Shown here one piece after another: positions 1 to 64,000 of a DNA stretch of 64,000 bases; position 1 is the first letter of the stretch, and the number at the start of each line of letters is the position of its first letter. This DNA comes from Verrucomicrobiia bacterium (GTDB lineage: Bacteria > Verrucomicrobiota > Verrucomicrobiia > Limisphaerales > JAEYXS01): NCBI GenBank assembly GCA_036405135.1, contig DASWYF010000018.1, positions 1-64,000 of the forward strand. The letters run 5' to 3'. The translations under genes were made by a program, and so were the position numbers. The notes under the pieces were generated by a model, which was not told where the DNA came from, did no database searches, and worked only from the letters and a program-made list of their open reading frames with translations.

Positions 1-1
1 G

Positions 2-112
2 AACAGCGTCTTCAGCGCCACCCGCCGCAAAGCGCGTGGTTACCGCTCCTCCACCTACCTCATCACCATGCTCTACTTCCTCGCAGGCAAACTCCGCCTG
101 CCCCAGCACTGA
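2..112 (+). pseudogene. ISL3-like transposase, C-terminal end (cut by window edge)
   Basis: Reading frame 2 is open from the window edge and ends at TGA 110-112, giving about 36 residues that include KARGYRS, a hydrophobic stretch (YLITMLYFLAG) and KLRLP. This matches the usual tail of ISL3-family (IS204/IS1001) DDE transposases, where an ARGYR motif is followed by a short hydrophobic segment. Only the end is visible, so I cannot say whether the element is intact. No terminal inverted repeat is recognisable in the next 120 bases. Confidence 0.6.
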
Positions 113-230
113 ACCCATTCCACTGAAAACAGCGAAGAACCTGCGAAGTGTGTGTTTCTTGAAATCGTATGGAAAGAATTTGTGGTTTGCGTGAAAAATG
201 TTGTTTTCCACGCATCTCCTAGGACGTGAA
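113..230. other. Gap between transposase tail and hydrolase
   Basis: These bases hold no credible gene. The stretch separates two convergent reading frames, but I see no clear stem-loop terminator. Confidence 0.4.
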
Positions 231-1016
231 TTACTTTGCCTTTTTCTCCGCCCACGTCACCGCATACTCTGCCACTTCTTCCCAGCCTTTTTCCGCGATG
301 ATGTAGTGACTGCGTCCCGGAAATTCCTTGAACTCCGTCACGGATGCCCCTTGGTATTTGTGGAAGTTTTTACGATTCAACGCCGCTGGCATGATCACAT
401 CCTTTTCCCCCGCGATCATCAATAACGGCGCGCGCGAGCCATTCTTGAAATTGATCGTGGAGAGCGCATTAGGCGTCATATTCGCCAACGCCGCCTGGAA
501 AATAGCGCGACCCGATGCCGGTATCGCCTGTTGCTCATAAGCCGCGCGCGCTTCTGCCTCCGTGAGTGAATTGGCAAACACCCGCCAGAATTGTTCGAAG
601 GTGAAGAGGAAGGTTCCTTTGAACGTGCCGGGCTTGAGAAACGCCGGCGTCAGCGCCATGTAAGTGGACCATGGCAGGATGAGGATGCCTTTCGGCGGCA
701 CGGAATCGATCGCCACCCCGGCCGAGCCGTAACCTTGGTCGATCAGCAACTGCGTGATGAGCCCGCCATACGAATGCCCCATGATGATCGGCGGTTCCGG
801 CAGGCTTTTGATGATGCTGATGTAATGCGCCATCACCTCCGCGATGCCGATTCCATTCAGGCTGGAGGCATCACGCCGCATGGCGGGCACATCCCCCTTG
901 ATACCCGGCCACGGCGAAGCGATCACCCGGTAACCGCGTGCCTCATAGTAATGCTGGAAACTTTCCCAGCTCGAAGGTGTGACCCACAGGCCGTGGACGA
1001 GCAGAATGGTTTTCAT
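231..1016 (-). CDS. Alpha/beta hydrolase, esterase-like
   Basis: A 261-residue alpha/beta-hydrolase-fold protein, probably cytoplasmic. The N-terminus (MKTILLVHGLW) is strand beta3 with the HG oxyanion element. The nucleophile elbow GHSYGG puts the catalytic serine near residue 82, and a C-terminal GRSHYII supplies the likely histidine. I start at the ATG at 1016 because the fold begins at once there; 16 further residues upstream are unlike the family. Relatives act on esters, lactones or similar bonds, and the substrate cannot be read from sequence. The upstream neighbour on the same strand is another alpha/beta hydrolase, separated by a hairpin repeat, so co-transcription is uncertain. Confidence 0.85.
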   Translation of the reverse strand: MKTILLVHGLWVTPSSWESFQHYYEARGYRVIASPWPGIKGDVPAMRRDASSLNGIGIAEVMAHYISIIKSLPEPPIIMGHSYGGLITQLLIDQGYGSAGVAIDSVPPKGILILPWSTYMALTPAFLKPGTFKGTFLFTFEQFWRVFANSLTEAEARAAYEQQAIPASGRAIFQAALANMTPNALSTINFKNGSRAPLLMIAGEKDVIMPAALNRKNFHKYQGASVTEFKEFPGRSHYIIAEKGWEEVAEYAVTWAEKKAK

Positions 1017-1063
1017 GACTATGGGAATTAGAATTACGGGTAGAAAAATTTGTGATATGAACA

Positions 1064-1102
1064 CCCTCTCCCCTTGGAGGGGAGAGGGCCGGGGTGAGGG
1101 GT
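1064..1102. repeat. GC-rich dispersed hairpin repeat, copy 1
   Basis: An 11-bp perfect stem (1064-1074 with 1078-1088; arm CCCTCTCCCCT, loop TGG) is followed by CCGGGGTGAGGGGTGCC. The same arrangement recurs near 57018-57062 with compensatory changes, so this is a dispersed repeat rather than a private terminator. A second small hairpin (CGGGT-ttag-ACCCG) follows at about 1105-1118. Spurious translations of this repeat class give the LTPALSP-type peptide seen in many genomes. Confidence 0.75.
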
Positions 1103-1144
1103 GCCGGGTTTAGACCCGTATACATTGGCTTTTTCCAGACGGCT

Positions 1145-1975
1145 CTAGGCGCGGATGAATTCCAGCAGGTCTTGATTGAACTGGTCCTTGCTCGTATCAC
1201 CCAGGCTGTGTGAGCCGCCGGGATAAATCTTCAACGTAGCATTCTTCACCAACTTGGCGGAGAGCAGGGCAGAGTTGCCGATTGGCACGATTTGATCATC
1301 ATCCCCATGCACGATAAGCGTAGGGACATCGAATTTCTTCAAGTCCTCCGTGAAATCCGTTTCTGAGAACGCCTTGATGCAATCATACGCATTCTTGTGA
1401 CCGGACATCATACCTTGCATCCACCAGGACTGGATCAACCCTTGCGAAACCTTGGCTCCGGGCCGGTTGAAATTGAAGAACGGTCCGCTCGCCACATCCA
1501 GAAAGAACTGCGCCCGATCTTTCAGATAAGCCGCGCGGAAACCATCGAACACTTCCAGCGGCAATCCGCCCGGATACGCCTCTGTCTTCAACATGATCGG
1601 CGGCACCGCCCCCATCAGCACCGCCTTCGCCACGCGCTTCGTGCCATGACGCCCGATGTAGCGCGCCACTTCACCGCCGCCCGTCGAGTGGCCCACCATC
1701 ACGGCACCTTTCACATCCAGCTTCTCGAACAGTTCCGCCACATCATCCGCATACTGGTCCATGTGATTGCCGTCCCACGGCTGGCTGGATCGCCCATGCC
1801 CCCGCCGGTCATGCCCGATGCAGCGGTAACCGTGTGAGGCGAGGAAAAACATCTGCGCCTCCCACGCATCCGAGGAGAGCGGCCAACCATGACTGAACGT
1901 GACGATCTTACCATCCTTCGGCCCCCAATCCTTGTAATAGATCTCCGTGCCGTCTTTGGTGGTGATGTAGCTCAT
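1145..1975 (-). CDS. Alpha/beta hydrolase of the cofactor-free haloperoxidase/arylesterase type
   Basis: A 276-residue protein colinear with non-heme chloroperoxidase/arylesterase hydrolases. Visible elements are [13 protein letters not shown] (oxyanion-hole region, residues ~27-39), [10 protein letters not shown], the nucleophile elbow GHSTGGGE with Ser97, HGDDDQIVP carrying the acid, and GGSHSL carrying the catalytic histidine near the C-terminus. Such enzymes hydrolyse esters or lactones and can show perhydrolase side activity; the physiological substrate is unknown. The start ATG at 1975 gives the family's standard N-terminus. No signal peptide is seen, so it is probably cytoplasmic. Confidence 0.9.
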
Positions 1976-2107
1976 ATGCGGTTAGGTTAAAGATTAACGA
2001 AATGTTCACGTTGGCTGAATTGAACCCACCCGTCCCCAAAGCATTACCCGCTCCTTTTAGCCTTAGCCTGGTAATTGTTGCAACAGTCATCCCTGCTTTA
2101 CTGGATG

Positions 2108-2147
2108 AAAAAAACGAATCATCAGGACACGAATAACGCCTCCTGAT
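2108..2147 (-). terminator. Probable terminator after the sialate esterase gene
   Basis: A 7-bp inverted repeat (ATCAGGA at 2121-2127, TCCTGAT at 2141-2147) lies 100 bases past the stop of the minus-strand gene at 2248. On the minus strand it is followed by a run of seven T after a few bases. The stem is short and the U-tract is offset, so this is only a moderate prediction. Confidence 0.5.
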
Positions 2148-2247
2148 AATACAGCATCCGGTTGACGCATTGTCCTGCCGACGGGAGCCTTATGCACTTT
2201 CTGGCAGTTTTTCCGCTGCTCTGCCTATGGCATCGATCTCTGTGCAG

Positions 2248-3783
2248 CTATTTCTCCCAATCATCCGTCCGGAATGGCGTCGCCGGAATGCCTGCACCAT
2301 TGTAGAGACTGAACACCGGGTTTGCCGCCCACGCATACCGCACCGCCACCGGTTTCTTGATGTCCGGATGCGACAGCACCACTTTGTCACCCTCGATCTT
2401 CGCCTGCGCCTGCTTCCACACCTTGTCTTCACCGGCGATCGCAAAGCCTTTCAGCTCGCCGCCTTCCGCTTTCAATCCGCCGTCCGTGTGTTTGAAGGAG
2501 ATCACGATCTCGTTGCCCTTCACCTTGTCGCCAGAGGGCAGGGGACCGGATGACGCCACGCCCTTCTGCTTATACACATCGGCGAGCGCCCACATCGCGA
2601 GGCGTTTGCCGACGTCCTGCTTGTTTTTCGGATGGATATCCTTTTCTTCACCGAGTCCCAACGTGATGGCCATGCCCGTCTTCGGAATCTTCAGAGATTT
2701 CAACATCTCCTCACGCACCGTCACCCAACCGCTCGGCTCCACCACATCTTTTTGCGGCGAGCGAAAGTCAGGCAATTGCACCCAGGCGAATGGGAAATCC
2801 GAACCAAACCTCGTGCGCCAATCTTTGATCAAAGTCTCCAGTTGCAGACCGTAAATGTTTGCAAAGCTCTTGTTGGAATTGTTCTCGCCCTGATACCAGA
2901 TGCCACCGCGGAACGCGTAAGGCACCAGTGGAGCCACCATGCCGTTGTAAAGATTCGCCGGATAATTCTGGTTCAAGCGCGGATCGGTCGGCTTCTGCGG
3001 TGCGCGTGGAGCCGCCTTGCCGGCCGCCTTGGCCTTCTTCGCGTTTTCACGATGTGCCGCCACCTGCTTGTTGTACTGCTCCATCGCCGCCTTCTCATCA
3101 TAAGGCGTCGCCGTCTGCTTCACCCAAGATTCAGCGATGACCGGATATTCCTTCAGCTTCGATTGCGCCTCCATGCTCGTCCAAGCCTCAATGGAAGTGC
3201 CGCCCCAAGACGTATTGATGAGGCCCACCGGCACCTTCATCTGCTGATGGATCTCTCGCCCGAAGAAATATGCGGCCGCGGAGAAGAAGCCGACATTCTC
3301 CGGCGTGGTCAGTTCCCAACGTCCCTTGCAATCTTCCTGCGGTTCCGCTTTCGCCGCCTTTTCCACGGTGAACATGCGCAACTGCGAGAACTGCGCCGCT
3401 TTCTTTTCAGCATCGAAGTCTTTGCTGCGAGCCACGGTCATCCCCATGTTCGATTGCCCGGAGCAGATCCAGACTTCGCCCACCAGCACATCGTTCACCG
3501 AGAGCTTGTTCTTGCCCTTCACCACCAGCGTCAGACCTTCAGCAGCTTTGAGCTTCGGCAGCTTCACCAGCCATTTACCCTTCGCATCGGCAGTCGTCGT
3601 CTTGATCTGCCCGCCCAACTCCACCGTCACCTGCTCCCCCGCATCCGCCCACCCCCAGATCGGTATCAACACATCCTGCTGCACGACCATGTGTTCACTG
3701 ATGATGGCAGGCAGACGGACATCCGCACTGGCAAATTGAAGTGCCCCCGCTAACAACGACAACGTGATGAGTGTTCTTTTCAT
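2248..3783 (-). CDS. Sialate O-acetylesterase-like secreted SGNH hydrolase
   Basis: A 511-residue protein with an N-terminal signal peptide (MKRTLITLSLLAGALQFASA). It matches the bacterial sialic-acid 9-O-acetylesterase family: an N-terminal beta-domain, then EVWICSGQSNM with nucleophile Ser111, and later GGIWYQGENN, the block III-like loop. The family removes O-acetyl groups from sialic acids or plant-polysaccharide sugars, and Verrucomicrobia usually carry many paralogues. Export implies action in the periplasm or outside the cell on glycans. The ThuA-domain gene lies upstream on the same strand, about 160 bases away across a repeat. The exact acetylated substrate cannot be inferred. Confidence 0.9.
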   Translation of the reverse strand: MKRTLITLSLLAGALQFASADVRLPAIISEHMVVQQDVLIPIWGWADAGEQVTVELGGQIKTTTADAKGKWLVKLPKLKAAEGLTLVVKGKNKLSVNDVLVGEVWICSGQSNMGMTVARSKDFDAEKKAAQFSQLRMFTVEKAAKAEPQEDCKGRWELTTPENVGFFSAAAYFFGREIHQQMKVPVGLINTSWGGTSIEAWTSMEAQSKLKEYPVIAESWVKQTATPYDEKAAMEQYNKQVAAHRENAKKAKAAGKAAPRAPQKPTDPRLNQNYPANLYNGMVAPLVPYAFRGGIWYQGENNSNKSFANIYGLQLETLIKDWRTRFGSDFPFAWVQLPDFRSPQKDVVEPSGWVTVREEMLKSLKIPKTGMAITLGLGEEKDIHPKNKQDVGKRLAMWALADVYKQKGVASSGPLPSGDKVKGNEIVISFKHTDGGLKAEGGELKGFAIAGEDKVWKQAQAKIEGDKVVLSHPDIKKPVAVRYAWAANPVFSLYNGAGIPATPFRTDDWEK

Positions 3784-3839
3784 GCTAATTTGAGTTTCGA
3801 AGTTTCTCTGGAGCTTGGAGCTTTGGATTTGGGATTTAC

Positions 3840-3925
3840 CCCTTTCCTCTCTCGATGTTCGGAGTTCGATATTGGATGTTCGATGTTTCCCAAATCATTG
3901 GCCTGCCGTTGCAACCGGTTCCTTC
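3840..3925. repeat. Dispersed intergenic repeat with GATGTT/TTCGATGTT motifs, copy 1
   Basis: The gap between the esterase and ThuA genes contains CTCTCGATGTT, TTCGATATTGGATG and TTCGATGTTTCCCAA, followed by GCCGTTGCAACCGG. The same order of motifs is found at about 56112-56190, and fragments occur at 8205-8235. It has no open frame conserved between copies and looks like a low-complexity mobile or recombinogenic repeat. Confidence 0.6.
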
Positions 3926-3947
3926 GTCATTAGGGCTTGGTCATTCG

Positions 3948-4757
3948 TCATTTCCCAGCCGGACCATATCCCTTCTTCGGCGTCCCATCCTCATTCAACT
4001 TCCCACAAGCCCACAGCAACCCACGCGTCACCAGATCCAAGTAAGCCGGGTCTTCCATCGTCTTGTTCTCATGCCCGAGCGTGGTGCTGAACACCTTCCC
4101 CTTGCCGTATGTATTCACCCAAATGACGACATGATCCTTCTTCGACTGCTCGCTATAAGCCATCGCGAGCGGCACCGTGTTCGGCCAGACCTTCACGTTC
4201 TCATACAGTTCATCAGCCGAGGGATTCTTCCAATCCGCAGGGAAACCCTTCATCACCGGATGCTCCGCCTTCACCGTCTTCACGGCGAACTCGCGCTTCT
4301 TGTCATGCTTCATGGAGGTGATGCCCACCGCTTCCTTCCAGGCATCCGTCTGCGCATTGCGATAACTGTGCGAGGAGCAGTGCAGGAACACGGCGGGAGT
4401 GCCCGCCTTATGCGGTGCCGCGATGCCCTCCACAAATGCCACATTCGTCACAAAGCCAAAGCACTCATTGTGCAGGATGAGATCATACCCCTTCGCCCAA
4501 TTGGCATTCGTGTAAACGCTGATCATGTGCTCCCGCGCCTTCGGGTCGCTCGGACCAGGCCCCTCATGCACGATGTCGAACTTCACATTCGCCCGCTTGG
4601 CGATGCCTTCGCTCAGGATCTTCTTCTGGTTCTCATAATCATGGCAGCACCCGCCCGTGATCATCAGCACCTTCAAAGGCTCCGCCGCCAGCGCCGCCGA
4701 AGCAGAAGCAAACAACGCCACAGTGAGCAACAACGACCGCAAAAAAGACGTCTTCAT
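3948..4757 (-). CDS. Secreted ThuA-domain protein
   Basis: A 269-residue protein with a clear signal peptide (LLLTVALFASASAALAAE) and a ThuA-like domain (glutamine-amidotransferase-like fold). Typical pieces are KVLMITGGCCHDY at the start of the mature protein, FLHCSSHSYR in the middle, HPVMKGFP, and the late VIWVNTYGKGKVFSTTLGHE segment. ThuA proteins are linked to trehalose and other sugar utilisation and are very common in PVC bacteria, often beside sugar-active enzymes; no catalytic reaction is firmly established. The start at 4757 is chosen because the signal peptide begins there. The longer open frame runs back into the end of the insertion sequence, so that extension is an artefact of the insertion. 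Confidence 0.85.
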   Translation of the reverse strand: MKTSFLRSLLLTVALFASASAALAAEPLKVLMITGGCCHDYENQKKILSEGIAKRANVKFDIVHEGPGPSDPKAREHMISVYTNANWAKGYDLILHNECFGFVTNVAFVEGIAAPHKAGTPAVFLHCSSHSYRNAQTDAWKEAVGITSMKHDKKREFAVKTVKAEHPVMKGFPADWKNPSADELYENVKVWPNTVPLAMAYSEQSKKDHVVIWVNTYGKGKVFSTTLGHENKTMEDPAYLDLVTRGLLWACGKLNEDGTPKKGYGPAGK

Positions 4758-4828
4758 GGATTGATGCAAGCCAGTGTGAAGCCGAAGCCCCCTCCTGAAA
4801 AGCTCGTTTTTCACCCCCTCTTTCGTAG

Positions 4829-4851
4829 GGGCGCATGTTGACACTGCCCCC
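4829..4851 (+). repeat. Left terminal inverted repeat of the IS
   Basis: This 23-bp end pairs with the inverse of 6186-6208 with one mismatch at position 9 (G versus C). It lies immediately after the transposase stop codon (TAA at 4854-4856, minus strand). Confidence 0.85.
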
Positions 4852-4853
4852 GA

Positions 4854-6120
4854 TTAGGTAGTGAACCAGAGTTGATCCCAGTGGTGATTATGGCGTGCCT
4901 CGGAGAGTGCGGCCAGATGGCGCATGCCTTTGGGCGTCCAGAACTGGCCGGGCCGTTTGAAGCGGCACTGACGCTGGCGGCAGGCCGACTCAACGGTGCC
5001 CGAGCCGATGGGCCAGCCGCGTTGGTGGAGGGTCCGGTAGTTCATCCGGTGGGCATGCGTGGCCAGATAGTTCTGTTCGCGTTGGACCACTTCTCCGACC
5101 GGACCTTTGGGCACCTTTAAGGCGGCGATCTCGGCCAGCACCTTGCGCTCCCCACCGTGCCGCAGCTTATGGCGACGTGGTTCCACCCACTGAGCCGCGA
5201 CCACTTCGTCATCCTTGTTTAGCGCCCGGCCCAAAGCCCAGAGATGCTGGCTGGCGTGATAGAAGTCCAGCACCTCGGTCGCGCCCGGCCAGCGGTCTTG
5301 CGCCACGTTCCAGATCCACGGGGCACCATCGGCCACCGTCAAGCGCGCCTGGGCCCGTCCCAGTCCTTCGCGCTGGGCCGCCCAGTGCAGCCGCCGGGCA
5401 AACTCCTGCGGCTCGCCTTGCCAGCCCACCACCACCTTGTCGGCGAGCACGCCCCGTCCGCCCGCCGTGCGGCCAGCCTGTTCCTGCCGGTAATACACGC
5501 CGGTCTTCCATTCGTGCCACTCCACCCGGTTTTGCTGGGTTTTACGCTGACCCCAGCCGGGCCCGCGCTGGCGCACCTGCCAGCCGTCGAGCATCAGCAC
5601 CCCCAGTTTCGTCGCCGCCCGTTCGGGCTGGCGCTCCACCGGTGCCGCTGCCAGTTGCCGTTGCGTGTGGGCTTCGGCCCGCGTCCCCAACCGCTGGGTC
5701 AGGGCGTGCAAAGCCGCGTCACTCACCGGGCTGCCCCACTTGGCTGCCACCGCCGCCGCTTCTTCATAGGAGGAGGTAGCCGTAAGCGTGAAGGCCAGCT
5801 TGTCCTCCAAGGCCAGACTCAGCTGTTGATGCCGGGTCAGGCCCCAGAGTTCCCGCACCGGACAGCCCCAGTGCCCGTCCGTCGCCGCCTGCCCGTAGAG
5901 CACTTGCAGCTCAACCACGCCCACCACGGTCCGCAGCTGCATCCGCCGCTGGCGACGATGCACCAGCGGCTGGCCGCTGTGGGGGAAAAACGCCGCCCTG
6001 ACGGTCGGCTTCCTCTTGCAATCTTTTTTGGAGTCGTTGGCGCGTCCATTCGCGGCCTTCGGCTTCCACTTCCTGCTCGATCTCCCGTAAGGTCAAAGGC
6101 CGCTTGGGTTCTGGCTTCAT
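4854..6120 (-). pseudogene. ISKra4-like transposase in two frames (frameshift at T5C5)
   Basis: The upstream part (ATG at 6120, frame closing at 5911) encodes a charged helical N-terminus (LTLREIEQEVEAEG, RQRLQKRLQEEADRQGG). The downstream part (4854 to about 5990) encodes the rest: HSGQPLVHRRQRR, the LRTVVG strand typical of ISKra4, LMLDGW (first Asp), VADGAPWIWN and LDFYHASQHLW (second Asp region), and GSGTVESACRQRQ (Glu). The frames join at TTTTTCCCCC (5981-5990): one base must be skipped to continue in frame. This could be programmed frameshifting, reported for some ISKra4 members, or an inactivating indel. It is labelled pseudogene only because no single frame covers the enzyme. Confidence 0.8.
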
Positions 6121-6185
6121 CCGTGTTCCTTTGGTTCGTGGTTGCCCCTTTGCACCCAGGATCGGAACCGTTACCAACTCATTAT

Positions 6186-6208
6186 GGGGGCAGTGTCAAG
6201 ATGCGCCC
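6186..6208 (-). repeat. Right terminal inverted repeat of the IS
   Basis: This is the inverse of 4829-4851, with one mismatch. It lies about 65 bases before the transposase start codon, leaving room for a promoter inside the element. Confidence 0.85.
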
Positions 6209-6511
6209 AGCGCCACCGCCTGTCCAGCCTCCTCTTGGCTTGGAGCGCTGGTCTCCGACCCGCAGCAACTTCCAACAACACGAAATATCTGATACGCAAA
6301 AATCCATCGAAGCCCCTCTCCCGCCCGATTTTAGATTTCTCCGAACCATCTCCAATTCCTCCTGTTCATTACCTGCCATAACCATACCTCGAAACCTACC
6401 ATCAGAAAAATACTACTTTTTATGGTCGCTATAAAAATTTTCTATAGTGCCAAAACCACCCCATCATCAGCTCTATCTCAAACTCATTTTTCCACCTGTG
6501 TGAATCTGTGG
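6209..6511. other. Gene-free gap right of the IS
   Basis: About 300 bases between the IS end and the stop codon of the methyltransferase gene. The stretch is AT-richer toward 6400-6450. I find no conserved open frame, no tRNA and no convincing stem-loop. Confidence 0.5.
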
Positions 6512-8062
6512 TTAACTCTTCACGTATTTCTCCACCCGGCAGTCAAACCCGCCAAAGTCCACCACCTGCCGCGTCCTTAGCTTCAATAACCGGGGCGGAT
6601 TCTCCATCGGTATCGGATTTGCAAACACCAGTCTCCCGCCCGGTTTCAACACCATTGCCGCCACATCGATGAGGTCATAGATTAACCCCCGCAGATTCGG
6701 GATCGGCACCCGTTTGCCCAATGGCGGATTGCTGATGATCAGGCTCACGCTCTCTGGTCCTAACTCCTGCTTCGCGAAATCCCGAAAATCCACACACGCC
6801 ACTTTCGCCTGCTTCAGTTTCAGATTCGCTGCCGCGATATTCTTCTCCGTGATGTCCACCGCTTCTGCACTCAGATCAGAACCGTAAACCGTATCCACAC
6901 CACCCAGCAAAGAACGCTCGATCAATTCAATTCCTGAACCGCAAAACGGATCCCAAACCACTTCATGCTCCTCACGCCCTGCCATTCTCGCCAGGCACGC
7001 TGCCAATGGCGGATGAGATGCCGCAGGCACATCCTGCTGCCGATAAGTAAAACGCGGATCACTCGCGGACTTCGGGCTCAACTCCACCAGGCGCCTCCTT
7101 CCCTGCGGATATACCGAGATCGTCCACGGCGCTTCCTGCGGATCATTGATCACACCAGGATTAAGCGCATACGCCCGATTGGCAACGGTCTGCACTGCAC
7201 CTCGCTGATGCCCTTTCCCCACGAAATCCAGACGGTAACGCAAAGAACCCGTTGTGAACGCCGTCAGGATGCGCTGCGCGTATGTTGATCCGATGATCTG
7301 CGCCAACGCTTCCCATGAATCCTCCTGCTCGTTCTTTTCCTCTGAACCCAGCACGAAACCAACTGATCCAAAACACCGCAGTGCATAGATGTCTGCCAAC
7401 GTGAACGGAGCGACAGGCATCAGGGCCACTAACCCCGACCGCACATCGGTCATCCGGAATTTCGCATTCCGCTTCAGCTTCTCCTCCACCTCAGCCCGCA
7501 TGAACTGCTCCAGACCACGCCGTCCACGCAGATGGATCAGCAAGCCCTGATACGCCGTCAGCTTCTGATCAAGCTGGATGTGAGTCGGACTCTGATTCCG
7601 CGCCACATTCGCCTGCACTTTGAGAGCCGCATGTCCTAGCGAATCATCGCCTTGCTGCCTGATCGCCTGCAGCGTCGCCTCACCACCGATTTTCCCCAGC
7701 GCACGGCCAAGGAACTTTTTCTCCCTCTCACCTGACGCCCTATCCAGCACCTTCAACAGCTCCGCCTCTTCCCCTTCACCCGCCCCCAGCTTGGGCAAGG
7801 CCGCCATCGCGTAACGCCGGATCTTCTCCGCCGGATCATTCAGTAATCCCTTCAACCACTCCCGCACTTGCGTCTTCTGACTGATAGAACCGTGCTCTGC
7901 AAAAACCACTCCCACGGCCCGTATCAATGACACCCGGGCCGACCGCTCCGCCGGCGTCGCCTTGTCAAAGCGCGGCACCTCCACATTCCAAAGCTCCACA
8001 CACGAAAAGGCACGCAGCTGCTTGTACAACTCTTTGCTCAAATCTTTCCCATCACTCTTCAT
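6512..8062 (-). CDS. RNA (guanine-N2) methyltransferase-like protein with HEAT-repeat N-terminus
   Basis: A 516-residue predicted SAM-dependent methyltransferase. Residues ~20-145 are alpha-helical and HEAT-like (VSLIRAVGVVF, EKIRRYAMAALPKLG, FLGRALGKIG). The middle part resembles the RNA-binding THUMP region of Trm14/RlmL-type enzymes. The C-terminal Rossmann domain has DPFCGSGIELIE (motif I, near 370), YGSDLSAEAVDITEKN, and ISNPPLGKR (the NPP catalytic motif, near 443), as in the UPF0020 family that methylates guanine N2 in tRNA or rRNA. The HEAT extension is unusual for the family. The gene stands alone between the IS and the giant protease terminator. Confidence 0.75.
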   Translation of the reverse strand: MKSDGKDLSKELYKQLRAFSCVELWNVEVPRFDKATPAERSARVSLIRAVGVVFAEHGSISQKTQVREWLKGLLNDPAEKIRRYAMAALPKLGAGEGEEAELLKVLDRASGEREKKFLGRALGKIGGEATLQAIRQQGDDSLGHAALKVQANVARNQSPTHIQLDQKLTAYQGLLIHLRGRRGLEQFMRAEVEEKLKRNAKFRMTDVRSGLVALMPVAPFTLADIYALRCFGSVGFVLGSEEKNEQEDSWEALAQIIGSTYAQRILTAFTTGSLRYRLDFVGKGHQRGAVQTVANRAYALNPGVINDPQEAPWTISVYPQGRRRLVELSPKSASDPRFTYRQQDVPAASHPPLAACLARMAGREEHEVVWDPFCGSGIELIERSLLGGVDTVYGSDLSAEAVDITEKNIAAANLKLKQAKVACVDFRDFAKQELGPESVSLIISNPPLGKRVPIPNLRGLIYDLIDVAAMVLKPGGRLVFANPIPMENPPRLLKLRTRQVVDFGGFDCRVEKYVKS

Positions 8063-8239
8063 ACTTATATGGTCTCACTACCGCGCACTGACTTTGAACA
8101 CCTCCCCCACTTGAATTAAAGACCAATCATCACATTCTGCATCGTAACAATTCTCGTCCTTGCCCTTCCATCCATAGCAGCCGACGTAAAAAGACTCTGA
8201 CCTTCCCCTTTCGATGTCCCATGTTTCTCGTCTACCAAT

Positions 8240-8272
8240 AAAAAAGGGCGTTCCCATTACAGGAACGCCCTT
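8240..8272 (-). terminator. Strong intrinsic terminator of the pseudopilin/protease operon
   Basis: An 11-bp perfect stem (8244-8254 with 8262-8272, arm AAGGGCGTTCC, 7-nt loop) lies 18 bases past the stop of the giant protease gene. On the minus strand it is followed at once by TTTTTATTGG. This is a textbook Rho-independent terminator for the long minus-strand unit. A 68-residue open frame across this spot (8078-8284) is rejected as a gene. Confidence 0.9.
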
Positions 8273-8289
8273 GAACACACACACGAAGA

Positions 8290-11200
8290 TTATTGCGGCA
8301 ACTGCCGTATGCGATAGAACCGCAGCAACGAATCCGTATACGGCGTCGGATCCTTGAACGTCGCCGTGGTCCCGGTCACTACGATGCTCGTTAGAGGCGT
8401 CCAGTTTGTCAGATCGGTGGAAACCTCCACCTGATACTTCTCACCCTGCACCGCCGTCCAGGAGAACTCTGGCGTTGTATCACCCGCATTGAACACCGGT
8501 GTTTCCACCTTGATGCCTTCAGTGCTCACCAACAGTGCACCACCAGCCACTTGCAACGGCACAGTGCCGGAGATGCTGTAGGTGATGTTGGTGCTCTCGC
8601 GGTTCACCACTGTGGCGAACCATTCACCAGAAAGGTCGGCTCCTTCGATGACCACCTGCTCACGATTCGTCCCGACCAGCGTGCTGCTATGATCGAACAC
8701 CGTTGCCGTCGGATGCGCTCCCTTGCGTATCAGCAAGTCACCGTCACCCGTCAGATTGAACGCCTCGAACAACAGCTTGCCAGGAGCACCCGTCACATTC
8801 AGATGATAGATGTCCGCAACGATTCCGTTGGTGTAACGGGACAGATTCGTCACCGCCACACCCGATGTCAGGTCCACCACGTTTGTCACCACTTCCACCA
8901 CCGTGATGTTGATCGATTTAACGACACTTTGCGGCGGCACGCCATTATCCGTGATCTTGACCGCCACCACGTTGTTGTTCGGCGAAGCTTCCGAGGTGAT
9001 CCACTCAAAGGCACCCGTGCTTGCATTGATGGTCGCGCCGACTGGAGCCCCGGCTTCAAGGCTGTAAGTCAGCGTCTGCGCTGGCAGATCGGCATCTGTG
9101 GCCGTGAAGACCAATCGCACCGGCAGGCCCTCCACCACCGTCACATTCGGAACTGTTCCCGCCACCGGTGCCACATTTACTTCCTTCACCGTGATCGTGA
9201 AGCTGCGCGTGGTCGCTGCCGTACCATCGCTCACTTCCACCGTCACCACATAGCTGTCCGGGCCTTGCGCCTCTGTCGGCGTCCACGTGATGGCACCGCT
9301 TGAGGAATTGATCACCAGCCCAGTCGGGACCGTTCCCGTGAACTTGTAAGCCAGCGTCTGCGCCGGAGTATCACTATCCGTCGCCACTACTTGCACACTC
9401 AGTGCTGTCAACTCGTTCACTTCCACATCTGCGATCACATTCACGTTCGGAGCAGAGTTCCCTTCCGTCACCGTGACAGAGAGTGTGCGGTTCGCCAAAC
9501 GGGCCGGACTGCCATTATCAGTCACCAGCACGGTCACGCTGTAGGTGTTCGGCCCTTGTGCTTCGGTCGGGGTCCACGAGATCTGTCCTGTGCTGGAAAC
9601 CGTCATTCCAGAAGGAGCCGAAACGAGCGAATAACTCAACGTCTGCGCCGGCAGATCGGCATCCGCCGCTTCCAATTGGTACGACCACGCCTGCATCTCA
9701 GGTATGCTCTGTGTCGGTATGGCCGCCAATGTCGGCGCAAGATTCGCCTCGTTCACTACGAAGTTGATGACTTTCTGCGTCTTCAAGGACGGACTGCCAT
9801 TGTCCTCCGCTTCCACCGTCACACTGTAATTTCCTGGACCTTGCGTTTCATCAGGTGTCCATGAAATCCGGCCGGTGGCGGTATCCAAAGTCATGCCAGC
9901 CGGAACACTGCTGGTGAAACGATATGTCAGCGTCTGCGCCGGCAGGTCAGGATCAGAAGCGATGTTTTCCAGGAAGAACGCCACCTGCTCATTGATGGTC
10001 TGCGTGCCCAAGTTCGAAAACACCGGGGCGCTGTTCACCTCAGCCACCGCCACCTGATAAATGCGCGAGGCGGATAACGGAGGCGTCTGGTTGTCCACGG
10101 CGGAGACCACGAAACTATATGTCACCCCGCCCTGTGATTCAGAAGGAGTCCACGTGATCTCTCCGGTGGTGGAATTGATCGTCATGCCTGCGGGCGCGCT
10201 GCTCAGGGAATAGGTCAGCGCGTTCATGGGCAAGTCGGCATCCGTAGCCGTGATCGTCGCCATGAAAAGACTGCCTTCACTGGCTGAGAACGTAGCCGCT
10301 GGCAGGACTGGCGCACTGTTCACTTCCGTGACATTCACCACAAAGCTGACTGTCGTGCCCTTTGACGGTGCCCCATCATCTTGCACCAGCACGGAGACGT
10401 TGTAGCTGCCCGGACCAAAGGCTTCACCAGGAGTCCACAGGACAAGGCCGGAAACCGGATCAATCGTCATGCCTTCAGGCACGGCGTTGGCAAAGCTATA
10501 GCTCAACGTGTTCACCGGCACATCCGTGTCACTTGCGAACACCTGCACCTGCAAGGTCTCATCCTCGCCCATCGTCACATCTGCGATCGCTTCCACGACT
10601 GGCGCACGGTTCGGCGGCATGATGCGCACATCATAGGTGGTCCCCGTTCCACTCAACGATTTCACACGGGCATACCAGAAACCCGAAACATCCGGCATCG
10701 TCGTAGTAGGAGTGATGGCGATCACACCGTAATCCGTTCCCGTGATGGTGGTGGAGATGTCGAAATTACTGTCCGTGGCCGGACTGCCGCGGTTCAACAA
10801 CACCTCCACATCACCCGTCAAGTTCGATAACTCGAACGAGGCCGCATTATCCGCTGCAGTGATGAAGAAGCTGTATGACCGGTAAATGCTCGGCACATCC
10901 GAGAAGCTGCCTGCTTTGGTGCTGCCTGCCGCCAGGAATGTCGTGGCCGTGCTGTCAAAAGTCACATTCAGCGTGTAGCTGTTGATGTTACCTGTCGGAT
11001 TGGGATTGACCACCGCCAGGAAATAACGCTGCCCAGGCACAAGCGGCGGCGCTGACACACTATCCAACACCACTGAAGCTGATGGGGTCGCCGGAGTCGT
11101 CATCAACAGGCTGGTAGTTGGGCTTCCTATCACCGGCGGGCCCGTTTGATCGTAATACAACTCCAGTCCCAATCCACCACCTGTATCGTCGGTCAGCGTA

Positions 11201-14200
11201 TGCGTGGCCGTAGCCGCAGTCATCGGGGCGTTGATCACAAAATACTGTGTCTGGCCACCATCGACTCTTCCCACATAATCCACGGCATTATCCAGCCGGA
11301 ACGTGGTCGTGTTCGTGTCTGCCAGGAATATCTGCAATTCCCAATCCACGATCCGCGGCACGAAATCGGTCGCCGTGCCGTTCGTGCGCGTATCGATCAC
11401 CTCCAGGCGCCATACCCCGTTGGCAACATCACCGATGAAGTTGTCCAGCGATTCCTCAGGCAGGTAATCATCCTTCACATGGTAGCGGACAATGATGGTA
11501 TCTTCATCGCCTGCGGTCACACGGGTGGTAAGTCCCACTACATAGATGTCCGAGCCTTCCATGGTCACATCCCGGAAACTGTCCGCCTCATTCGCCGTAC
11601 CATTGAATTGCGTGACCCCGGCATATCCTGAAGGGCGCGTGACCAAGGCACCGTCACTCAGACGCACTTCCAACACCACGCCATCCGTCGGGCTGGCACT
11701 GGATGCCCGGGTAGAACCAACGGCATACAGCCGGTCGCCCGCACCCGTCAATCCGTAGAGGATATCCTCATCCCCCAGATCATACGTGATGTCACCAGCC
11801 GTGGACCAGATCACATTCAAGTTGTAATCATATTTCACGATCAGGAAGTTCGCAGCGGAACCGCTCACCGCGTCTTGCACACCCACGGCATACAAATAAT
11901 CGTCATAAGCGATCAAGTTGTTGAACTGGCCTACCACTGGCAGCGCCTGTCGGCCAAGCTCCACCAGTCCAGTCGTGAACTTGATGATCACTGGCCGCAT
12001 CGTGCCGTCGTCATCGCTGAATCCGGCGACAAAGACGGATTGAGCTCCCGCGAGAACATTCGTTAGCACGGCCACGCCGCGTCCGGCGGAAACAGTCGTA
12101 GCGCCGGTGTCATCCTCAAAAGGACTAGCACTGTCGATCACCCCTGCACTATCCAGTTTAACCAGCTTCAAACGGGCTGGGCTGTTGACGCCCTGCGCAT
12201 TACCAGCCGCATATACGTATTCCGTGACCGTCATGGGGCCGGTGCGCTCCATATTAACCGTCACGCTGTGCATCTCTTCCAGACCTTCCACACCCATCAA
12301 TCCCGGAATGGACGTAGCCCAGGTAGATCCCATGGGCGTGGAGTTGTCCAATCCCACAGGAGGGAAGCGGACCACCACACCCTTGGTCTCAGTGCCGCCG
12401 GTATTGTCTGTGGCGCCGGAGAAAGAATCGCCCACCACATATACCGAGCCATTCGTCGAGTAAACCAGATCCCGGAAATGGGTACCACCCGCGTTGTCCG
12501 GCCAGTTCACTGACTCAAATGGCGTCTGTCCCGTCTGCATCGGCAGGCCGAAGCGGGCGTAGATGCCGTTGTTGGCATTACCCTCTGTGATGCCGGCCAC
12601 ATAGAGATTGGTTCCGGCGTAAACCACGCTGTTCAACACCTGGTCGGCAGTCTGTGCCGTCGGTGGATTCACCGGCATTCCACCCGTATCAAACAGTTCA
12701 ATGATGTAATCCCAGCCTGTCCCCGGAGTGCTGATCTGCTCATTGATGATGATGTTCAACAGCTGATCCGTGGTCGTGTAGGCGTATTGCGGCGTCACCA
12801 GCCAGAAATACAGCGGGAAATTGCCCGGTGGCAAACTGGTGATATCTATCGGAGTACCGCCCGCAGTTGTGGCGAGTTGGAAGGATGTATTGCCAACGGT
12901 GTTGACCATGAAGTAACGCACGCGGGCGGACACGCCTCCCGGTCCACCACCGAACAAGGATACTTCCGCTCCATCAACGATCCGCGGATCAGCCGCGCCA
13001 TCTGTTATGGTGTCAGTCGAGATATCGACTTCTGTCGGAGCAATCGTCAAAGCAGGATCATTGTTCACACTGTTCAGAAGGTAATTCGGATTCGGATTGC
13101 CTGTGGGCACCGGATTACCCGTCGAGTCGTAAAGACTGAGACTGTCGTTCGCCGAATAGAACATGTAACGGAACCGGATGAAACCATCCGTTTGTCCGGT
13201 GTCGATCAGGCGTCCCGATGAAGTGTAGGTGTTGCCATGCACCACCGTGATCGTCTGGCTGCCGACGTCTTCCAGTTCGTTCTCCATCACCAGTGATGGT
13301 GTCACGAACGGCACAAAATTCACATCCACCAGCGGGTTCACGAATTTGAGCATCTGCTTCGCCACGCTCGTATCCTCGCTGAAGTGCGTGTAGATGATCT
13401 GGTTCTCATTTGTGCCAAAGCCATAGCCGGCAGTGTTCACCACGCCACCACGGGCCTCCGCCAGCAACACGGAACGATCCTCCGACGTCAGTCGCAAAGT
13501 CAGATCTGACGGACGCGGATGTGCGATGCGCACACCGACACGGACACCGGCCACCTCACCGGCCGCCGACACGTTGATCTCCGATTGGTTGGTAGCCGTT
13601 TGCGCGTCGTCACTGATCATCACCACGCTCCGCTGCGGCGTCGTGCGTTGCGCTGCGGCAGCCAAGTCGTAGGTGAAATCAATCCGGAGCGTGTATGTCA
13701 CGAACACAGCATCCTGATTTTGGATCTGGATGTAATACTGGCCGGCGGTCAAGGGCGGTATGTCCGCCGTGCTGATCGCAAATGGCACGATCAATGGCAT
13801 GGAAGCTGAAACCCCGTAGTCATAGAGACCTGCCGTGCCGTTCGGCAGACCGTTCTTCCGGACGTATAGCCCCGTCGTCGCAGGTGCGGGTGTGGGCACC
13901 AGTGAGAACTCTGCTTTCACCACACCTGGCGGAATGTTGATGCCGGTGTAATAAGACCTTCCCGGCGGCAGACCGAACGTGATCTCTGTTCCACCCACAG
14001 TGATATCCGTGTCCTGCTCTTCCTCAATGTGCAAAGTGAACCGCTGGATATTGCCCACGAACTGCGGGGCATTGTCGATCATCGTGAACATCCATACACC
14101 GGAAGCATCCGTTCCGATGAAATTGTTCAGCGAACCCGGTCCATCAGAAGCGATCCCGCCGACGACATCCCCCTCGTCACTGTCATCATAAACCAACGTC

Positions 14201-17200
14201 AGATTGCCGCCCTGGTTGGTTGAAGAATAGAAAGTGTGATTGTTCAACGTCACCAGGACATTGTTGTGCTCCAATGTACCCACCAGATCGCCGTAGAGGT
14301 CGTGATACATGGTGTTCGTGGCGATGACGCGATGGATGTTGAAAGTGTCCGGCACGATGCCGAACAACTGCACACCCTCCGGTTTCTCAGGATTGCCGTC
14401 TGGAATCTCCGCCGGCACCGGGAAAAATTCGATATCATACGTGCCGTCGCCATTATCAGTGTACGGAGGATCTTCGGTGGCCAGAGCCAAGAAGCCGAAT
14501 TCCGCCGCCTTCTGGTCCTCCGCCTTGATGCCAATGTAATACACCTGTCCCGGTGGAGCATTTTCAATGAGAACAAACTCCGTCCCGCCACGGCGGGTAG
14601 ACACAGCACCGCCAGATGTCGGCGATGTATAGATGCTGTTGTTGAAACAATCGTTTACCACCGTTGAGTTTAAGTTCGTGAGATCCGATGAGGTGGAGAC
14701 ATAAAGATCGATGTCCGCTCCGGGATCGCGATAGGTGTTCACACGCGGATCTCCCGCGAGGTTCGGTGAAAGGAAGGAAACGAACGAGACGTATGGGAAA
14801 GTCGTGTTATTGGTGAACACGTAGAAATTCCATTGCACATTCATGCCGTTCGTGGTCGTGATGAGCGGCGGATTCGCCCCCACGCGTTGCCCCATGAAAG
14901 GCACATTATTCGTGCTGCTTGTGAAAAACTGTACCGCCGGATTGTTGTTTTGAGACAAGGTCGGGCTTTGATCCAGTTGCAGCGCACCATTCAGCAGTGT
15001 ATTGCCCGTGGAGACCACCAGCGCATAGTCCTGCACCACGCCATCGGGATGATCTGTCACCGCATTGACATTGACCCGGCGTGCGGTCACATAGATCGCA
15101 TAATCCGCCGAAAGATCACCCGGCAGGTAAACATTTTCCACATTGTTCACGAAGTCCGCCTGTCCATTGGTCGTGCTGTAATTGCCCAAGGAATAAATAT
15201 TGCCGGAGGGGAAATCGTTTCCGTAAAAGACCTCCTGGGTCACCTTGTTGCTCACCACCAGATCCAGGTCGTTCACCAGCTTGATGCTGGCGGCGGGATT
15301 GCCCGGCGGATCGGTCCAAACCAACGTGACACGCAACGGGAAAGCCCGCGCAGCCGGAGCTACGGTAAGATTCCGTGTGTGGGTCTGCCCGGTCGCCAGC
15401 GCATTCGTCGGGCACTGGTCAAAATATTGGATCGGCCACGTGGTCCGCGTGATGTTGGAAGCCATCGTCAGCGGCAAGGCGTTCGGCAGGTTTACCAAAC
15501 CCCAGCCTTGGTAATTGATCAGGCTGCGCGTCTCAAAGCCGTAGGTTTGTGAGAGCGTGCGGGCGCTGTTGATGAGCATTGCCTTGTAAAGCGCCGGGCT
15601 GTTGTTCGTCTCCCCCAGTTCTCGCTCGAAGAATTCCTGCATCAAGGCCAGAATGCCGGAGACCACGGGAGCCGCCATGCTCGTGCCGACCTCAAAACGA
15701 TAATTGGGCGCCAGCGGGCCATTCAAATTATTGCTGAGCACCTGGAAGTAATTGCCCAGATTGTTCGTCACCCGGATGGTCTCACGGATGTTCACCGCCA
15801 CAGCAGTCGCCCCAACATTTTCCAAGTCATAATACCAGATGCCGGTGGTTGCCGGGGTGATGTTCACCGTCTGCGGAGTCTGGCCCAGCAGATTGAGCGG
15901 ATTGGAAGAAGGCTGCACATCCGTCTGGCTGGCGTAGATGTCGATATTAGGGACGGCCAAAGTGCCGCCGACCGTGTCCAGCACCTCGATCGTGAAGCTC
16001 GTGGTACCATTCGGCAGGAACAGACCGAACGAGTTTATGGCACCCGGCTGCAACACCACGTTGGTGAATGTATTATCCAGGATTACCGTCGGGTTATAGT
16101 AAGCCGCCTCATCCCATGTCGGCGAGCGTCCAGAGATTATCATGGAGCCGGGCGCCAGCAGGTCGGGCTTGGCCCGGCCATACTGGCCCTCGCGTCCGAT
16201 GCCGGTATTACCGCGTCCGGAATAGGATGCCACTTCATTGCTGCTGTCCGTAGTACCTTCCCACCATGCGATGATATTCGTGACGCTGAGATTGGTGTCG
16301 ATGATGGTGACCTCGTTGGTGATGAAGCGGAGAGACTCCGATGCGCCCACGGCGATGACATTCTTGGCGGCCGCCAGACTGCTAACACTGTTGGCCAGAC
16401 CGCCCAAACCGTTGTCGCCACCGAACCCGTCATTTCCTGCAGCGAACACGTAGAGCACCGGCTGTGATCCCGACATGGCAGGGATCGCATCGCGCGTTGC
16501 CGCGTCAAAGATGGCGGAACTGGAATCATACTCGAATGACTCTTCATATCCCCAACTGTTATTGGCGATGAGCGTGTTGGTGCTGCGGTTGGACATCCAC
16601 GTGGTACGAGGCGAGAGCCAGTTCGTCCGGGCGGCATATTCGCTCAACTGAAAGTCAGACAGGTTGCGGTAGTCTTGGGAAAGCAACATCGCTTGCGGCG
16701 CCATACCCCGGAAATCATTGCTAAAAGAGCCCATGAAGGGATAAGTCAGGCCAGTCGGAGCACCGGCTCCATCACCCGCGAGGATCGAGGCCACATGCGT
16801 GCCATGGCCGCGCAGATCGTTGGACAGCGTATTGAATCCCGGGAAAACGCGGCCATACAGGCCCACGAAATTCGTCTCCACGCCGGAATCATTGATGCTC
16901 ACCAAAATGTTTGTGCCTGTCAGACCGCGATAGCCGTTGGCGGTGACACTGTTGCTCGCCACACCGGTGCGTTCCCGGGTCAGGTCATTCATCGGTACGC
17001 GGCGCATCTGCCGCTCGATCGTCTGCACTTGGGGCAAGGACGCGAGTGCTGCCAGTGAATCCTTCTGCGGTTGCACGACCAGTTGGGGACCGAAGGGAGA
17101 GCGGTCCTCACTCAATACCGTGCCGCCCAGTTTCTCTACTTCCTGGCGGGCGATTTGCAGATCGCCGGGGAAGAACGTCAGGCGCAATTTGGAAGCCATG

Positions 17201-17820
17201 GGGACCGGCGCCTTTTTCACGGCTGATTCCAGCAGTGTCTCCTGGATCTTGTAGTAAGGCTCGTAGGGCAGCACAGCCCGCGTCCAGCTCATGCTCGCGA
17301 GTTTCTTGGCTCCGTCTGCATTCACCTGCACGAGGTAGGCATTGTTCGGGATGTAGGCGACGATCTCCGCCCCCACCGACTCAAGCTGGCGACGGAACGA
17401 TTCATTGATGACGCCACGGCTTTGCACAATGTAACTGCCCGGATCGGTTTTGGCCTTCAGATGCTCAGGGATGTCCAGACGGGCTTTCAAGCCGGTATCG
17501 ATGAAGGCATTTCCGAGCAAAATGGCGCGGTCATTGCGGACCAGTTGGTCCATCGTGGCCTGCGTGTTGCGCAGACGGTAGGGAAATTCGGGATCCGACG
17601 GGACGACCGGTTCGTTGGTCCCCAGCAGACGCAGGCTGCTGGCAGGTGCGGCGGTCAGCAAAGGCCCCATCGCCACCGGTGCCGTGACTGCCGTTTGCGA
17701 AGTAACTGGTGGAACTGGCCCCTGCACATTTGTCGCGGTCCGCCACTGCCACCAGACCGCTGCCGTCAAGGCCAGCAACACGAGGCCGGTCGCCCACCGT
17801 GCTGGAGTTAGTTTACGCAT
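8290..17820 (-). CDS. Giant secreted subtilisin-like protease with P-domains, propeller-like insert and six cadherin-like repeats
   Basis: A 3176-residue secreted multidomain protein. Order: membrane/signal segment (~11-26); prodomain-like region; S8 peptidase with Asp in INDSGVE (~310), His in GHGTHVAS (~342) and Ser in GTSMAAPV (~714); a first P-domain (NFIGTDASGVWMF); a second P-domain whose halves (~1393 and ~2120) are separated by ~635 residues containing seven YVAG/YVVG-type repeats; pre-peptidase C-like segments; six ~95-residue NSAP..TWTP.E.QGP repeats (~2400-2970); and a C-terminal DLTNWTPL..RFYRI tail. The start is ATG 17820 rather than the TTG nine bases upstream. It lies 48 bases after the cassette A gene, so it is probably the last gene of that operon and a candidate exported substrate. 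Confidence 0.85.
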   Translation of the reverse strand: MRKLTPARWATGLVLLALTAAVWWQWRTATNVQGPVPPVTSQTAVTAPVAMGPLLTAAPASSLRLLGTNEPVVPSDPEFPYRLRNTQATMDQLVRNDRAILLGNAFIDTGLKARLDIPEHLKAKTDPGSYIVQSRGVINESFRRQLESVGAEIVAYIPNNAYLVQVNADGAKKLASMSWTRAVLPYEPYYKIQETLLESAVKKAPVPMASKLRLTFFPGDLQIARQEVEKLGGTVLSEDRSPFGPQLVVQPQKDSLAALASLPQVQTIERQMRRVPMNDLTRERTGVASNSVTANGYRGLTGTNILVSINDSGVETNFVGLYGRVFPGFNTLSNDLRGHGTHVASILAGDGAGAPTGLTYPFMGSFSNDFRGMAPQAMLLSQDYRNLSDFQLSEYAARTNWLSPRTTWMSNRSTNTLIANNSWGYEESFEYDSSSAIFDAATRDAIPAMSGSQPVLYVFAAGNDGFGGDNGLGGLANSVSSLAAAKNVIAVGASESLRFITNEVTIIDTNLSVTNIIAWWEGTTDSSNEVASYSGRGNTGIGREGQYGRAKPDLLAPGSMIISGRSPTWDEAAYYNPTVILDNTFTNVVLQPGAINSFGLFLPNGTTSFTIEVLDTVGGTLAVPNIDIYASQTDVQPSSNPLNLLGQTPQTVNITPATTGIWYYDLENVGATAVAVNIRETIRVTNNLGNYFQVLSNNLNGPLAPNYRFEVGTSMAAPVVSGILALMQEFFERELGETNNSPALYKAMLINSARTLSQTYGFETRSLINYQGWGLVNLPNALPLTMASNITRTTWPIQYFDQCPTNALATGQTHTRNLTVAPAARAFPLRVTLVWTDPPGNPAASIKLVNDLDLVVSNKVTQEVFYGNDFPSGNIYSLGNYSTTNGQADFVNNVENVYLPGDLSADYAIYVTARRVNVNAVTDHPDGVVQDYALVVSTGNTLLNGALQLDQSPTLSQNNNPAVQFFTSSTNNVPFMGQRVGANPPLITTTNGMNVQWNFYVFTNNTTFPYVSFVSFLSPNLAGDPRVNTYRDPGADIDLYVSTSSDLTNLNSTVVNDCFNNSIYTSPTSGGAVSTRRGGTEFVLIENAPPGQVYYIGIKAEDQKAAEFGFLALATEDPPYTDNGDGTYDIEFFPVPAEIPDGNPEKPEGVQLFGIVPDTFNIHRVIATNTMYHDLYGDLVGTLEHNNVLVTLNNHTFYSSTNQGGNLTLVYDDSDEGDVVGGIASDGPGSLNNFIGTDASGVWMFTMIDNAPQFVGNIQRFTLHIEEEQDTDITVGGTEITFGLPPGRSYYTGINIPPGVVKAEFSLVPTPAPATTGLYVRKNGLPNGTAGLYDYGVSASMPLIVPFAISTADIPPLTAGQYYIQIQNQDAVFVTYTLRIDFTYDLAAAAQRTTPQRSVVMISDDAQTATNQSEINVSAAGEVAGVRVGVRIAHPRPSDLTLRLTSEDRSVLLAEARGGVVNTAGYGFGTNENQIIYTHFSEDTSVAKQMLKFVNPLVDVNFVPFVTPSLVMENELEDVGSQTITVVHGNTYTSSGRLIDTGQTDGFIRFRYMFYSANDSLSLYDSTGNPVPTGNPNPNYLLNSVNNDPALTIAPTEVDISTDTITDGAADPRIVDGAEVSLFGGGPGGVSARVRYFMVNTVGNTSFQLATTAGGTPIDITSLPPGNFPLYFWLVTPQYAYTTTDQLLNIIINEQISTPGTGWDYIIELFDTGGMPVNPPTAQTADQVLNSVVYAGTNLYVAGITEGNANNGIYARFGLPMQTGQTPFESVNWPDNAGGTHFRDLVYSTNGSVYVVGDSFSGATDNTGGTETKGVVVRFPPVGLDNSTPMGSTWATSIPGLMGVEGLEEMHSVTVNMERTGPMTVTEYVYAAGNAQGVNSPARLKLVKLDSAGVIDSASPFEDDTGATTVSAGRGVAVLTNVLAGAQSVFVAGFSDDDGTMRPVIIKFTTGLVELGRQALPVVGQFNNLIAYDDYLYAVGVQDAVSGSAANFLIVKYDYNLNVIWSTAGDITYDLGDEDILYGLTGAGDRLYAVGSTRASSASPTDGVVLEVRLSDGALVTRPSGYAGVTQFNGTANEADSFRDVTMEGSDIYVVGLTTRVTAGDEDTIIVRYHVKDDYLPEESLDNFIGDVANGVWRLEVIDTRTNGTATDFVPRIVDWELQIFLADTNTTTFRLDNAVDYVGRVDGGQTQYFVINAPMTAATATHTLTDDTGGGLGLELYYDQTGPPVIGSPTTSLLMTTPATPSASVVLDSVSAPPLVPGQRYFLAVVNPNPTGNINSYTLNVTFDSTATTFLAAGSTKAGSFSDVPSIYRSYSFFITAADNAASFELSNLTGDVEVLLNRGSPATDSNFDISTTITGTDYGVIAITPTTTMPDVSGFWYARVKSLSGTGTTYDVRIMPPNRAPVVEAIADVTMGEDETLQVQVFASDTDVPVNTLSYSFANAVPEGMTIDPVSGLVLWTPGEAFGPGSYNVSVLVQDDGAPSKGTTVSFVVNVTEVNSAPVLPAATFSASEGSLFMATITATDADLPMNALTYSLSSAPAGMTINSTTGEITWTPSESQGGVTYSFVVSAVDNQTPPLSASRIYQVAVAEVNSAPVFSNLGTQTINEQVAFFLENIASDPDLPAQTLTYRFTSSVPAGMTLDTATGRISWTPDETQGPGNYSVTVEAEDNGSPSLKTQKVINFVVNEANLAPTLAAIPTQSIPEMQAWSYQLEAADADLPAQTLSYSLVSAPSGMTVSSTGQISWTPTEAQGPNTYSVTVLVTDNGSPARLANRTLSVTVTEGNSAPNVNVIADVEVNELTALSVQVVATDSDTPAQTLAYKFTGTVPTGLVINSSSGAITWTPTEAQGPDSYVVTVEVSDGTAATTRSFTITVKEVNVAPVAGTVPNVTVVEGLPVRLVFTATDADLPAQTLTYSLEAGAPVGATINASTGAFEWITSEASPNNNVVAVKITDNGVPPQSVVKSINITVVEVVTNVVDLTSGVAVTNLSRYTNGIVADIYHLNVTGAPGKLLFEAFNLTGDGDLLIRKGAHPTATVFDHSSTLVGTNREQVVIEGADLSGEWFATVVNRESTNITYSISGTVPLQVAGGALLVSTEGIKVETPVFNAGDTTPEFSWTAVQGEKYQVEVSTDLTNWTPLTSIVVTGTTATFKDPTPYTDSLLRFYRIRQLPQ

Positions 17821-17868
17821 ATTCGTCAAAAAAAATTTCTGTCAACTCTCACACTGTCCACTGCCCTA

Positions 17869-20800
17869 CTACTCTGCCGGGATGACGGTGAAGTTTTCCA
17901 CCACCGCACGCGGATTGCGCGGACCACCCTCGATCCGCAGCACGGTGCGTGTGACGTGCTCGCTCACCACAGTGTAGTTCGTCACCATACCACGATACTG
18001 GCCGGAGAGCACTACGGAGTTTGCCGCCGGCTTGAGCGCCTGGCCCCACGAATAGACCACCACGCGGGGCATATCATCCACCTTCAGCAAGGAGAGTATC
18101 TGCTGCGGTATCCGTTCGATCGCCACGTCGTGCACACCGTAAAGCATGTTGCTGTCAAATAAGCTCAAGTACGGAGATTTATCATTTGGGGTGTCTCCCA
18201 CCGACAATTGCGGGACAGAGAGTATGTCGCCCATCCGCACAAAGGCATTGGTCGTGACCAGCCCGCCACCGAGATTGGCCAATCGCGTGGAACGCGTCAG
18301 ATTGATGCCGTCCACGATCTCGCGGAGCTGGGTGCCCGTCGGGTCCAGCAGCAAGTTTGTGTAAGTCAGCGTCGCCGTGCCGATGTTCGTCAGGTTCGCT
18401 GAGCTGTTAAAATCCATGGTGTTCGAAAGCACGAGCACATCCCCCAGAACGGCGGCCCAGGCTCCATAATTCGTCTGGTTCACTGAAAGCAAGCCGGATA
18501 CCGAGCGGACATCCGTGGCCGTCGTGAAGAAATCGGGCAGGACCCAGTCATTCGTAGGATGGGTGAAACGGTTGTAAGCCCAACGTCTCCAGTCGTAATT
18601 CGGGTCTTGGTCCGGGATCGCACCGGCTTTCATGTACACCGTCTGCCAGGGCGTGCCACGATGCACCCGGCCCAGCCAGCCGATATTGGCGAACTTCTGT
18701 CCCGGGAAATCCCAGTCGTCCGCCTTGCGGATCTGCGGGTCTTTCACGCGGTACTCGTAAGTGTAATCGATCGGCATCGGCTCATCATACGGCAACACCG
18801 AGCTGCGGCCCCGGCCTTGACGCACACCCCATGGGCGATAGCGGTCGTTCACGAAGTTCAGGTTGTTCGTGACCAGTGGTGCGGAGCTGGGACGGATGAG
18901 GAACGGCAGCAAGTTAACACCGCCTTGGTCCCCCATGTCTTCCATCGTGTAATGGACGAGCGGGTCATTTGCCTGCCAGTAGTTCGTGAAAACGATCTTG
19001 GCCACGGCAGTGAAAGGCGTCTGCATGTTCGTACTGCTGGGCATGCGCACGTAATAAAGCGGGTTGCCATTCGGGTTGGAGTGATACGGTGCCACACCGG
19101 TCACCGGCTGGCCCATGAAGCGTTGGAACGTTGCTGTTCCCAGCAGCTTGTCCATCTGCGACTGGCTTTGCAGTCCGTAGTTGTTCCAATCCTGCTGGGA
19201 GATCGCGCGCCCTTGTAGCGTGTTCCTGCCCAAGGAGACATAGATCTGGTTGAGCACACCGCGGGTCACATGATTGCTGGTGGTGCCACCGATGCGATTG
19301 GTATCGAAGAGTTCATGCAAAAGCCCGGCATCCACCAACCCGGCCTGACCGGGGAAGGCGTCGGCATTGACAAGGTTGGCCATCACATCCTCCACGCCGA
19401 ACGTGAAACTGTCGTAATTCACGAAATCCACCACCCGGTCGGAATCCCGGTCCATGATCGCCGCGAACATGCGGTTGGACATGCTCAGGCCCCAGCGCGG
19501 GACATAGAACTGCTGCCCACGCTCATAAACGACGTTCGTGCCCACCACGTTCGAGATGGTGACGAACTGGCCGGAGGAATTGAAGAATTGCGCGTCCGGC
19601 AGGAACACGTAATTCGTGTAGAACGGCAGGAAGAACGCGTTGCTGGTCCAGGCGTTGGCGGCGAAAGAGGCATTCGTCGCCATCGCAAATGAGCGGCTGC
19701 GGATGGCCCCGAACTGGTTCGTCAGATGCGCGAACACATCCAGACGCGCGAGGATGTCCAAGTTGCGCGGGTAGGCGTTCGTATAAGGATTCCACATCTC
19801 GCCACCGAGCAGATTGGAGATACCCAGCACGAACAACTGGTTCGTCTGGCGTAATGTCACCGGCGTATTCGTGTTCGCCTTCAACACTTCGAGCCGGCGG
19901 CTCACCTGGATCGCCGAACGCAGCGCGAACTCGTTGAAATTCGGATATCCCTTCTTCACCCCGATCACCCACGGCACGCCCCAGATGTTGTTCGTGATCA
20001 CCTGCCCCACATAAGCCATGTTCGTGCTGGCGAATTCCCGCGTGATATACGGATAGTTCACCGGCGCCGTGTTGGTGACCTCCTCATAACGGACGATGGA
20101 GACAACGTTGTTATAATTCGTGAAGATCGGCCGGAAGACTGTGGGGAAATAAGGATAGCCGCTGATGTTCCGGTTCGTGGTCGCATCAAAGATGTTCGCC
20201 GTCAGTTGCAGCATGCGATGCACCGCCGCCGTGTAACGGTTGGTCGGATAGATCTCGATGTGGTTGGTGTGCGCGTAATCTGTCAGCGAGATGTTAAAAT
20301 TGGTCCGCAGCAGGCGTTCCGCCGTTTCATTGAAGAAATTGGTCGCTTCCCAGCCGATGAATGCCGTGGGCGAGTTCGGCTGCCGGTTGTCGTAATTCAG
20401 ATGCACCTTCTCGCCTGGCGGAATGGAGCTGACCGTGCCGAGCTGGGACAGCATGCGCGGGATCGTGTAACGATCATATGTGGATACATTCGTGCCAACC
20501 AACAGCAACCGTGTGGTAAAATCGTTAGTCATTGGAGGCGTGGGCGTGACCGCACCTGAGGAATAAGGACGCCCGCGGACAAACAGCTCGTTGAAATCAA
20601 AATAGGCGATCGATGTCGGATTCGTATTCGCACCGCCCGGCCACGAATCCGTAGGTACATCGTATTCTAATGTCGGCAACCGCAACCCGATCATCGGCTG
20701 CGCATACAGATAGTGGTCGATGAAATCATTGGTGATCGCGTAATCCCCCACGGTGCCGTATGAATAATCAACGGAAGCCAGGTTGTTGAAATTTGGGTTG

Positions 20801-21699
20801 CGGTAGGAAAGCAGCGCCTTCGCATCGATGAAAGCCAAGCCGCGATTGGCGACGGTATAGTTGGTATAATATTCGTAAAACGGTGCGGCCAGCAGGCTGA
20901 TATTCGTCGTCCAGACATTCGGTGCCGCCCAGACGTTGGAGTTGATGTTCGCCAGCATCGCCGCCAGGTTCAGCTCATGGCTGCCCACGCCTTGGTTGCG
21001 GCGGAAGCTGGAGGAAAAGCTCGTCACCGGCGTGATCTTCTTGGCCTCATTGTGAAGGTAATTCAGATCCAGGCTCTTGCCGTAGGGCACGATCATCCAG
21101 GCGATGCGCCCCACGAACTTGTTGCTGCTGGAGTGCAGCCGGCGTTCACCACCGAAATTGGTAGGCATCGAGAACTGGAAAATGCCTTTCCACTGCGGAT
21201 CGCCCACGTAATAATTTGTCGTTCCTGTCGCTGATCCGAATTCATTCGTCTCGGCCAGCCAGCCGGTGGGCTCGAAGAAGCCGTTGCGGTTGAAATCCAG
21301 CCAGAAGCGGTGCTGCCAAGGCTGGGTGGAATCAGCCAGATTAGTCCGCACATAAACCGGAGGACGTGCATCATAGATGAGCTGGCTGATGAAGTTCGTG
21401 ACATTGGATTCCGGCACCGGATTCGCGGTGTCCAGCCGGTACGGGACGGTGGTCTCGGAGACGATCAGGTCATAGAGATACGGATTCGTGGTGGCGAGCA
21501 TCCGGGCCACCAGCTCGGTTTGTGCTTCAGCCAGGGCGACACCGGCGAGCGTCTTGGCGTCCATCATGTCCTCGGACACGATCACGTTATCCTTCTCCCG
21601 CATGGTGACCGCCAGGAACACCACGGCCGTGAACGTGATCAGCGAAAGCATGATCAACGTGGTGACCAGGGCGACGGCGCTTTGTTGACGACGTTTCAT
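17869..21699 (-). CDS. Verru_Chthon cassette protein A-like, large PilX-type protein
   Basis: A 1276-residue protein with a short basic N-terminus and one hydrophobic helix (ALVTTLIMLSLITFTAVVFLA), as in PilX/minor-pilin-like proteins, followed by a very large Asn/Thr/Tyr-rich, probably extracytoplasmic domain. It matches my memory of cassette protein A, the big member of a four-gene set named after Verrucomicrobium and Chthoniobacter. Its function is not established. The start ATG directly abuts the stop codon of the cassette C gene (TAA then ATG), so translation is coupled. Residues 25-60 form an amphipathic helix (KTLAGVALAEAQTELVARML) like the N-terminal stem of pilins. Family assignment comes from layout and N-terminus, not a search. 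Confidence 0.75.
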   Translation of the reverse strand: MKRRQQSAVALVTTLIMLSLITFTAVVFLAVTMREKDNVIVSEDMMDAKTLAGVALAEAQTELVARMLATTNPYLYDLIVSETTVPYRLDTANPVPESNVTNFISQLIYDARPPVYVRTNLADSTQPWQHRFWLDFNRNGFFEPTGWLAETNEFGSATGTTNYYVGDPQWKGIFQFSMPTNFGGERRLHSSSNKFVGRIAWMIVPYGKSLDLNYLHNEAKKITPVTSFSSSFRRNQGVGSHELNLAAMLANINSNVWAAPNVWTTNISLLAAPFYEYYTNYTVANRGLAFIDAKALLSYRNPNFNNLASVDYSYGTVGDYAITNDFIDHYLYAQPMIGLRLPTLEYDVPTDSWPGGANTNPTSIAYFDFNELFVRGRPYSSGAVTPTPPMTNDFTTRLLLVGTNVSTYDRYTIPRMLSQLGTVSSIPPGEKVHLNYDNRQPNSPTAFIGWEATNFFNETAERLLRTNFNISLTDYAHTNHIEIYPTNRYTAAVHRMLQLTANIFDATTNRNISGYPYFPTVFRPIFTNYNNVVSIVRYEEVTNTAPVNYPYITREFASTNMAYVGQVITNNIWGVPWVIGVKKGYPNFNEFALRSAIQVSRRLEVLKANTNTPVTLRQTNQLFVLGISNLLGGEMWNPYTNAYPRNLDILARLDVFAHLTNQFGAIRSRSFAMATNASFAANAWTSNAFFLPFYTNYVFLPDAQFFNSSGQFVTISNVVGTNVVYERGQQFYVPRWGLSMSNRMFAAIMDRDSDRVVDFVNYDSFTFGVEDVMANLVNADAFPGQAGLVDAGLLHELFDTNRIGGTTSNHVTRGVLNQIYVSLGRNTLQGRAISQQDWNNYGLQSQSQMDKLLGTATFQRFMGQPVTGVAPYHSNPNGNPLYYVRMPSSTNMQTPFTAVAKIVFTNYWQANDPLVHYTMEDMGDQGGVNLLPFLIRPSSAPLVTNNLNFVNDRYRPWGVRQGRGRSSVLPYDEPMPIDYTYEYRVKDPQIRKADDWDFPGQKFANIGWLGRVHRGTPWQTVYMKAGAIPDQDPNYDWRRWAYNRFTHPTNDWVLPDFFTTATDVRSVSGLLSVNQTNYGAWAAVLGDVLVLSNTMDFNSSANLTNIGTATLTYTNLLLDPTGTQLREIVDGINLTRSTRLANLGGGLVTTNAFVRMGDILSVPQLSVGDTPNDKSPYLSLFDSNMLYGVHDVAIERIPQQILSLLKVDDMPRVVVYSWGQALKPAANSVVLSGQYRGMVTNYTVVSEHVTRTVLRIEGGPRNPRAVVENFTVIPAE

Positions 21700-22530
21700 T
21701 TAGTTGGCGTTCCGCACCGGGATGCGCGTGCGAAATATATGTACGGCACTGGAGCGGTTGGTTGTTTCCTGCAAAAATGCCCTCTGCACGCTGGGGTTCG
21801 GCATACTGCGTGCCTGCAGCAGCACCTTCGGCTCCAGCACTCCCACTTCCAGTTCCAGATAGGCTGGCAGGAAGGTGTTCGTGAACGAATAATTGGACGT
21901 ATCCACATTGGACCCGTACGAATCGTAAGCCCGCAAAGCGAGATGGATCACCCCATCAGCGACCAGCTGGGCCGCATTCGGATTGTTGTTGGTATAGTAG
22001 TTGGCGAACAAATCGCTTGAATTGTGATAGTAATCGTTCGTGGTGTAGGAATAGCGGCGCAACGTTCCCACCCCGAGATTCGTATAGAGCATCTCATCAC
22101 CATAATTAGTGGAGGTCTGCCCGACATAATACGCGATGCCCGTCCATTGCGATGTCTTGGTAAGGAAGAAAAACTCCTGCACCAGATTTGTGAAAAGATT
22201 GCTGCCCACCATCGAGTTCTGGCGGAAGCCGTTGATCTGGTTGCCGCTGCTCAGGACGATCGGGTGGATGTAGAGGTTCGTCCGTCCGTAGATGTTGGCC
22301 GCATGCATCTGCTCCAGATCACGCACCATCATTTCCATGAAATTGCGCCCGCCTTCCAGCACATCCTTCTGCGTGGTCGTCTCCAAGAACGCCTTCTGCG
22401 TCCGGTCGAACATCGAGTAGAGACCGAAGATGATGATCGTCAGCACGCTTATGGCCACCATGAGCTCCAGCAGCGTCAGAGCGCGCTGGCGGACTTGGCG
22501 GCGAATATGGTTGGTGACGGCTAGGTTCAT
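21700..22530 (-). CDS. Verru_Chthon cassette protein C-like pseudopilin
   Basis: A 276-residue prepilin-like protein. The N-terminus RQRA/LTLLELMVAIS begins a 20-residue hydrophobic helix with the conserved Glu at +5 (mature numbering), followed by DRTQKAF and GGRNFMEMMVRDLEQM, which recalls GspJ-type minor pseudopilins. The residue before the predicted cleavage point is Ala, not the usual Gly. The ATG overlaps the stop of the cassette B gene (ATGA) and the stop abuts the cassette A start. It is likely an inner-membrane subunit that joins a pseudopilus tip. The letter C is assigned by similarity of the N-terminus and gene order. Confidence 0.75.
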   Translation of the reverse strand: MNLAVTNHIRRQVRQRALTLLELMVAISVLTIIIFGLYSMFDRTQKAFLETTTQKDVLEGGRNFMEMMVRDLEQMHAANIYGRTNLYIHPIVLSSGNQINGFRQNSMVGSNLFTNLVQEFFFLTKTSQWTGIAYYVGQTSTNYGDEMLYTNLGVGTLRRYSYTTNDYYHNSSDLFANYYTNNNPNAAQLVADGVIHLALRAYDSYGSNVDTSNYSFTNTFLPAYLELEVGVLEPKVLLQARSMPNPSVQRAFLQETTNRSSAVHIFRTRIPVRNAN

Positions 22531-23306
22531 GGCAGTCCGGTGAATTCGTTGGGACGGAAGCGGAAAAACCCGTTGATATCACGCTCCAGTTTTCCGGAGA
22601 CGATGGATTGGAAGCTCTTACGTCCATTGCCCACCGTGTTGTTAGGATATACAGGCCAGCTCAGGTTCACGCGCAAGTTATAGAGATTCGCCTGAAACGC
22701 AGCACTCACATCTGCGCCTGAATTGGTCATGTAATTGGTCGAGAGGATCATCGGAGCGATATCCACGGTGACCAGGTAGCTGAAAGCAAAATCACGTGTG
22801 CCCCGGACCGGATCTTCCGTCAGGCGGTCAGCCAGCGGTCCGCTGTTGGCCACGAACTTGGCCTGTACCCAATTGCTGACGTACCCGCTCGGTGTATTCG
22901 TATCGATCACGAAACGTGGCGTGCTCAGGATGCCTGCGATGCGATAGGCGAGCACATTGGTCGCGATGGTCGCGTTTAAAAGGTCAGAGCGCTGGTAACG
23001 GCCTTCCAGGCCGACCACGGTGGAAGGAGGGATGTTCGTATAAGATTCGATCCATTCCAAGTTTTGCGCCAGAACGTTCACATTAGTCATACCGTTCTTG
23101 ATGACTTCCAAGATGAACTGGCCGTCCTGGTTGATGATCGTCTGCTCGCGGTTGTCCCGCTGCACCTGCATGCCCGTGGGCAGGATGCCGATCACCGCGA
23201 CGATCGCGAATGCGATGATAGCCAGGCTCAACGCCACCTCCACCATCGTGAAGGCCAGCGTGCCCTGCCGCAAGCGGAGGCTGCTCTTATGTGATGTCAG
23301 CTTCAT
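22527..23306 (-). CDS. Verru_Chthon cassette protein B-like pseudopilin
   Basis: A 259-residue prepilin-like protein with a basic leader (MKLTSHKSSLRLRQG) and the helix A/FTMVEVALSLAIIAFAIVAVIGILPTGM. The conserved Glu is at +5 and Ala is at -1. The ILPTGMQVQRDNREQTI segment after the helix is typical of cassette B proteins as I remember them. The start at 23306 overlaps the preceding stop as ATGA and gives a normal leader; a 39-residue upstream extension in the same frame lies inside the previous gene and is rejected. Probably a minor component of the assembled structure. Confidence 0.75.
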   Translation of the reverse strand: MKLTSHKSSLRLRQGTLAFTMVEVALSLAIIAFAIVAVIGILPTGMQVQRDNREQTIINQDGQFILEVIKNGMTNVNVLAQNLEWIESYTNIPPSTVVGLEGRYQRSDLLNATIATNVLAYRIAGILSTPRFVIDTNTPSGYVSNWVQAKFVANSGPLADRLTEDPVRGTRDFAFSYLVTVDIAPMILSTNYMTNSGADVSAAFQANLYNLRVNLSWPVYPNNTVGNGRKSFQSIVSGKLERDINGFFRFRPNEFTGLP

Positions 23307-24196
23307 TGTATCTGGGGCTGCAGGAATTTGCCGCGGCCCGTCAGCCAGTTGATCTCGATCTCGTGCGCGTAGATCGTGACATTTGTATAATTGACACCTT
23401 GGTTGATGCCGTTCGTCTCCCATTCACGAAAGACAACCGTCGGTGCATCTGGACGGATGACTGAGGGGAACAGGGGCGAATAAATCAGGCTGTCACCCAA
23501 GGCCGGATCGCGCTGGCGCGAGATGCGGGCCTCAGACACCTGCACACGGAAATTCTGCCCGCCCACGAGCTGCCCCATCGAATTGAAGGCAAGGTATGGC
23601 AGCCGGAAGGTCGCCGGCGTTTCCGCACTTGGGAAAGGAAAATTCCGGTAGCTGAAAGGGGTGACATACTGGCCGCTGATATAGTTCGTCCTGATCGGCA
23701 GAGCCGGGCTCTCGATGAACTGATACGGATGCACCACGACTCCCGGGGGCAGCTCTTTCCATTTGGTGAGATAGCGCGGTGTGTAACTGCCCGGCTGATC
23801 CCCAACGGAACGTTCCGAGAAGAGCGCATACCCGCTATATGTCATGCCGGAAAGATTCGTCACCGCCGTCCGGTCCAAGAAATTGGTGGAGTAAGGCAAC
23901 GCAGCCAGATTGATGTTGAGGATGTCATCCGGCAGGAACACGACATATACAGTGGAGCGCGTGGCCATCGCTTTGGTGCGGGCCAAAGCCAGATCATCCA
24001 GCAACTGGCGACCGCCTGCCGAGAGTTTGTCTCCCGCTCCGAAGCGCGAAACGATCGGCGCCGCCAAACCCGCCAGAATACCGATGATCGCGATCACCAC
24101 CAGCAACTCGATCAAGGTGAAGGCACGCAGATGGCGTCCCCCGGCCGGGTTCTGCACCCCGCCCTTGTCCGATTGTTTGCTGAGAGCGACGTTCAT
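23303..24196 (-). CDS. Verru_Chthon cassette protein D-like pseudopilin (GspH-like)
   Basis: A 297-residue prepilin-like protein. The leader ends in RHLRA and the helix is FTLIELLVVIAIIGILAGLAAP with Glu at +5. After it comes AGGRQLLDDLALARTKAMATRSTVYVVFL, the pattern of GspH/FimT-type minor pseudopilins and of cassette D. Ala rather than Gly occupies -1. The ATG is 11 bases past the previous gene's stop and the TGA overlaps the next ATG, so it is firmly within the operon. The C-terminal half is predicted beta-rich and extracytoplasmic; its binding partner is unknown. Confidence 0.78.
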   Translation of the reverse strand: MNVALSKQSDKGGVQNPAGGRHLRAFTLIELLVVIAIIGILAGLAAPIVSRFGAGDKLSAGGRQLLDDLALARTKAMATRSTVYVVFLPDDILNINLAALPYSTNFLDRTAVTNLSGMTYSGYALFSERSVGDQPGSYTPRYLTKWKELPPGVVVHPYQFIESPALPIRTNYISGQYVTPFSYRNFPFPSAETPATFRLPYLAFNSMGQLVGGQNFRVQVSEARISRQRDPALGDSLIYSPLFPSVIRPDAPTVVFREWETNGINQGVNYTNVTIYAHEIEINWLTGRGKFLQPQIQ

Positions 24197-24207
24197 GGGA
24201 TCTTATT

Positions 24208-25014
24208 TTATTTCCAGCTCAGGACGTTGTCCGTGTTCACACCTGCATCAGCGGAGATGTTCGGATCGGATTTGGCATCCGGCCCTTTGCTCCAGATCAT
24301 CACGGGCCCGCGGAACACGAAATCATTATTGCTGGGATTGCCGGATTTGCTGAAGAGACCGTTCTGACCGTTGGGATCGGTGGTGACGCTCGGGTCCTTG
24401 AGCGAAACGCCCATGCGGGAGTAGAAGCCGTCCTGGGTCACACCATCATAGTTCGCGTCAATGGTGATGAAAAAGGGATTCTTCCACACATCACGGTATA
24501 CGTTATCCGTGGGTCCCAAACCGGCCAGACGATCTGCGGACGCGCGTTTGGGATTGATGTATTCCTTCTTCTGCGGGTTGTTCAGGTGATTGGGGTTGTG
24601 CATCGTATGCGCCTGCCCCATGAGGATGGGCATGATCGCGGCGTTATTGGTTTGCCGCCCCACGAAATTGTTCACCACCACATCCGAGCCGGTGTACTCT
24701 GGCGAGCTGTCCGGCAGTAATAATCCTGAGGTGCCATAGGTGAAGTCCGGCTGGCCCGCACCGCGATTGTCCGCATCCATCGGCCAGATGCTATAGGTGG
24801 CCTTGAACGCGATGATGGACTGTTCCAACTGTGAAATCTCGTTCTTGGTCCGTGCGATCTGGGCTCTCTTTTTGGCATTACTCAAGGCCGGGATCAACAT
24901 GCCCGCCAGAATGGCGATGATGGCGATGACCACCAGCATCTCGATCAGCGTGAAGCCGCGAGTATTTCCCCTCATGCCCGAAAATTTCACTTTTGCTTTC
25001 ATGTTCAAAATCAT
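24208..25014 (-). CDS. Type II secretion-like pseudopilin (GspG type)
   Basis: A 268-residue prepilin-like protein: basic leader ending NTRG, helix FTLIEMLVVIAIIAILAGMLIPAL, then SNAKKRAQIARTKNEISQLEQSIIAFKATYSIWP. That helix and the spacing to the tyrosine/proline turn are those of major pseudopilins such as GspG. It is the only pseudopilin in this operon with Gly at the -1 cleavage position. The start overlaps the preceding stop as TAATG (25012-25016); an internal Met four residues on is an alternative start. It could be the main shaft subunit of a pseudopilus built with the cassette proteins. Confidence 0.82.
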   Translation of the reverse strand: MILNMKAKVKFSGMRGNTRGFTLIEMLVVIAIIAILAGMLIPALSNAKKRAQIARTKNEISQLEQSIIAFKATYSIWPMDADNRGAGQPDFTYGTSGLLLPDSSPEYTGSDVVVNNFVGRQTNNAAIMPILMGQAHTMHNPNHLNNPQKKEYINPKRASADRLAGLGPTDNVYRDVWKNPFFITIDANYDGVTQDGFYSRMGVSLKDPSVTTDPNGQNGLFSKSGNPSNNDFVFRGPVMIWSKGPDAKSDPNISADAGVNTDNVLSWK

Positions 25015-25715
25015 TATTGCGGCGCTCTTTCCAAAGTGATCACGTCCTTCTCCCAGTTGCTGGCCCGGTAACGGTTGCCGCCCACTTCAAACTCGATCCA
25101 CAGATCGAACCGCCCCTGATTGTTCGTCGGATTCGTGGAGACATAACGTACAGGATTGAACAAGGATCCGCTGGCATTCGTGATCATGTTCATCTCCACG
25201 TCTTTCACGCGGGCTTTGAGGAGACGGATGTTCGCCCCGTCAATCGTACGGAGGCTCTCCACATCGGTGGAATTGAGGGATTCAAGGAAGGTCTTGGACT
25301 TGGGAGACTCGGGGTTGTTCGCATCATGCGTCACGTTGCGCAGGCCATCCTGTTTAAAGTGATTGCGCACTTCATTTTCCAAGATGTTTTCAGACACCGT
25401 TTCATAACGGCTCATCGTAGAATTGAAGGTGGAACCCATCAGCTCGTAATAGAGCGGATGCACGGCATTGCGCTTGGGCAGGCTCAGGTCCGGATTGTCC
25501 AACGGGTAACTGTTGAACTGGGCGTGATAGGAATTGATAAGCGTGTCCAGATTTTCGATCTGGGCCTTGGCACCGGCTTTGGCACGCTTGACCATCACTC
25601 CCTTGACCACAGGAAACGTGATCCCCGCCAGGATACCGATGATGGCGATCACCACCAGCATCTCGATGAGCGTGAACGCTCCCCTGTTTTTCCCGTGTTT
25701 TTGGCTCAGCTTCAT
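25014..25715 (-). CDS. Type II secretion-like pseudopilin (GspG type), first in series
   Basis: A 233-residue prepilin-like protein: leader MKLSQKHGKNRGA, helix FTLIEMLVVIAIIGILAGITFPVV, then KAQIENLDTLINSYHAQFNSYPLDNPD, a GspG-like stem and turn. Either Ala13 or Gly12 could precede cleavage; alignment with FTLIE puts Ala at -1. It begins 28 bases after the antitoxin stop on the same strand, with no terminator or obvious promoter between, so it may depend on the toxin-antitoxin promoter. Together with the next gene it gives the operon two major-type pseudopilins. Confidence 0.82.
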   Translation of the reverse strand: MKLSQKHGKNRGAFTLIEMLVVIAIIGILAGITFPVVKGVMVKRAKAGAKAQIENLDTLINSYHAQFNSYPLDNPDLSLPKRNAVHPLYYELMGSTFNSTMSRYETVSENILENEVRNHFKQDGLRNVTHDANNPESPKSKTFLESLNSTDVESLRTIDGANIRLLKARVKDVEMNMITNASGSLFNPVRYVSTNPTNNQGRFDLWIEFEVGGNRYRASNWEKDVITLERAPQ

Positions 25716-25743
25716 GTTGCCTGTGTTCAGATCAAAATCGAAA

Positions 25744-26025
25744 TCAACGCTCTCCCAGTTCCTGCTCCATCCGCTCGCTTAACCACTGCTTGATCATGCT
25801 CTGGTAGTTCAAGTAGCGGGAACGCGCCAAACGCTTGATGCGCGCCAGCATGCGCGGGTCGATACGCAAGGTGATGGTGACGGACTCCGATGATTCGGAG
25901 AACGGCACCACGGACGTTTCCATGAGCCGGAGATCGGCCCGCGTACTGGCCCAAAAATCCGCCTCGGCCTCTTCGCGGTCGAACAGCGGCACATCTTCCC
26001 AGTTTGTGATGGCGTGCAGGCTCAT
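25744..26025 (-). CDS. BrnA/CopG-type antitoxin with ribbon-helix-helix DNA-binding end
   Basis: A 93-residue protein. Its C-terminal half SVTITLRIDPRMLARIKRLAR then YLNYQSMIKQWLSERMEQEL is a ribbon-helix-helix domain of the CopG/BrnA class: one beta-strand, two helices. The N-terminus WEDVPLFDREEAEADFWAS is the acidic segment that, in such antitoxins, wraps the toxin. It follows the BrnT-like toxin by 28 bases, the usual toxin-first order of brnTA. RHH antitoxins repress their own promoter; tandem candidate sites are seen upstream of the toxin. Its stop is only 28 bases before the first pseudopilin start. Confidence 0.82.
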   Translation of the reverse strand: MSLHAITNWEDVPLFDREEAEADFWASTRADLRLMETSVVPFSESSESVTITLRIDPRMLARIKRLARSRYLNYQSMIKQWLSERMEQELGER

Positions 26026-26053
26026 GGTATATCGGGTTGGTATCGGCGGTTAT

Positions 26054-26341
26054 TCACTTCGCCAAAACCTGTTCCTGTTTGCGTTGATAAAAGAATTGTT
26101 CCTCCGGCACAAATGTGCGGGCCAGTATGACCCGGATCATTTTGCCGTTTGTCCGGTAGACGCTGAAAATGCCGCTACCGCGAGTGGCCTTGCCCAAGTT
26201 GAAATAGCGCGATTGGACGGAGAAGCGGGGCGAGTCGGGCATGAGACGTACTGCAAATGGATCCTCAAAGGATTCTTCGATATCTCGCTGAGTCAGTTCT
26301 TCGGTGAACTCAAACGACGGATTGTTCCAATCAAATTCCAT
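26054..26341 (-). CDS. BrnT-family ribonuclease toxin-like protein
   Basis: A 95-residue protein that follows the BrnT pattern: MEFDWNNPSFEFTEELTQRDIEESFEDPFAVRL (F.WD....F...H.....EA..F.DP), then SRYFNLGKATRGSGIFSVYR, and finally MIRVILARTFVPEEQFFYQR, equivalent to the RIISAR..T..E...Y end of BrnT. BrnT is a RelE-fold RNase that slows translation until bound by BrnA. The early histidine found in many BrnT proteins is not evident, so activity is uncertain. The start is ATG 26341. It is the first gene of the run that continues into the pseudopilins. Confidence 0.75.
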   Translation of the reverse strand: MEFDWNNPSFEFTEELTQRDIEESFEDPFAVRLMPDSPRFSVQSRYFNLGKATRGSGIFSVYRTNGKMIRVILARTFVPEEQFFYQRKQEQVLAK

Positions 26342-26376
26342 ACACTATGTGGTTCGTATATGAATCGCCCATGCAA

Positions 26377-26397
26377 TGTGATTACAATGTATTTACA
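26377..26397. promoter_or_regulatory. Tandem TGT-N4-ACA candidate operator of the toxin-antitoxin pair
   Basis: Two 10-bp sites, TGTGATTACA (26377-26386) and TGTATTTACA (26388-26397), lie in tandem with an 11-bp period, one helical turn. Each has TGT/ACA dyad ends and they agree at 8 of 10 positions. Ribbon-helix-helix repressors bind just such phased short sites. The first site coincides with the predicted -10 box of the minus-strand promoter. Confidence 0.6.
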
Positions 26398-26410
26398 TCC
26401 CGATTGCCAA
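26381..26410 (-). promoter_or_regulatory. Predicted promoter for the toxin-antitoxin/pseudopilin unit
   Basis: On the minus strand TTGGCA (26405-26410) and TGTAAT (26381-26386) are spaced by 18 bases, each one base away from consensus sigma-70 hexamers. Transcription would begin near 26374, about 33 bases before the toxin start codon. This is the only good promoter I see before the run of minus-strand genes down to 8290. Confidence 0.5.
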
Positions 26411-26613
26411 ACTGTCAACTTGCAAAATGCTCAATAACCTTGGGAAACGGGAAACGCCAAAATCCAGCTAGCAATCGCCCTGCCAGATACTTAGACCAGT
26501 CTGGGTATGTCTTCTCACGCCCTTACCCGACATGCAACCCCTTAAATTCTGCCTTGTGAAGTGCCTGCGGCTGAGGATGATTCCTCACAACTATTGGCAG
26601 TGACCAGTGTTCC

Positions 26614-27390
26614 ATGAATGACTACGAAGCCAGATTCGGTGGCATCGCCCGTTTATACGGGCGTGAAATGCTGTACCGGTTGCGTCAATCTCACGCCTGT
26701 GTGGTTGGCGTTGGCGGTGTCGGTTCGTGGGCAGTCGAAGCCTTGGCACGGACGGGTGTAGGCGAGCTTACCCTTATTGACTTGGATGAGGTTTGCATCA
26801 GTAACACCAATCGTCAGCTCCCTGCCCTCGCCTCCAAGATCGGCCAACCTAAAGTGGAAGTCCTCAAGGAACGCGTTCTCGCCATCAATCCCGAATGCCG
26901 GGTCAATGCCACCTTGAAGTTCTTTACCGCCACAACTGCCGAAGAGCTTCTGGCCATCTCCTACTCCGGCGTCTTGGACGCCATCGACAGTCTCAAGCAC
27001 AAAGCCCTGCTCATCGCCGAATGTCATAAGCGCAACATACCCATCGTCGTCTCAGGCGGTGCGGGTGGCCGCCGTGATCCCACCGCACTTCGTTATGCCG
27101 ATCTCAGCGAAGCGACCTATGACCGGCTCCTGCAACAGACTCGGAAACTCCTCCGCCAGAACTATGGTTTTCCCGGCGGTAAAAAACCGATGAAGGTGGA
27201 TTGCGTATTCTCTCCCGAACAGCCGATGTTCCCGCAAAGCGATGGCTCCGTCTGCGAAGTCCGCGAGGAAGGCACCGATACGAAAATGAACTGCGAAAGC
27301 GGCTATGGTGCGGCGACGTTCGTCACCGGAGCTTTCGGCTTCGCCGCCGCAGCGAAGCTGGTGGAAAAGATACTGGCGCAGAAAGCCTGA
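26614..27390 (+). CDS. tcdA: tRNA threonylcarbamoyladenosine dehydratase
   Basis: A 258-residue E1-like (ThiF/MoeB superfamily) enzyme that uses ATP to cyclise t6A at position 37 of tRNA to ct6A. It has the TcdA hallmarks: RFGGIARLYG at the start, the nucleotide-binding VGVGGVGSWAVE (residues 31-42), LIDLDEVCISNTNRQ (54-68) with the Asp and Arg that hold ATP, LDAIDSLKHK, SGGAGGRRDP, and VFSPEQP. Length is normal for the family. The protein is cytosolic. The gene stands alone, divergent from the toxin-antitoxin unit, with about 270 bases between the two start codons. Confidence 0.93.
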   Translation: MNDYEARFGGIARLYGREMLYRLRQSHACVVGVGGVGSWAVEALARTGVGELTLIDLDEVCISNTNRQLPALASKIGQPKVEVLKERVLAINPECRVNATLKFFTATTAEELLAISYSGVLDAIDSLKHKALLIAECHKRNIPIVVSGGAGGRRDPTALRYADLSEATYDRLLQQTRKLLRQNYGFPGGKKPMKVDCVFSPEQPMFPQSDGSVCEVREEGTDTKMNCESGYGAATFVTGAFGFAAAAKLVEKILAQKA

Positions 27391-27497
27391 AGAAATCCCA
27401 AATCCAAAACACCAAGCTCCAACTATCAAACACCAACCGGAGACTTCATTTTGATGTTTGAAGTTTCTCTGGCGTTTGGAGCTTGGGATTTAAGATT
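27391..27497. repeat. Intergenic inverted repeat (AAATCCCAA...TTGGGATTT type)
   Basis: The gap between the tcdA stop and the convergent propeller gene contains AAATCCCAAATCC and CCAAGCTCCAA on the left and TTTGGAGCTTGGGATTTAAG on the right, an imperfect long inverted repeat. Similar text (GGAGCTTGGAGCTTTGG, TTGGGATTT) occurs at 3805-3840. It may also serve as a terminator for the two convergent genes. Confidence 0.55.
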
Positions 27498-29909
27498 TTA
27501 CTTCGGTATCTGGTTCAACGTGTACCAGAATGTATCGTGCCTAAGTTTCTTCCCGTCATCATTCGCCACATCCAGGCAACGCACCATCGTCACGTAACCC
27601 GTCTTCCACCCATCCACAGTCAGCTTCACTTTCAGGCGGTCTGCAGAGAGCGCGGCCTTGGTCACCTTGATGCCGGTGGAGCTGTTCTCCTTCCCTTCGT
27701 GATCCAATTCCGGCGAACCATACTTCTGATGATAGTGGTAGCCGAACTGGACCATATCATAACTGTCCGCCAGAGCACCGGTATCAGCCGCCACAGGCTC
27801 CGTGAAGGTCAGTTCAAATCCATCCTTCAACGCTTTCACATCCTTCACTTCAAACGGTGTCTTGCCCGTGAAGCTCACGCGATCGAGTGAATACTCCTTG
27901 GGTGCGACCGCCGCCCAAGCCTTGTTCTTGCACCCACCCACGTACAGCTTGCCATCCGGGCCGAACACGAGCCGGTTCACGCCGGAACCAAAACCTTTCG
28001 CGAACGGAAACACCGCCCCCTGCCACTCGCCATTCACCTTCTCCAACGCCACCCGCATCACGATGGCATTCTGAAAATCTCCCACCATCAACTGCCCGGT
28101 GAAAGGCCCGAAGCCTTCAGGAATCGTGTCAAAGCCGCTGACCGATTTCGCGAGGCTGTAAGGGAACCACACGGCTGGCGGATCAAATTGTTTCGGGGCA
28201 TCGAAGTGCGTTTCTTTCGGCGAAGGCTTGGTAGAGGGAAATCCGAAAAACCTGCCTTGCTGCATGTGAGTGAGCTTGCACACGCCCACCCAGTTGCCCT
28301 GGTTCTCTGTCATGAAGATATCGCCCTGATACGTGCCGAAGCCATTCGGTGAACGTAGCCCATCGCAAAACGGAGCGAGCGTCTGCCCATCCGGCGTTAA
28401 CTGCAGGCACCAGCCCATGTTAGGAATTTCATACAGTCCGCGATTGCCATTGCGCATCACGTACAAGTTACCGGTATTATCCTTCGCGGGACCGAAGCTG
28501 AAGTCATGATAATTCCCGGTGAAGCCCCAACCTTGGTTCAGACATTCAAAACGGTCTGCCTCGCCATTTCCATCCGTATCGATGAGACGGGTCAGCTCCT
28601 GCTTCTGGACGACATAAATGAATCCGTTGATGACCTTCACCCCGCCCGGCTCATTGAGCCCCCGGGCAAAACGGCGATACTTCGCCCCACCGGGAGTGCC
28701 TTGCGCCTGTTCAACGATGTAGACATCTCCCAACCACGTGGACACCACGAGATCGCCATTCGGCATAAAGTCCATTCCCGTCACCAACAATTCGATCTCC
28801 GGCGGCAGCGGAAACGCTTCCAGCTTGTACGCCGCATCCCCTGCTGGAAGCACGAAACCTTTCGCACTGGGAACGACTTTCACCGCGCTAGACATGAGCG
28901 CAGGCTCCTTGCTGTCCGGCAAACTCATGGCAGGCAATTGCAGCTCCGTCTTCGGGATGGCTTCGAGGCGGGCCAGTGCATCCGCCAAATTGTCCGCCAC
29001 CAAGCTCAAGACTTCGACCGCGATGGATTGACGATGCACAGGGATGCGCACATAGATCCGCGTCTCCTCGCCTGAACCAGGGACCATATCCCTCACGCTG
29101 TCGTTCTTGTTTTCACGCCATACATACATCGGATAGGCGCTGGGCTCCGTACGGGTTTCCAATTTCAGATTGGCACTGGAGCGGGCCGTCACCAGAAGCA
29201 CATTGGTACCGCGGTCAAAGACGAACATCCCGGCTGGCACCCCATTAGTGATGAGCGGATGCTTGCTGACATGCGCGGCAAAAGAGAGGCTGCGTTTGGT
29301 CGGGCTTATCTCCAGGCGTCTCTCCACCGTGCCCGGTCCGATCACCGGCCGGTGCATTGGAGTTTCATGCACGCGTATCACCTCTTTTTCACCAGTTATA
29401 AGCTCATACATGAGCGTGGTGCCGCCAGCTTTGGTGCTCAACCCGAGGTAACGGGATTTCGGCACCACATCCTCATAGCCCCGGTTCGCCATCAGTTCAC
29501 GGATCAGCCAGGGAAAAACCGGCGGTTCTTCCCAGAGCGTTTTACCATTATAGTCGCAATAAAACCGGTCCTTCGCACCGTGATAAACCGCGCCCCAAAG
29601 GTTCAGTGTCTCCCCTTCCCAAGCCACATGTGTGCGCAGGAGTTCCGTATCGAAAGCCACGTGCATATTCGTGGAGAGTGGCACCACCACACTGCGGACA
29701 GCCTTGCTCATCGGCGCATTGCGGAACGGCATATCCGCCGGGTCATGACGCGGCGCGTAGATGTTCTTCGTCTTACCTTTCGATTCCCCCTTCTCATTCT
29801 CGGCAGCCAGCAGAAAAAATGAACTGCCCGCCACCAACACAAAAAGGATGGCGCTCACGCAATAACGGCGGAACCGCAAGTGACTCACAACGGTGAACAT
29901 GTTCCTCAT
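27498..29909 (-). CDS. Secreted glucose/sorbosone-dehydrogenase-like propeller protein
   Basis: An 803-residue exported protein. The start at 29909 (MRNMFTVVSHLRFRR) gives a signal peptide with hydrophobic core YCVSAILFVLVAGSSFFLLAAE; the 119 residues of open frame further upstream overlap another gene and are not used. The N-terminal ~350 residues form a PVC-specific beta-rich region (AFDTELLRTHVAWEGETLNLWGAVYHG). The C-terminal half is a soluble-PQQ-dehydrogenase-type six-bladed propeller: VTGMDFMPNGDLVVSTWLGDVYIVE, GLNEPGGVKVINGFIYVVQ, DGLRSPNGFG, FGPDGKLYVGG. No c-type heme motif (CxxCH) is present, unlike many PVC relatives. Sugar oxidation or glycan binding is likely; the substrate is unknown. 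Confidence 0.75.
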   Translation of the reverse strand: MRNMFTVVSHLRFRRYCVSAILFVLVAGSSFFLLAAENEKGESKGKTKNIYAPRHDPADMPFRNAPMSKAVRSVVVPLSTNMHVAFDTELLRTHVAWEGETLNLWGAVYHGAKDRFYCDYNGKTLWEEPPVFPWLIRELMANRGYEDVVPKSRYLGLSTKAGGTTLMYELITGEKEVIRVHETPMHRPVIGPGTVERRLEISPTKRSLSFAAHVSKHPLITNGVPAGMFVFDRGTNVLLVTARSSANLKLETRTEPSAYPMYVWRENKNDSVRDMVPGSGEETRIYVRIPVHRQSIAVEVLSLVADNLADALARLEAIPKTELQLPAMSLPDSKEPALMSSAVKVVPSAKGFVLPAGDAAYKLEAFPLPPEIELLVTGMDFMPNGDLVVSTWLGDVYIVEQAQGTPGGAKYRRFARGLNEPGGVKVINGFIYVVQKQELTRLIDTDGNGEADRFECLNQGWGFTGNYHDFSFGPAKDNTGNLYVMRNGNRGLYEIPNMGWCLQLTPDGQTLAPFCDGLRSPNGFGTYQGDIFMTENQGNWVGVCKLTHMQQGRFFGFPSTKPSPKETHFDAPKQFDPPAVWFPYSLAKSVSGFDTIPEGFGPFTGQLMVGDFQNAIVMRVALEKVNGEWQGAVFPFAKGFGSGVNRLVFGPDGKLYVGGCKNKAWAAVAPKEYSLDRVSFTGKTPFEVKDVKALKDGFELTFTEPVAADTGALADSYDMVQFGYHYHQKYGSPELDHEGKENSSTGIKVTKAALSADRLKVKLTVDGWKTGYVTMVRCLDVANDDGKKLRHDTFWYTLNQIPK

Positions 29910-29999
29910 AACAAAGCCGCCGCACGCAAAACTGCCAAGTGAAAAGACATTCAGATCGCCGGTTTGACTATTTGAGGTTTTTGGTTCAACATCGCTTTT

Positions 30000-30365
30000 A
30001 TGAGTACCATCAGTCCACTTCGCATGGCCCTTTGGGTTATCGCGATCATGGTTGCTTGTGGGTTGTTCGTTAGTGGTAGCAGCAATGAAGCGAACACGTT
30101 GATCGCCATCTCCAGCCTGTTGTTGATCACACGGAGCGAAATGAAAAAGCCTGTCTCCCGCCGCGACGGGCTGACAATCATCGCAATCATTCCGGGAATC
30201 TTCCTCTTGCAATTCTTCCTGTTTCAAAACTGGAGCAAAGAACAGATAGAAACCGTCATGACTCATCCGGCATTCGTCTTTCCGATGTGGGGATTGATTG
30301 TGGTTCTCTCCCTAAAGAAATGGCGGCGAGATCGCTTGGCTTTGGATTCACCCCAAGCCAGTTAA
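30000..30365 (+). CDS. Small hypothetical membrane protein
   Basis: A 121-residue protein with about four hydrophobic segments (ALWVIAIMVACGLFVSG, ANTLIAISSLLLI, LTIIAIIPGIFLLQFFLF and FVFPMWGLIVVLSL) and a basic C-terminal tail (KKWRRDRLALD). I do not recognise the family. It is divergent from the propeller gene and convergent with the TPR gene, five bases away. Confidence that it is a real gene rests on the coherent membrane topology and on its filling an otherwise empty stretch. Confidence 0.55.
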   Translation: MSTISPLRMALWVIAIMVACGLFVSGSSNEANTLIAISSLLLITRSEMKKPVSRRDGLTIIAIIPGIFLLQFFLFQNWSKEQIETVMTHPAFVFPMWGLIVVLSLKKWRRDRLALDSPQAS

Positions 30366-30370
30366 AGTTT

Positions 30371-30868
30371 TCACAAGCTTTTCACGTAATCCCACAAAGG
30401 CTGCAGGTCATCATCGTCTGTGGCCATCTCCTTCAGCACTTCTTTTCCCAAGACCTTTTCCACCAAGGCCAGCCAGCGTTTGGCCGTATTGATCTCCCCT
30501 AGCTGGCACTCGTAGCACGCCAGATTGTAAGGTATGGTGCCTTCTTTTGGAAAACGGCCGACCGCTTTTGAAAGCGCATCCCGCGCTTCCATGGTCTGCT
30601 TCATCTCATGTAGTGCGTAGGATTGGTGGATCCAACCGGCGACGCTATCGGGATAACGCGTGACCATCTGGCGTGCGGTTGCAAGCGCCTTGGGCCAGGC
30701 TTTCTCTGCTGCATAAAGATCCCACAGGAGGTTTAGCACATCGGGATGTTCGTTCCAACGCGGCAATATCTCCTCAAGCTCAAGCCACGATTCCTCCGCA
30801 TTGCCCAGTTCCAACCAGCCCCGGGCGGCATTCAAATGATGTATGTCAGGCGGCTCGATCGCGTCCAC
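30371..30868 (-). CDS. TPR-repeat protein
   Basis: A ~165-residue protein of tetratricopeptide-type helices: HLNAARGWLELGNAEESWLELEEILPRWNEHP, VLNLLWDLYAAEKAWPKALATARQMVTRYPDS, GWIHQSYALHEMKQTMEARDALSKAVGRFPKEG and IPYNLACYECQLGEINTAKRWLALVEKVL, about four repeats. I prefer the GTG at 30868 because the repeat solenoid begins just after it and this leaves 50 bases to the divergent carboxypeptidase gene; an ATG at 30931 would overlap that gene. It presumably mediates protein-protein contacts; the partner is unknown. Confidence 0.75.
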   Translation of the reverse strand: MDAIEPPDIHHLNAARGWLELGNAEESWLELEEILPRWNEHPDVLNLLWDLYAAEKAWPKALATARQMVTRYPDSVAGWIHQSYALHEMKQTMEARDALSKAVGRFPKEGTIPYNLACYECQLGEINTAKRWLALVEKVLGKEVLKEMATDDDDLQPLWDYVKSL

Positions 30869-30918
30869 ACACAATCCAATATTGCATCCGGACGCGTTTG
30901 GCAAAATGCTTCTGCGTG

Positions 30919-32463
30919 ATGCGTCACCCAAGCCAAGTCTTCTCCGCCCTGCTGATCACCACCTGTCTCTGCTGGTTCAATGCCGTGCGGGCGCAAGCAC
31001 AGACAAACTCCGCCACCTCATCCGACCAGCTCAAACAACGCCTTACGCAATTCGTGCAGCAACCTCGCTTCGCCTCCTCCCAATGGGGCATCCAGATCAA
31101 ATCCCTCGATACGGGCAAGCTGGTGTTTGAGCATGATTCGCAGAAACGCCTGAAACCTGCATCCAACAACAAACTCTATACAGGTGCGCTGGCTTTGGAG
31201 GAATTAGGACCGGACTACCGCATCATCACTTCTATCGCCGCAAAAAAGAAACCTTCCAAGAGCGGCACGTTAAGCACCGACCTCGTCATCATCGGACGCG
31301 GTGATTTCTCTTTCTCCTCCCGCTTCCACGAGGGCGATCGCGAAGCTGCATTGCGCCCGCTTATCGACGCGATTGTGTCTACTGGCATCAAGCGCATTCA
31401 TGGCGACATCGTGGCCGATGAAAGCTTCTTTCGCGGTCCCTCCTTCGGCAATGCGTGGACGTGGGATGATCTGCAATATTATTACGGTGCCGAAGTCTCC
31501 GCCTGCACGTATCAAGACAACACCGTGGACCTTGCCATCACGCCCGGCAAAAAACTGGGCGATACTGCGCACATCGAACTGAAACCGTTCACACCTTTGC
31601 TGCAATTCATCAATCGCGTGCAGACCGCCGCGACGAATGCGCGCGCTTCCATTACTGTCACGCGTGAGCCGGGCTCCAACCTTGTTACCGTTACGGGTCG
31701 CGTGCCTTTGGGCGGCAAGGCCGTGGAAGAAGCCGTCACCGTGCCCCGCCCTGCCCTGTGGTTCGCGCAAGCGGTGAAAGATGCGCTGATCAAGCGTGGC
31801 ATCCCAGTGAAAGGCGACGTGCGCCGCATCACCGCGGATGACAAAGCGGGCAGTCTCAGCAAGCCGGATGATTTGATCGAACTCACCAGCGTTTCCTCCC
31901 CGCCGATGCGAGAACTGGTGAAGCACATGATGAAGCCCTCACAAAATCTCTACGCGCAACTGCTCCTCCTCCAAGTCGCCGCGCGTCATGCGGATCACGC
32001 GAAAGATTTATCCGCCACCACTGAAGACATCGGCGTGCGTCGCATGAGTGCCTTCATGCAAAAGATCGGTGTGACCGCTGGCGATGTATTGATCGAAGAA
32101 GGCTCTGGCCTTTCACGCGGCGCACTCGTCACGCCACGCGCCACGGTGAAGTTGCTCGAATACATGGCCAAGCATACTTACAAGGACGCTTACCTCGATT
32201 CACTGCCCATCGCAGGGAAAGATGGCACGTTGCGTCTGCGTATGAAAGGCACGCTCGCGGAAGGCAACGTACAGGCAAAGACCGGTTCACTGCGTTATGT
32301 GAATGCGCTCTCCGGTTATGTGACCAATCGCACCGGCGAACGCTTCGTCTTCTCCCTACTCTCTAACGCACACATCGCGCCGGTGAATGGACCATCGGCA
32401 CGGAATGATCTGGATCAGATTGTCCTGTGGTTGGCGGAGTCGGGGTTTAAGACGGTGAAGTAG
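30919..32463 (+). CDS. dacB: D-alanyl-D-alanine carboxypeptidase/endopeptidase, PBP4 (S13) family
   Basis: A 514-residue periplasmic penicillin-binding protein that trims or cleaves peptidoglycan cross-links. It has a signal peptide (LLITTCLCWFNAVRAQA), then the three active-site motifs in order: SNNK (Ser82/Lys85), an SxN-equivalent SACTYQDN near 194, and KTG near 453 (QAKTGSLRYVNALSGY). The long insert between motifs 1 and 2 (DLVIIGRGDFSFSSRF, HGDIVADESFF, YYYGAEVSAC) is typical of PBP4. The start is ATG 30919, where the signal peptide begins; 82 upstream codons in the same frame are rejected because they run antisense across the TPR gene. Confidence 0.92.
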   Translation: MRHPSQVFSALLITTCLCWFNAVRAQAQTNSATSSDQLKQRLTQFVQQPRFASSQWGIQIKSLDTGKLVFEHDSQKRLKPASNNKLYTGALALEELGPDYRIITSIAAKKKPSKSGTLSTDLVIIGRGDFSFSSRFHEGDREAALRPLIDAIVSTGIKRIHGDIVADESFFRGPSFGNAWTWDDLQYYYGAEVSACTYQDNTVDLAITPGKKLGDTAHIELKPFTPLLQFINRVQTAATNARASITVTREPGSNLVTVTGRVPLGGKAVEEAVTVPRPALWFAQAVKDALIKRGIPVKGDVRRITADDKAGSLSKPDDLIELTSVSSPPMRELVKHMMKPSQNLYAQLLLLQVAARHADHAKDLSATTEDIGVRRMSAFMQKIGVTAGDVLIEEGSGLSRGALVTPRATVKLLEYMAKHTYKDAYLDSLPIAGKDGTLRLRMKGTLAEGNVQAKTGSLRYVNALSGYVTNRTGERFVFSLLSNAHIAPVNGPSARNDLDQIVLWLAESGFKTVK

Positions 32464-32577
32464 TGCTGGATAGCATAAGTCAGTGGAACCGATTGCCTAA
32501 TCCATCGGTTTCTCCTTGCACGAATACTGAGCACCTCGCTAGCGTTTTTAATATCAAAAAGAAGCGAGGGAAAACAT

Positions 32578-33078
32578 ATGGACATAGATTTCATCAATAA
32601 CCACTGGAAAGAAATGGTAGAAAAATATGGAGCAATGATGCAGAGGGAAGAGACTCCAAAAATTTTCCCTGTTGATGCAAAACTATTGCCATATCCCAAA
32701 GAACAATTATTACAGGCATTCTTCGTGTTTTTTCTCTGTACTGGATCGAAAGAAATGAGATTTAAAGCAATGGATGCAATCGACTCTATTTGTCGTTATC
32801 AAGATGGGATAGGCGACAGTTTAGATGAACATAGTCCCGAGAAAGTCTCATCATTTTTGGAAGCCTGCCAAAGAGATTGGATTATAGCATTAGGGATGCT
32901 TGCTAAATCTGCCGATTCACTTGGGCGTAAAGAGGACTTTGCTGAGGCCTTCCAAGTTTGCTTAAAAATACGAGACGCACGAATGGAAGTCATGAAAAGC
33001 AAGATGGCTAAGATGGATAAATTAGTCGCAAAATTTTATCATCTAACGCAAACACCTCCCCCGGCTTCAACTTCTTAG
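32578..33078 (+). CDS. Hypothetical AT-rich gene
   Basis: A 166-residue soluble, mostly helical protein with no recognised domain (starts MDIDFINNHWKEMVEKYG, ends in TPPPASTS). A good ribosome-binding site (GAGGGAAAAC) precedes the ATG. Base composition and codon use are clearly more AT-rich than in all neighbours (many AAA, GAA, ATA and TTT codons), which suggests recent acquisition. It sits alone between the carboxypeptidase and the efflux regulator, with ~280 gene-free bases after it. I cannot propose a function. Confidence 0.6.
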   Translation: MDIDFINNHWKEMVEKYGAMMQREETPKIFPVDAKLLPYPKEQLLQAFFVFFLCTGSKEMRFKAMDAIDSICRYQDGIGDSLDEHSPEKVSSFLEACQRDWIIALGMLAKSADSLGRKEDFAEAFQVCLKIRDARMEVMKSKMAKMDKLVAKFYHLTQTPPPASTS

Positions 33079-33360
33079 CCTTCAGCCATGGCTAAGAAAT
33101 TCAGGGCCTTGCGCATATTCAGACTTCAAAATCTCTACTTGTAAGTTGCAGTCGTTACGACGGCCTTTGACGTTTGAAACTCGCAGGCTTTGACGGCGGG
33201 AGCGCTGAGGACAGACACGCCCTACCTACGCACTTAGCAAATTTTGCTCTCGCCATTCTCCCCAACCTTTCAAAAAATCTTAAATCAGACACTTGACTCT
33301 TATTTACTTAGCTGAAACTTTACCGACTAGACGGTTTTCTACCGTCTGGTAAGTAAAGTT
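33079..33360. other. Gap before the efflux operon
   Basis: About 280 bases between the AT-rich gene and the TetR gene. Its right end carries the palindromic operator and a possible -35 (TTGACT, 33293-33298). The rest has no open frame or clear structure. Confidence 0.5.
33318..33358. promoter_or_regulatory. 41-bp palindrome, likely TetR autoregulatory operator
   Basis: A near-perfect dyad centred at 33338: outer arms CTTTAC (33318-33323) and GTAAAG (33353-33358), inner arms AGACGG (33329-33334) and CCGTCT (33342-33347). It ends two bases before the regulator ATG and so overlaps the leader and probable promoter of the whole efflux operon. Both arms and spacing are typical of a site for a TetR dimer or pair of dimers. 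Confidence 0.8.
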
Positions 33361-33921
33361 ATGAGCCGCCCAAGTTCCAAGGACGCCATTCTCGACGCCG
33401 CTGAGTCGGTCGTGCGGGAGTCCGGTGCTGTCCATATGACCCTTGATGCGGTGGCCGAACGGGCTGGTATCTCCAAAGGCGGCTTGCTCTACAACTTCCC
33501 CACCAAAGAATCCCTGCTGGAAGCCATGATTGCTCGCCAAGTGGGCAAGTGCGAAGCCCAACGGGCGGAAGCTGCTCTCCAAGCCGGTGGTGATGCTGCC
33601 ATGAAACTGCGCTCATATGTGGATGCCGCGTTTCAGGTGGAAGGCGGCATGCGTGAGACCTGCGCTCCCCTCCTCGCCGCCGGGGCGAACAATCCCAAGC
33701 TGCTTGATCCCGTGCGTGCCCATTATCGCCGGGTGTTCAAGGAGTTCCAGGATTCCGATGTCGATTTTGATGACGCCATGATGGTGATGATGGCGGCCGA
33801 TGGTTTGTGGCTCCTGGAGATGCTGCAAATCTTCCCCTTGGACGATGCCCAGCGTGCGCGCTTTCATGCGAAGCTGCTCGCCATGTCCGATCAGACGGTC
33901 CAGATCCGCTTTAAAAACTAG
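33361..33921 (+). CDS. TetR-family repressor of the efflux operon
   Basis: A 186-residue regulator with an N-terminal TetR helix-turn-helix: KDAILDAAESVVRESGAVHMTLDAVAERAGISKGGLLYNFPTKESLLEAM (residues ~6-55). The ligand domain (56-186) is variable and helical. It is the first gene of an operon with an outer-membrane channel, an adaptor and an RND pump, 8 bases before the next gene, and has a 41-bp palindrome directly at its start. This is the layout of self-regulated, ligand-released repressors such as AcrR/MexR-type systems, though here the regulator is co-directional with the pump genes. The inducing compound is unknown. Confidence 0.9.
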   Translation: MSRPSSKDAILDAAESVVRESGAVHMTLDAVAERAGISKGGLLYNFPTKESLLEAMIARQVGKCEAQRAEAALQAGGDAAMKLRSYVDAAFQVEGGMRETCAPLLAAGANNPKLLDPVRAHYRRVFKEFQDSDVDFDDAMMVMMAADGLWLLEMLQIFPLDDAQRARFHAKLLAMSDQTVQIRFKN

Positions 33922-33929
33922 TCCCTTTT

Positions 33930-35351
33930 ATGCCCAAGAAGGTATTGAACCGACGTCAGCTTTCTGCCGCCACGATGGCCTTGGTGGCTGGAATACTTGC
34001 CACTTCGTGCAAACTTGGTCCCGAATACACCCGCCCCAAGGTGGAAGCCCCCGAAGCCTGGCGCTGGAAGACCGCCGAGCCGAAGGACCACGTGCCACGT
34101 GGTGAATGGTGGACAGTCTTCAACGACCCCGCCCTGAACGAACTGCAAGCGAAGGCAGCGGAAGATAACCTCTCCCTCCAAGCCGCGTTCCAACGCGTGG
34201 AGCAAGCCCGCGCGAACGCTCGCGTCTCGCGTTCCAGCTTTTATCCTTCGGTGAATGGCGGCGCAAACTGGGCGCGCTATCGCACGTCCGCGAATGCGCC
34301 CGCGCCTATCCCCTTCCCCGTGCCGAGCTTCACGCAGTCGCAATGGACGGTGCCGTTCGATCTCAGCTACGAGGTCGATCTGTGGGGCAAGGTGAAGCGC
34401 TCGTTCCAGTATTCGCAGCAACTCGCGCTCAGCTCCGTGGCCGCGCATCAGACGGTGTTGCTCGGTCTGCAAGCAGATGTGGCATTGAACTACTTCGCGC
34501 TGCAATCGCTGGATCGTGAGATCGAATTGTTGAATCGCGCCATCGAGTTGCGTCGGGAAGCGCTGAAAATTTTCGATCAACGCCTTGGCGCAGGCATCGG
34601 CAGTGAATTTGAAGTGCAACGCGCGAAAGTGGAAGTCGCCTCGGCGGAAGCGGACCTTGGTGCTGCGCAACGCAATCGTGCGGCGATCATCAACACGCTC
34701 GCCCTGCTCTGCGGCACGACGGCTTCGAAGTTCGAAGTCAAAGTCACGCAAGGACCGGCGAAGATCCCGCAGATCGCGCCCGACTTGCCGTCCAGCTTGC
34801 TGGAGCGTCGTCCGGACGTGGCGGCTGCTGAGCGTGATATGGCAGCGAAGCTGCACCAGATCGGTATCGCGCAAGCCGCGAGCTTCCCTTCTGTGCGCCT
34901 CACAGCCGGTGGCGGTTATCTGAGCGGTGAGTTGACCGATCTCTTTGATTGGAACAGCCGCACTTGGTCACTCGGACCGGGCGTCACGATTCCAATCTTC
35001 GCCGGTGGTCGTAACAAAGCGAACGTGGAGCGCACGCGCGCGACGTATGAAGAGAGCGTGCTAAACTACAAGCAAAGCATCCTCGTCGCGTTCAAGGAAG
35101 TGGAGGACAGCCTCTCCGCCCTGCAATTCCTCAGCGGCGAAGCGCATTCCCGCAATGAAGCCGCGAATGCTGCCACCTCTGCGGCGAAGCTCTCGCTGGA
35201 TCGTTATGGCGCTGGCTCCATCAACTTCCTCGAAGTGATCGATTCTGAAAACGCCCGGCTCATCAATGAGCTGGCGCGTGTCCGTGTAGCGAATGAACAA
35301 GTCCTCGGCACCGTCCGGCTCATCAAGGCCCTCGGCGGTGGCTGGGAATAA
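33930..35351 (+). CDS. Outer-membrane efflux lipoprotein, OprM/NodT family (TolC-like)
   Basis: A 473-residue outer-membrane channel subunit. The signal ends in the lipobox LATSC (Cys27), followed by the family start KLGPEYTRPKVEAPEAWR. The two OEP repeats are visible: NLSLQAAFQRVEQARANARVSRSSFYPSV and RRPDVAAAERDMAAKLHQIGIAQAASFPSVRL, plus LDRYGAGSINFLEVIDSENAR near the end. As a trimer it would span the outer membrane and periplasm and receive substrate from the RND pump via the adaptor. It lies second in the tetR-led operon, which is less common than adaptor-pump-channel order. Confidence 0.92.
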   Translation: MPKKVLNRRQLSAATMALVAGILATSCKLGPEYTRPKVEAPEAWRWKTAEPKDHVPRGEWWTVFNDPALNELQAKAAEDNLSLQAAFQRVEQARANARVSRSSFYPSVNGGANWARYRTSANAPAPIPFPVPSFTQSQWTVPFDLSYEVDLWGKVKRSFQYSQQLALSSVAAHQTVLLGLQADVALNYFALQSLDREIELLNRAIELRREALKIFDQRLGAGIGSEFEVQRAKVEVASAEADLGAAQRNRAAIINTLALLCGTTASKFEVKVTQGPAKIPQIAPDLPSSLLERRPDVAAAERDMAAKLHQIGIAQAASFPSVRLTAGGGYLSGELTDLFDWNSRTWSLGPGVTIPIFAGGRNKANVERTRATYEESVLNYKQSILVAFKEVEDSLSALQFLSGEAHSRNEAANAATSAAKLSLDRYGAGSINFLEVIDSENARLINELARVRVANEQVLGTVRLIKALGGGWE

Positions 35352-35382
35352 TTTCTGAATTTTGAACCTGAAAACACACCGT

Positions 35383-36507
35383 ATGTTGAAACCTGCCCGT
35401 TCCCTGTTTTTCGCGTTGCCGCTCGTCGCGGTCACCGGTCTGGTCCTGACCGGGTGCAAGCAATCTGGTGGTGATGCCCCACCGCCGCAACCGCCCACCG
35501 GCGTGATCTTCGGCAAGCCCGTCATCGAAGCTGTGGAAGATACCGTCACTGCCGTCGGTTCCATCGAGGCCAATGAACGCGTCGAGATCAAGCCGGAGGT
35601 GTCCGGCCTCATCCAGACCATCCTCTTCAAAGAAGGTGATTTGGTGAAGAAAGGCGCGAAACTGTTCGAGCTGGATTCCAGCAAGGAAGCCGCGCAAGTC
35701 GCCCAGGTGAAGGCTGAGGAAGACCTCGCCCGCCAAAACGCTGATCGCGCCAAACAACTCGCGGGCACGAAGGCCATCTCCCAACAGGAAGTGGACCAAC
35801 TCGCCAGCCAGGTGAATGTGCGCAAGGCCACGCGTCAGGTGGAGGAAGAACGCCTCGCCGATCGCGTACTTTACGCGCCGTTTGATAGCATCGCCGGTCC
35901 GCGCATGGTGAGCTTGGGGCAATTCGTCAACGCAGGTGGCACTCTCGTCACGCTCGTGGATCTCTCCAAGGTGAAGATCACCTTCCGCATCCCGGAACGC
36001 CAGCTCGCTCATGTGAAAGTGGGACAGGAAGCACGCGTCCGCGTGGGTGCATATGGTGACAAGGTGTTCACCGGCAAGGTGGATCTCATCAATCCCGAAG
36101 TCGATGCCACCACGCGCACGGCGCAGATCCGTTTGCTCGCGGAGAATGCAGAAGGCTTGCTCAAGCCCGGCATGTTCGCCCGTGTGGAACTGGTCACAGG
36201 CCGTCGCGATAATGGCGTGGTCATTCCGGAAGGCGCACTCGTCGCCGGTCTGGAATCCTTTTCCGTCTATGTCGTCACCAATGGCACGGCTCGCGTGCAA
36301 CCGGTGAAACTCGGTGTGCGCATGCCCGGCAAGGTGGAGATCGCCTCCGGCCTCGTCGTCACGCAAGAGATCGTCGTAAGCGGCACCCAGAAACTTGTTG
36401 ATGGTGCCAACGTGGTGCACAGCCCGGATGCTCCGGCGGAAGGCACCAATGCCCCTGCAACGGCTCCGGCTGCTGCTCCTGCCACCAATTCCCCGGCTGC
36501 CAAATAA
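35383..36507 (+). CDS. RND efflux periplasmic adaptor (membrane fusion protein)
   Basis: A 374-residue HlyD/AcrA-type adaptor with lipobox VLTGC (Cys25). The lipoyl half-motifs flank a short coiled-coil hairpin (VEIKPEVSGLIQTILFKEGDLVKKG; then KEAAQVAQVKAEEDLARQ and ISQQEVDQLASQVNVRKA), followed by the beta-barrel segment ITFRIPERQLAHVKVGQEARVRVGAY and RTAQIRLLAENAEGLLKPGMFARVEL. The C-terminal ~25 residues are Ala/Pro/Thr-rich and probably disordered. The start at 35383 (ATG) is preferred to a TTG 21 bases upstream because it begins the signal peptide. It bridges the pump and the outer-membrane channel. Confidence 0.92.
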   Translation: MLKPARSLFFALPLVAVTGLVLTGCKQSGGDAPPPQPPTGVIFGKPVIEAVEDTVTAVGSIEANERVEIKPEVSGLIQTILFKEGDLVKKGAKLFELDSSKEAAQVAQVKAEEDLARQNADRAKQLAGTKAISQQEVDQLASQVNVRKATRQVEEERLADRVLYAPFDSIAGPRMVSLGQFVNAGGTLVTLVDLSKVKITFRIPERQLAHVKVGQEARVRVGAYGDKVFTGKVDLINPEVDATTRTAQIRLLAENAEGLLKPGMFARVELVTGRRDNGVVIPEGALVAGLESFSVYVVTNGTARVQPVKLGVRMPGKVEIASGLVVTQEIVVSGTQKLVDGANVVHSPDAPAEGTNAPATAPAAAPATNSPAAK

Positions 36508-36516
36508 CTTTGTCGT

Positions 36517-39500
36517 ATGTCACTGCCTGAACTTTGTATCCGTCGGCCGATCTTCGCGTGGATGCTCAATCTCTTGATTGTGCTCTTCGGCGTGGTCGGT
36601 TACCTGCGCCTCCCGGTGCGCGAATTGCCTGACGTGGATCCGCCGATCGTCACCATCACCACGGTTTATCGTGGTGCGAGCGCCGAGGTCATGGAATCCG
36701 AGGTCACCGAGCGTATCGAGCAGGAGGTCAACACGATCCCCGGCATCAAGACGCTCACCTCCATCTCCCGTGAAGAGGTCAGCATCATCACGGTGCGTTT
36801 CGAGCTGGACCGCCAGGTGGACGTGGCCGCACAAGATGTTCGCGACCGTATCGCCCGCTCGCGCCAGTTGATGCCGGAAGACATCGAGGAGCCGATCATC
36901 GCGAAGCAGGACGCCAATGCGCAGGAAGTTCTCTGGATAGCCCTATATAGCGACCGTTATTCCACGCTGGAGCTGACGGAAATCGGCGAACGCCAGTTCA
37001 AGGACCGTCTGCAAACGCTGCCCGGTGTGGGTGGTGTGAACTTCGGCGGGGAAAAGCGTCAGGCCATCCGTGTGCGTCTTGATGCAAAGAAGATGGCGGC
37101 CCGCGAAGTGACCGCCTCAGACATCACCCGCCTGTTCCGTGATAACTCCATCGAGCTTCCCTCCGGCCGCCTGGAGAACTACGACCGCGAGATGTCTGTC
37201 CGCACACTCGGCAAATTGAACCGTCCCGAGCAGTTCGAGAAGCTCATCGTGCGCTATCAGAACGGCGCCCCCGTGCGTCTGGCTGAAGTTGCGAAGATAG
37301 AGATGGGCGTGGAAGAAGAGCGTACGATCGCGCGTTACAACCAACGCCCCGCCGTGGGTCTGGGTATCGTGAAGCAATCCGAGGCGAACGCCGTGGAAGT
37401 CGCGGATGCCGTAAAAGCGGAAGTCGAGCGCATCAAGCCCTTCCTGCCAACCGGCGTGGAGACGACCATCGCATACGACTCCTCTACTTTCGTACGCCAG
37501 TCCATCAAAGAGGTGCAGGAAACGATCCTCATCGCCTTTGTGCTGGTGCTCATCATCATGCTCGCGTTCCTGAGGAACTTCCGCTCGACGCTCATCCCGA
37601 TGATCGCCGTGCCGATCTCATTGATCGGCACGTTCATGATCCTCTACGTGCTGAACTACAGCATCAACATCCTCACGCTGCTGGCGATGGTGCTGGCGGT
37701 GGGTGTCGTCGTGGATGACGCGATCGTGGTGTTGGAGAACATCTATCGTCATATCGAAGCCGGTATGACGCCGATGGAGGCAGCGCTGAAAGGCGTGAAG
37801 GAGATCACCACGGCCGTTGTGGCGATCACCATCACACTGGTCGCGGTGTTCCTGCCGATCGCGTTCCAATCCGGTACGACGGGCATTCTGTTCAAGGAAT
37901 TCGCAGTCGCAACGGCGGGTTCCGTCGTCATCTCGGCCTTCGTGGCGCTGACGCTCACCCCTACCCTGTGCGCCCGTATCTTGAAGCATGAGCCCGCTTC
38001 GCATGGCAAGGTGTATAACTTCCTGGAGCGCATGTTCAGTTCGTGGGATCGCGTCTACCACCGTTCACTTGGCTGGGCGGTGAAGCGCAAGTTCCTCGTC
38101 GTGTTCGTGGCCCTGCTCACGCTCTTGGGCACCTACGGCCTCTACACGAAACTGACGAAGGAATTCCTGCCGGATGACGACAAAGGTTACGTGTTCGTGA
38201 TCATGTTCGGCCCGGAAGGCGCGACCAGCGAATACACGGACCAGTTCGTGAAACAGGCCGAGAGGATCGCTAAGGAATATCCCGAGACGGTCGGTATGTT
38301 CTCTGCGGTCGCCCTCGCCCGTGGTGCGCCAGGTGAACCGGACTTCGGCATCATGTTCGTGCAGTTGAAGGATGGAGAACGTAAATCCGCCATCGAGATC
38401 GCACGCCCGGGCGGAATGGGGTCCATGTTCACGCGTTTGATCAGCGAGATCAAAGGCGTGCAGGCGATCACGGTGCTGCCCAAGTCCACCGGTTTCTCGG
38501 CCGAGCAATACCAATTGGTCTTGCAGGGCGGGGACCTGGAACAGCTCGAAGTCGTCGGCAATCAGGTGCGTGCCGAACTGGCTGCGGCTGGCTTCCTTGC
38601 GCAACCGCGCTTGAACCTGAACTTCCAGCAGCCACAGCTCGCGATCAATATCGACCGCGATCTGGCCGCGAATCTCGGCATCAGCGTGCGCGAAGCGTCC
38701 GAAGCCTTGCAGCTCATGTGGGGTGGTCTGGATGTCTCGCGCTACAATCAAAAGGGCAAGGAATACAAGGTCATCGCGCAACTTGAGCGGGAAGGCCGTC
38801 TGGTGCCGGCGAGCTTGGAGGATATCTACCTCCGCTCCAGCAATGGGCAGCTCATCCCTGCTTCCAGCGTGGTGGTGGAGAAGCAGCAAGGCTCGCCGAA
38901 TGCGATCAATCGTTTCGGCCGTCAACGTGCCGTGACCATCGCTGCACAGGTACAAGGCATGTCGCTCGGTGAAGCGGTGGTGAAAACGGAAGAGATCCTC
39001 GCCAAGTCTCTGCCGCCCGGCGTGCAATACCGCTGGGACGGGGAGGCGGACGAGATCAAGTCCGGCACAACGGAGTCCATCCAGGTGCTCATCCTCGCAC
39101 TGCTCATCGTTTACATGGTGCTGGCGGCGCAGTTCGAGAGTTTGCGCCATCCGTTCGTCATCATGCTCGCCCTGCCCCTCGCGCTCTTCGGCGCGTTCGG
39201 CGGCATCTTCCTGCTGAGCATGGTGAACCAATTCGCGGTGATCAAATTCTACGCGCCGCTGGAGGCATTGCCGAAACCGATCGCGTGGCTCACCACGAAT
39301 CTGCCGGAGATCCCCTCCATGACGTTGAATGTGTACAGCCTCATCGGCATCGTGCTGCTGCTGGGACTGGTTACGAAGAACTCCATCTTGCTGGTGGAAT
39401 TCGCGAACCAGAAGATGGAAGAAGGCATGGACGCCGTGAATGCCATGCTTGAGGCCGGTCGCACGCGTTTGCGCCCGATCTTGATGACGGCGTTCTCCAC

Positions 39501-39726
39501 CGTGATCGGCATCTTGCCGGTGGCTATGGGATTGGGTGAAGCATCCGTCAGCCGTCGTCCTCTGGGTGTGGCGGTGGTGGCGGGCATGATCACATCCACC
39601 TTCCTCACGCTCTACATCGTGCCGGTGGTGTATATCCTCATCAGCCCGAAGAAAAAGACCGTGACCAGCAAAGCTGCGACGCCTGTGCAGCCGAGTCCCG
39701 ACGCTTCGCCGGAGGCGTCTGCCTAG
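36517..39726 (+). CDS. RND multidrug efflux pump, HAE1 (AcrB/MexB) family
   Basis: A 1069-residue inner-membrane proton/drug antiporter of normal AcrB-like length. It begins LPELCIRRPIFAWMLNLLIVLFGVVGYLRLPVRELPDVDPP, the standard TM1 and start of the porter domain. TM4 carries GVVVDDAIVVLENIYRHIEAG (~398-418) with the paired Asp residues of the proton relay. The later LLGLVTKNSILLVEFANQ is the TM10 signature with the relay Lys equivalent. The C-terminus is short and Pro/Ala-rich. It starts 9 bases after the adaptor stop. The sequence does not tell which drugs, solvents or metabolites are pumped. Confidence 0.95.
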   Translation: MSLPELCIRRPIFAWMLNLLIVLFGVVGYLRLPVRELPDVDPPIVTITTVYRGASAEVMESEVTERIEQEVNTIPGIKTLTSISREEVSIITVRFELDRQVDVAAQDVRDRIARSRQLMPEDIEEPIIAKQDANAQEVLWIALYSDRYSTLELTEIGERQFKDRLQTLPGVGGVNFGGEKRQAIRVRLDAKKMAAREVTASDITRLFRDNSIELPSGRLENYDREMSVRTLGKLNRPEQFEKLIVRYQNGAPVRLAEVAKIEMGVEEERTIARYNQRPAVGLGIVKQSEANAVEVADAVKAEVERIKPFLPTGVETTIAYDSSTFVRQSIKEVQETILIAFVLVLIIMLAFLRNFRSTLIPMIAVPISLIGTFMILYVLNYSINILTLLAMVLAVGVVVDDAIVVLENIYRHIEAGMTPMEAALKGVKEITTAVVAITITLVAVFLPIAFQSGTTGILFKEFAVATAGSVVISAFVALTLTPTLCARILKHEPASHGKVYNFLERMFSSWDRVYHRSLGWAVKRKFLVVFVALLTLLGTYGLYTKLTKEFLPDDDKGYVFVIMFGPEGATSEYTDQFVKQAERIAKEYPETVGMFSAVALARGAPGEPDFGIMFVQLKDGERKSAIEIARPGGMGSMFTRLISEIKGVQAITVLPKSTGFSAEQYQLVLQGGDLEQLEVVGNQVRAELAAAGFLAQPRLNLNFQQPQLAINIDRDLAANLGISVREASEALQLMWGGLDVSRYNQKGKEYKVIAQLEREGRLVPASLEDIYLRSSNGQLIPASSVVVEKQQGSPNAINRFGRQRAVTIAAQVQGMSLGEAVVKTEEILAKSLPPGVQYRWDGEADEIKSGTTESIQVLILALLIVYMVLAAQFESLRHPFVIMLALPLALFGAFGGIFLLSMVNQFAVIKFYAPLEALPKPIAWLTTNLPEIPSMTLNVYSLIGIVLLLGLVTKNSILLVEFANQKMEEGMDAVNAMLEAGRTRLRPILMTAFSTVIGILPVAMGLGEASVSRRPLGVAVVAGMITSTFLTLYIVPVVYILISPKKKTVTSKAATPVQPSPDASPEASA

Positions 39727-39751
39727 CACTTATAAAGCATATAATCAGAAG

Positions 39752-39790
39752 CGGCGGCCAAGATCAGTCCTGGCCGCCGTTTTAGTTTTT
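39752..39790 (+). terminator. Intrinsic terminator of the efflux operon
   Basis: A 9-bp perfect GC-rich stem (CGGCGGCCA 39752-39760, TGGCCGCCG 39771-39779) with a 10-nt loop is followed by TTTTAGTTTTT. It lies 26 bases after the pump stop codon. Confidence 0.9.
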
Positions 39791-40050
39791 AGAATAGAAA
39801 TTATTGTTTAGTTCCTCAGGCTTAACGACATCCCCGGAAAGATTGTCCAGCAGGTTGTAAGTGCAGCCGGGCAGAAACCCACATCAACCTTCTCAAAACA
39901 CACGTTACCAGGCATTTGCGGGGCATTCAAAATTTGCCCCGGGGTGTCCAATTTGGTTACATAGGCATTTTGGGTGATTAAGGGGATTGCGGGTTGCGCC
40001 AAATAAAAAACAGGTATTAACTGCAACCAACCCAAAGCACCGGTGTTATT
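39791..40050. other. Gap after the efflux terminator
   Basis: No supported gene. A 75-residue minus-strand frame (39808-40035) has no recognisable domain, no ribosome-binding site and atypical composition, so it is not called. Confidence 0.45.
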
Positions 40051-40551
40051 ATGAGTTTCTCATTTGATCTTGATACCTCCCGCCGGACAGCCTACTTCAC
40101 TGGCCAAGGCTGCTGCGACTATGTGGACTTCTGCGTGGCCCTCAACGGCTTGCTGAATCACCCGCTTTACCAAGCAGGTATGACGATAGTCTGGGACTGG
40201 CAGCGTTGCGAGATACTTCTAGCCAATACACAAATCTGCTCGCTCGTGGAGACGATGACGCGGAATGCCGGTGCAGATCAGACGCATCGCGTGGCGATCA
40301 TCACCAGTATCCCGACCCATTCATCGGCCGTTACATTTCAGAAGTATATCGAAGCGATGTCGTCAAGCTACCGGGCGATGCTGTTCACGAGTCTGGAGCA
40401 GGCGTCCCATTGGATCAATGCATCTTCGGGAAGCAGTTTCAACGAAGCGAGTTTTGCCGGGATGTCGCAACCGCCTGGAGCCACGGCTTTCTTCAAGGTC
40501 AAAGCACCCGCCCCCCGTCACGGCAACAGTATGCAGTGGAAATCGCTGTGA
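40051..40551 (+). CDS. SpoIIAA-like (STAS/Sec14-fold) hypothetical protein
   Basis: A 166-residue protein. The pattern is an N-terminal beta-hairpin (MSFSFDLDTSRRTAYFTGQG), helix CDYVDFCVALNGLLNHP, strand TIVWDWQRCEILLANTQICSLVETM, then RVAIITSIPTHSSAVTFQKYIEAMSSSYRAMLFTSLEQASHWI. This alternation and the final LF.SLE.A..WI helix match single-domain SpoIIAA-like proteins that measure or relay state in bacterial cells; the exact role is unknown. The last ~35 residues are probably disordered. It stands alone, convergent with the pyrophosphatase gene. Confidence 0.5.
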   Translation: MSFSFDLDTSRRTAYFTGQGCCDYVDFCVALNGLLNHPLYQAGMTIVWDWQRCEILLANTQICSLVETMTRNAGADQTHRVAIITSIPTHSSAVTFQKYIEAMSSSYRAMLFTSLEQASHWINASSGSSFNEASFAGMSQPPGATAFFKVKAPAPRHGNSMQWKSL

Positions 40552-40652
40552 ACCAGTTCCGAGACTGATCGGGACCGATGTCGCCTGTAAGGCCCCATTA
40601 ACCCGAAGCCAGGGCATCGGCAGGCTTCTGTTGTTTCTTCAAGATCGCGTCT

Positions 40653-43124
40653 TTATTCCAACTTATCATCCGGTGCGCCGATGACCATTTCGCCCTCTGT
40701 CCCCATATCTGCTTCCGGGATGCGCATGTTGTAGAAGGAGCGATAAACAAAGAATAGCGCCACGAGGAAGAACACGATGCCGATGCCGTATTTGAGCGTT
40801 TGATTCTGCATGGTCACGGCGATCTCCACGGCGAGCAGACCGAAGAGCGTGGTGAATTTGATGACGGGATTGAGTGAGACGGAGGAAGTGTCTTTGAAGG
40901 GATCGCCCACGGTATCGCCGACGACGGTGGCGGCGTGGAGCTCCGTGCCTTTCATGCGCAGGTCCACTTCTACGATCTTCTTGGCGTTATCCCAAGCGCC
41001 ACCTGCATTCGCCATGAAAACGGCTTGGAACAGGCCGAAGAAGGCCATCGCGACCAAATAACTGATGAAGAAGTAGGGGCTGAAAAATGGCAGCGCGAGG
41101 GAGAAACAGAAGATGACGATGAAGATGTTCACCATGCCCTTCTGTGCGTAGACGGTGCAAATCTCGACGACCTTCTTGCTGTCCGCAATGGAGGCGGTGG
41201 TGGCATCGAGCTTCATGTTTTCTTTGATGAAGACGACGGCACGATAGGCACCGGTGACGACGGCTTGCGTGGATGCGCCGGTGAACCAGTAGATGACGGA
41301 GCCGCCCATGAGGAGGCCCAGGATGATCTCGGGCTGCACGAGGCTGAGGCGCGGCACGACGTTTCCGTAGAGTTGCTCAAGTAAAAGGATGATGCCGAAG
41401 ACCATGGTGGTGGCGCCCACCACCGCTGTGCCGATGAGCACGGGCTTGGCAGTGGCCTTGAAGGTGTTCCCTGCTCCATCACCTTTTTCCAATTGATGCT
41501 TCGCGCCCTCGAAATCAGGAGTGAAGCCGAAGTTCTTTTTGATCTCATCCGCGATGCCCGGTTGCGCTTCGATCTGGCTGAGTTCGTAGACGGATTGGGC
41601 GTTGTCGGTGACAGGGCCGAAGCTATCCACGGCGATGGTCACGGGGCCCATGCCGAGGAAGCCAAACGCGACGAGGCCGAAGGCGAAGATGGGCGCAGCG
41701 AAGGCGTATTTCTCCGGCATCATACCAAGCATGGCGTGATGTTGTGACATGAGGTAGGCAACAAACATCAGAGCAAGGATGACAAGACCGGTCCAGAAGG
41801 CGGAGAAGTTACCGGCAACAAAACCGGAGAGGACATTGAGCGAAGCACCGCCGTGATGAGAGGCGTTCGTGACTTCTTTCACGTGCTTCGAGTGAGTGCT
41901 GGTGAAGATCTTGGTGAACTCGGGAATCACCGCCCCGGCAATAGTGCCGCAACTGATGATGACGGAGAGCACCCACCAGAGCTCTTCGAATCCGGCGAGT
42001 TTGCTGAGCAAAAGCCAGCTCGCAGCGAACGTCACCACGATGGAGACGATGGAGGTGATCCAGACGAGGCTGGTGAGCGGGGCTTCGAAATCGAAATCTT
42101 TTTGCGTGCTGAATTTTGAATGGCTTAAGCGGTCGTTCACGAAATAAGAGACGAGCGAGGTGATCACCATGAGGATGCGCATGGCGAAGAGCCAGATGAT
42201 GAGCGTGCCGCAGATGGCGGGCGCGGCGACCAAAGCCAGAGCCAGGAAGGCGATGAGGGCAACGCCGGTGACGCCGTAGGTCTCGAAACCATCGGCGGTG
42301 GGACCGACGCTATCACCTGCGTTATCACCGGTGCAATCGGCGATGACGCCGGGATTTTTCGGATCATCTTCAGGGAGTTTGAAGACGATCTTCATGAGGT
42401 CGGCACCGATGTCTGCGATCTTCGTGAAGATGCCGCCGCAAATTCTGAGTGCGCTGGCGCCGAGGGATTCGCCGATGGCGAAGCCGATGAAGCAGGCGCC
42501 AACCAAATCTTTCGGCAGGAAGGCGAGGATGCAGATCATGAAGAAGAGTTCCACACTGACGAGCAAGAGTCCGACGCTCATGCCGGATTGCAACGGGATA
42601 TTCAATGTTTGCAGCGCCTTGCCCGTCAGCGCGGAGAAAGCCGCGCGACTGTTCGCCACGGTGTTGATGCGGATGCCGAACCACGCCACTCCGTAAGAGC
42701 CCAAGATGCCGAGAATGGAACAGAACAAGATGAGCAGCACGGCACCAATGCCTTTCTCTTGCAGGAAGAAAAAGTAATAAACCATGCACGCGGCGATGAG
42801 GAGCCAGAGCATGGAGAGGAAGCGGCCTTGCTGGAACAGATACGTTTTACACGTCTCCCAGATGATGTTGGAGACATCGCGCATGCGCGGGTGGACGGGC
42901 AAGGCGTCGATCTGGCGGTATTGTCGCCAACCATAGAATGTAGCGAGCGCACAGACGACGAGTCCGGAGTACAAGATGGCCATGCCGCCGAGCTGGAAGC
43001 CCGGCAAGGGAAAGACGACATCTTGCAGATTGGGGAGATGAATGTCCGCCTCACCGGCAAAACCTTGGATGTTACATCCCAGAATGCCCAGAAGCCCTAG
43101 AAGAGTGATCTTCGTGTTCCGCAT
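40653..43124 (-). CDS. hppA: Membrane-bound proton/sodium-pumping pyrophosphatase
   Basis: An 823-residue integral membrane enzyme that couples PPi hydrolysis to ion export. The core signature is intact near residues 230-285: IGESLGASALRICGGIFTKIADIGADLM, then LPEDDPKNPGVIADCTGDNAGDSVGPTADGFETYGV, whose acidic residues bind Mg-PPi. Later acidic loops DSFGPVTDNAQSVYE and FMANAGGAWDNAKK are also present. GNTFKAT near 551-557 has Lys where K+-dependent forms have Ala, so it is predicted K+-independent and probably proton-pumping. The start at 43124 gives a signal-like first helix. A strong terminator about 180 bases upstream insulates it from earlier minus-strand transcription. Confidence 0.92.
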   Translation of the reverse strand: MRNTKITLLGLLGILGCNIQGFAGEADIHLPNLQDVVFPLPGFQLGGMAILYSGLVVCALATFYGWRQYRQIDALPVHPRMRDVSNIIWETCKTYLFQQGRFLSMLWLLIAACMVYYFFFLQEKGIGAVLLILFCSILGILGSYGVAWFGIRINTVANSRAAFSALTGKALQTLNIPLQSGMSVGLLLVSVELFFMICILAFLPKDLVGACFIGFAIGESLGASALRICGGIFTKIADIGADLMKIVFKLPEDDPKNPGVIADCTGDNAGDSVGPTADGFETYGVTGVALIAFLALALVAAPAICGTLIIWLFAMRILMVITSLVSYFVNDRLSHSKFSTQKDFDFEAPLTSLVWITSIVSIVVTFAASWLLLSKLAGFEELWWVLSVIISCGTIAGAVIPEFTKIFTSTHSKHVKEVTNASHHGGASLNVLSGFVAGNFSAFWTGLVILALMFVAYLMSQHHAMLGMMPEKYAFAAPIFAFGLVAFGFLGMGPVTIAVDSFGPVTDNAQSVYELSQIEAQPGIADEIKKNFGFTPDFEGAKHQLEKGDGAGNTFKATAKPVLIGTAVVGATTMVFGIILLLEQLYGNVVPRLSLVQPEIILGLLMGGSVIYWFTGASTQAVVTGAYRAVVFIKENMKLDATTASIADSKKVVEICTVYAQKGMVNIFIVIFCFSLALPFFSPYFFISYLVAMAFFGLFQAVFMANAGGAWDNAKKIVEVDLRMKGTELHAATVVGDTVGDPFKDTSSVSLNPVIKFTTLFGLLAVEIAVTMQNQTLKYGIGIVFFLVALFFVYRSFYNMRIPEADMGTEGEMVIGAPDDKLE

Positions 43125-43224
43125 AAGGGTGTTACCTGTAGTATGCACCAGAAATGGGATTACGACAATTTTGTTTGGGGAGGAGAACCACGAATGGACA
43201 CCAACAGACACGCGAGATCGAATC

Positions 43225-43272
43225 GACAGGCGGGGGCGCCTGTCCGACCAAAGGCAGGCGAAGGCGCCTGCC
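43225..43272. repeat. Two tandem CAGGCG-N4-CGCCTG hairpins
   Basis: GACAGGCG-GGGG-CGCCTGTC (43225-43244) and GGCAGGCG-AAGG-CGCCTGCC (43253-43272) are two 8-bp perfect hairpins with 4-base loops, eight bases apart. The outermost pairs change while pairing is kept. They lie about 100 bases upstream of the hppA start codon and belong to the hairpin-type repeats common between genes in this window. Confidence 0.7.
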
Positions 43273-43290
43273 CCACTACCATGAGGCTAT

Positions 43291-43331
43291 CGTGAAAAAG
43301 AAACTGGCGGTTGGCTTTCGCCAACCGCCAG
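43291..43331 (-). terminator. Strong intrinsic terminator with GAAA tetraloop
   Basis: A 12-bp perfect stem (43304-43315 with 43320-43331; arm CTGGCGGTTGGC) has a minus-strand GAAA loop and is followed on that strand by TTTCTTTTTCAC. It ends minus-strand transcription coming from above 43331 and lies about 170 bases before the hppA start. Confidence 0.88.
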
Positions 43332-43590
43332 GCAACAACTCAACGTTTAGAAGAACGACGGTTCGAACCCGGCGTCGGAGGTGGGACGTGAGATGGGCCT
43401 TTTAGCGCGCATCGAAGTGATGCGAACGGTAGGTTTGAATACTTCATTCCAGTTGTCAGAATGTTGTATTGCCATCATGGATACTCGTGATAGCACAGGC
43501 CGTACCAACCTCTGGAAACGTTGATTTGGAGGGACTTACAGAGAACTTCCGCTGATTGCCCCTACCCTATGAAAACAGGGTGTCGTTTTT
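43295..43590 (-). ncRNA. Candidate structured RNA upstream of hppA (unidentified)
   Basis: About 295 gene-free bases on the minus strand begin near a TATAAA (43587-43592), contain several hairpins (CCCT/AGGG near 43577-43562; CATTC/GAATG near 43463-43445; CGCATC/GATGCG near 43424-43408; and a GGTTCGAACC palindrome near 43370-43379), and end in a strong GAAA-tetraloop terminator. The sequence does not fit my memory of tmRNA, RNase P RNA, SRP RNA or 6S RNA. It may be an independent small RNA or a long 3' leader/trailer. This is inference from structure only. Confidence 0.35.
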
Positions 43591-43677
43591 TATACAGATC
43601 TCATTCGTGAAACTGGTCGAAATGGACCAATTCCTTATCTGTGAGCGACGTAGAGAGCTGTCTCGAACGTGAAACTG

Positions 43678-44445
43678 TCATTTCTTCAACTTGCGACGGT
43701 CGGGCTTGAAGGTCAGTTGGGGGCGACCTTTGAAGAAGGAGCGCTGGAGGAGGAAGGTGCTTTTGCCGGAAAGCGCGACGGCTTCCACGGTTTCCCATCC
43801 GGTCAGATTCCAGCCAGCGAAGGAGTGGCGGTAGAAGTGCCATGAGTCGCGAGTGTTTGGAGGAGGCCAGAAAATCGCATCGAGCTTTTTCGCCATGATC
43901 GGGTGGAGGTAATCCCAGTCCACATCATCATAAACGATGTGCGGGAGAAAAGGTGTGGCCCGGAGACGGGCGGCCATTTTATCACTGGTGACCTCGAGCT
44001 TCGGCACCACGTAGTCTTCATCCGTATGCAGTAGCAGGAACGGCGGACGATGGAGGATTCGGATGCGGCTTTGATTCGTAAGCGCGATGAGTGCGGCGAG
44101 AAGGTTTGTATCCGTGGCACTCAGCTTCGTGGTGGCGCGATGGAAGAAGTAGAATTCATCGGTCGCGCCGGGCATGAGAACGATGCCTTTCACGACAGTG
44201 TTCGAGCCGAACGAATTCAGGATGAGGGGAGCGAAATTCGTTTCGTTGATCTCGCGCGCGTGTTCGGCGAGGGGCATGACGCGGAGGGCGTCGGGCCAGG
44301 TTTCAGCCGCGTGAAGTGACGGGGTAAAGAGCAGTAGCAATGCAATAAGGCTCAACTGTTGGAAACGTCTTCCAAGTTTTTCACACTTTGGCCTGGTGAA
44401 AAGTTCCTTTCCCGGGGCGAGGGTGGTAGCATTTCCCGTTGGCAT
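43678..44445 (-). CDS. Hypothetical secreted protein
   Basis: A 255-residue protein with a signal peptide (FQQLSLIALLLLFTPSLHAAE) and no recognised domain. It contains FAPLILNSFGSNTVVKGIVLMPGATDEFYFF, RPPFLLLHTDEDYV, HIVYDDVDWDYLHPIMAKKLDAIFWPPPNT and a basic C-terminus (KPDRRKLKK). The ATG at 44445 starts the signal; the longer open frame overlaps the hscB gene end antisense-free but is compositionally odd and rejected. It probably acts in the periplasm. It follows hscB on the same strand, 58 bases after its stop, with a hairpin repeat between. Confidence 0.65.
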   Translation of the reverse strand: MPTGNATTLAPGKELFTRPKCEKLGRRFQQLSLIALLLLFTPSLHAAETWPDALRVMPLAEHAREINETNFAPLILNSFGSNTVVKGIVLMPGATDEFYFFHRATTKLSATDTNLLAALIALTNQSRIRILHRPPFLLLHTDEDYVVPKLEVTSDKMAARLRATPFLPHIVYDDVDWDYLHPIMAKKLDAIFWPPPNTRDSWHFYRHSFAGWNLTGWETVEAVALSGKSTFLLQRSFFKGRPQLTFKPDRRKLKK

Positions 44446-44480
44446 TGCTTTTAACACTGTTTGATTGGCGGATGTTGCTG

Positions 44481-44501
44481 CGGCTCGGAGAGCCGCGCTC
44501 C
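44481..44501. repeat. GCGGCTC-GGA-GAGCCGC hairpin
   Basis: A 7-bp perfect stem (44481-44487 with 44491-44497) followed by GCTCC, just past the hscB stop. It resembles the hairpins at 49961 and 50214 in having palindromic arms followed by a pyrimidine run, and may also act as a weak terminator. Confidence 0.5.
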
Positions 44502-44503
44502 TT

Positions 44504-45124
44504 TTATACGGCCAGTTGCACGAAGCGTTCCTGCAATTGCGTGCTCCATTTCGTGAGGTAGCTGAAGCTGCGGTAGATATCTTCCAAGCGCGTGAGCGGC
44601 AGTGCCCCTGCCCTAGCGGCATCTCCGATAGCCGGTGCTTTTTCCCACGCGGCGTTCAGCGTCTGCAACTCAGCCTCCAACTGATCCTGCTGCTCTCTCA
44701 AACTCTCCTGCAATGCCTGCACCTCATCCGTCCATTCGAGACTGCGCTGAAAGAGCTGCGCCTTCACTATCGGCGACTGCATCTTGCCCTTCTCCAGCAG
44801 AAAGTAATCGAGCTGCTTGCAAATCTGGCCCACCTCGATGAACAACTCCATCGCACCGGGTGGAATATTCTGGATTTCCTTCGGCTTAGCGCCCGCTTCG
44901 AGCGTGAGCAAATGCAACAATCGATCCTTCGTGACACTCAAGGTCCGATACGCCGTGTTCAACTCCGTGTAACGCGTATTCGCCGCGGCCTTCTCCTCCT
45001 CGCCCGCGTTATGGAAACGATCTGGATGCACCTCGCCGCTCAACGACAAAAACTTGCCCTTCAACGCCTCGACATCCATCGACGGACGACGCGGTTCATT
45101 CAACAATACGAAATAATCGGTCAT
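44504..45124 (-). CDS. hscB: Iron-sulfur cluster co-chaperone HscB
   Basis: A 206-residue J-domain protein. The N-terminal J-domain starts DYFVLLNEPRRPSMDVEALKGKF and holds HPDRF (His33-Pro34-Asp35), which stimulates the ATPase of the Hsp70 partner HscA. The C-terminal three-helix domain (PGAMELFIEVGQICKQLDYFLLEKG, SLEWTDEVQALQESLREQ) would bind the scaffold IscU. The gene follows an iscA-type gene by 123 bases on the same strand. No iscS, iscU or hscA is present in the window, so partners must be elsewhere. Confidence 0.9.
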   Translation of the reverse strand: MTDYFVLLNEPRRPSMDVEALKGKFLSLSGEVHPDRFHNAGEEEKAAANTRYTELNTAYRTLSVTKDRLLHLLTLEAGAKPKEIQNIPPGAMELFIEVGQICKQLDYFLLEKGKMQSPIVKAQLFQRSLEWTDEVQALQESLREQQDQLEAELQTLNAAWEKAPAIGDAARAGALPLTRLEDIYRSFSYLTKWSTQLQERFVQLAV

Positions 45125-45247
45125 GGTCTTCGCCTGGCTAGCGTAGATAGGTTACAACTTGATACGGCTGGCCCGCGCCCTCACCGACGACTTGACTGAC
45201 TAACTGAGAATGCCTGACATCGCCCGAAGGCAGGCAAATGAAACCGT

Positions 45248-45634
45248 CTAAGCACTGAAACTCTCGCCGCACGAGCAACTCGTCGCCGCATTCGGATTCT
45301 TCACCTTAAAGCCCCCGTCTTGCAAGGCATCTGAATAATCCAGCTCCGAACCCGTCACATACAGCGCGCTCTTGGGATCCACCACCACCTTGATCCCGCC
45401 CGTGTTTACCAAGATGTCGCGATTCGCCGGTTTATCCTGCAAATCCATCTTATACTGCAAGCCCGAGCAACCGCCCCCGATCACCGCCACCCGCAACACC
45501 CCTTCCGGCCGCCCCTGCTTCGTGAGCAGCGAACTCACCTTCCGGGCGGCGTTATCCGTCACCTTGATCAGGCGCTCATCCCCCACGCGAAACCCGGCTG
45601 GCGCGGCGGCTTTATTGGCACTGGCAGCAATCAT
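45248..45634 (-). CDS. A-type iron-sulfur carrier (IscA/ErpA/HesB family)
   Basis: A 128-residue protein with the three conserved cysteines of A-type carriers: Cys56 in VIGGGCSGLQY and Cys120/Cys122 in SCSCGESF at the C-terminus. ITVTDNAARKVSSLL-like text (KVTDNAARKVSSLLTKQG) and GGIKVVVDPKSALYVTGSELDY complete the fold. It accepts and passes iron-sulfur clusters to apo-proteins. I start at ATG 45634; the longer open frame overlaps the next upstream gene's end. The first ~20 residues are a poorly conserved Ala-rich extension. It is followed on the same strand by hscB. Confidence 0.92.
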   Translation of the reverse strand: MIAASANKAAAPAGFRVGDERLIKVTDNAARKVSSLLTKQGRPEGVLRVAVIGGGCSGLQYKMDLQDKPANRDILVNTGGIKVVVDPKSALYVTGSELDYSDALQDGGFKVKNPNAATSCSCGESFSA

Positions 45635-45714
45635 GTCAGGAAAAACGTACGCGGGATAAGCAAGCGCGTCAATGGGCGGGAATTGAGGAGAATGGAAACG
45701 GCGGTGAAAGCCGT

Positions 45715-46173
45715 TTACGGTTGCTTGCGCAAGCGGAAGAACTGGTGCCAAGGCTGCAAGGCCAGGGTTACAGACCGGGATTCAGCATTGCTTACCGGGG
45801 ATGTCAAAACATCCTGCCATAGCGGGCTTGCGCCCAAGGTGGTTGTTTTTTGCAGAACGAATTCATCCGTCAAACTGCTCCACGATAAAATCACCTGATT
45901 GCCAGTGCGTTGGATGGAAAGAACGGGAGCACCCTCCGTTTGGACAGCCAAGGCGACAGCCCAAAAGCCAGGATCCAGCCGATACTGGCCGTTACTGGAA
46001 ATCATTGTGGCAGGCTGACCGATGGTTCCTAATAGCGAATAAGGGCCACCGCTGCTATTACCACCCCCACTAGAGATGGCCGAGGATGGGAGGGCGATAT
46101 CAGACGCGAAAGTCAAAGCAGCCAATTGGACCAGCGTCAGAAAAATGAGGAAATGACGGATCGACATGCTCAT
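45715..46173 (-). CDS. Small secreted protein coupled to the Kelch protein
   Basis: A 152-residue exported protein: signal peptide (RHFLIFLTLVQLAALTFAS), then SSGGPYSLLGTIGQPATMISSNGQYRLDPGFWA, a motif I associate with verrucomicrobial and planctomycetal secreted proteins, then a C-terminal Ig-like tail (VILSWSSLTDEFVLQKTTTLG, SVTLALQPWHQFFRLRKQ) recalling the RFYRI-type tail of the giant protease. Its ATG directly abuts the Kelch gene's stop (TAA then ATG), so the two are translationally coupled and probably work together at the cell surface. Molecular function is unknown. Confidence 0.75.
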   Translation of the reverse strand: MSMSIRHFLIFLTLVQLAALTFASDIALPSSAISSGGGNSSGGPYSLLGTIGQPATMISSNGQYRLDPGFWAVALAVQTEGAPVLSIQRTGNQVILSWSSLTDEFVLQKTTTLGASPLWQDVLTSPVSNAESRSVTLALQPWHQFFRLRKQP

Positions 46174-48948
46174 TTATGGACGGAGATAAAGAACCATGGA
46201 GCGACTTGGAATATAGGCATAAAGATCGCTGAGGTAAGTGCTCAAATTATAGGTCCCCCCACATACCAACATCTCTTTCCCAGTCCAAACTGCGCCGTAG
46301 AATAAGCGGACACCGGGGCTACCATTCATAGACATCTTATCCCAAGTATCGGTGGCGGGTGAATAGCGATAACCCGTGGGATTGGCACCTGATGTGCCGG
46401 AATTCCCCCATAGTATCATCTCTTTCCCGGTCCAGACGGGCACTGACTTCTGCGTCTCGCCATAGGGATTGATGGCCAGTTGAGTATCGTAGTTCGCTCT
46501 TCCCATGGAAGTCCAAGTATTAGAAGCCGGATTATAACGTACACCTGCGGGAGTAGCGGTGGCCCCACCGGATGAGCAACCACCCCACACAATCATTTCA
46601 GTCCCCGTCCAAACTGTGGCGGAGGAAAAGCGACCGGATCCACCTGAAAAATTACTCCAAGTGTCTGTTACCGGATTATATAGCCGTCCAAAAGTCACAA
46701 AGATCTCTTCGGTATAACTGTATCTTCCTCCCCAAATGACCATGTTAGTCCCATCCCAAGCGGCACTGTGTTCAGACCGTTGCGAAGATCCCGGCGCAGA
46801 GCTGGTAGGAGTCCAGCGATCGGCAGACGGACTGTAACGAGCGCCACTGCTCAGAGCAGAAGCGAAGGGAACAATGCTGTTCCCGCCCCAGACAATCATC
46901 TCAGATCCCGTCCAAACCACCGAACTGCCCGCGCGACTTGAGTGGGCGCCCACAGAGGAGATCGTCGCCCAAGTGTCCGTGGTGGGATTGTAACGGCCGC
47001 CTGAAACACTAGCCAATCCCCAGACAAGCAATTCCGTCCCCGTCCATATCAGGTTTGCCGGTGCGGATGTAGTGGGGGCGTTCACCATGGACATGGCTTT
47101 CCAACGGTTCAACACAGGATCATAACGGTATCCGGGGCCTGAAGTATTGTTCCAAACCAACATTTCTGAACCAGTCCATATAGTGCTGCAAGGCCCGGTA
47201 AACACAGGCAAAACTCCACTGGAAATCAATGACCATTCGTTTTTCTCAAGATCATGAAAAGCGCTTTCAGCAAGGTTATTACCCGAGACATCGGTTCCGC
47301 CCCAAATGAGAATATTCAGACCAGTCCAAACAACAGCCGGTCGTATGCGTGCGGAGGGTGAACCGGTCACGCTGGATGTGCTCCACAGATTTGAAGCCGG
47401 ATGATAACTATGAAGGCCCCCCTTGGCCTCTCCATCAGCTCCAACTCCCCCGTAGATGACCATGCGACTGCCAGTCCATACCGCTCCGTGTTTTGCCAAA
47501 CCTGCTGGAGCGCCAATCACCGGCAAAGGAATCCAAGTCCCCGTAACCGGGTTGAAGCGGGCACCGGAATTTTCGATGGCGTTAGAATCCCCGCCCCAGA
47601 TGATCATGGTTTCTCCTGCCCAGACAGCCGTATGATTTTTACGAGGCGAAGGAGCGGAATCCAAGGTCATCTCCGACCAGGTGTCCGTGGACAGATCATA
47701 AATTCCGCCAGTACCGAACAAGTTGCCGAACTCATCCCAACCGCCCCACACAATCATTTTGGTGCCGGTCCATACGGCGGTGTGACCCGTCCTTGGCTGT
47801 GGAGCATTCACCAGTGAAAGCGGGCTCCACAGACCAGTGGCGGGATCATAACGGCCACCCGAATCCAAACTCTGTTCTCCAGCGGTCTGCCCGCCCCAAA
47901 CAATCATCTGGCTGCCGGTCCAGATCGCCGAATGGCCAAAGCGGGCAAGTGGCGCGCCAGTAAGATTTAACGAACTCCAAACATCCAGACCCAATGAATA
48001 TTTCCCCCCTGTGTTCAAAGCCTGACCAGACTGGTTGCGTCCGCCCCATATAATCATCTCAGCTCCCGTCCAAACAGCCGTGTGACCATAGCGGGCTGCC
48101 GGTGCATTCAAAAAGGGCAAAGCCAGCCAGCTTTGCGATTTGGAATTGAAACGTGCACCGTCTCCGGCAGCCACTCCGTTGGTCATTCCGCCCCACACCA
48201 TCAATTCACTGCCAGTCCAAACGCTGGATGAATCCTGGCGGGCAGCTGGTGCAACGTTGGGTTGAATGCGTCTCCAGCTATCGGGGATGACAGTCTCGCC
48301 TAACTTGACATACCCAGCCGCTTCCAAGCTGGCATTCTCGCCGAGTGACATGATCACCCCGCCACTGCCCACAGCGGTCTGGCCGGAATTGGCGAGATTC
48401 GAAGCAATCGCACCGGAGCTGAGATGCGCGCTGTTCACCGAACCGGGGGCCAGTGCTGAACTGGTCACTCCGCCCGGAGCCACCGTCTGCGAAACCAGCG
48501 AGTTCATCGACACACCAGCCACCTGAGCCCGATAAGCATAGGGCGCGGAATGCAACATCTGGCGTGGAGCCAAGATCACATGCGGATCAGCACTGCCATG
48601 AGGCCGCACTCCGATCTCCAGCCACAGATTATTACCTTCGCTCAAAACCGCTGATCCAAAATCCAAGCTGACATTGAATACTCCCTGCTCCACCGCGACA
48701 GGTGAAACCGAGATCGGCCCGGCCACACTTCCGCCACCATTGGCCACCTGGTATAACTTGAAACTCAAATCATAGTTGCCTTGCGCCGGCTGATTGCCAT
48801 CTGTCAGTTTTCCTTGATAAGTAAAGGCGGAGGTTTGAGCGAAAACAATTCCCGCAGGTGCCATTACCATGCTTAAGCATAGCAATAATGCATAAAAGTG
48901 CCTCGTGCCTGCTGTGGCAAAACCTTTAACCTTGTCCGGTATCTTCAT
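46174..48948 (-). CDS. Secreted Kelch-like beta-propeller protein with 14 repeats
   Basis: A 924-residue exported protein with signal peptide (FYALLLCLSMVMAPAGIVFAQ). Residues ~35-150 are the FTYQGKLTDGNQPAQGNYDLSFKLY module ending LAPRQMLHSAPYAYRA, frequent in PVC surface proteins. The rest is about fourteen ~50-residue repeats, each with H.AVWTG.EMIVWGG followed by GARYNP.TD.W and a variable linker, the Kelch/galactose-oxidase-like pattern, enough for two seven-bladed propellers. No catalytic Cys-Tyr pair can be pointed to, so a binding role is more likely than an oxidase. The start at 48948 follows a GGAGGAAGG-type ribosome site; upstream codons are rejected. Confidence 0.82.
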   Translation of the reverse strand: MKIPDKVKGFATAGTRHFYALLLCLSMVMAPAGIVFAQTSAFTYQGKLTDGNQPAQGNYDLSFKLYQVANGGGSVAGPISVSPVAVEQGVFNVSLDFGSAVLSEGNNLWLEIGVRPHGSADPHVILAPRQMLHSAPYAYRAQVAGVSMNSLVSQTVAPGGVTSSALAPGSVNSAHLSSGAIASNLANSGQTAVGSGGVIMSLGENASLEAAGYVKLGETVIPDSWRRIQPNVAPAARQDSSSVWTGSELMVWGGMTNGVAAGDGARFNSKSQSWLALPFLNAPAARYGHTAVWTGAEMIIWGGRNQSGQALNTGGKYSLGLDVWSSLNLTGAPLARFGHSAIWTGSQMIVWGGQTAGEQSLDSGGRYDPATGLWSPLSLVNAPQPRTGHTAVWTGTKMIVWGGWDEFGNLFGTGGIYDLSTDTWSEMTLDSAPSPRKNHTAVWAGETMIIWGGDSNAIENSGARFNPVTGTWIPLPVIGAPAGLAKHGAVWTGSRMVIYGGVGADGEAKGGLHSYHPASNLWSTSSVTGSPSARIRPAVVWTGLNILIWGGTDVSGNNLAESAFHDLEKNEWSLISSGVLPVFTGPCSTIWTGSEMLVWNNTSGPGYRYDPVLNRWKAMSMVNAPTTSAPANLIWTGTELLVWGLASVSGGRYNPTTDTWATISSVGAHSSRAGSSVVWTGSEMIVWGGNSIVPFASALSSGARYSPSADRWTPTSSAPGSSQRSEHSAAWDGTNMVIWGGRYSYTEEIFVTFGRLYNPVTDTWSNFSGGSGRFSSATVWTGTEMIVWGGCSSGGATATPAGVRYNPASNTWTSMGRANYDTQLAINPYGETQKSVPVWTGKEMILWGNSGTSGANPTGYRYSPATDTWDKMSMNGSPGVRLFYGAVWTGKEMLVCGGTYNLSTYLSDLYAYIPSRSMVLYLRP

Positions 48949-49150
48949 GATTTGAAATCCGCCCTTCCTCCGCATCCTTGGGAAAAAGTCGTTTAGTGAA
49001 CACTGATTTTTATATTTCAGAAGGGGGTGATTGTCCATGCAGGAAAACAAAGCCGATAGCCGTGAGGAGGAACGACGGAGGAATCTGCGCCATATGAGAC
49101 AGAACATCTGATCTTGATCTGAAAGTGGTGGATCGTTGATCCTGCGGGTG

Positions 49151-49678
49151 ATGGCCAAAGCTCATTCGTTCAAGATCACGCTTTCCAACAACCGGACGGA
49201 GTTGGAAGGGATGGAGTTTGTGATGAGCACTTCGCCAGACCTCTTTCATCCGGACCTTATCGGAAGAAAAAAACTGCTGGAGATGCTGGGGCTGTCGCTG
49301 GCTTTCCGTAAAACGTTTGACCTGGTGCGGATAAAAGGGGCATCACGCACTAATAAAGAAGTTGAGATTGCGGATCCGAAGGCAGTGACGCTTATAGAAT
49401 TGAAGACGACAAAGAAAAAGCTGCCGGATAATCCGCTGGGATTCTTTTTCGGAGCGACGGAGAACGAATTCAATCTGGCCACAGCGTTAGGTGCGCAATT
49501 CAACTTTGCATTCGTGTGCCTGCATCCGGAATGTCCTTCCGTGAAGTTTTTGACGCTGCCAGAACTTGAGAGCTTGGTGCAGCGGAAGCGGACGCAATTT
49601 CAGATCAATTTAAGGCGGCAGATTTTGGATAAGAAAAAGGTGTTCGCGAAGAAAGAGAACATTGATACCGGAAGATAA
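49151..49678 (+). CDS. PD-(D/E)XK nuclease-like protein (DUF3883/NO VEIN-like fold)
   Basis: A 175-residue protein. After a helical N-terminus (PDLIGRKKLLEMLGLSLAFRKTFDLVR) comes EIADPKAVTLIELKTTKKKLP, a D-x(n)-ELK core typical of restriction-like nucleases, then GFFFGATENEFNLATALGAQFNFAFVCLHP, which parallels the 'TENE...A...G..Y.LYRV' strand-helix of DUF3883-type domains. That domain class occurs in restriction and DNA-handling proteins. The C-terminus is basic (RQILDKKKVFAKKE). Start ATG 49151 is preferred to an upstream TTG. The gene is divergent from the Kelch gene and has no methyltransferase neighbour, so a role in restriction is unproven. Confidence 0.6.
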   Translation: MAKAHSFKITLSNNRTELEGMEFVMSTSPDLFHPDLIGRKKLLEMLGLSLAFRKTFDLVRIKGASRTNKEVEIADPKAVTLIELKTTKKKLPDNPLGFFFGATENEFNLATALGAQFNFAFVCLHPECPSVKFLTLPELESLVQRKRTQFQINLRRQILDKKKVFAKKENIDTGR

Positions 49679-49960
49679 AACACCCACTTACGCATGCGGC
49701 GTTTTTTGTATGTTTCTGTGGATGAAAAGGTTGGGGTTTCTCTGCAGATTTTAGCGAAAAGTGATGGTTTTCTTGTGGGGATTTGATATTGTTTGTCAGT
49801 GCTGACAACTCGTTGTCGGTAAAGGAGAGGAGTGGTGGTTGGCTCGTCTGAGAATAAGCAGCCTCCGAAATCCTCAAGTCACCAAGCATGATGATGCATT
49901 GTTTACGCGTGCGAAGTTGTGTGCCTGCGTTGGCGGGGAGGTGACGATCCTTATGGAACC

Positions 49961-49980
49961 AGCCGAAGTTCGGCTTCCCC
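49961..49980. repeat. Palindromic hairpin AGCCGAA-g-TTCGGCT
   Basis: A 7-bp perfect inverted repeat with a single-base centre, preceded by GGAACC and followed by TCCCC. Confidence 0.65.
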
Positions 49981-50213
49981 AAAGGGAGGCGTGGGCTTCG
50001 GCGGTGGTGGGGTGTTGGTTATCACGGTGCCTTGACAAAAAAGGTCAGGGCGTCGCGGCAGCAACGCCCTACCGTTTCAGGATATGCGGGTGTATCGGGT
50101 GCTGGATCAGGGCTCGTAAGCTGGAGGGGGAACGGGACGTCGGTGGGCGTAGGATTTGTATGACCCATCGGGGAATCTCTAATACCACTGCGGAACCAGC
50201 CGGGTTTTTGGAC

Positions 50214-50234
50214 AGCGCGAAGTTCGCGCTCCCC
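50214..50234. repeat. Palindromic hairpin AGCGCGAA-g-TTCGCGCT
   Basis: An 8-bp perfect inverted repeat with a single-base centre followed by CCCC. It shares the GAAGTTC core and flanks with the copy at 49961. Confidence 0.65.
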
Positions 50235-50370
50235 TATTGGGAGGGAGCAAAAGACAGATACAACACAGGGGTCAGGTGGTTTCATTGCTCTTTGACATAG
50301 TTCCTTTTAAGGAATGTAGAACGAAGAAGGGAGAATGCAGAAAGGGGGCTAAGCACCTCCTCTCCCCGCG

Positions 50371-50410
50371 CCCTCTCCTCCATCTATTGATGGAAGAGAG
50401 GGAGATGGGA
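50371..50410. repeat. GC-rich dispersed hairpin repeat, variant copy
   Basis: Nested pairing CCCTCT (50371-50376) with AGAGGG (50397-50402) and TCCATC (50379-50384) with GATGGA (50389-50394), loop TATT. Flanking CTCTCCCC and GGGAGATGGG text resembles the repeats near 1064 and 57018. Confidence 0.5.
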
Positions 50411-50803
50411 ACGCCGTGTTTCGGCGAGCATTCTCTGTTCTTCGACTGCGTTTCTTTGTGGAGTGGCTGGCGAGGGTCGGATCCGGGAGGTGCAGACTGG
50501 TGGCTAGAGTGCCGCAGAACAGGATGCCATCGAGAAGAGGGAGCATCAAACGGACGAGATGGGAAGGCGACTTCGGGGAATGTTGAATCAGGAATTGAGA
50601 ATAAAAAAATGATGTAACGGCAAAGCGGCAGCTTTGCCCGGCCATGGAATAGGGGCTTCAGTCCCCTGCTCTGTTTGCCGATGGGTGGTAGGGCAACCGG
50701 CGTGACCGCTTGTGTTACTAGTGTTACATTTGCGTGCGGGTGCAACCCGCCCTGCATTTCTGGCTCGTTTTTTAATCGGGCCGAACCTAAGTTCCTCACC
50801 ACG

Positions 50804-52210
50804 ATGAGCGTAGAAGTACAAAGCACACATCAAAAAGCACTCCAGATCAACCTGGACCCCAGCAAATACGGCACCTTTGCCGAGATCGGTGCCGGCCAGG
50901 AAGTCGCCCGCTGGTTCTTCCGCGTGGGCGGTGCCTCCGGCACCATCGCCAAGACCATGTCCGCCTATGACATGACCGTGAGCGATGCCATCTATGGCGC
51001 GTGCGAGCGTTATGTGAGCCGGCAACGTCTTCAGACGATGTTGCATCATGAGTACGACCTGCTCATCCAACGTCTCTCCGCCAAACGCGGTGCTACGACG
51101 AAGTTCTTCGTCTTCGCGGATACCGTCGTGGCGCGCAGTTACACACGACAGGATGAAGCGCATGGCTGGCTCGGTATCAAGTTCCAATCGGAACCCGGTG
51201 CGGAACCATCCCAGATCATCATCCACGTCCGCCTCATCGATAAGGAGAACCTGCAGGAGCAGGAAGCGCTCGGCATCATCGGTGTGAATCTCATTCACGC
51301 CGCGCTTTACGGTCACACGTCGCCGGAAGGCATGATCCGCTCGCTGCTGGACAACCTCACGCTGGAACGCGTGGAAGTGGACATGATCGAGTTCAGCGGT
51401 CCGGCCTTCAAAGGTGTGGATAACCGCCTCATGGCGTTGCACCTCGTGCAGATCGGCCTCACGAAGGCCGCGATGTTCACCGCCGATGGCAAAGTCGTGC
51501 AACCCGCTGATCTCCTCTACAAGAAGGCGATCATGGTGGAGCGCGGCAGCTTCCGCCCCGTGACGAAAGTGACGATCGACATGCTGAACAGTGCGCAAGC
51601 GCTCTTCGTGCAGGAACCGAAAGTGCAGGGAGAAGACGTCCTCGTCCTCATGGAGATGACGCTCAAAAACCTCACGGACGGCGACAAGATCGATCACAAG
51701 GACTTCCTCGATCGCGTGGACATCCTCGGTGCCTTGGGCAAGACGGTCCTCATCTCCAACTACGGTGAATACCATCGCCTGGCCTCCTACCTCTTCCGTT
51801 ACACGAAGAAGATGATCGGCATCTCGATGGGTGTCCCGAGCTTGAAAGAGATCTTCGACGAGAAGTATTACGCGGATCTCGAAGGCGGCATTCTGGAATC
51901 TTTCGGTCGCCTCTTCAAAAACGACCTGAAGCTCTACGTGTATCCGCTCAAGGAACCGAAGACCGGCATGATGATCACGGCAGGCAACCTGCGCGTGGCC
52001 CCGAATCTCCGCCACCTCTACGCCTACCTCGTGGAGAACCGCTTCATCGAGGGTCTCCGGGACATCGACGAGAACTGCCTGCCCATCTTCTCCCGCGATT
52101 GCCTCGCGAAACTCCGCGCCAATGATCCCGCTTGGGAGAACATGGTGCCGGAAGAAGTCGCCAAGCTCATCAAGGAACGCCGCCTGTTCGGCTACCAAGA
52201 ATCGAAATAG
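50804..52210 (+). CDS. Conserved protein of unclear function (often labelled TonB-dependent receptor or nicotinate-nucleotide adenylyltransferase)
   Basis: A 468-residue cytosolic protein. It begins MSVEVQSTHQKALQINLDP and has KYGTFAEIGAGQEVARWFFRVGGASGTIAKTMSAYDMTVSDAIYG, a strongly conserved block of a family present in several bacterial phyla. Published automatic names for this family disagree, and none fits: there is no signal peptide, beta-barrel or TonB box, and no HxGH nucleotidyltransferase motif at the N-terminus. Features suggest an alpha/beta enzyme or metabolite-binding protein. The start is ATG 50804; upstream codons in the same frame are inside the hairpin region. The gene appears monocistronic. 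Confidence 0.7.
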   Translation: MSVEVQSTHQKALQINLDPSKYGTFAEIGAGQEVARWFFRVGGASGTIAKTMSAYDMTVSDAIYGACERYVSRQRLQTMLHHEYDLLIQRLSAKRGATTKFFVFADTVVARSYTRQDEAHGWLGIKFQSEPGAEPSQIIIHVRLIDKENLQEQEALGIIGVNLIHAALYGHTSPEGMIRSLLDNLTLERVEVDMIEFSGPAFKGVDNRLMALHLVQIGLTKAAMFTADGKVVQPADLLYKKAIMVERGSFRPVTKVTIDMLNSAQALFVQEPKVQGEDVLVLMEMTLKNLTDGDKIDHKDFLDRVDILGALGKTVLISNYGEYHRLASYLFRYTKKMIGISMGVPSLKEIFDEKYYADLEGGILESFGRLFKNDLKLYVYPLKEPKTGMMITAGNLRVAPNLRHLYAYLVENRFIEGLRDIDENCLPIFSRDCLAKLRANDPAWENMVPEEVAKLIKERRLFGYQESK

Positions 52211-52468
52211 GGCCTTATAGCTTTATTGCATTACTGAGAAAACCATCGCCTAATAGCTCTAGGGTACGGGGCGAACTGCCTGTTTGTACACCTAAACCCC
52301 GCAGGAAAGGCAACTTGGGCGTGCAACGAGAACGAAACCTGCTATCTTCAGTCCTAGGAATTTCACAGGTCCAAACGGACGGGCATACTTGCCAACCGGG
52401 GGATACTGTGTAACCAATTAGCGGCAAGCGGGTTATCGCATCGGCATAAATCGGAGACAGGGCAGCGA
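52211..52468. other. Intergenic region before the signalling operon
   Basis: About 260 bases, somewhat AT-richer at the left end, presumably carrying the promoter of the HEAT gene. GGAGACAGGGC just before 52469 is a plausible ribosome-binding site. No other structure is clear. Confidence 0.45.
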
Positions 52469-54565
52469 ATGCTTTGGTGGACGCTACAGCAGCTTAAGTC
52501 AAAAGACGCCAAGACACGGCTCAAAGCCGTGGAGAAACTGGCGTCTATGGAAGACATCAGCGTGCTGGACCCCCTGCTCACCGCCTTGGGCGATGCTGAC
52601 CCCGCCGTCCGCCGACTGACCGTTTCTGCCCTAGGCAAGCTCAAGGACGAACGCGCCGCCAATCCTCTCGTCAAAGCCCTCCATGACCGCGAAGCCGCCG
52701 TGCGCGAAGCCGCTGCGGAAGCTCTGCGGGAGATCGGTGATCGCCGCGCCATGGAACCACTCGTCGCCGCATTGAAGGACGATAGCAGTGGCGTCCGCTG
52801 GCGCGCTGCGAGCGCTCTCGACTCACTCGGCTGGTCGCCCGCGAACGAAGTGCAGAAAGCGCTGCAACTGGTCGCCTTGGGCAAACTGGAAAAGGCTTCC
52901 GAACTCGGTAGCGCTGCTATCGAGCCGCTCATCGCCACGCTCAAGACGAGCGTTTACTACAAGCGCATGCAGGCAGTGGAAGCGCTCGCCTGGATCGGCG
53001 ATCCTAAGGTCGTCAAGCCGCTCATCGAAGCATTGAAGGATGAGGATTCCAACGTCCGCGCCAAGGCCGTCGAAGGCCTAGCCAGTCTCGGTGACAGCCG
53101 TGCGGTAGAACCGCTCATCCTCGCCCTGCGCGATAAAGACACGCGCGTGCGAGCAACCGTGATCGAGGCCCTGAGCAAACTCGGCGACCCCCGCGCCATC
53201 GATCCGCTCGCAAAGCTTTTGAAGGACAGTGCTTGGGATGTGCGCATGGCTTCAGTCGAGGGCCTCGGTAAGTTCAAAGATTCCCGCGTCATCACGCATC
53301 TGGTGAATTGCCTGAACGACAAAGATCGCGATACCCGGCTCGCCGCAGTGATCTCCATCGGCAAGATCGGCGATACCGCCGCCATCGAACATCTCGTTCT
53401 CTCGCTCACCGATGAGCACGACCAGATCCGCCAGACCTCTGCGAGCGTGTTGCGCCGCCTGAACAAGGATTGGGAGAAATCCGAGCAAGCCAAACGCGCG
53501 GTCAACGCCTTGCGTCAACGTGCGCAAGCGACGGATTACTGGGTGCGACAAGCCGCCGTGGAAGTGCTCTCGAAGATGGGCGAGATCGAAGCCACGAAAG
53601 AGGTCGAACTCGAGAGCAAACTCTCCAAGGCCGCCGACCCCATGCAGGCACGCAAGCAGGCCACGCTCGAAGCGTTCCTCCTGTGCCTGGACGATTCCGA
53701 TCGCGATCTGCGCCAAGCCGCCGCCGAAGCGCTCGGTAGACTTGCTGACAAACGCGCCACCGATTTCCTCGCCAAACATATCCAAGATAAAGACGAGACC
53801 GTGCGCAAAGCTTCCGCGAAATCATTGCACTCACTCGGTTGGGAAACGAAGGAACAGGAATTGCGCGGACGCCAACTAGTCTTGCTCGAACGCTGGGACG
53901 ACGCCATTTCCTTGGGCGAACCCGCCATCCCTGCCCTCGCAGAAGCTTCCGCCAGCCGCACCAGCAACACACGTCAGGCTGCCGTCAAAGCGCTCTCCAA
54001 AATCAAATCAGCCCGCATCGGTGAAGCACTGGCCGCCCGCCTTGCGGACGACATCGCAGAGATACGGCACATGGCTGCCCTCGCCTTGCAAGCCGCAGGC
54101 TGGACTCCACGCACTCCCGATCAGGCTGCCCGCTACGCCATCGAGGTCAAGGATTGGGAATCCGCCGCCCAAGGTGGCAGCATGGTCATCCCGCTCTTGA
54201 TGGACATCATCAAGGCCAAGGACGAACATGCGGATTCCTGGCAAGGTGCCGAGTCCGCCCTCTCCGCGATCCGCGATGCCGCTGCCACACCGTTCCTGAT
54301 CGAGCTGTGCCAAGATCCCGATCTCGCTGCCGCATCGGCGCGTGCCTTGGAGAACATTTTGGCCGATGGCGCTCATAATGTCTCCGATCATCAGCTCGGG
54401 GCCATCCTCGAATTGCCCGGCCTTGCTCAGAATCAATTCGAGTTCGACCAACAGACCGCCACTTTCCAAATCGTAGGCTTCGAACCGGTCGACATATCGC
54501 GCGTCGTCCATTATGTGAATCTCGAATTGGATCGCCGCAGAACCACTCTCGCTGCCGCCGGATGA
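52469..54565 (+). CDS. HEAT-repeat (PBS-lyase-type) scaffold protein
   Basis: A 698-residue, almost entirely alpha-helical solenoid made of well over a dozen ~31-residue HEAT-like repeats, for example ISVLDPLLTALGDADPAVRRLTVSALGKLKDERA and DTRVRATVIEALSKLGDPRAIDPLAKLLKD, with the DPxVR/AAxALGxLGDxRA pattern of PBS-lyase HEAT repeats. Two inserts (~125 and ~460) break the regularity with the similar text LDSLGWSPANEVQKALQLVALGKLEKASELG and LHSLGWETKEQELRGRQLVLLERWDDAISLG. It likely scaffolds signalling partners. Its stop overlaps the response-regulator start (ATGA), so the two are co-translated. Confidence 0.88.
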   Translation: MLWWTLQQLKSKDAKTRLKAVEKLASMEDISVLDPLLTALGDADPAVRRLTVSALGKLKDERAANPLVKALHDREAAVREAAAEALREIGDRRAMEPLVAALKDDSSGVRWRAASALDSLGWSPANEVQKALQLVALGKLEKASELGSAAIEPLIATLKTSVYYKRMQAVEALAWIGDPKVVKPLIEALKDEDSNVRAKAVEGLASLGDSRAVEPLILALRDKDTRVRATVIEALSKLGDPRAIDPLAKLLKDSAWDVRMASVEGLGKFKDSRVITHLVNCLNDKDRDTRLAAVISIGKIGDTAAIEHLVLSLTDEHDQIRQTSASVLRRLNKDWEKSEQAKRAVNALRQRAQATDYWVRQAAVEVLSKMGEIEATKEVELESKLSKAADPMQARKQATLEAFLLCLDDSDRDLRQAAAEALGRLADKRATDFLAKHIQDKDETVRKASAKSLHSLGWETKEQELRGRQLVLLERWDDAISLGEPAIPALAEASASRTSNTRQAAVKALSKIKSARIGEALAARLADDIAEIRHMAALALQAAGWTPRTPDQAARYAIEVKDWESAAQGGSMVIPLLMDIIKAKDEHADSWQGAESALSAIRDAAATPFLIELCQDPDLAAASARALENILADGAHNVSDHQLGAILELPGLAQNQFEFDQQTATFQIVGFEPVDISRVVHYVNLELDRRRTTLAAAG

Positions 54566-55695
54566 CCAATCCCTTACACCGTAAACGAGTTCTCTTCGTG
54601 GATGACGATCAGGCCATCCTCGAGATGTATGAGAACCTTTTCAACCTGTGGGCCAAAGGCTCATGGGAAGTGCTCATCGCTCCCACCACCGGCAAGGCGT
54701 TGGCGATATTGCAAGAGCGTCCCGTAGATCTCATTGTCATCGATCTGCACATGCCGGTGATGGATGGTTTTCAATTCCTGAAACTCGTCCATCGCAAGTA
54801 TCCCAATATTCCCAAAGCGATTTTGACCGGCTCGGTTGACACGGCAAATCGCGACCTCTGCCTCGCTAACGGTGCCGATCTCTATCTGCAAAAGGCCGCG
54901 GCCATCGACCAGATGGAGACCGTTTACGCCACGTTGAATGAGATCATTGACGTGCAGCAACAGGATGGTTTCCGCGGTGTGTTGCGGCGCGTCGGTTTGC
55001 AGGAAGTCTTGCAGCTCGAATGTCTCGGCACCAAATCTTCCGTGCTTGAGATCACCACGCAGGGCACCAAGGGCCGCATCTTCATCAAGGACGGCAACAT
55101 CATTCATGCGCATATTGGGCAGAGCAAAGGTGAAGATGCCTTCAATCGTCTGCTCGCGTTTGATACCGGTGAGTTTGCCCTGAAGCCCTACACCGACCCC
55201 GGCGAGGAAACGATCAATTGTCAGTGGGAAATGCTCATCATGGAAGCCGCGCGCGTCCGTGATGAGATCCAGTTGAAGGCCGAGGCGAACAAAGCCGGCG
55301 CCGTCAGTCAGGCACCCGAACCCAAGCCTGCTTCCGCTCCGACTCCTGCACCTTCAGTTGCGAAGCCGATCATCGCCGCACCGTCCATCCGGCAGCAAAA
55401 GACTGTTCCCATCGTTCCGCAGCCGAAGATCGAAGAGATCATCATCTGCACCAATCAAGGCGATGCACTTTACGAATGGCAGGCCACGGAAGCTGACATA
55501 CGGATGGAACTCGCCCGCCTTCTGCAAACGCGTGCCGAACATCTTGGACGCAGCCTAGGCCTAGGTCGTTGCGATCGCGTAGAAGCACCCGGCAACAACA
55601 CGCGCATGGTTTTTCAATTGCAGAAAAACTGCACCGTTTTCGTCCGCTCCAGCAATGTCACCCCGGAAGTCCTGCTGGCTGGTGCCACCAAATAA
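54562..55695 (+). CDS. Response regulator: receiver, PATAN (DUF4388) and Roadblock-like C-terminal domain
   Basis: A 377-residue protein. Residues ~8-125 are a receiver domain (LFVDDDQ with the acidic pair, phospho-acceptor Asp61 in VIDLHMPVMDGF, ILTGSVD, YLQKA). Residues ~135-235 are a PATAN/DUF4388 domain (GVLRRVGLQEVLQLECLGTKSSVLEIT, GRIFIKDGNIIHAHIGQSKGEDAFNRLLAF). A Pro/Ala linker (250-285) leads to ~290-377, IEEIIICTNQGDALYEW..ELARLLQTRAEHLGRSLGLGRCDRVEAPG, which I read as a Roadblock/LC7-type domain. It overlaps the HEAT gene by four bases and precedes another small Roadblock-like gene. No histidine kinase is nearby. Confidence 0.85.
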   Translation: MTNPLHRKRVLFVDDDQAILEMYENLFNLWAKGSWEVLIAPTTGKALAILQERPVDLIVIDLHMPVMDGFQFLKLVHRKYPNIPKAILTGSVDTANRDLCLANGADLYLQKAAAIDQMETVYATLNEIIDVQQQDGFRGVLRRVGLQEVLQLECLGTKSSVLEITTQGTKGRIFIKDGNIIHAHIGQSKGEDAFNRLLAFDTGEFALKPYTDPGEETINCQWEMLIMEAARVRDEIQLKAEANKAGAVSQAPEPKPASAPTPAPSVAKPIIAAPSIRQQKTVPIVPQPKIEEIIICTNQGDALYEWQATEADIRMELARLLQTRAEHLGRSLGLGRCDRVEAPGNNTRMVFQLQKNCTVFVRSSNVTPEVLLAGATK

Positions 55696-55707
55696 ACCGT
55701 CATCTCT

Positions 55708-56049
55708 ATGCTGACCATCTTCAACAACTGGCTGGATGACAACACGCAAGCGGCGGGAATCCTAGGTGCTGGCGTGCGCTACAACGACAAGACCACCTAC
55801 CTTATTCCGAAAGAAAACGGAGTGAACCGCGAGAAAATGGAGAACACCTGTCAGGTAATCGCGGAAGTGTTCCAGACTTTTAAATTACGCAAAGCGCAGG
55901 TGCCGCAGCTCAACTGGAAATTTGAAAAAGGCACCCTCCACACCGTGATGCGTTCCGACGGCAACTGCCTCTGCCTCATCACCGACAACCAGCTTCACAA
56001 AGAAGAACTCGACCGCATCTTCTACGAATTCCAAACCCTTTGGGGCTAA
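55708..56049 (+). CDS. Small Roadblock/LC7-like protein
   Basis: A 113-residue protein, third in the operon 12 bases after the response regulator. Its order (helix MLTIFNNWLDDNTQAAGILGAGVRY, strand KTTYLIP, long helix REKMENTCQVIAEVFQTFKL, then LNWKFEKGTLHTVMRSDGNCLCLITD and helix EELDRIFYEFQTLW) fits the Roadblock/LC7 fold, the class that regulates small GTPases such as MglA. No GTPase gene is in this window. The similarity is structural-pattern level only, so an unknown small partner of the response regulator is an alternative. Confidence 0.55.
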   Translation: MLTIFNNWLDDNTQAAGILGAGVRYNDKTTYLIPKENGVNREKMENTCQVIAEVFQTFKLRKAQVPQLNWKFEKGTLHTVMRSDGNCLCLITDNQLHKEELDRIFYEFQTLWG

Positions 56050-56111
56050 CTCGTAGCCGCCGAGGTAACAAGGCGGACCCTCACCCAGCCGACGTCAGGA
56101 GGCTCTAATTT

Positions 56112-56190
56112 TCTCTCGATGTTGGATGTTGGGCGTTCGATGTTCGTAGTTTCTCCAATATCGACCCGCCGGTGCAACCGGCCTATTTCC
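56112..56190. repeat. Dispersed intergenic repeat with GATGTT/TTCGATGTT motifs, copy 2
   Basis: TCTCTCGATGTTGGATG, GGCGTTCGATGTTCG, GTTTCTCCAATATC and GCCGGTGCAACCGGC follow each other here in the order seen at 3840-3925. The GCCGG-TGCAA-CCGGC hairpin at the end falls in the terminator position of the SDR gene, whose stop codon region begins at 56183. Confidence 0.6.
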
Positions 56191-56950
56191 CCGCCGTCCA
56201 CCCACCATCGATGATAAAATCCGTCCCCGTCACAAAAGCCGATTCATCACACGCCAGATACAGCGCCGCGTAAGCGATCTCCTCCGGCTTCGCCATGCGC
56301 CCGAGTGCCTGCGTGGAAGCCATCTCGCGATACGCCTTCTCCGGATCGGGATACTCTGCCAACCGCGCCTTCACAAACGGCGTCTCTACACGCCCCGGGC
56401 AGATGCAATTGCAGCGGATGCCATCCAGCGCATGATCCAGTGCAATGCCTTTCGTGAAACCCACCACCGCGAACTTCGTGGTGCAATACGCCAGCCGATC
56501 CTTCACCGCGACGACGCCGCCGATGGATGCGAGATTCACTATGTTACCTGACTTGCGCTCCACCATCTGATGGATGAACGCCTTCGTGACATTGAACACC
56601 CCGCGCACATTCACGTGATACATGCGGTCCAGATCCGCCACCTGCGTTTGCAAAATATTCCCCACATGCCCGATGCCCGCATTGTTCACCAGCACATCGA
56701 GACGCCCCTTCGCCGCATGCACCGCCTTCGCCACCTCCGCGCAACTCTCCTCAGAAGCCACATCCAGCTTGAGAAATTCCGCCAGACCGCCCGCCTCTTT
56801 GATCTTCGCCACCGTCACCGCCCCGCCCTTCTCATCGCGATCCGTCACATAGACGAAGCCTCCCGCCTTCGCAAAAACCTCTGCAATGGATTGCCCAATG
56901 CCAGAACCGGCACCCGTGACCAAAGTGATCTTCTCTTTCAGGCTGAACAT
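56183..56950 (-). CDS. Short-chain dehydrogenase/reductase (SDR)
   Basis: A 255-residue classical SDR: NAD(P)-binding TGAGSGIG (residues 12-19), VTDRDEKGG (acidic residue after beta2, suggesting NAD preference), NNAGIGHVG, the catalytic Ser in NLASIGGV, Tyr153 and Lys157 in YCTTK, then CPGRVETP and a C-terminal FVTGTDFIIDGGWTAGK. Length is normal. It oxidises or reduces a small alcohol/ketone, for instance a sugar or 3-oxo acid; the substrate is not identifiable. Start ATG 56950; the in-frame extension of 21 residues upstream lies in a repeat-rich gap. Confidence 0.9.
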   Translation of the reverse strand: MFSLKEKITLVTGAGSGIGQSIAEVFAKAGGFVYVTDRDEKGGAVTVAKIKEAGGLAEFLKLDVASEESCAEVAKAVHAAKGRLDVLVNNAGIGHVGNILQTQVADLDRMYHVNVRGVFNVTKAFIHQMVERKSGNIVNLASIGGVVAVKDRLAYCTTKFAVVGFTKGIALDHALDGIRCNCICPGRVETPFVKARLAEYPDPEKAYREMASTQALGRMAKPEEIAYAALYLACDESAFVTGTDFIIDGGWTAGK

Positions 56951-57017
56951 AAAAATAAAACTAAAGTGGAGGCCGCTCATTGGCAATTCCAGGTTACAAA
57001 CATCGAAGACCAATCCT

Positions 57018-57062
57018 CCTTCTCCCCTCGGAGGGGAGAAGGATTGAGGATGAGGGGTGCCA
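57018..57062. repeat. GC-rich dispersed hairpin repeat, copy 2
   Basis: A 12-bp perfect stem (57018-57029 with 57031-57042; arm CCTTCTCCCCTC) then ATTGAGGATGAGGGGTGCC. Compared with 1064-1102 the stem keeps pairing while individual bases differ, and the GAGGGGTGCC tail is the same. It sits between the SDR start and the topoisomerase stop. Confidence 0.75.
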
Positions 57063-57100
57063 GCACCTCTCGCACTTCGCCCCTCTTACCTCGCCCTTTC

Positions 57101-58930
57101 TCAGTCTTCCACCGGCACCACCAGATGCTCCATGATGTAGTCCTTGCGTTCCGGCGTATTGCGCCCCATGTAGAACGTCAGGATGCCGCTCGCCTCCGCC
57201 TTGCTCGCGTACTCCACCTGGCTCATCCGCATTTCTTTGCCGATGAATTGCTTGAACTCGTTCGGTGAGATTTCACCCAAACCTTTGAATCGTGTGATCT
57301 CGCAGCTCTTGCCCAGCTTGGCGATGGCTGCTTCCCGCTCCTCATCGCTGTAGCAATAGATCGTCTCCTGCTTGTTTCGCACACGGAAGAGCGGTGTCTC
57401 CAGCACATAGAGATGACCATCCTGCACGAGCTGGTCGAAGAACCGGTAGAAATACGTGATCAACAGATTGCGGATGTGCAAGCCGTCCACGTCCGCGTCC
57501 GTCGCCAAGATGACTTTCTCATAGCGCACATTCTCCGTGTTATCCTCGATGTCCAGCGCGCACATGAGATTGTACATCTCATCGTTCTTGTAGACGATGT
57601 CGCGTTTCAAATCCCACACGTTCAGCGGCTTGCCCTTCAGCACGAAAACCGCCTGGTTGTTCACATCGCGGCAGCTCGTGATGGAACCCGCCGCGGACTG
57701 ACCTTCGCAGATGAACACCATCGTCCCCTTGCCCTTCCCCTTTTCTTTGTCGAAGTGATTCTTGCAATCCTTCAACTGCGGGATGCGCAGGCTCACCGCC
57801 TTGGAACGCTCACGCGCCAGCTTCTTGACCTCTTGCAGCTCCTTCCGCAATTGCTGCGTGTCCTGCACCTTGGTCATGATCTTCGTCGCGATCTCCTTGT
57901 TGCGATTGAAGTAATGCAATAACTCCTCGCGCACCGTGTTCACTAGCTCCGTGCGGATCTCCGTATTACCCAGCTTGTTCTTCGTCTGGGACTCGAACAT
58001 CGGATCCTTCAAACGGATCGCCACTGCACCCACGATGCACTCACGCACATCGTCACCGTCGAACTTACCCTTGGAATACTCATTCACCGCCTTCAGCAAA
58101 CCTTCACGGAACGCGCTTAAGTGCGTACCACCATCGCTCGTATACTGGCCGTTCACGAACGAATACAACGTCTCACCGTAACGGCTGTTCGTATGCGTGA
58201 AGCAGAACTCCAGCGTCTTGCTCGTGTAATGCAGCGGCGCATAGATCGGCTCGCTGTTATCCTTCTCCAGATCTTCCAGCACGAGATCCATCAGGCCGCG
58301 ACGCGAGACAAACTCCTGCCCGTTCAGATTCAGCTTCAGCCCTGCGTTCAGATAGCTATAGTGGCGCAGACGGCGCTCCACGTATTCTAGCTTGTACGTG
58401 CTGTCCTTGAAGATCGTCGGGTCTGGCTCGAAGCTCACGAACGTTCCGTTCGGCTCCGAGGTCTTGCCCTTCTTTTCGCTCTTCAGCTTGCCCTGCTTGA
58501 ACGTCGCCTCAAAAAATTCGCCCTCACGATGGCTCCGCACCGTGAACTCCTTCGCCAGTGCGTTCACCGCCTTCGTACCCACGCCGTTCAAACCCACGCT
58601 GAACTGGAACACCTCATCGTTATACTTCGCACCCGTGTTGATCTGGGAAACGCAATCAATGACCTTGCCCAAGGGGATGCCGCGACCGAAATCACGGATG
58701 GTCGCATGATTCCCTTCCAAGGTGATCTTCACCTCGCGCCCGTGGCCCATGATGTATTCGTCGATGGCGTTATCGATGACCTCCTTCAGCAAGACATAGC
58801 AGCCGTCATCATAATGCGACCCATCGCCGATGCGCCCGATGTACATGCCCGTGCGCAGCCGGATGTGGTCGATCGAAGACAGGGTCTTGATCTTGCTCTC
58901 GTCGTAAACGTGCTTCTTCTCTTCCGCCAT
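57101..58930 (-). CDS. DNA topoisomerase IV subunit B / ParE-type (GyrB family)
   Basis: A 609-residue type IIA topoisomerase ATPase subunit. GHKL ATPase: RTGMYIG, EVIDNAIDEYIMGHG (Mg/ATP Glu-Asn), IRDFGRGIPLG, GLNGVGTKAVNAL; transducer with QSKT-like FESQTKNKLGN; TOPRIM: EGQSAAG (~405) and DADVDGLHIRNL (~474). It lacks the long GyrB insertion of proteobacterial gyrases and is of ParE size. The distinction from a second GyrB needs a tree. The A-subunit partner is not in the window. Start ATG 58930 (MAEEKKHVYDESKIKTLSS) is the canonical N-terminus. The gene is divergent from a small orphan gene at 59035. Confidence 0.92.
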   Translation of the reverse strand: MAEEKKHVYDESKIKTLSSIDHIRLRTGMYIGRIGDGSHYDDGCYVLLKEVIDNAIDEYIMGHGREVKITLEGNHATIRDFGRGIPLGKVIDCVSQINTGAKYNDEVFQFSVGLNGVGTKAVNALAKEFTVRSHREGEFFEATFKQGKLKSEKKGKTSEPNGTFVSFEPDPTIFKDSTYKLEYVERRLRHYSYLNAGLKLNLNGQEFVSRRGLMDLVLEDLEKDNSEPIYAPLHYTSKTLEFCFTHTNSRYGETLYSFVNGQYTSDGGTHLSAFREGLLKAVNEYSKGKFDGDDVRECIVGAVAIRLKDPMFESQTKNKLGNTEIRTELVNTVREELLHYFNRNKEIATKIMTKVQDTQQLRKELQEVKKLARERSKAVSLRIPQLKDCKNHFDKEKGKGKGTMVFICEGQSAAGSITSCRDVNNQAVFVLKGKPLNVWDLKRDIVYKNDEMYNLMCALDIEDNTENVRYEKVILATDADVDGLHIRNLLITYFYRFFDQLVQDGHLYVLETPLFRVRNKQETIYCYSDEEREAAIAKLGKSCEITRFKGLGEISPNEFKQFIGKEMRMSQVEYASKAEASGILTFYMGRNTPERKDYIMEHLVVPVED

Positions 58931-59034
58931 ACAAATCAGATCAATTACGGTTCGGGCAAAGAATATTGTGATGGAAACCTTCCCTGCCAATAAGGAAGTG
59001 TGGAAATTTTACTGAAAGAAAGGTTCAATGCGGC

Positions 59035-59523
59035 ATGACTTTGGCCGAAGGTATAGCCATCAGGAATCAACACATGCCGCCCTGTGATTACCCTCCCGGG
59101 TTGGCCATTGATCGGGGCGGCTACTGGTTCTTTCCCAATCCCACGCCATGGGTTGGTTTGCAGGGATTCATCTTGAGCAAAGACGGCGCACACCAGATTT
59201 GTGTAGGTAGCGGTCTAAATTCTGAAATGGCTTTCTGGGCCTACGAAAAAGGCATCCTTCAAGGCCCTTGCGATCTCATCATCACCGCTTGCCCGGATGA
59301 CCTGGATATTGTGGTGGATATCTTGACGAAGACCGGTCCGGCTCAACGCGGCCTAAAAATCCCCAATCGCGGCCGGGAAAAATTCTACCATTTGCTTTCC
59401 CATCTACCCGCCGTGTTCTTCTCCCAACAGGACCTGTCCTTTTATGTCTCTGAACTGATGGAAGCCGAACAGAACGGTACATTCTCGTTTGTCATCCGGC
59501 CATGGCCCGGGCGTGAATCCTAG
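59035..59523 (+). CDS. Hypothetical protein
   Basis: A 162-residue soluble protein without a recognised domain (MTLAEGIAIRNQHMPPCD, then PGLAIDRGGYWFFPNPTPWVGLQGFILSKDG, CDLIITACPDDLDIVVDILTKTG, LLSHLPAVFFSQQDLSFYVSELMEA). Alternating strands and helices suggest a compact alpha/beta fold. A GAAAGG ribosome site precedes the ATG. It is divergent from the topoisomerase gene, about 100 bases away, and ends just before a strong bidirectional terminator, both of which support it as a real gene. Confidence 0.6.
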   Translation: MTLAEGIAIRNQHMPPCDYPPGLAIDRGGYWFFPNPTPWVGLQGFILSKDGAHQICVGSGLNSEMAFWAYEKGILQGPCDLIITACPDDLDIVVDILTKTGPAQRGLKIPNRGREKFYHLLSHLPAVFFSQQDLSFYVSELMEAEQNGTFSFVIRPWPGRES

Positions 59524-59560
59524 CTTTGCGATCGACTTTCACACTCCCTTACACAAAAGA

Positions 59561-59592
59561 AAAACCGGAAGGAGCCCTCTCCTTCCGGTTTT
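59561..59592. terminator. Perfect bidirectional intrinsic terminator
   Basis: A 14-bp perfect stem (59561-59574 with 59579-59592) with CCCT loop begins AAAACC and ends GGTTTT, so each strand has A-run, stem and T-run. It serves the convergent orphan gene and the exopolysaccharide export operon, 38 bases from each stop. Confidence 0.95.
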
Positions 59593-59630
59593 CACACAAT
59601 ACACTAACTAACCAACCAAACGGACAGCCG

Positions 59631-60752
59631 TCAGAAATTGATCGGCACATTCACATCCACCTGCGTCTCGCCATCCGAGACCGCCCGCGCACCTTCGTTC
59701 GCACCCACTGTGCGCACAAACGTGTTCACGATCAGGTCCAAGTAACGTGTCAGGTGACGATACGGCGTGTACGGCACATACACGATGTCCTGTGCTTCCA
59801 GCCGAACATCCGGTGCCTTGCCCTTCACGATGTCCCAATAATTCACGATCGCAATCTTCGGTTCCGTCAACGAACCGCGCACGATCGCCACATGCGAGAG
59901 ATACGCATTCTTGATCGAACCGCCCGAGCTCGAGATCGCCGAGATCAAGGTCACCTCGTCCGTGAACGTCACCGCCCTCGGTTGCGCTACCGCTCCCAGC
60001 ACATGGATGTCCTGCGATGCCGCCGCCGGCAGGAACACGAAATCATCCGCTTGCAGATAAATGTTCTGGCTCATATCACCCTCGCGCAACAGCTTCTGAA
60101 AATTCACCGGCAGCATCTTCCCATCACGGATCACAAAGCTCCGCTTCAGATCCGCCGATTCCTGCCTGCTGCTCGATGTCCCCGTCCCGGCTCCACCCAG
60201 GCTCGCCAGCGATGCCAGCGGGCTCGGCACACTCGGCCCACCCGCACGGGTAAGCGCCTCCAGCAATGTCACCGGCATCGCCAGTGAATAGATGCCCGGC
60301 CCATTCACGCGCCCCATCATCCAGAAGCGCTTGCTCTCCACACCGCGCAGCGTGAGCGACACCTGCGGTTGTTCGCGGAAGAATTCCTTGAGCTGCCCTT
60401 CCAGCTTCGTCTTCGCCTCGCTCAACGTCAGCCCCCACACATCCACGCCCGGCAGCAGGTAATAATAGATCTTCCCATCCGGCCCCACGATCGTTGTGCT
60501 CTTTGTGGTGATATCGCCCGGGATCTGTATCTCCAGCTTGTCACCCGGTCCCAGTGTGAACGAATTCGTCGGCATCTCCAGCCACCGTCCATCCAGCGTG
60601 CTCGGTACGCTCGTCATCTCGGTCACCTTCACCACCGGCGCATTCGTATCTACCGGTTGCCGCGCATCAAACGCCGGTCCGGGATTGCTCTTGCATCCCG
60701 TAAAAAGCGAGATGCCCAACGCCGCGATGACTAATCCTTTAAAGTTTTTCAT
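59631..60752 (-). CDS. Polysaccharide export lipoprotein, Wza/OPX family
   Basis: A 373-residue outer-membrane auxiliary protein. Lipobox LFTGC puts the acylated Cys at 20. The Poly_export domain starts at FTLGPGDKLEIQIPGDI, followed by SLBB repeats: FWMMGRVNGPGIYSLAMPVTLLEALTRAGG and IHVLGAVAQPRAVTFTDEVTLISAISSSGG. A ~40-residue Ser/Gly-rich insert (PSPLASLASLGGAGTGTSSSRQ) precedes the line LPVNFQKLLREGDMSQNIYL, shared with the next gene upstream. It forms or completes the channel that exports exopolysaccharide. It starts 12 bases after that gene; AAGGGG is the ribosome site. Confidence 0.9.
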   Translation of the reverse strand: MKNFKGLVIAALGISLFTGCKSNPGPAFDARQPVDTNAPVVKVTEMTSVPSTLDGRWLEMPTNSFTLGPGDKLEIQIPGDITTKSTTIVGPDGKIYYYLLPGVDVWGLTLSEAKTKLEGQLKEFFREQPQVSLTLRGVESKRFWMMGRVNGPGIYSLAMPVTLLEALTRAGGPSVPSPLASLASLGGAGTGTSSSRQESADLKRSFVIRDGKMLPVNFQKLLREGDMSQNIYLQADDFVFLPAAASQDIHVLGAVAQPRAVTFTDEVTLISAISSSGGSIKNAYLSHVAIVRGSLTEPKIAIVNYWDIVKGKAPDVRLEAQDIVYVPYTPYRHLTRYLDLIVNTFVRTVGANEGARAVSDGETQVDVNVPINF

Positions 60753-60764
60753 AACCCCTTTTCG

Positions 60765-62294
60765 TTACTTGATGATTGATCCGATGTTGCCGCCCGTCCA
60801 TGTGATGACCGCCGCCTGCACAAAGGCCGTCGCCAGCACATCCAGCAGCTCCTCAGCCTTCGCCCACGGACGGCTGCTCACGAACACGATATCCTTAGGC
60901 TGCAATTTGAAATCCGGCGTCCGCGCTGCCAGCACATCCTTCATGTCCACCACGAAGGTCTCCGGTTTGTTCAGCGAACCGCGCACCACCAGCACCTTGC
61001 TGCGCCACGCTTTCTCGGTGAATCCCCCGCGCTGTGAGATCGCTCCGATCGTGGAACCGCTGCCCGCAAAGTTCACACTGCCCGGAAACTTCACCTCACC
61101 CAGCACATAGACTTCCTTCACATCCGTCGCCGGGAAGTAGAGATAATCATTCGGCTCCAGCGGAATGTTCTGCGAGAGATCTCCCTCCAGGAACAGCTTC
61201 TCAAAATCCACCGGCACCCGCTGTCCGCGGCGCGCGATAAAGCTGTGCGAAAGATCCGCCAGATCCGTCAGATCACGCTCCGACATTCCCGTCTCAAATC
61301 CCCGCGCCCGCGCGATCGCCTCGATCACCGTCACCGGCCGGTCCAGCGTGAACACACCTTTCTGTGAAACCCGTCCCAGCACGAAATATTTTTTGCTGTG
61401 GAAAGCCGCCGGCGTGATGATCACCCTGGGCGAGCGACGGAACTTGCCCAGTTCCTCGTCAAACTTCGTGCGCAACTCATCCACCGTCAGTCCGGACGCC
61501 ATCACATTCTGCGCCTCCAGGTAACTCAAGCGTCCATCCGGCCCGATGAACACATCCTCCACCACCAAGTCTGGCTCGCCGAACAGCGAGAAGTGCAGCA
61601 CATCGCCTGGCCCCAAGGTCAATTTCTCCTGCCATGGTGCCCGCTTCACCGTATGCATCGCGGAGAAAGAACCTCCCGCAGCCACGGGCGCATCCGCATT
61701 CTGCAGTGCCGCCACTTCCACCGGTTTCGCTGCCGACTCCGTCGGCGCCACCGCTGCCACAGTCTTCACTTCCTCACTCGCCTTGGCCGTTACCGGCATT
61801 TCCGCTGTCGCAGGCGGCAGTTTCACTTTCTCCGCACCTTTATCTCCCCAAGAGATCGGCTCCTCAAACGTCGCTGTCCCCAGCTGATACTTGCTGATCG
61901 GATATCGGAAATGCACTTTCACACGATCCGTCGTCAGCGGCTCATCCTTCAGATACCGCACCTTCACGCTCACCGAGCCTTGCCCCACAGGAATCTCCGC
62001 ATCCTCTACATGAAAGGAATTCGTCACCGAACTGCTTCCCTTCTTCTCCATCACCGTGATGATCTTGATCGGCGGACGTCCTTTCCCGTCGTAATCATAA
62101 TCCATCGTCAGTGTCGCTTCCTTCGCGCCACTGGCGTTCACTTGCAAGTTGGATACCTTGCAGCCCGCCACCGCGAATTGTTCCTTTTTCGGTGTCTTCG
62201 CATTCTGCGCGATGGCAGAGGAAGCACAAAACGCCACCAGTGCAATGTGCACGGCGAAAAGGCGTAAAAGTAGTGTGTTAGTGAATTTTTCCAT
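60765..62294 (-). CDS. Second polysaccharide export protein (Wza-like) with extra N-terminal domain
   Basis: A 509-residue protein with a signal peptide (RLFAVHIALVAFCASSAIAQ) but no lipobox. Residues ~30-200 form a beta-rich domain not found in ordinary Wza (KVSNLQVNASGAKEATLTMDYDYDG, VRYLKDEPLTTDRVKVHFRYP), then an Ala-rich linker, then LTLGPGDVLHFSLFGEPDL with SLBB repeats (YFVLGRVSQKGVFTLDRPVTVIEAIARARG; VYVLGEVKFPGSVNFAGSGSTIGAISQRGG). The C-terminal half aligns along its length with the downstream export lipoprotein, so the pair are likely duplicates that may form a mixed or two-layer channel. Start ATG 62294, with AAAGGGAC as ribosome site. Confidence 0.85.
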   Translation of the reverse strand: MEKFTNTLLLRLFAVHIALVAFCASSAIAQNAKTPKKEQFAVAGCKVSNLQVNASGAKEATLTMDYDYDGKGRPPIKIITVMEKKGSSSVTNSFHVEDAEIPVGQGSVSVKVRYLKDEPLTTDRVKVHFRYPISKYQLGTATFEEPISWGDKGAEKVKLPPATAEMPVTAKASEEVKTVAAVAPTESAAKPVEVAALQNADAPVAAGGSFSAMHTVKRAPWQEKLTLGPGDVLHFSLFGEPDLVVEDVFIGPDGRLSYLEAQNVMASGLTVDELRTKFDEELGKFRRSPRVIITPAAFHSKKYFVLGRVSQKGVFTLDRPVTVIEAIARARGFETGMSERDLTDLADLSHSFIARRGQRVPVDFEKLFLEGDLSQNIPLEPNDYLYFPATDVKEVYVLGEVKFPGSVNFAGSGSTIGAISQRGGFTEKAWRSKVLVVRGSLNKPETFVVDMKDVLAARTPDFKLQPKDIVFVSSRPWAKAEELLDVLATAFVQAAVITWTGGNIGSIIK

Positions 62295-62308
62295 ATGAAT
62301 GTCCCTTT

Positions 62309-64000
62309 TTAAGCTGCTGCGGTTTGGGTCCACCGCGCAAAATTCGGTTTAAACGACGATGACGTTGCATCATCCTTCATCACCGCGCCCACTATATTGC
62401 AGGACGCGTTGTTCAAGGTCTCAAGCTGCGTGCGTGTGTCGCTCGCTGTCGCTTTTCCACTCTCTGTCAACCAGATGAGGTTCGGCAGATTTTCCGCTAG
62501 CAACACCGCTTCCGGTGACGATGCCGGTGGCAATTCCACCAGGATCACCACATTGTCAATCTGCTGCCATTGATCCAGCGCCGCCTTCCATTGACGGCGG
62601 CGCTCCAGATTCCATACCCAGCCCGGCAGCGGGATATGCACCATCGGCTGCGCATCCACCCCCGTCAGCTTCTGCGAGACCTCCATCGGACTTTCCAAGG
62701 CATTCGTGTTGACCGGTGCCAGCAACGCCGATTCCGAGTTCACCAATGTCTCCGTCAGCGCCTTATGCGAATCTTCCGCAGAAGGGATCATCGGCAGTGC
62801 ATCAGGCTGATCGGGTGATTTCTTCGTAGTGATCGTCAGCACGCGGAAACCGCATTGGCTCGCCGCCTGCGCCAGCAGGTTCATCCACACCGAACGCTCC
62901 TCCGCCGAACTCGACGCCGTGATACCGCACACCAGACCTTCATTCGGCGACGTGCCGATGCGCTTCTGCAACATCGTCCACGTGCGGAATGCCCAATCCC
63001 GCCGTTCCAGCGCCGTCATCCCTTCCAAATTGTTCAAACGCGCCAGCACCGGCAGACTCGTCACCCGTTTCACATCATCAGCCGTCTTCAGACGGTCATC
63101 GAAAAATTCACGTCCCGCCACAAACAACGCCATGCCAAACGCTCCGACTACCGCGCCAAACACTGCCAAAAACGCGATCTTCAACTTCGGATCATGCACG
63201 ATCGCCTCACCGATTGTCGCTGGCAGCAGCACCCGATAATTGCCCGGCGAATTGCGTTCAAAGAGCTGCAACGTGTTTTGTTTGCTCAGCAAGGCCAGTC
63301 GTGCGCTTTCCAAAGCCGTCAACTTCGTCTTGATGATATCCAGATCCGTATCCGGATTAGATGCCACCGTTGTTGCCTTTGCTTCTTCTGGCGCCTTGGT
63401 TGCCGCCTCCACAGCCAGCACCGGGCTTGGCACAGCAGGTGCGGCCTTGGTAGCCGGCTCCATCTGCTGAATCTGCTTCTCCAGCGCCGCGATCTTTGAC
63501 CGCTGCGCCACCACTTGCGGATGCGCATCCGTATAACGCGTCAACAGGTCGAAAAGCTCATCCCGCGCCGTATCCAGCTTGCTGATCAACTGCATCGTCC
63601 GCGCCGGAGTCATCTGCTGCGGCGTCATCACCGAGGCCATCGGCATCTTCGATTGAGAAGTTCCCGCTGCCGCCACTGATGCCGCCGCCAAAGACTTGCT
63701 CGCCGTCCACCACTGACGGTTCAGCACCTGGATCTCCTCGTTGATCTGCGTCAACTGATGGTGCAGGAACCGGCTGATCTCTTTCGCCGATTCACCCTGC
63801 ATCTCCTGCGTGTAAGTCACGGATTCCGTCGCGTAAGTGTTCGCCCCGCGCACCGCCTCCTCCGCCGTCTTTCCTGAAACTGCCACCGTCAGTATCTCGC
63901 TGTTGCGCTCAGGCATGATCCGTAAACTCTCGGATAGCTGCTCCGCTTCAAGCCCCAGCTTGCCACCCACCCGCTCGATCAAGTCTGGCGCGCGCAGCAT
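62309..64000 (-). CDS. Wzz/GumC-BY-kinase-like polysaccharide co-polymerase, partial, degenerate ATPase
   Basis: The 563 C-terminal residues of a larger protein; the N-terminus lies beyond the right edge. The visible part has a Wzz-type coiled coil (EISRFLHHQLTQINEEIQVLNRQW, DTARDELFDLLTRYTDAHPQVVAQRSKIAALEKQIQQ), a transmembrane helix IAFLAVFGAVVGAFGMALFV, then a cytoplasmic domain with FFDDRLKTADDVKRVTSLPVLARL, as in BY-kinases. Where Walker A belongs (VTSxxPGEGKS) it has VCGITASSSAEERSVW, without the Lys; no C-terminal Tyr cluster follows. It is thus probably a kinase-dead regulator of chain length. Its stop is 15 bases before the next export gene. Confidence 0.8.
   Translation of the reverse strand: MLRAPDLIERVGGKLGLEAEQLSESLRIMPERNSEILTVAVSGKTAEEAVRGANTYATESVTYTQEMQGESAKEISRFLHHQLTQINEEIQVLNRQWWTASKSLAAASVAAAGTSQSKMPMASVMTPQQMTPARTMQLISKLDTARDELFDLLTRYTDAHPQVVAQRSKIAALEKQIQQMEPATKAAPAVPSPVLAVEAATKAPEEAKATTVASNPDTDLDIIKTKLTALESARLALLSKQNTLQLFERNSPGNYRVLLPATIGEAIVHDPKLKIAFLAVFGAVVGAFGMALFVAGREFFDDRLKTADDVKRVTSLPVLARLNNLEGMTALERRDWAFRTWTMLQKRIGTSPNEGLVCGITASSSAEERSVWMNLLAQAASQCGFRVLTITTKKSPDQPDALPMIPSAEDSHKALTETLVNSESALLAPVNTNALESPMEVSQKLTGVDAQPMVHIPLPGWVWNLERRRQWKAALDQWQQIDNVVILVELPPASSPEAVLLAENLPNLIWLTESGKATASDTRTQLETLNNASCNIVGAVMKDDATSSSFKPNFARWTQTAAA

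Follow-up and report, generated by a model that had tools for sequence, protein, structure and literature searches.

The second P-domain of a giant subtilase-type protease from a bacterium of the order Limisphaerales (Verrucomicrobiia) is almost certainly divided into two halves of one domain, which enclose an insert bearing a beta-propeller. The gene is located on the minus strand of the window, that is, the whole stretch of 64,000 nucleotides that was analyzed (contig DASWYF010000018.1, positions 1 to 64,000). The same P-domain is split in the relatives of this protease and filled there with a variety of modules, and it very probably serves as an insertion socket throughout the order.

The protease gene (8290..17829, minus strand) codes for 3,179 amino acid residues as judged from the translation, with an ATG at residue 4 as a likelier start than the TTG and with a hydrophobic signal or anchor sequence at the N terminus. 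The S8 catalytic domain at residues ~305-745 (15595..16917, minus) was recognized by Pfam (Peptidase_S8, 103 bits) and by its intact Asp, His, and Ser motifs, DSG at 314, GHGTH at 341, and GTSMAAP at 715. Just ahead of this serine motif, the S8 domain is broken by ~145 residues (~565-712; window 15694-16137), for which no Pfam family scored above its cut-off. Tandem He_PIG/cadherin-like Ig repeats were assigned by Pfam to residues 2415-2880 near the C terminus (9190..10587, minus). Pfam also gave two matches to the proprotein convertase P-domain, PF01483 (profile length 86, curated cut-off of 21 bits), in the same ORF as Peptidase_S8, so that the P-domain is attached to a subtilase. The first P-domain, residues ~1150-1275 (14005..14382, minus), is contiguous, as a previous sequence-only reading of this DNA had stated, with its N part directly before the match of the C-half profile at 1237-1264; the PF01483 match, to profile positions 51-85, is weak with 19.3 bits and just under the cut-off. 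The other Pfam match, at residues 2127-2166, covers the C-terminal part of the profile only.

The N-terminal part of this second P-domain comprises residues 1402-1499 (13333..13626, minus), including the FSEDT...KF strand segment, and matches PF01483 at positions 3-38 and the Aeromonas sobria protease ASP (3hjr) at 460-503. The C-terminal part, residues 2124-2170 (11320..11460, minus), contains YLPEESLDNFIGDVANGVWRLEVIDTR...DWELQIF and matches PF01483 at positions 52-85. Each half alone remained under the PF01483 cut-off, with 14.5 bits for the N half and 20.6 bits for the C half; when both were joined in silico, the match extended over positions 3-85 of 86 with 31.9 bits. Against the contiguous P-domains found in the same order, a profile of the joined halves, built with 68 split domains from relatives, reached an hhalign score of 92.8, with 106 columns aligned. 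The controls reached 65.9 (N half only), 36.1 (C half only), 67.1 (order swapped), and 67.1 (N half with reversed C half). Searched against the PDB, the joined profile matched both parts of the contiguous P-domain in the solved protease (3hjr/3wqb), at 460-503 and 536-560, with an E value of 2.8e-9. The complementary coverage of the profile, the controls, and the match to 3hjr/3wqb together indicate that the two halves are complementary parts of one domain.

An AlphaFold model of residues 1395-2175, calculated from an alignment of 63 rows, had an overall pTM of 0.61 and predicted strands in both halves, mostly with pLDDT values of 72-89. The N part was modeled with four strands in blocks mostly of pLDDT 79-88 across its first ~60 residues, and the C part with strands 744-752 and 765-775 (model numbering; pLDDT 72-89). 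The halves would pack as one jelly-roll fold. The split of the P-domain by an insertion, as proposed before, is borne out by the complementary profile coverage, by the structure model, and by relatives with one site empty or differently filled. The N half had been thought to stop abruptly near residue 1430; the break is real, but the half continues past ARGG to the IIYTHFSEDTSVAKQMLKFVNP segment, up to ~1499. All motifs quoted in the sequence-only reading were found in place, HPRPSDLTL at 1437, LYVAGITEG at 1742, VYVVGDSFS at 1796, VFVAGFSDD at 1932, LYAVGVQDA at 1979, and NFIGDVANG at 2130, and the ORF contains further repeat motifs, YVYAAGNAQ at 1871, LYAVGSTRA at 2034, and IYVVGLTTR at 2095.

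The insert is composed of ~235 residues of uncertain fold and a subsequent propeller. It had been described as a propeller-like insertion of ~635 residues, which holds for the presence of the insert, but its length is ~625 residues and only the last ~390 form the propeller. The first part, residues 1500-1735 (12625..13332, minus), includes the N part of a beta-sandwich module, named SAND (~1539-1568), plus further sequence, as seen with the SAND profile and AlphaFold. The N part of SAND matched its profile with an E value of ~1e-6 and the C part with ~4 bits only, and AlphaFold gave no confident model for residues 1500-1700 (pLDDT mostly <50). A beta-sandwich nested in the insert of the window is tentatively suggested, with its N part supported and its C part unsupported.

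The seven-bladed beta-propeller at residues ~1729-2123 (11461..12624, minus) was assigned by AlphaFold, Foldseek, and alignment to the propellers of orthologs. It is confidently predicted, with seven repeats of four strands each forming the blades at model positions 335-723 (residues 1729-2117), mostly with pLDDT values of 75-97. The best PDB match of the insert in Foldseek was CylK (7roo, E value of 8.3e-17), followed by many other propellers, so that the suspected seven-bladed propeller between the halves agrees with the predicted structure and with Foldseek. Among the Foldseek rows shown for this model of the window protease, only propellers occur, since a sequential alignment is not able to bridge the split. 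CylK is an alkylating enzyme, and its propeller is not situated within a P-domain. The propeller of CylK (7roo, 7ron) is the best match by fold, at 16% identity, and no common function is claimed. No Pfam family, the known propeller families SBBP, NHL, and DUF5122 included, matched the propeller above its cut-off (there was only DUF5122, with 14.4 bits and a cut-off of 27), and no second copy of the propeller was found in the genome from which the window originates. A single-sequence phmmer search of the PDB with this stretch gave no matches.

Most Limisphaerales genomes (Verrucomicrobia subdivision 3) encode the orthologous protease, and nearly all sequences compared are metagenome bins. In the search for relatives, matches occurred in 46 of 58 genomes, nearly all from the same order, and the matches of the N half and the C half often shared one open frame with very different spacing between them. 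The N-half profile, applied to a class-wide sample, matched 23 of the 25 listed genomes of the same order (with that of the window included). Outside this order it matched only three genomes of the class, of which one gave a strong match, and in the rest of the phylum its matches were weak only. The named loci are mostly from bins assigned to Verrucomicrobia subdivision 3 or Limisphaerales. A tblastn search of plasmids gave no matches, and a single-sequence scan of genome contigs found no relative. Two contigs titled "Proteobacteria" (L088 and L089; RFSE01000007.1 and RFVF01000103.1) carry a protease of the Limisphaerales type, suggesting mislabeled bins; L088 also has the upstream partner described below. 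At L061, L084, and L108, the protease is distributed across at least two overlapping frames, which reflects a frameshift or an error of assembly.

The second P-domain is split in all of the 68 distinct split domains, by inserts of 135 to 1,096 residues with a median of 432.5, and both halves are retained in every one of them; all 42 scanned sequences of split domains match PF01483. The relatives examined include no ortholog whose second P-domain is continuous. In the 15 contiguous P-domains, 25-59 residues separate the halves; those of giant proteins of the same order (L076, L079, L081, and L082) are homologous over the 106 columns and have no insert. One of these proteins, the 5,133-aa ORF L082 (G000:C38), is a second giant protein in the genome of the window and, with two contiguous P-domains, a natural control. 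The expectation that a domain nested within a P-domain would be rare was not confirmed, since such nesting is the rule across the order. At L112:4996-8783, two adjacent genes each possess a split P-domain, and the second gene has no adjacent upstream partner.

The socket has two insertion points, which flank the conserved strand FTEDTNxxxxPIKFAxPPF, and the domains are split at one or both of them. Site 2 is the loop ahead of the YLPEESL...GxWxLExxD half, and site 1 is situated ~25 residues before site 2. According to the module mapping, the SAND beta-sandwich fills site 1 in about half of the cases and a DUF642-like jelly roll occupies site 2 in most, many with a LamG module inside the roll. 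Propellers at site 2 were found in the window, L035/L086, L036/L087, L037, L038, and L089, and by inspection also in L065 and L088. At L105, L107, L109, L112, and L114, the C half comes almost directly after the FTEDT...PPF strand. One alignment contains a natural series from an empty site 2 to a site with a jelly roll and further to a jelly roll holding LamG. Pfam identified Laminin_G_3 in 14, DUF642 in 6, and Lectin_C in 2 of the 42 split-domain sequences, plus NHL. A model of the L100 version displayed the same segments (pLDDT 72.7, pTM 0.47), and its LamG part matched the folds of CBM40, arabinanase domain 4, pentraxin, and related lectins. The LamG part also matched receptor-binding folds of clostridial toxins, and there was one weak Pfam hit of this kind; these matches were discounted, as they reflect the lectin fold common to both.

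Some occupants are themselves rearranged or nested. In six loci (L098, L057, L058, L059, L064, and L104), the C-terminal half of LamG precedes its N-terminal half, so that the module is circularly permuted, always at site 1; swapping the halves back in L098 yielded one continuous Laminin_G_3 match over 5-150 of 151. An apparent four-level nest is located at site 1 of L097:4731-8171 (DIXK01000061.1), with a DUF642-like module in a LamG, in a DUF642-like roll, in the P-domain. Rejoining the LamG halves extended the match from 45-150 to 6-150 of 151, and the outer roll is supported by a profile built in this analysis and not by Pfam. L037:943-3141 and L038:8423-10435 contain a beta-sandwich between the strands of a propeller blade, with the propeller itself in the P-domain. 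L101:5406-8141 has an NHL-type propeller in a DUF642-like roll at site 2 and a LamG in another roll at site 1.

Turnover of these contents was followed on a tree of 59 orthologs, which was calculated from the protein part upstream of the split. The content changed at least 10 times at site 1 and at least 17 times at site 2. Compared with a mean of 28 for shuffled contents of site 2, this indicates that the content is inherited yet often turned over. The hypothesis that the propeller insert arose only once was not rejected (p-AU of 0.148, 24 rows; p of 0.037 for the window and L036 grouped alone), and independent gains of the propeller are for this reason not claimed. The propeller may be an old occupant that was replaced elsewhere.

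The protease gene is the last of an operon on the minus strand that starts with two GspG-like pseudopilin genes (25014..25715 and 24208..25014), both with an N-terminal gspG match and a prepilin motif above cut-off. Next are a GspH-like or Verru_Chthon D-like pseudopilin (23303..24196; TIGR02596 and gspH below cut-off, prepilin motif above), a pseudopilin in the GspI position that is Verru_Chthon B-like (22527..23423; N-terminal TIGR02598 match below cut-off), and a GspJ-like or Verru_Chthon C-like minor pseudopilin (21700..22530; TIGR02599 and N-terminal gspJ below cut-off, plus N_methyl). Directly upstream of the protease, a 1,276-aa protein with an N-terminal membrane segment takes the GspK position as judged from the gene order (17869..21699), and no family model matched it above cut-off. 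Prepilin-type N termini were recognized above cut-off by Pfam N_methyl in three genes and by TIGR02532 in four, which agrees with minor pseudopilins. None of the full-length GspG, GspH, GspI, GspJ, or GspK models was matched, and all specific matches were N-terminal only and below the cut-offs. In 50 of 54 ortholog loci, the gene immediately upstream of the protease gene, on the same strand, codes for a homolog of the 1,276-aa protein, and loci without this adjacent partner are mostly second copies or have a split frame. The genome of the window also has secretins and T2SSF proteins, which is only permissive for type II export.

To explain these data, the second P-domain would fold as one jelly roll although the loop that leads into the YLPEESL...GxWxLExxD half interrupts its chain; in other species, this loop or the point ~25 residues earlier holds lectin-like or other beta modules. 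A pseudopilus resembling a type II secretion system or type IV pilus would probably export or hold the protease, and the displayed module would most likely bind a polysaccharide or protein substrate, bringing the catalytic domain to it. This explanation as a whole, a permanent insertion socket that shows a binding module on a pseudopilus-exported protease, is considered reasonably probable. Binding of the modules to a substrate or surface is slightly favored and the pseudopilus-linked export of the protease is evenly balanced, the former suggested by the lectin-like occupants in relatives and the latter by the gene order; the presence of lectin-like folds in relatives is no proof of binding by the propeller. 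It could equally well be true or not that evolution kept a two-site socket whose binding modules are exchanged and nested recursively, up to four levels, with permuted LamG adapted to one site, and that this would retarget the secreted protease.

Other explanations have to be considered. An assembly or frameshift artefact that fused unrelated genes has a negligible probability: beyond the general risk of draft genomes, nothing specific speaks for it, while 3,179 codons are open, an independent ortholog, with 59-61% identity across the whole stretch, has this frame open as well, and dozens of relatives are split alike. It is very improbable that the halves are two separate, pseudo-complete domains, with the N part folding together with the next 200 residues, the C part a short independent domain, and the likeness to a P-domain a relic of duplication. 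A profile match of each half alone and the presence of another P-domain in the protein make duplicated fragments conceivable, but in all relatives the profile regions matched by the two halves are complementary and do not overlap, no split domain has lost either half, and in five loci (L105, L107, L109, L112, and L114) the C half comes almost directly behind the FTEDT...PPF strand.

The inserts might be structural spacers or stalks without a specific ligand, making the protein longer or screening the P-domain. The strong turnover, variable length, and lack of a conserved occupant fit such a weak constraint, but the content is folded, not of low complexity, and repeatedly of a lectin or ligand-binding type (Laminin_G_3, Lectin_C, DUF642), with the fold matches to CBM40, arabinanase domain 4, and pentraxin, so that this explanation is unlikely. 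To a similar degree it is doubtful that the protein acts chiefly as an adhesin at the pilus tip or on the surface, with the protease domain used for self-processing and not for external digestion. The order of minor pseudopilins, large partner, and protease and the many adhesive repeats at the C terminus would agree with an adhesin; the intact S8 catalytic motifs of the window protease argue against it, and subtilases of such a kind are usually secreted degradative enzymes.

Among known systems, the P/Homo B domain of ASP (3hjr, 3wqb) belongs to the same family, is likewise attached to an S8 domain, and is matched by both parts of the split domain. The parts are 32 residues apart in ASP, whereas ~625 residues including the propeller lie between them in the window protease. 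The operon resembles type II minor pseudopilin operons and Verru_Chthon cassettes (TIGR02596/02598/02599) in the G, H, I, and J-like order with a large protein in the place of GspK, but the matches in the window are N-terminal and below cut-off and the 1,276-aa partner matches no model. LamG-type modules in enzymes of Verrucomicrobia are already known (PMC5615132). Nested insertions were cataloged from ECOD, up to six-level nesting in a cyanobacterial RNA polymerase (PMC13114784), and the A1-B-A2 and A1-B1-C-B2-A2 architectures described there follow the same principle. The inserts in that catalog are usually the smaller partners, with medians of 115 residues versus 199 for the host domains, while here a host of ~145 residues holds ~625 residues and up to ~1,100 in relatives; its main text mentions neither proprotein nor propeller (PMC13114784). 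No description of a P-domain as an insertion socket was found in the open-access literature.

In most orthologs examined, a domain of ~145 residues holds hundreds of residues, at least 135, while the content turns over. The natural series with one site empty, filled, or doubly filled lends itself to studies of the tolerance of a fold to insertion and of the ways in which secreted proteases acquire new binding specificity. A giant protease that occurs throughout an order of poorly cultured environmental bacteria becomes linked to a pseudopilus operon, which gives it a testable function. If the explanation is true, a small host domain would tolerate a cargo several times its own size, which would have been changed repeatedly to retarget a secreted protease.
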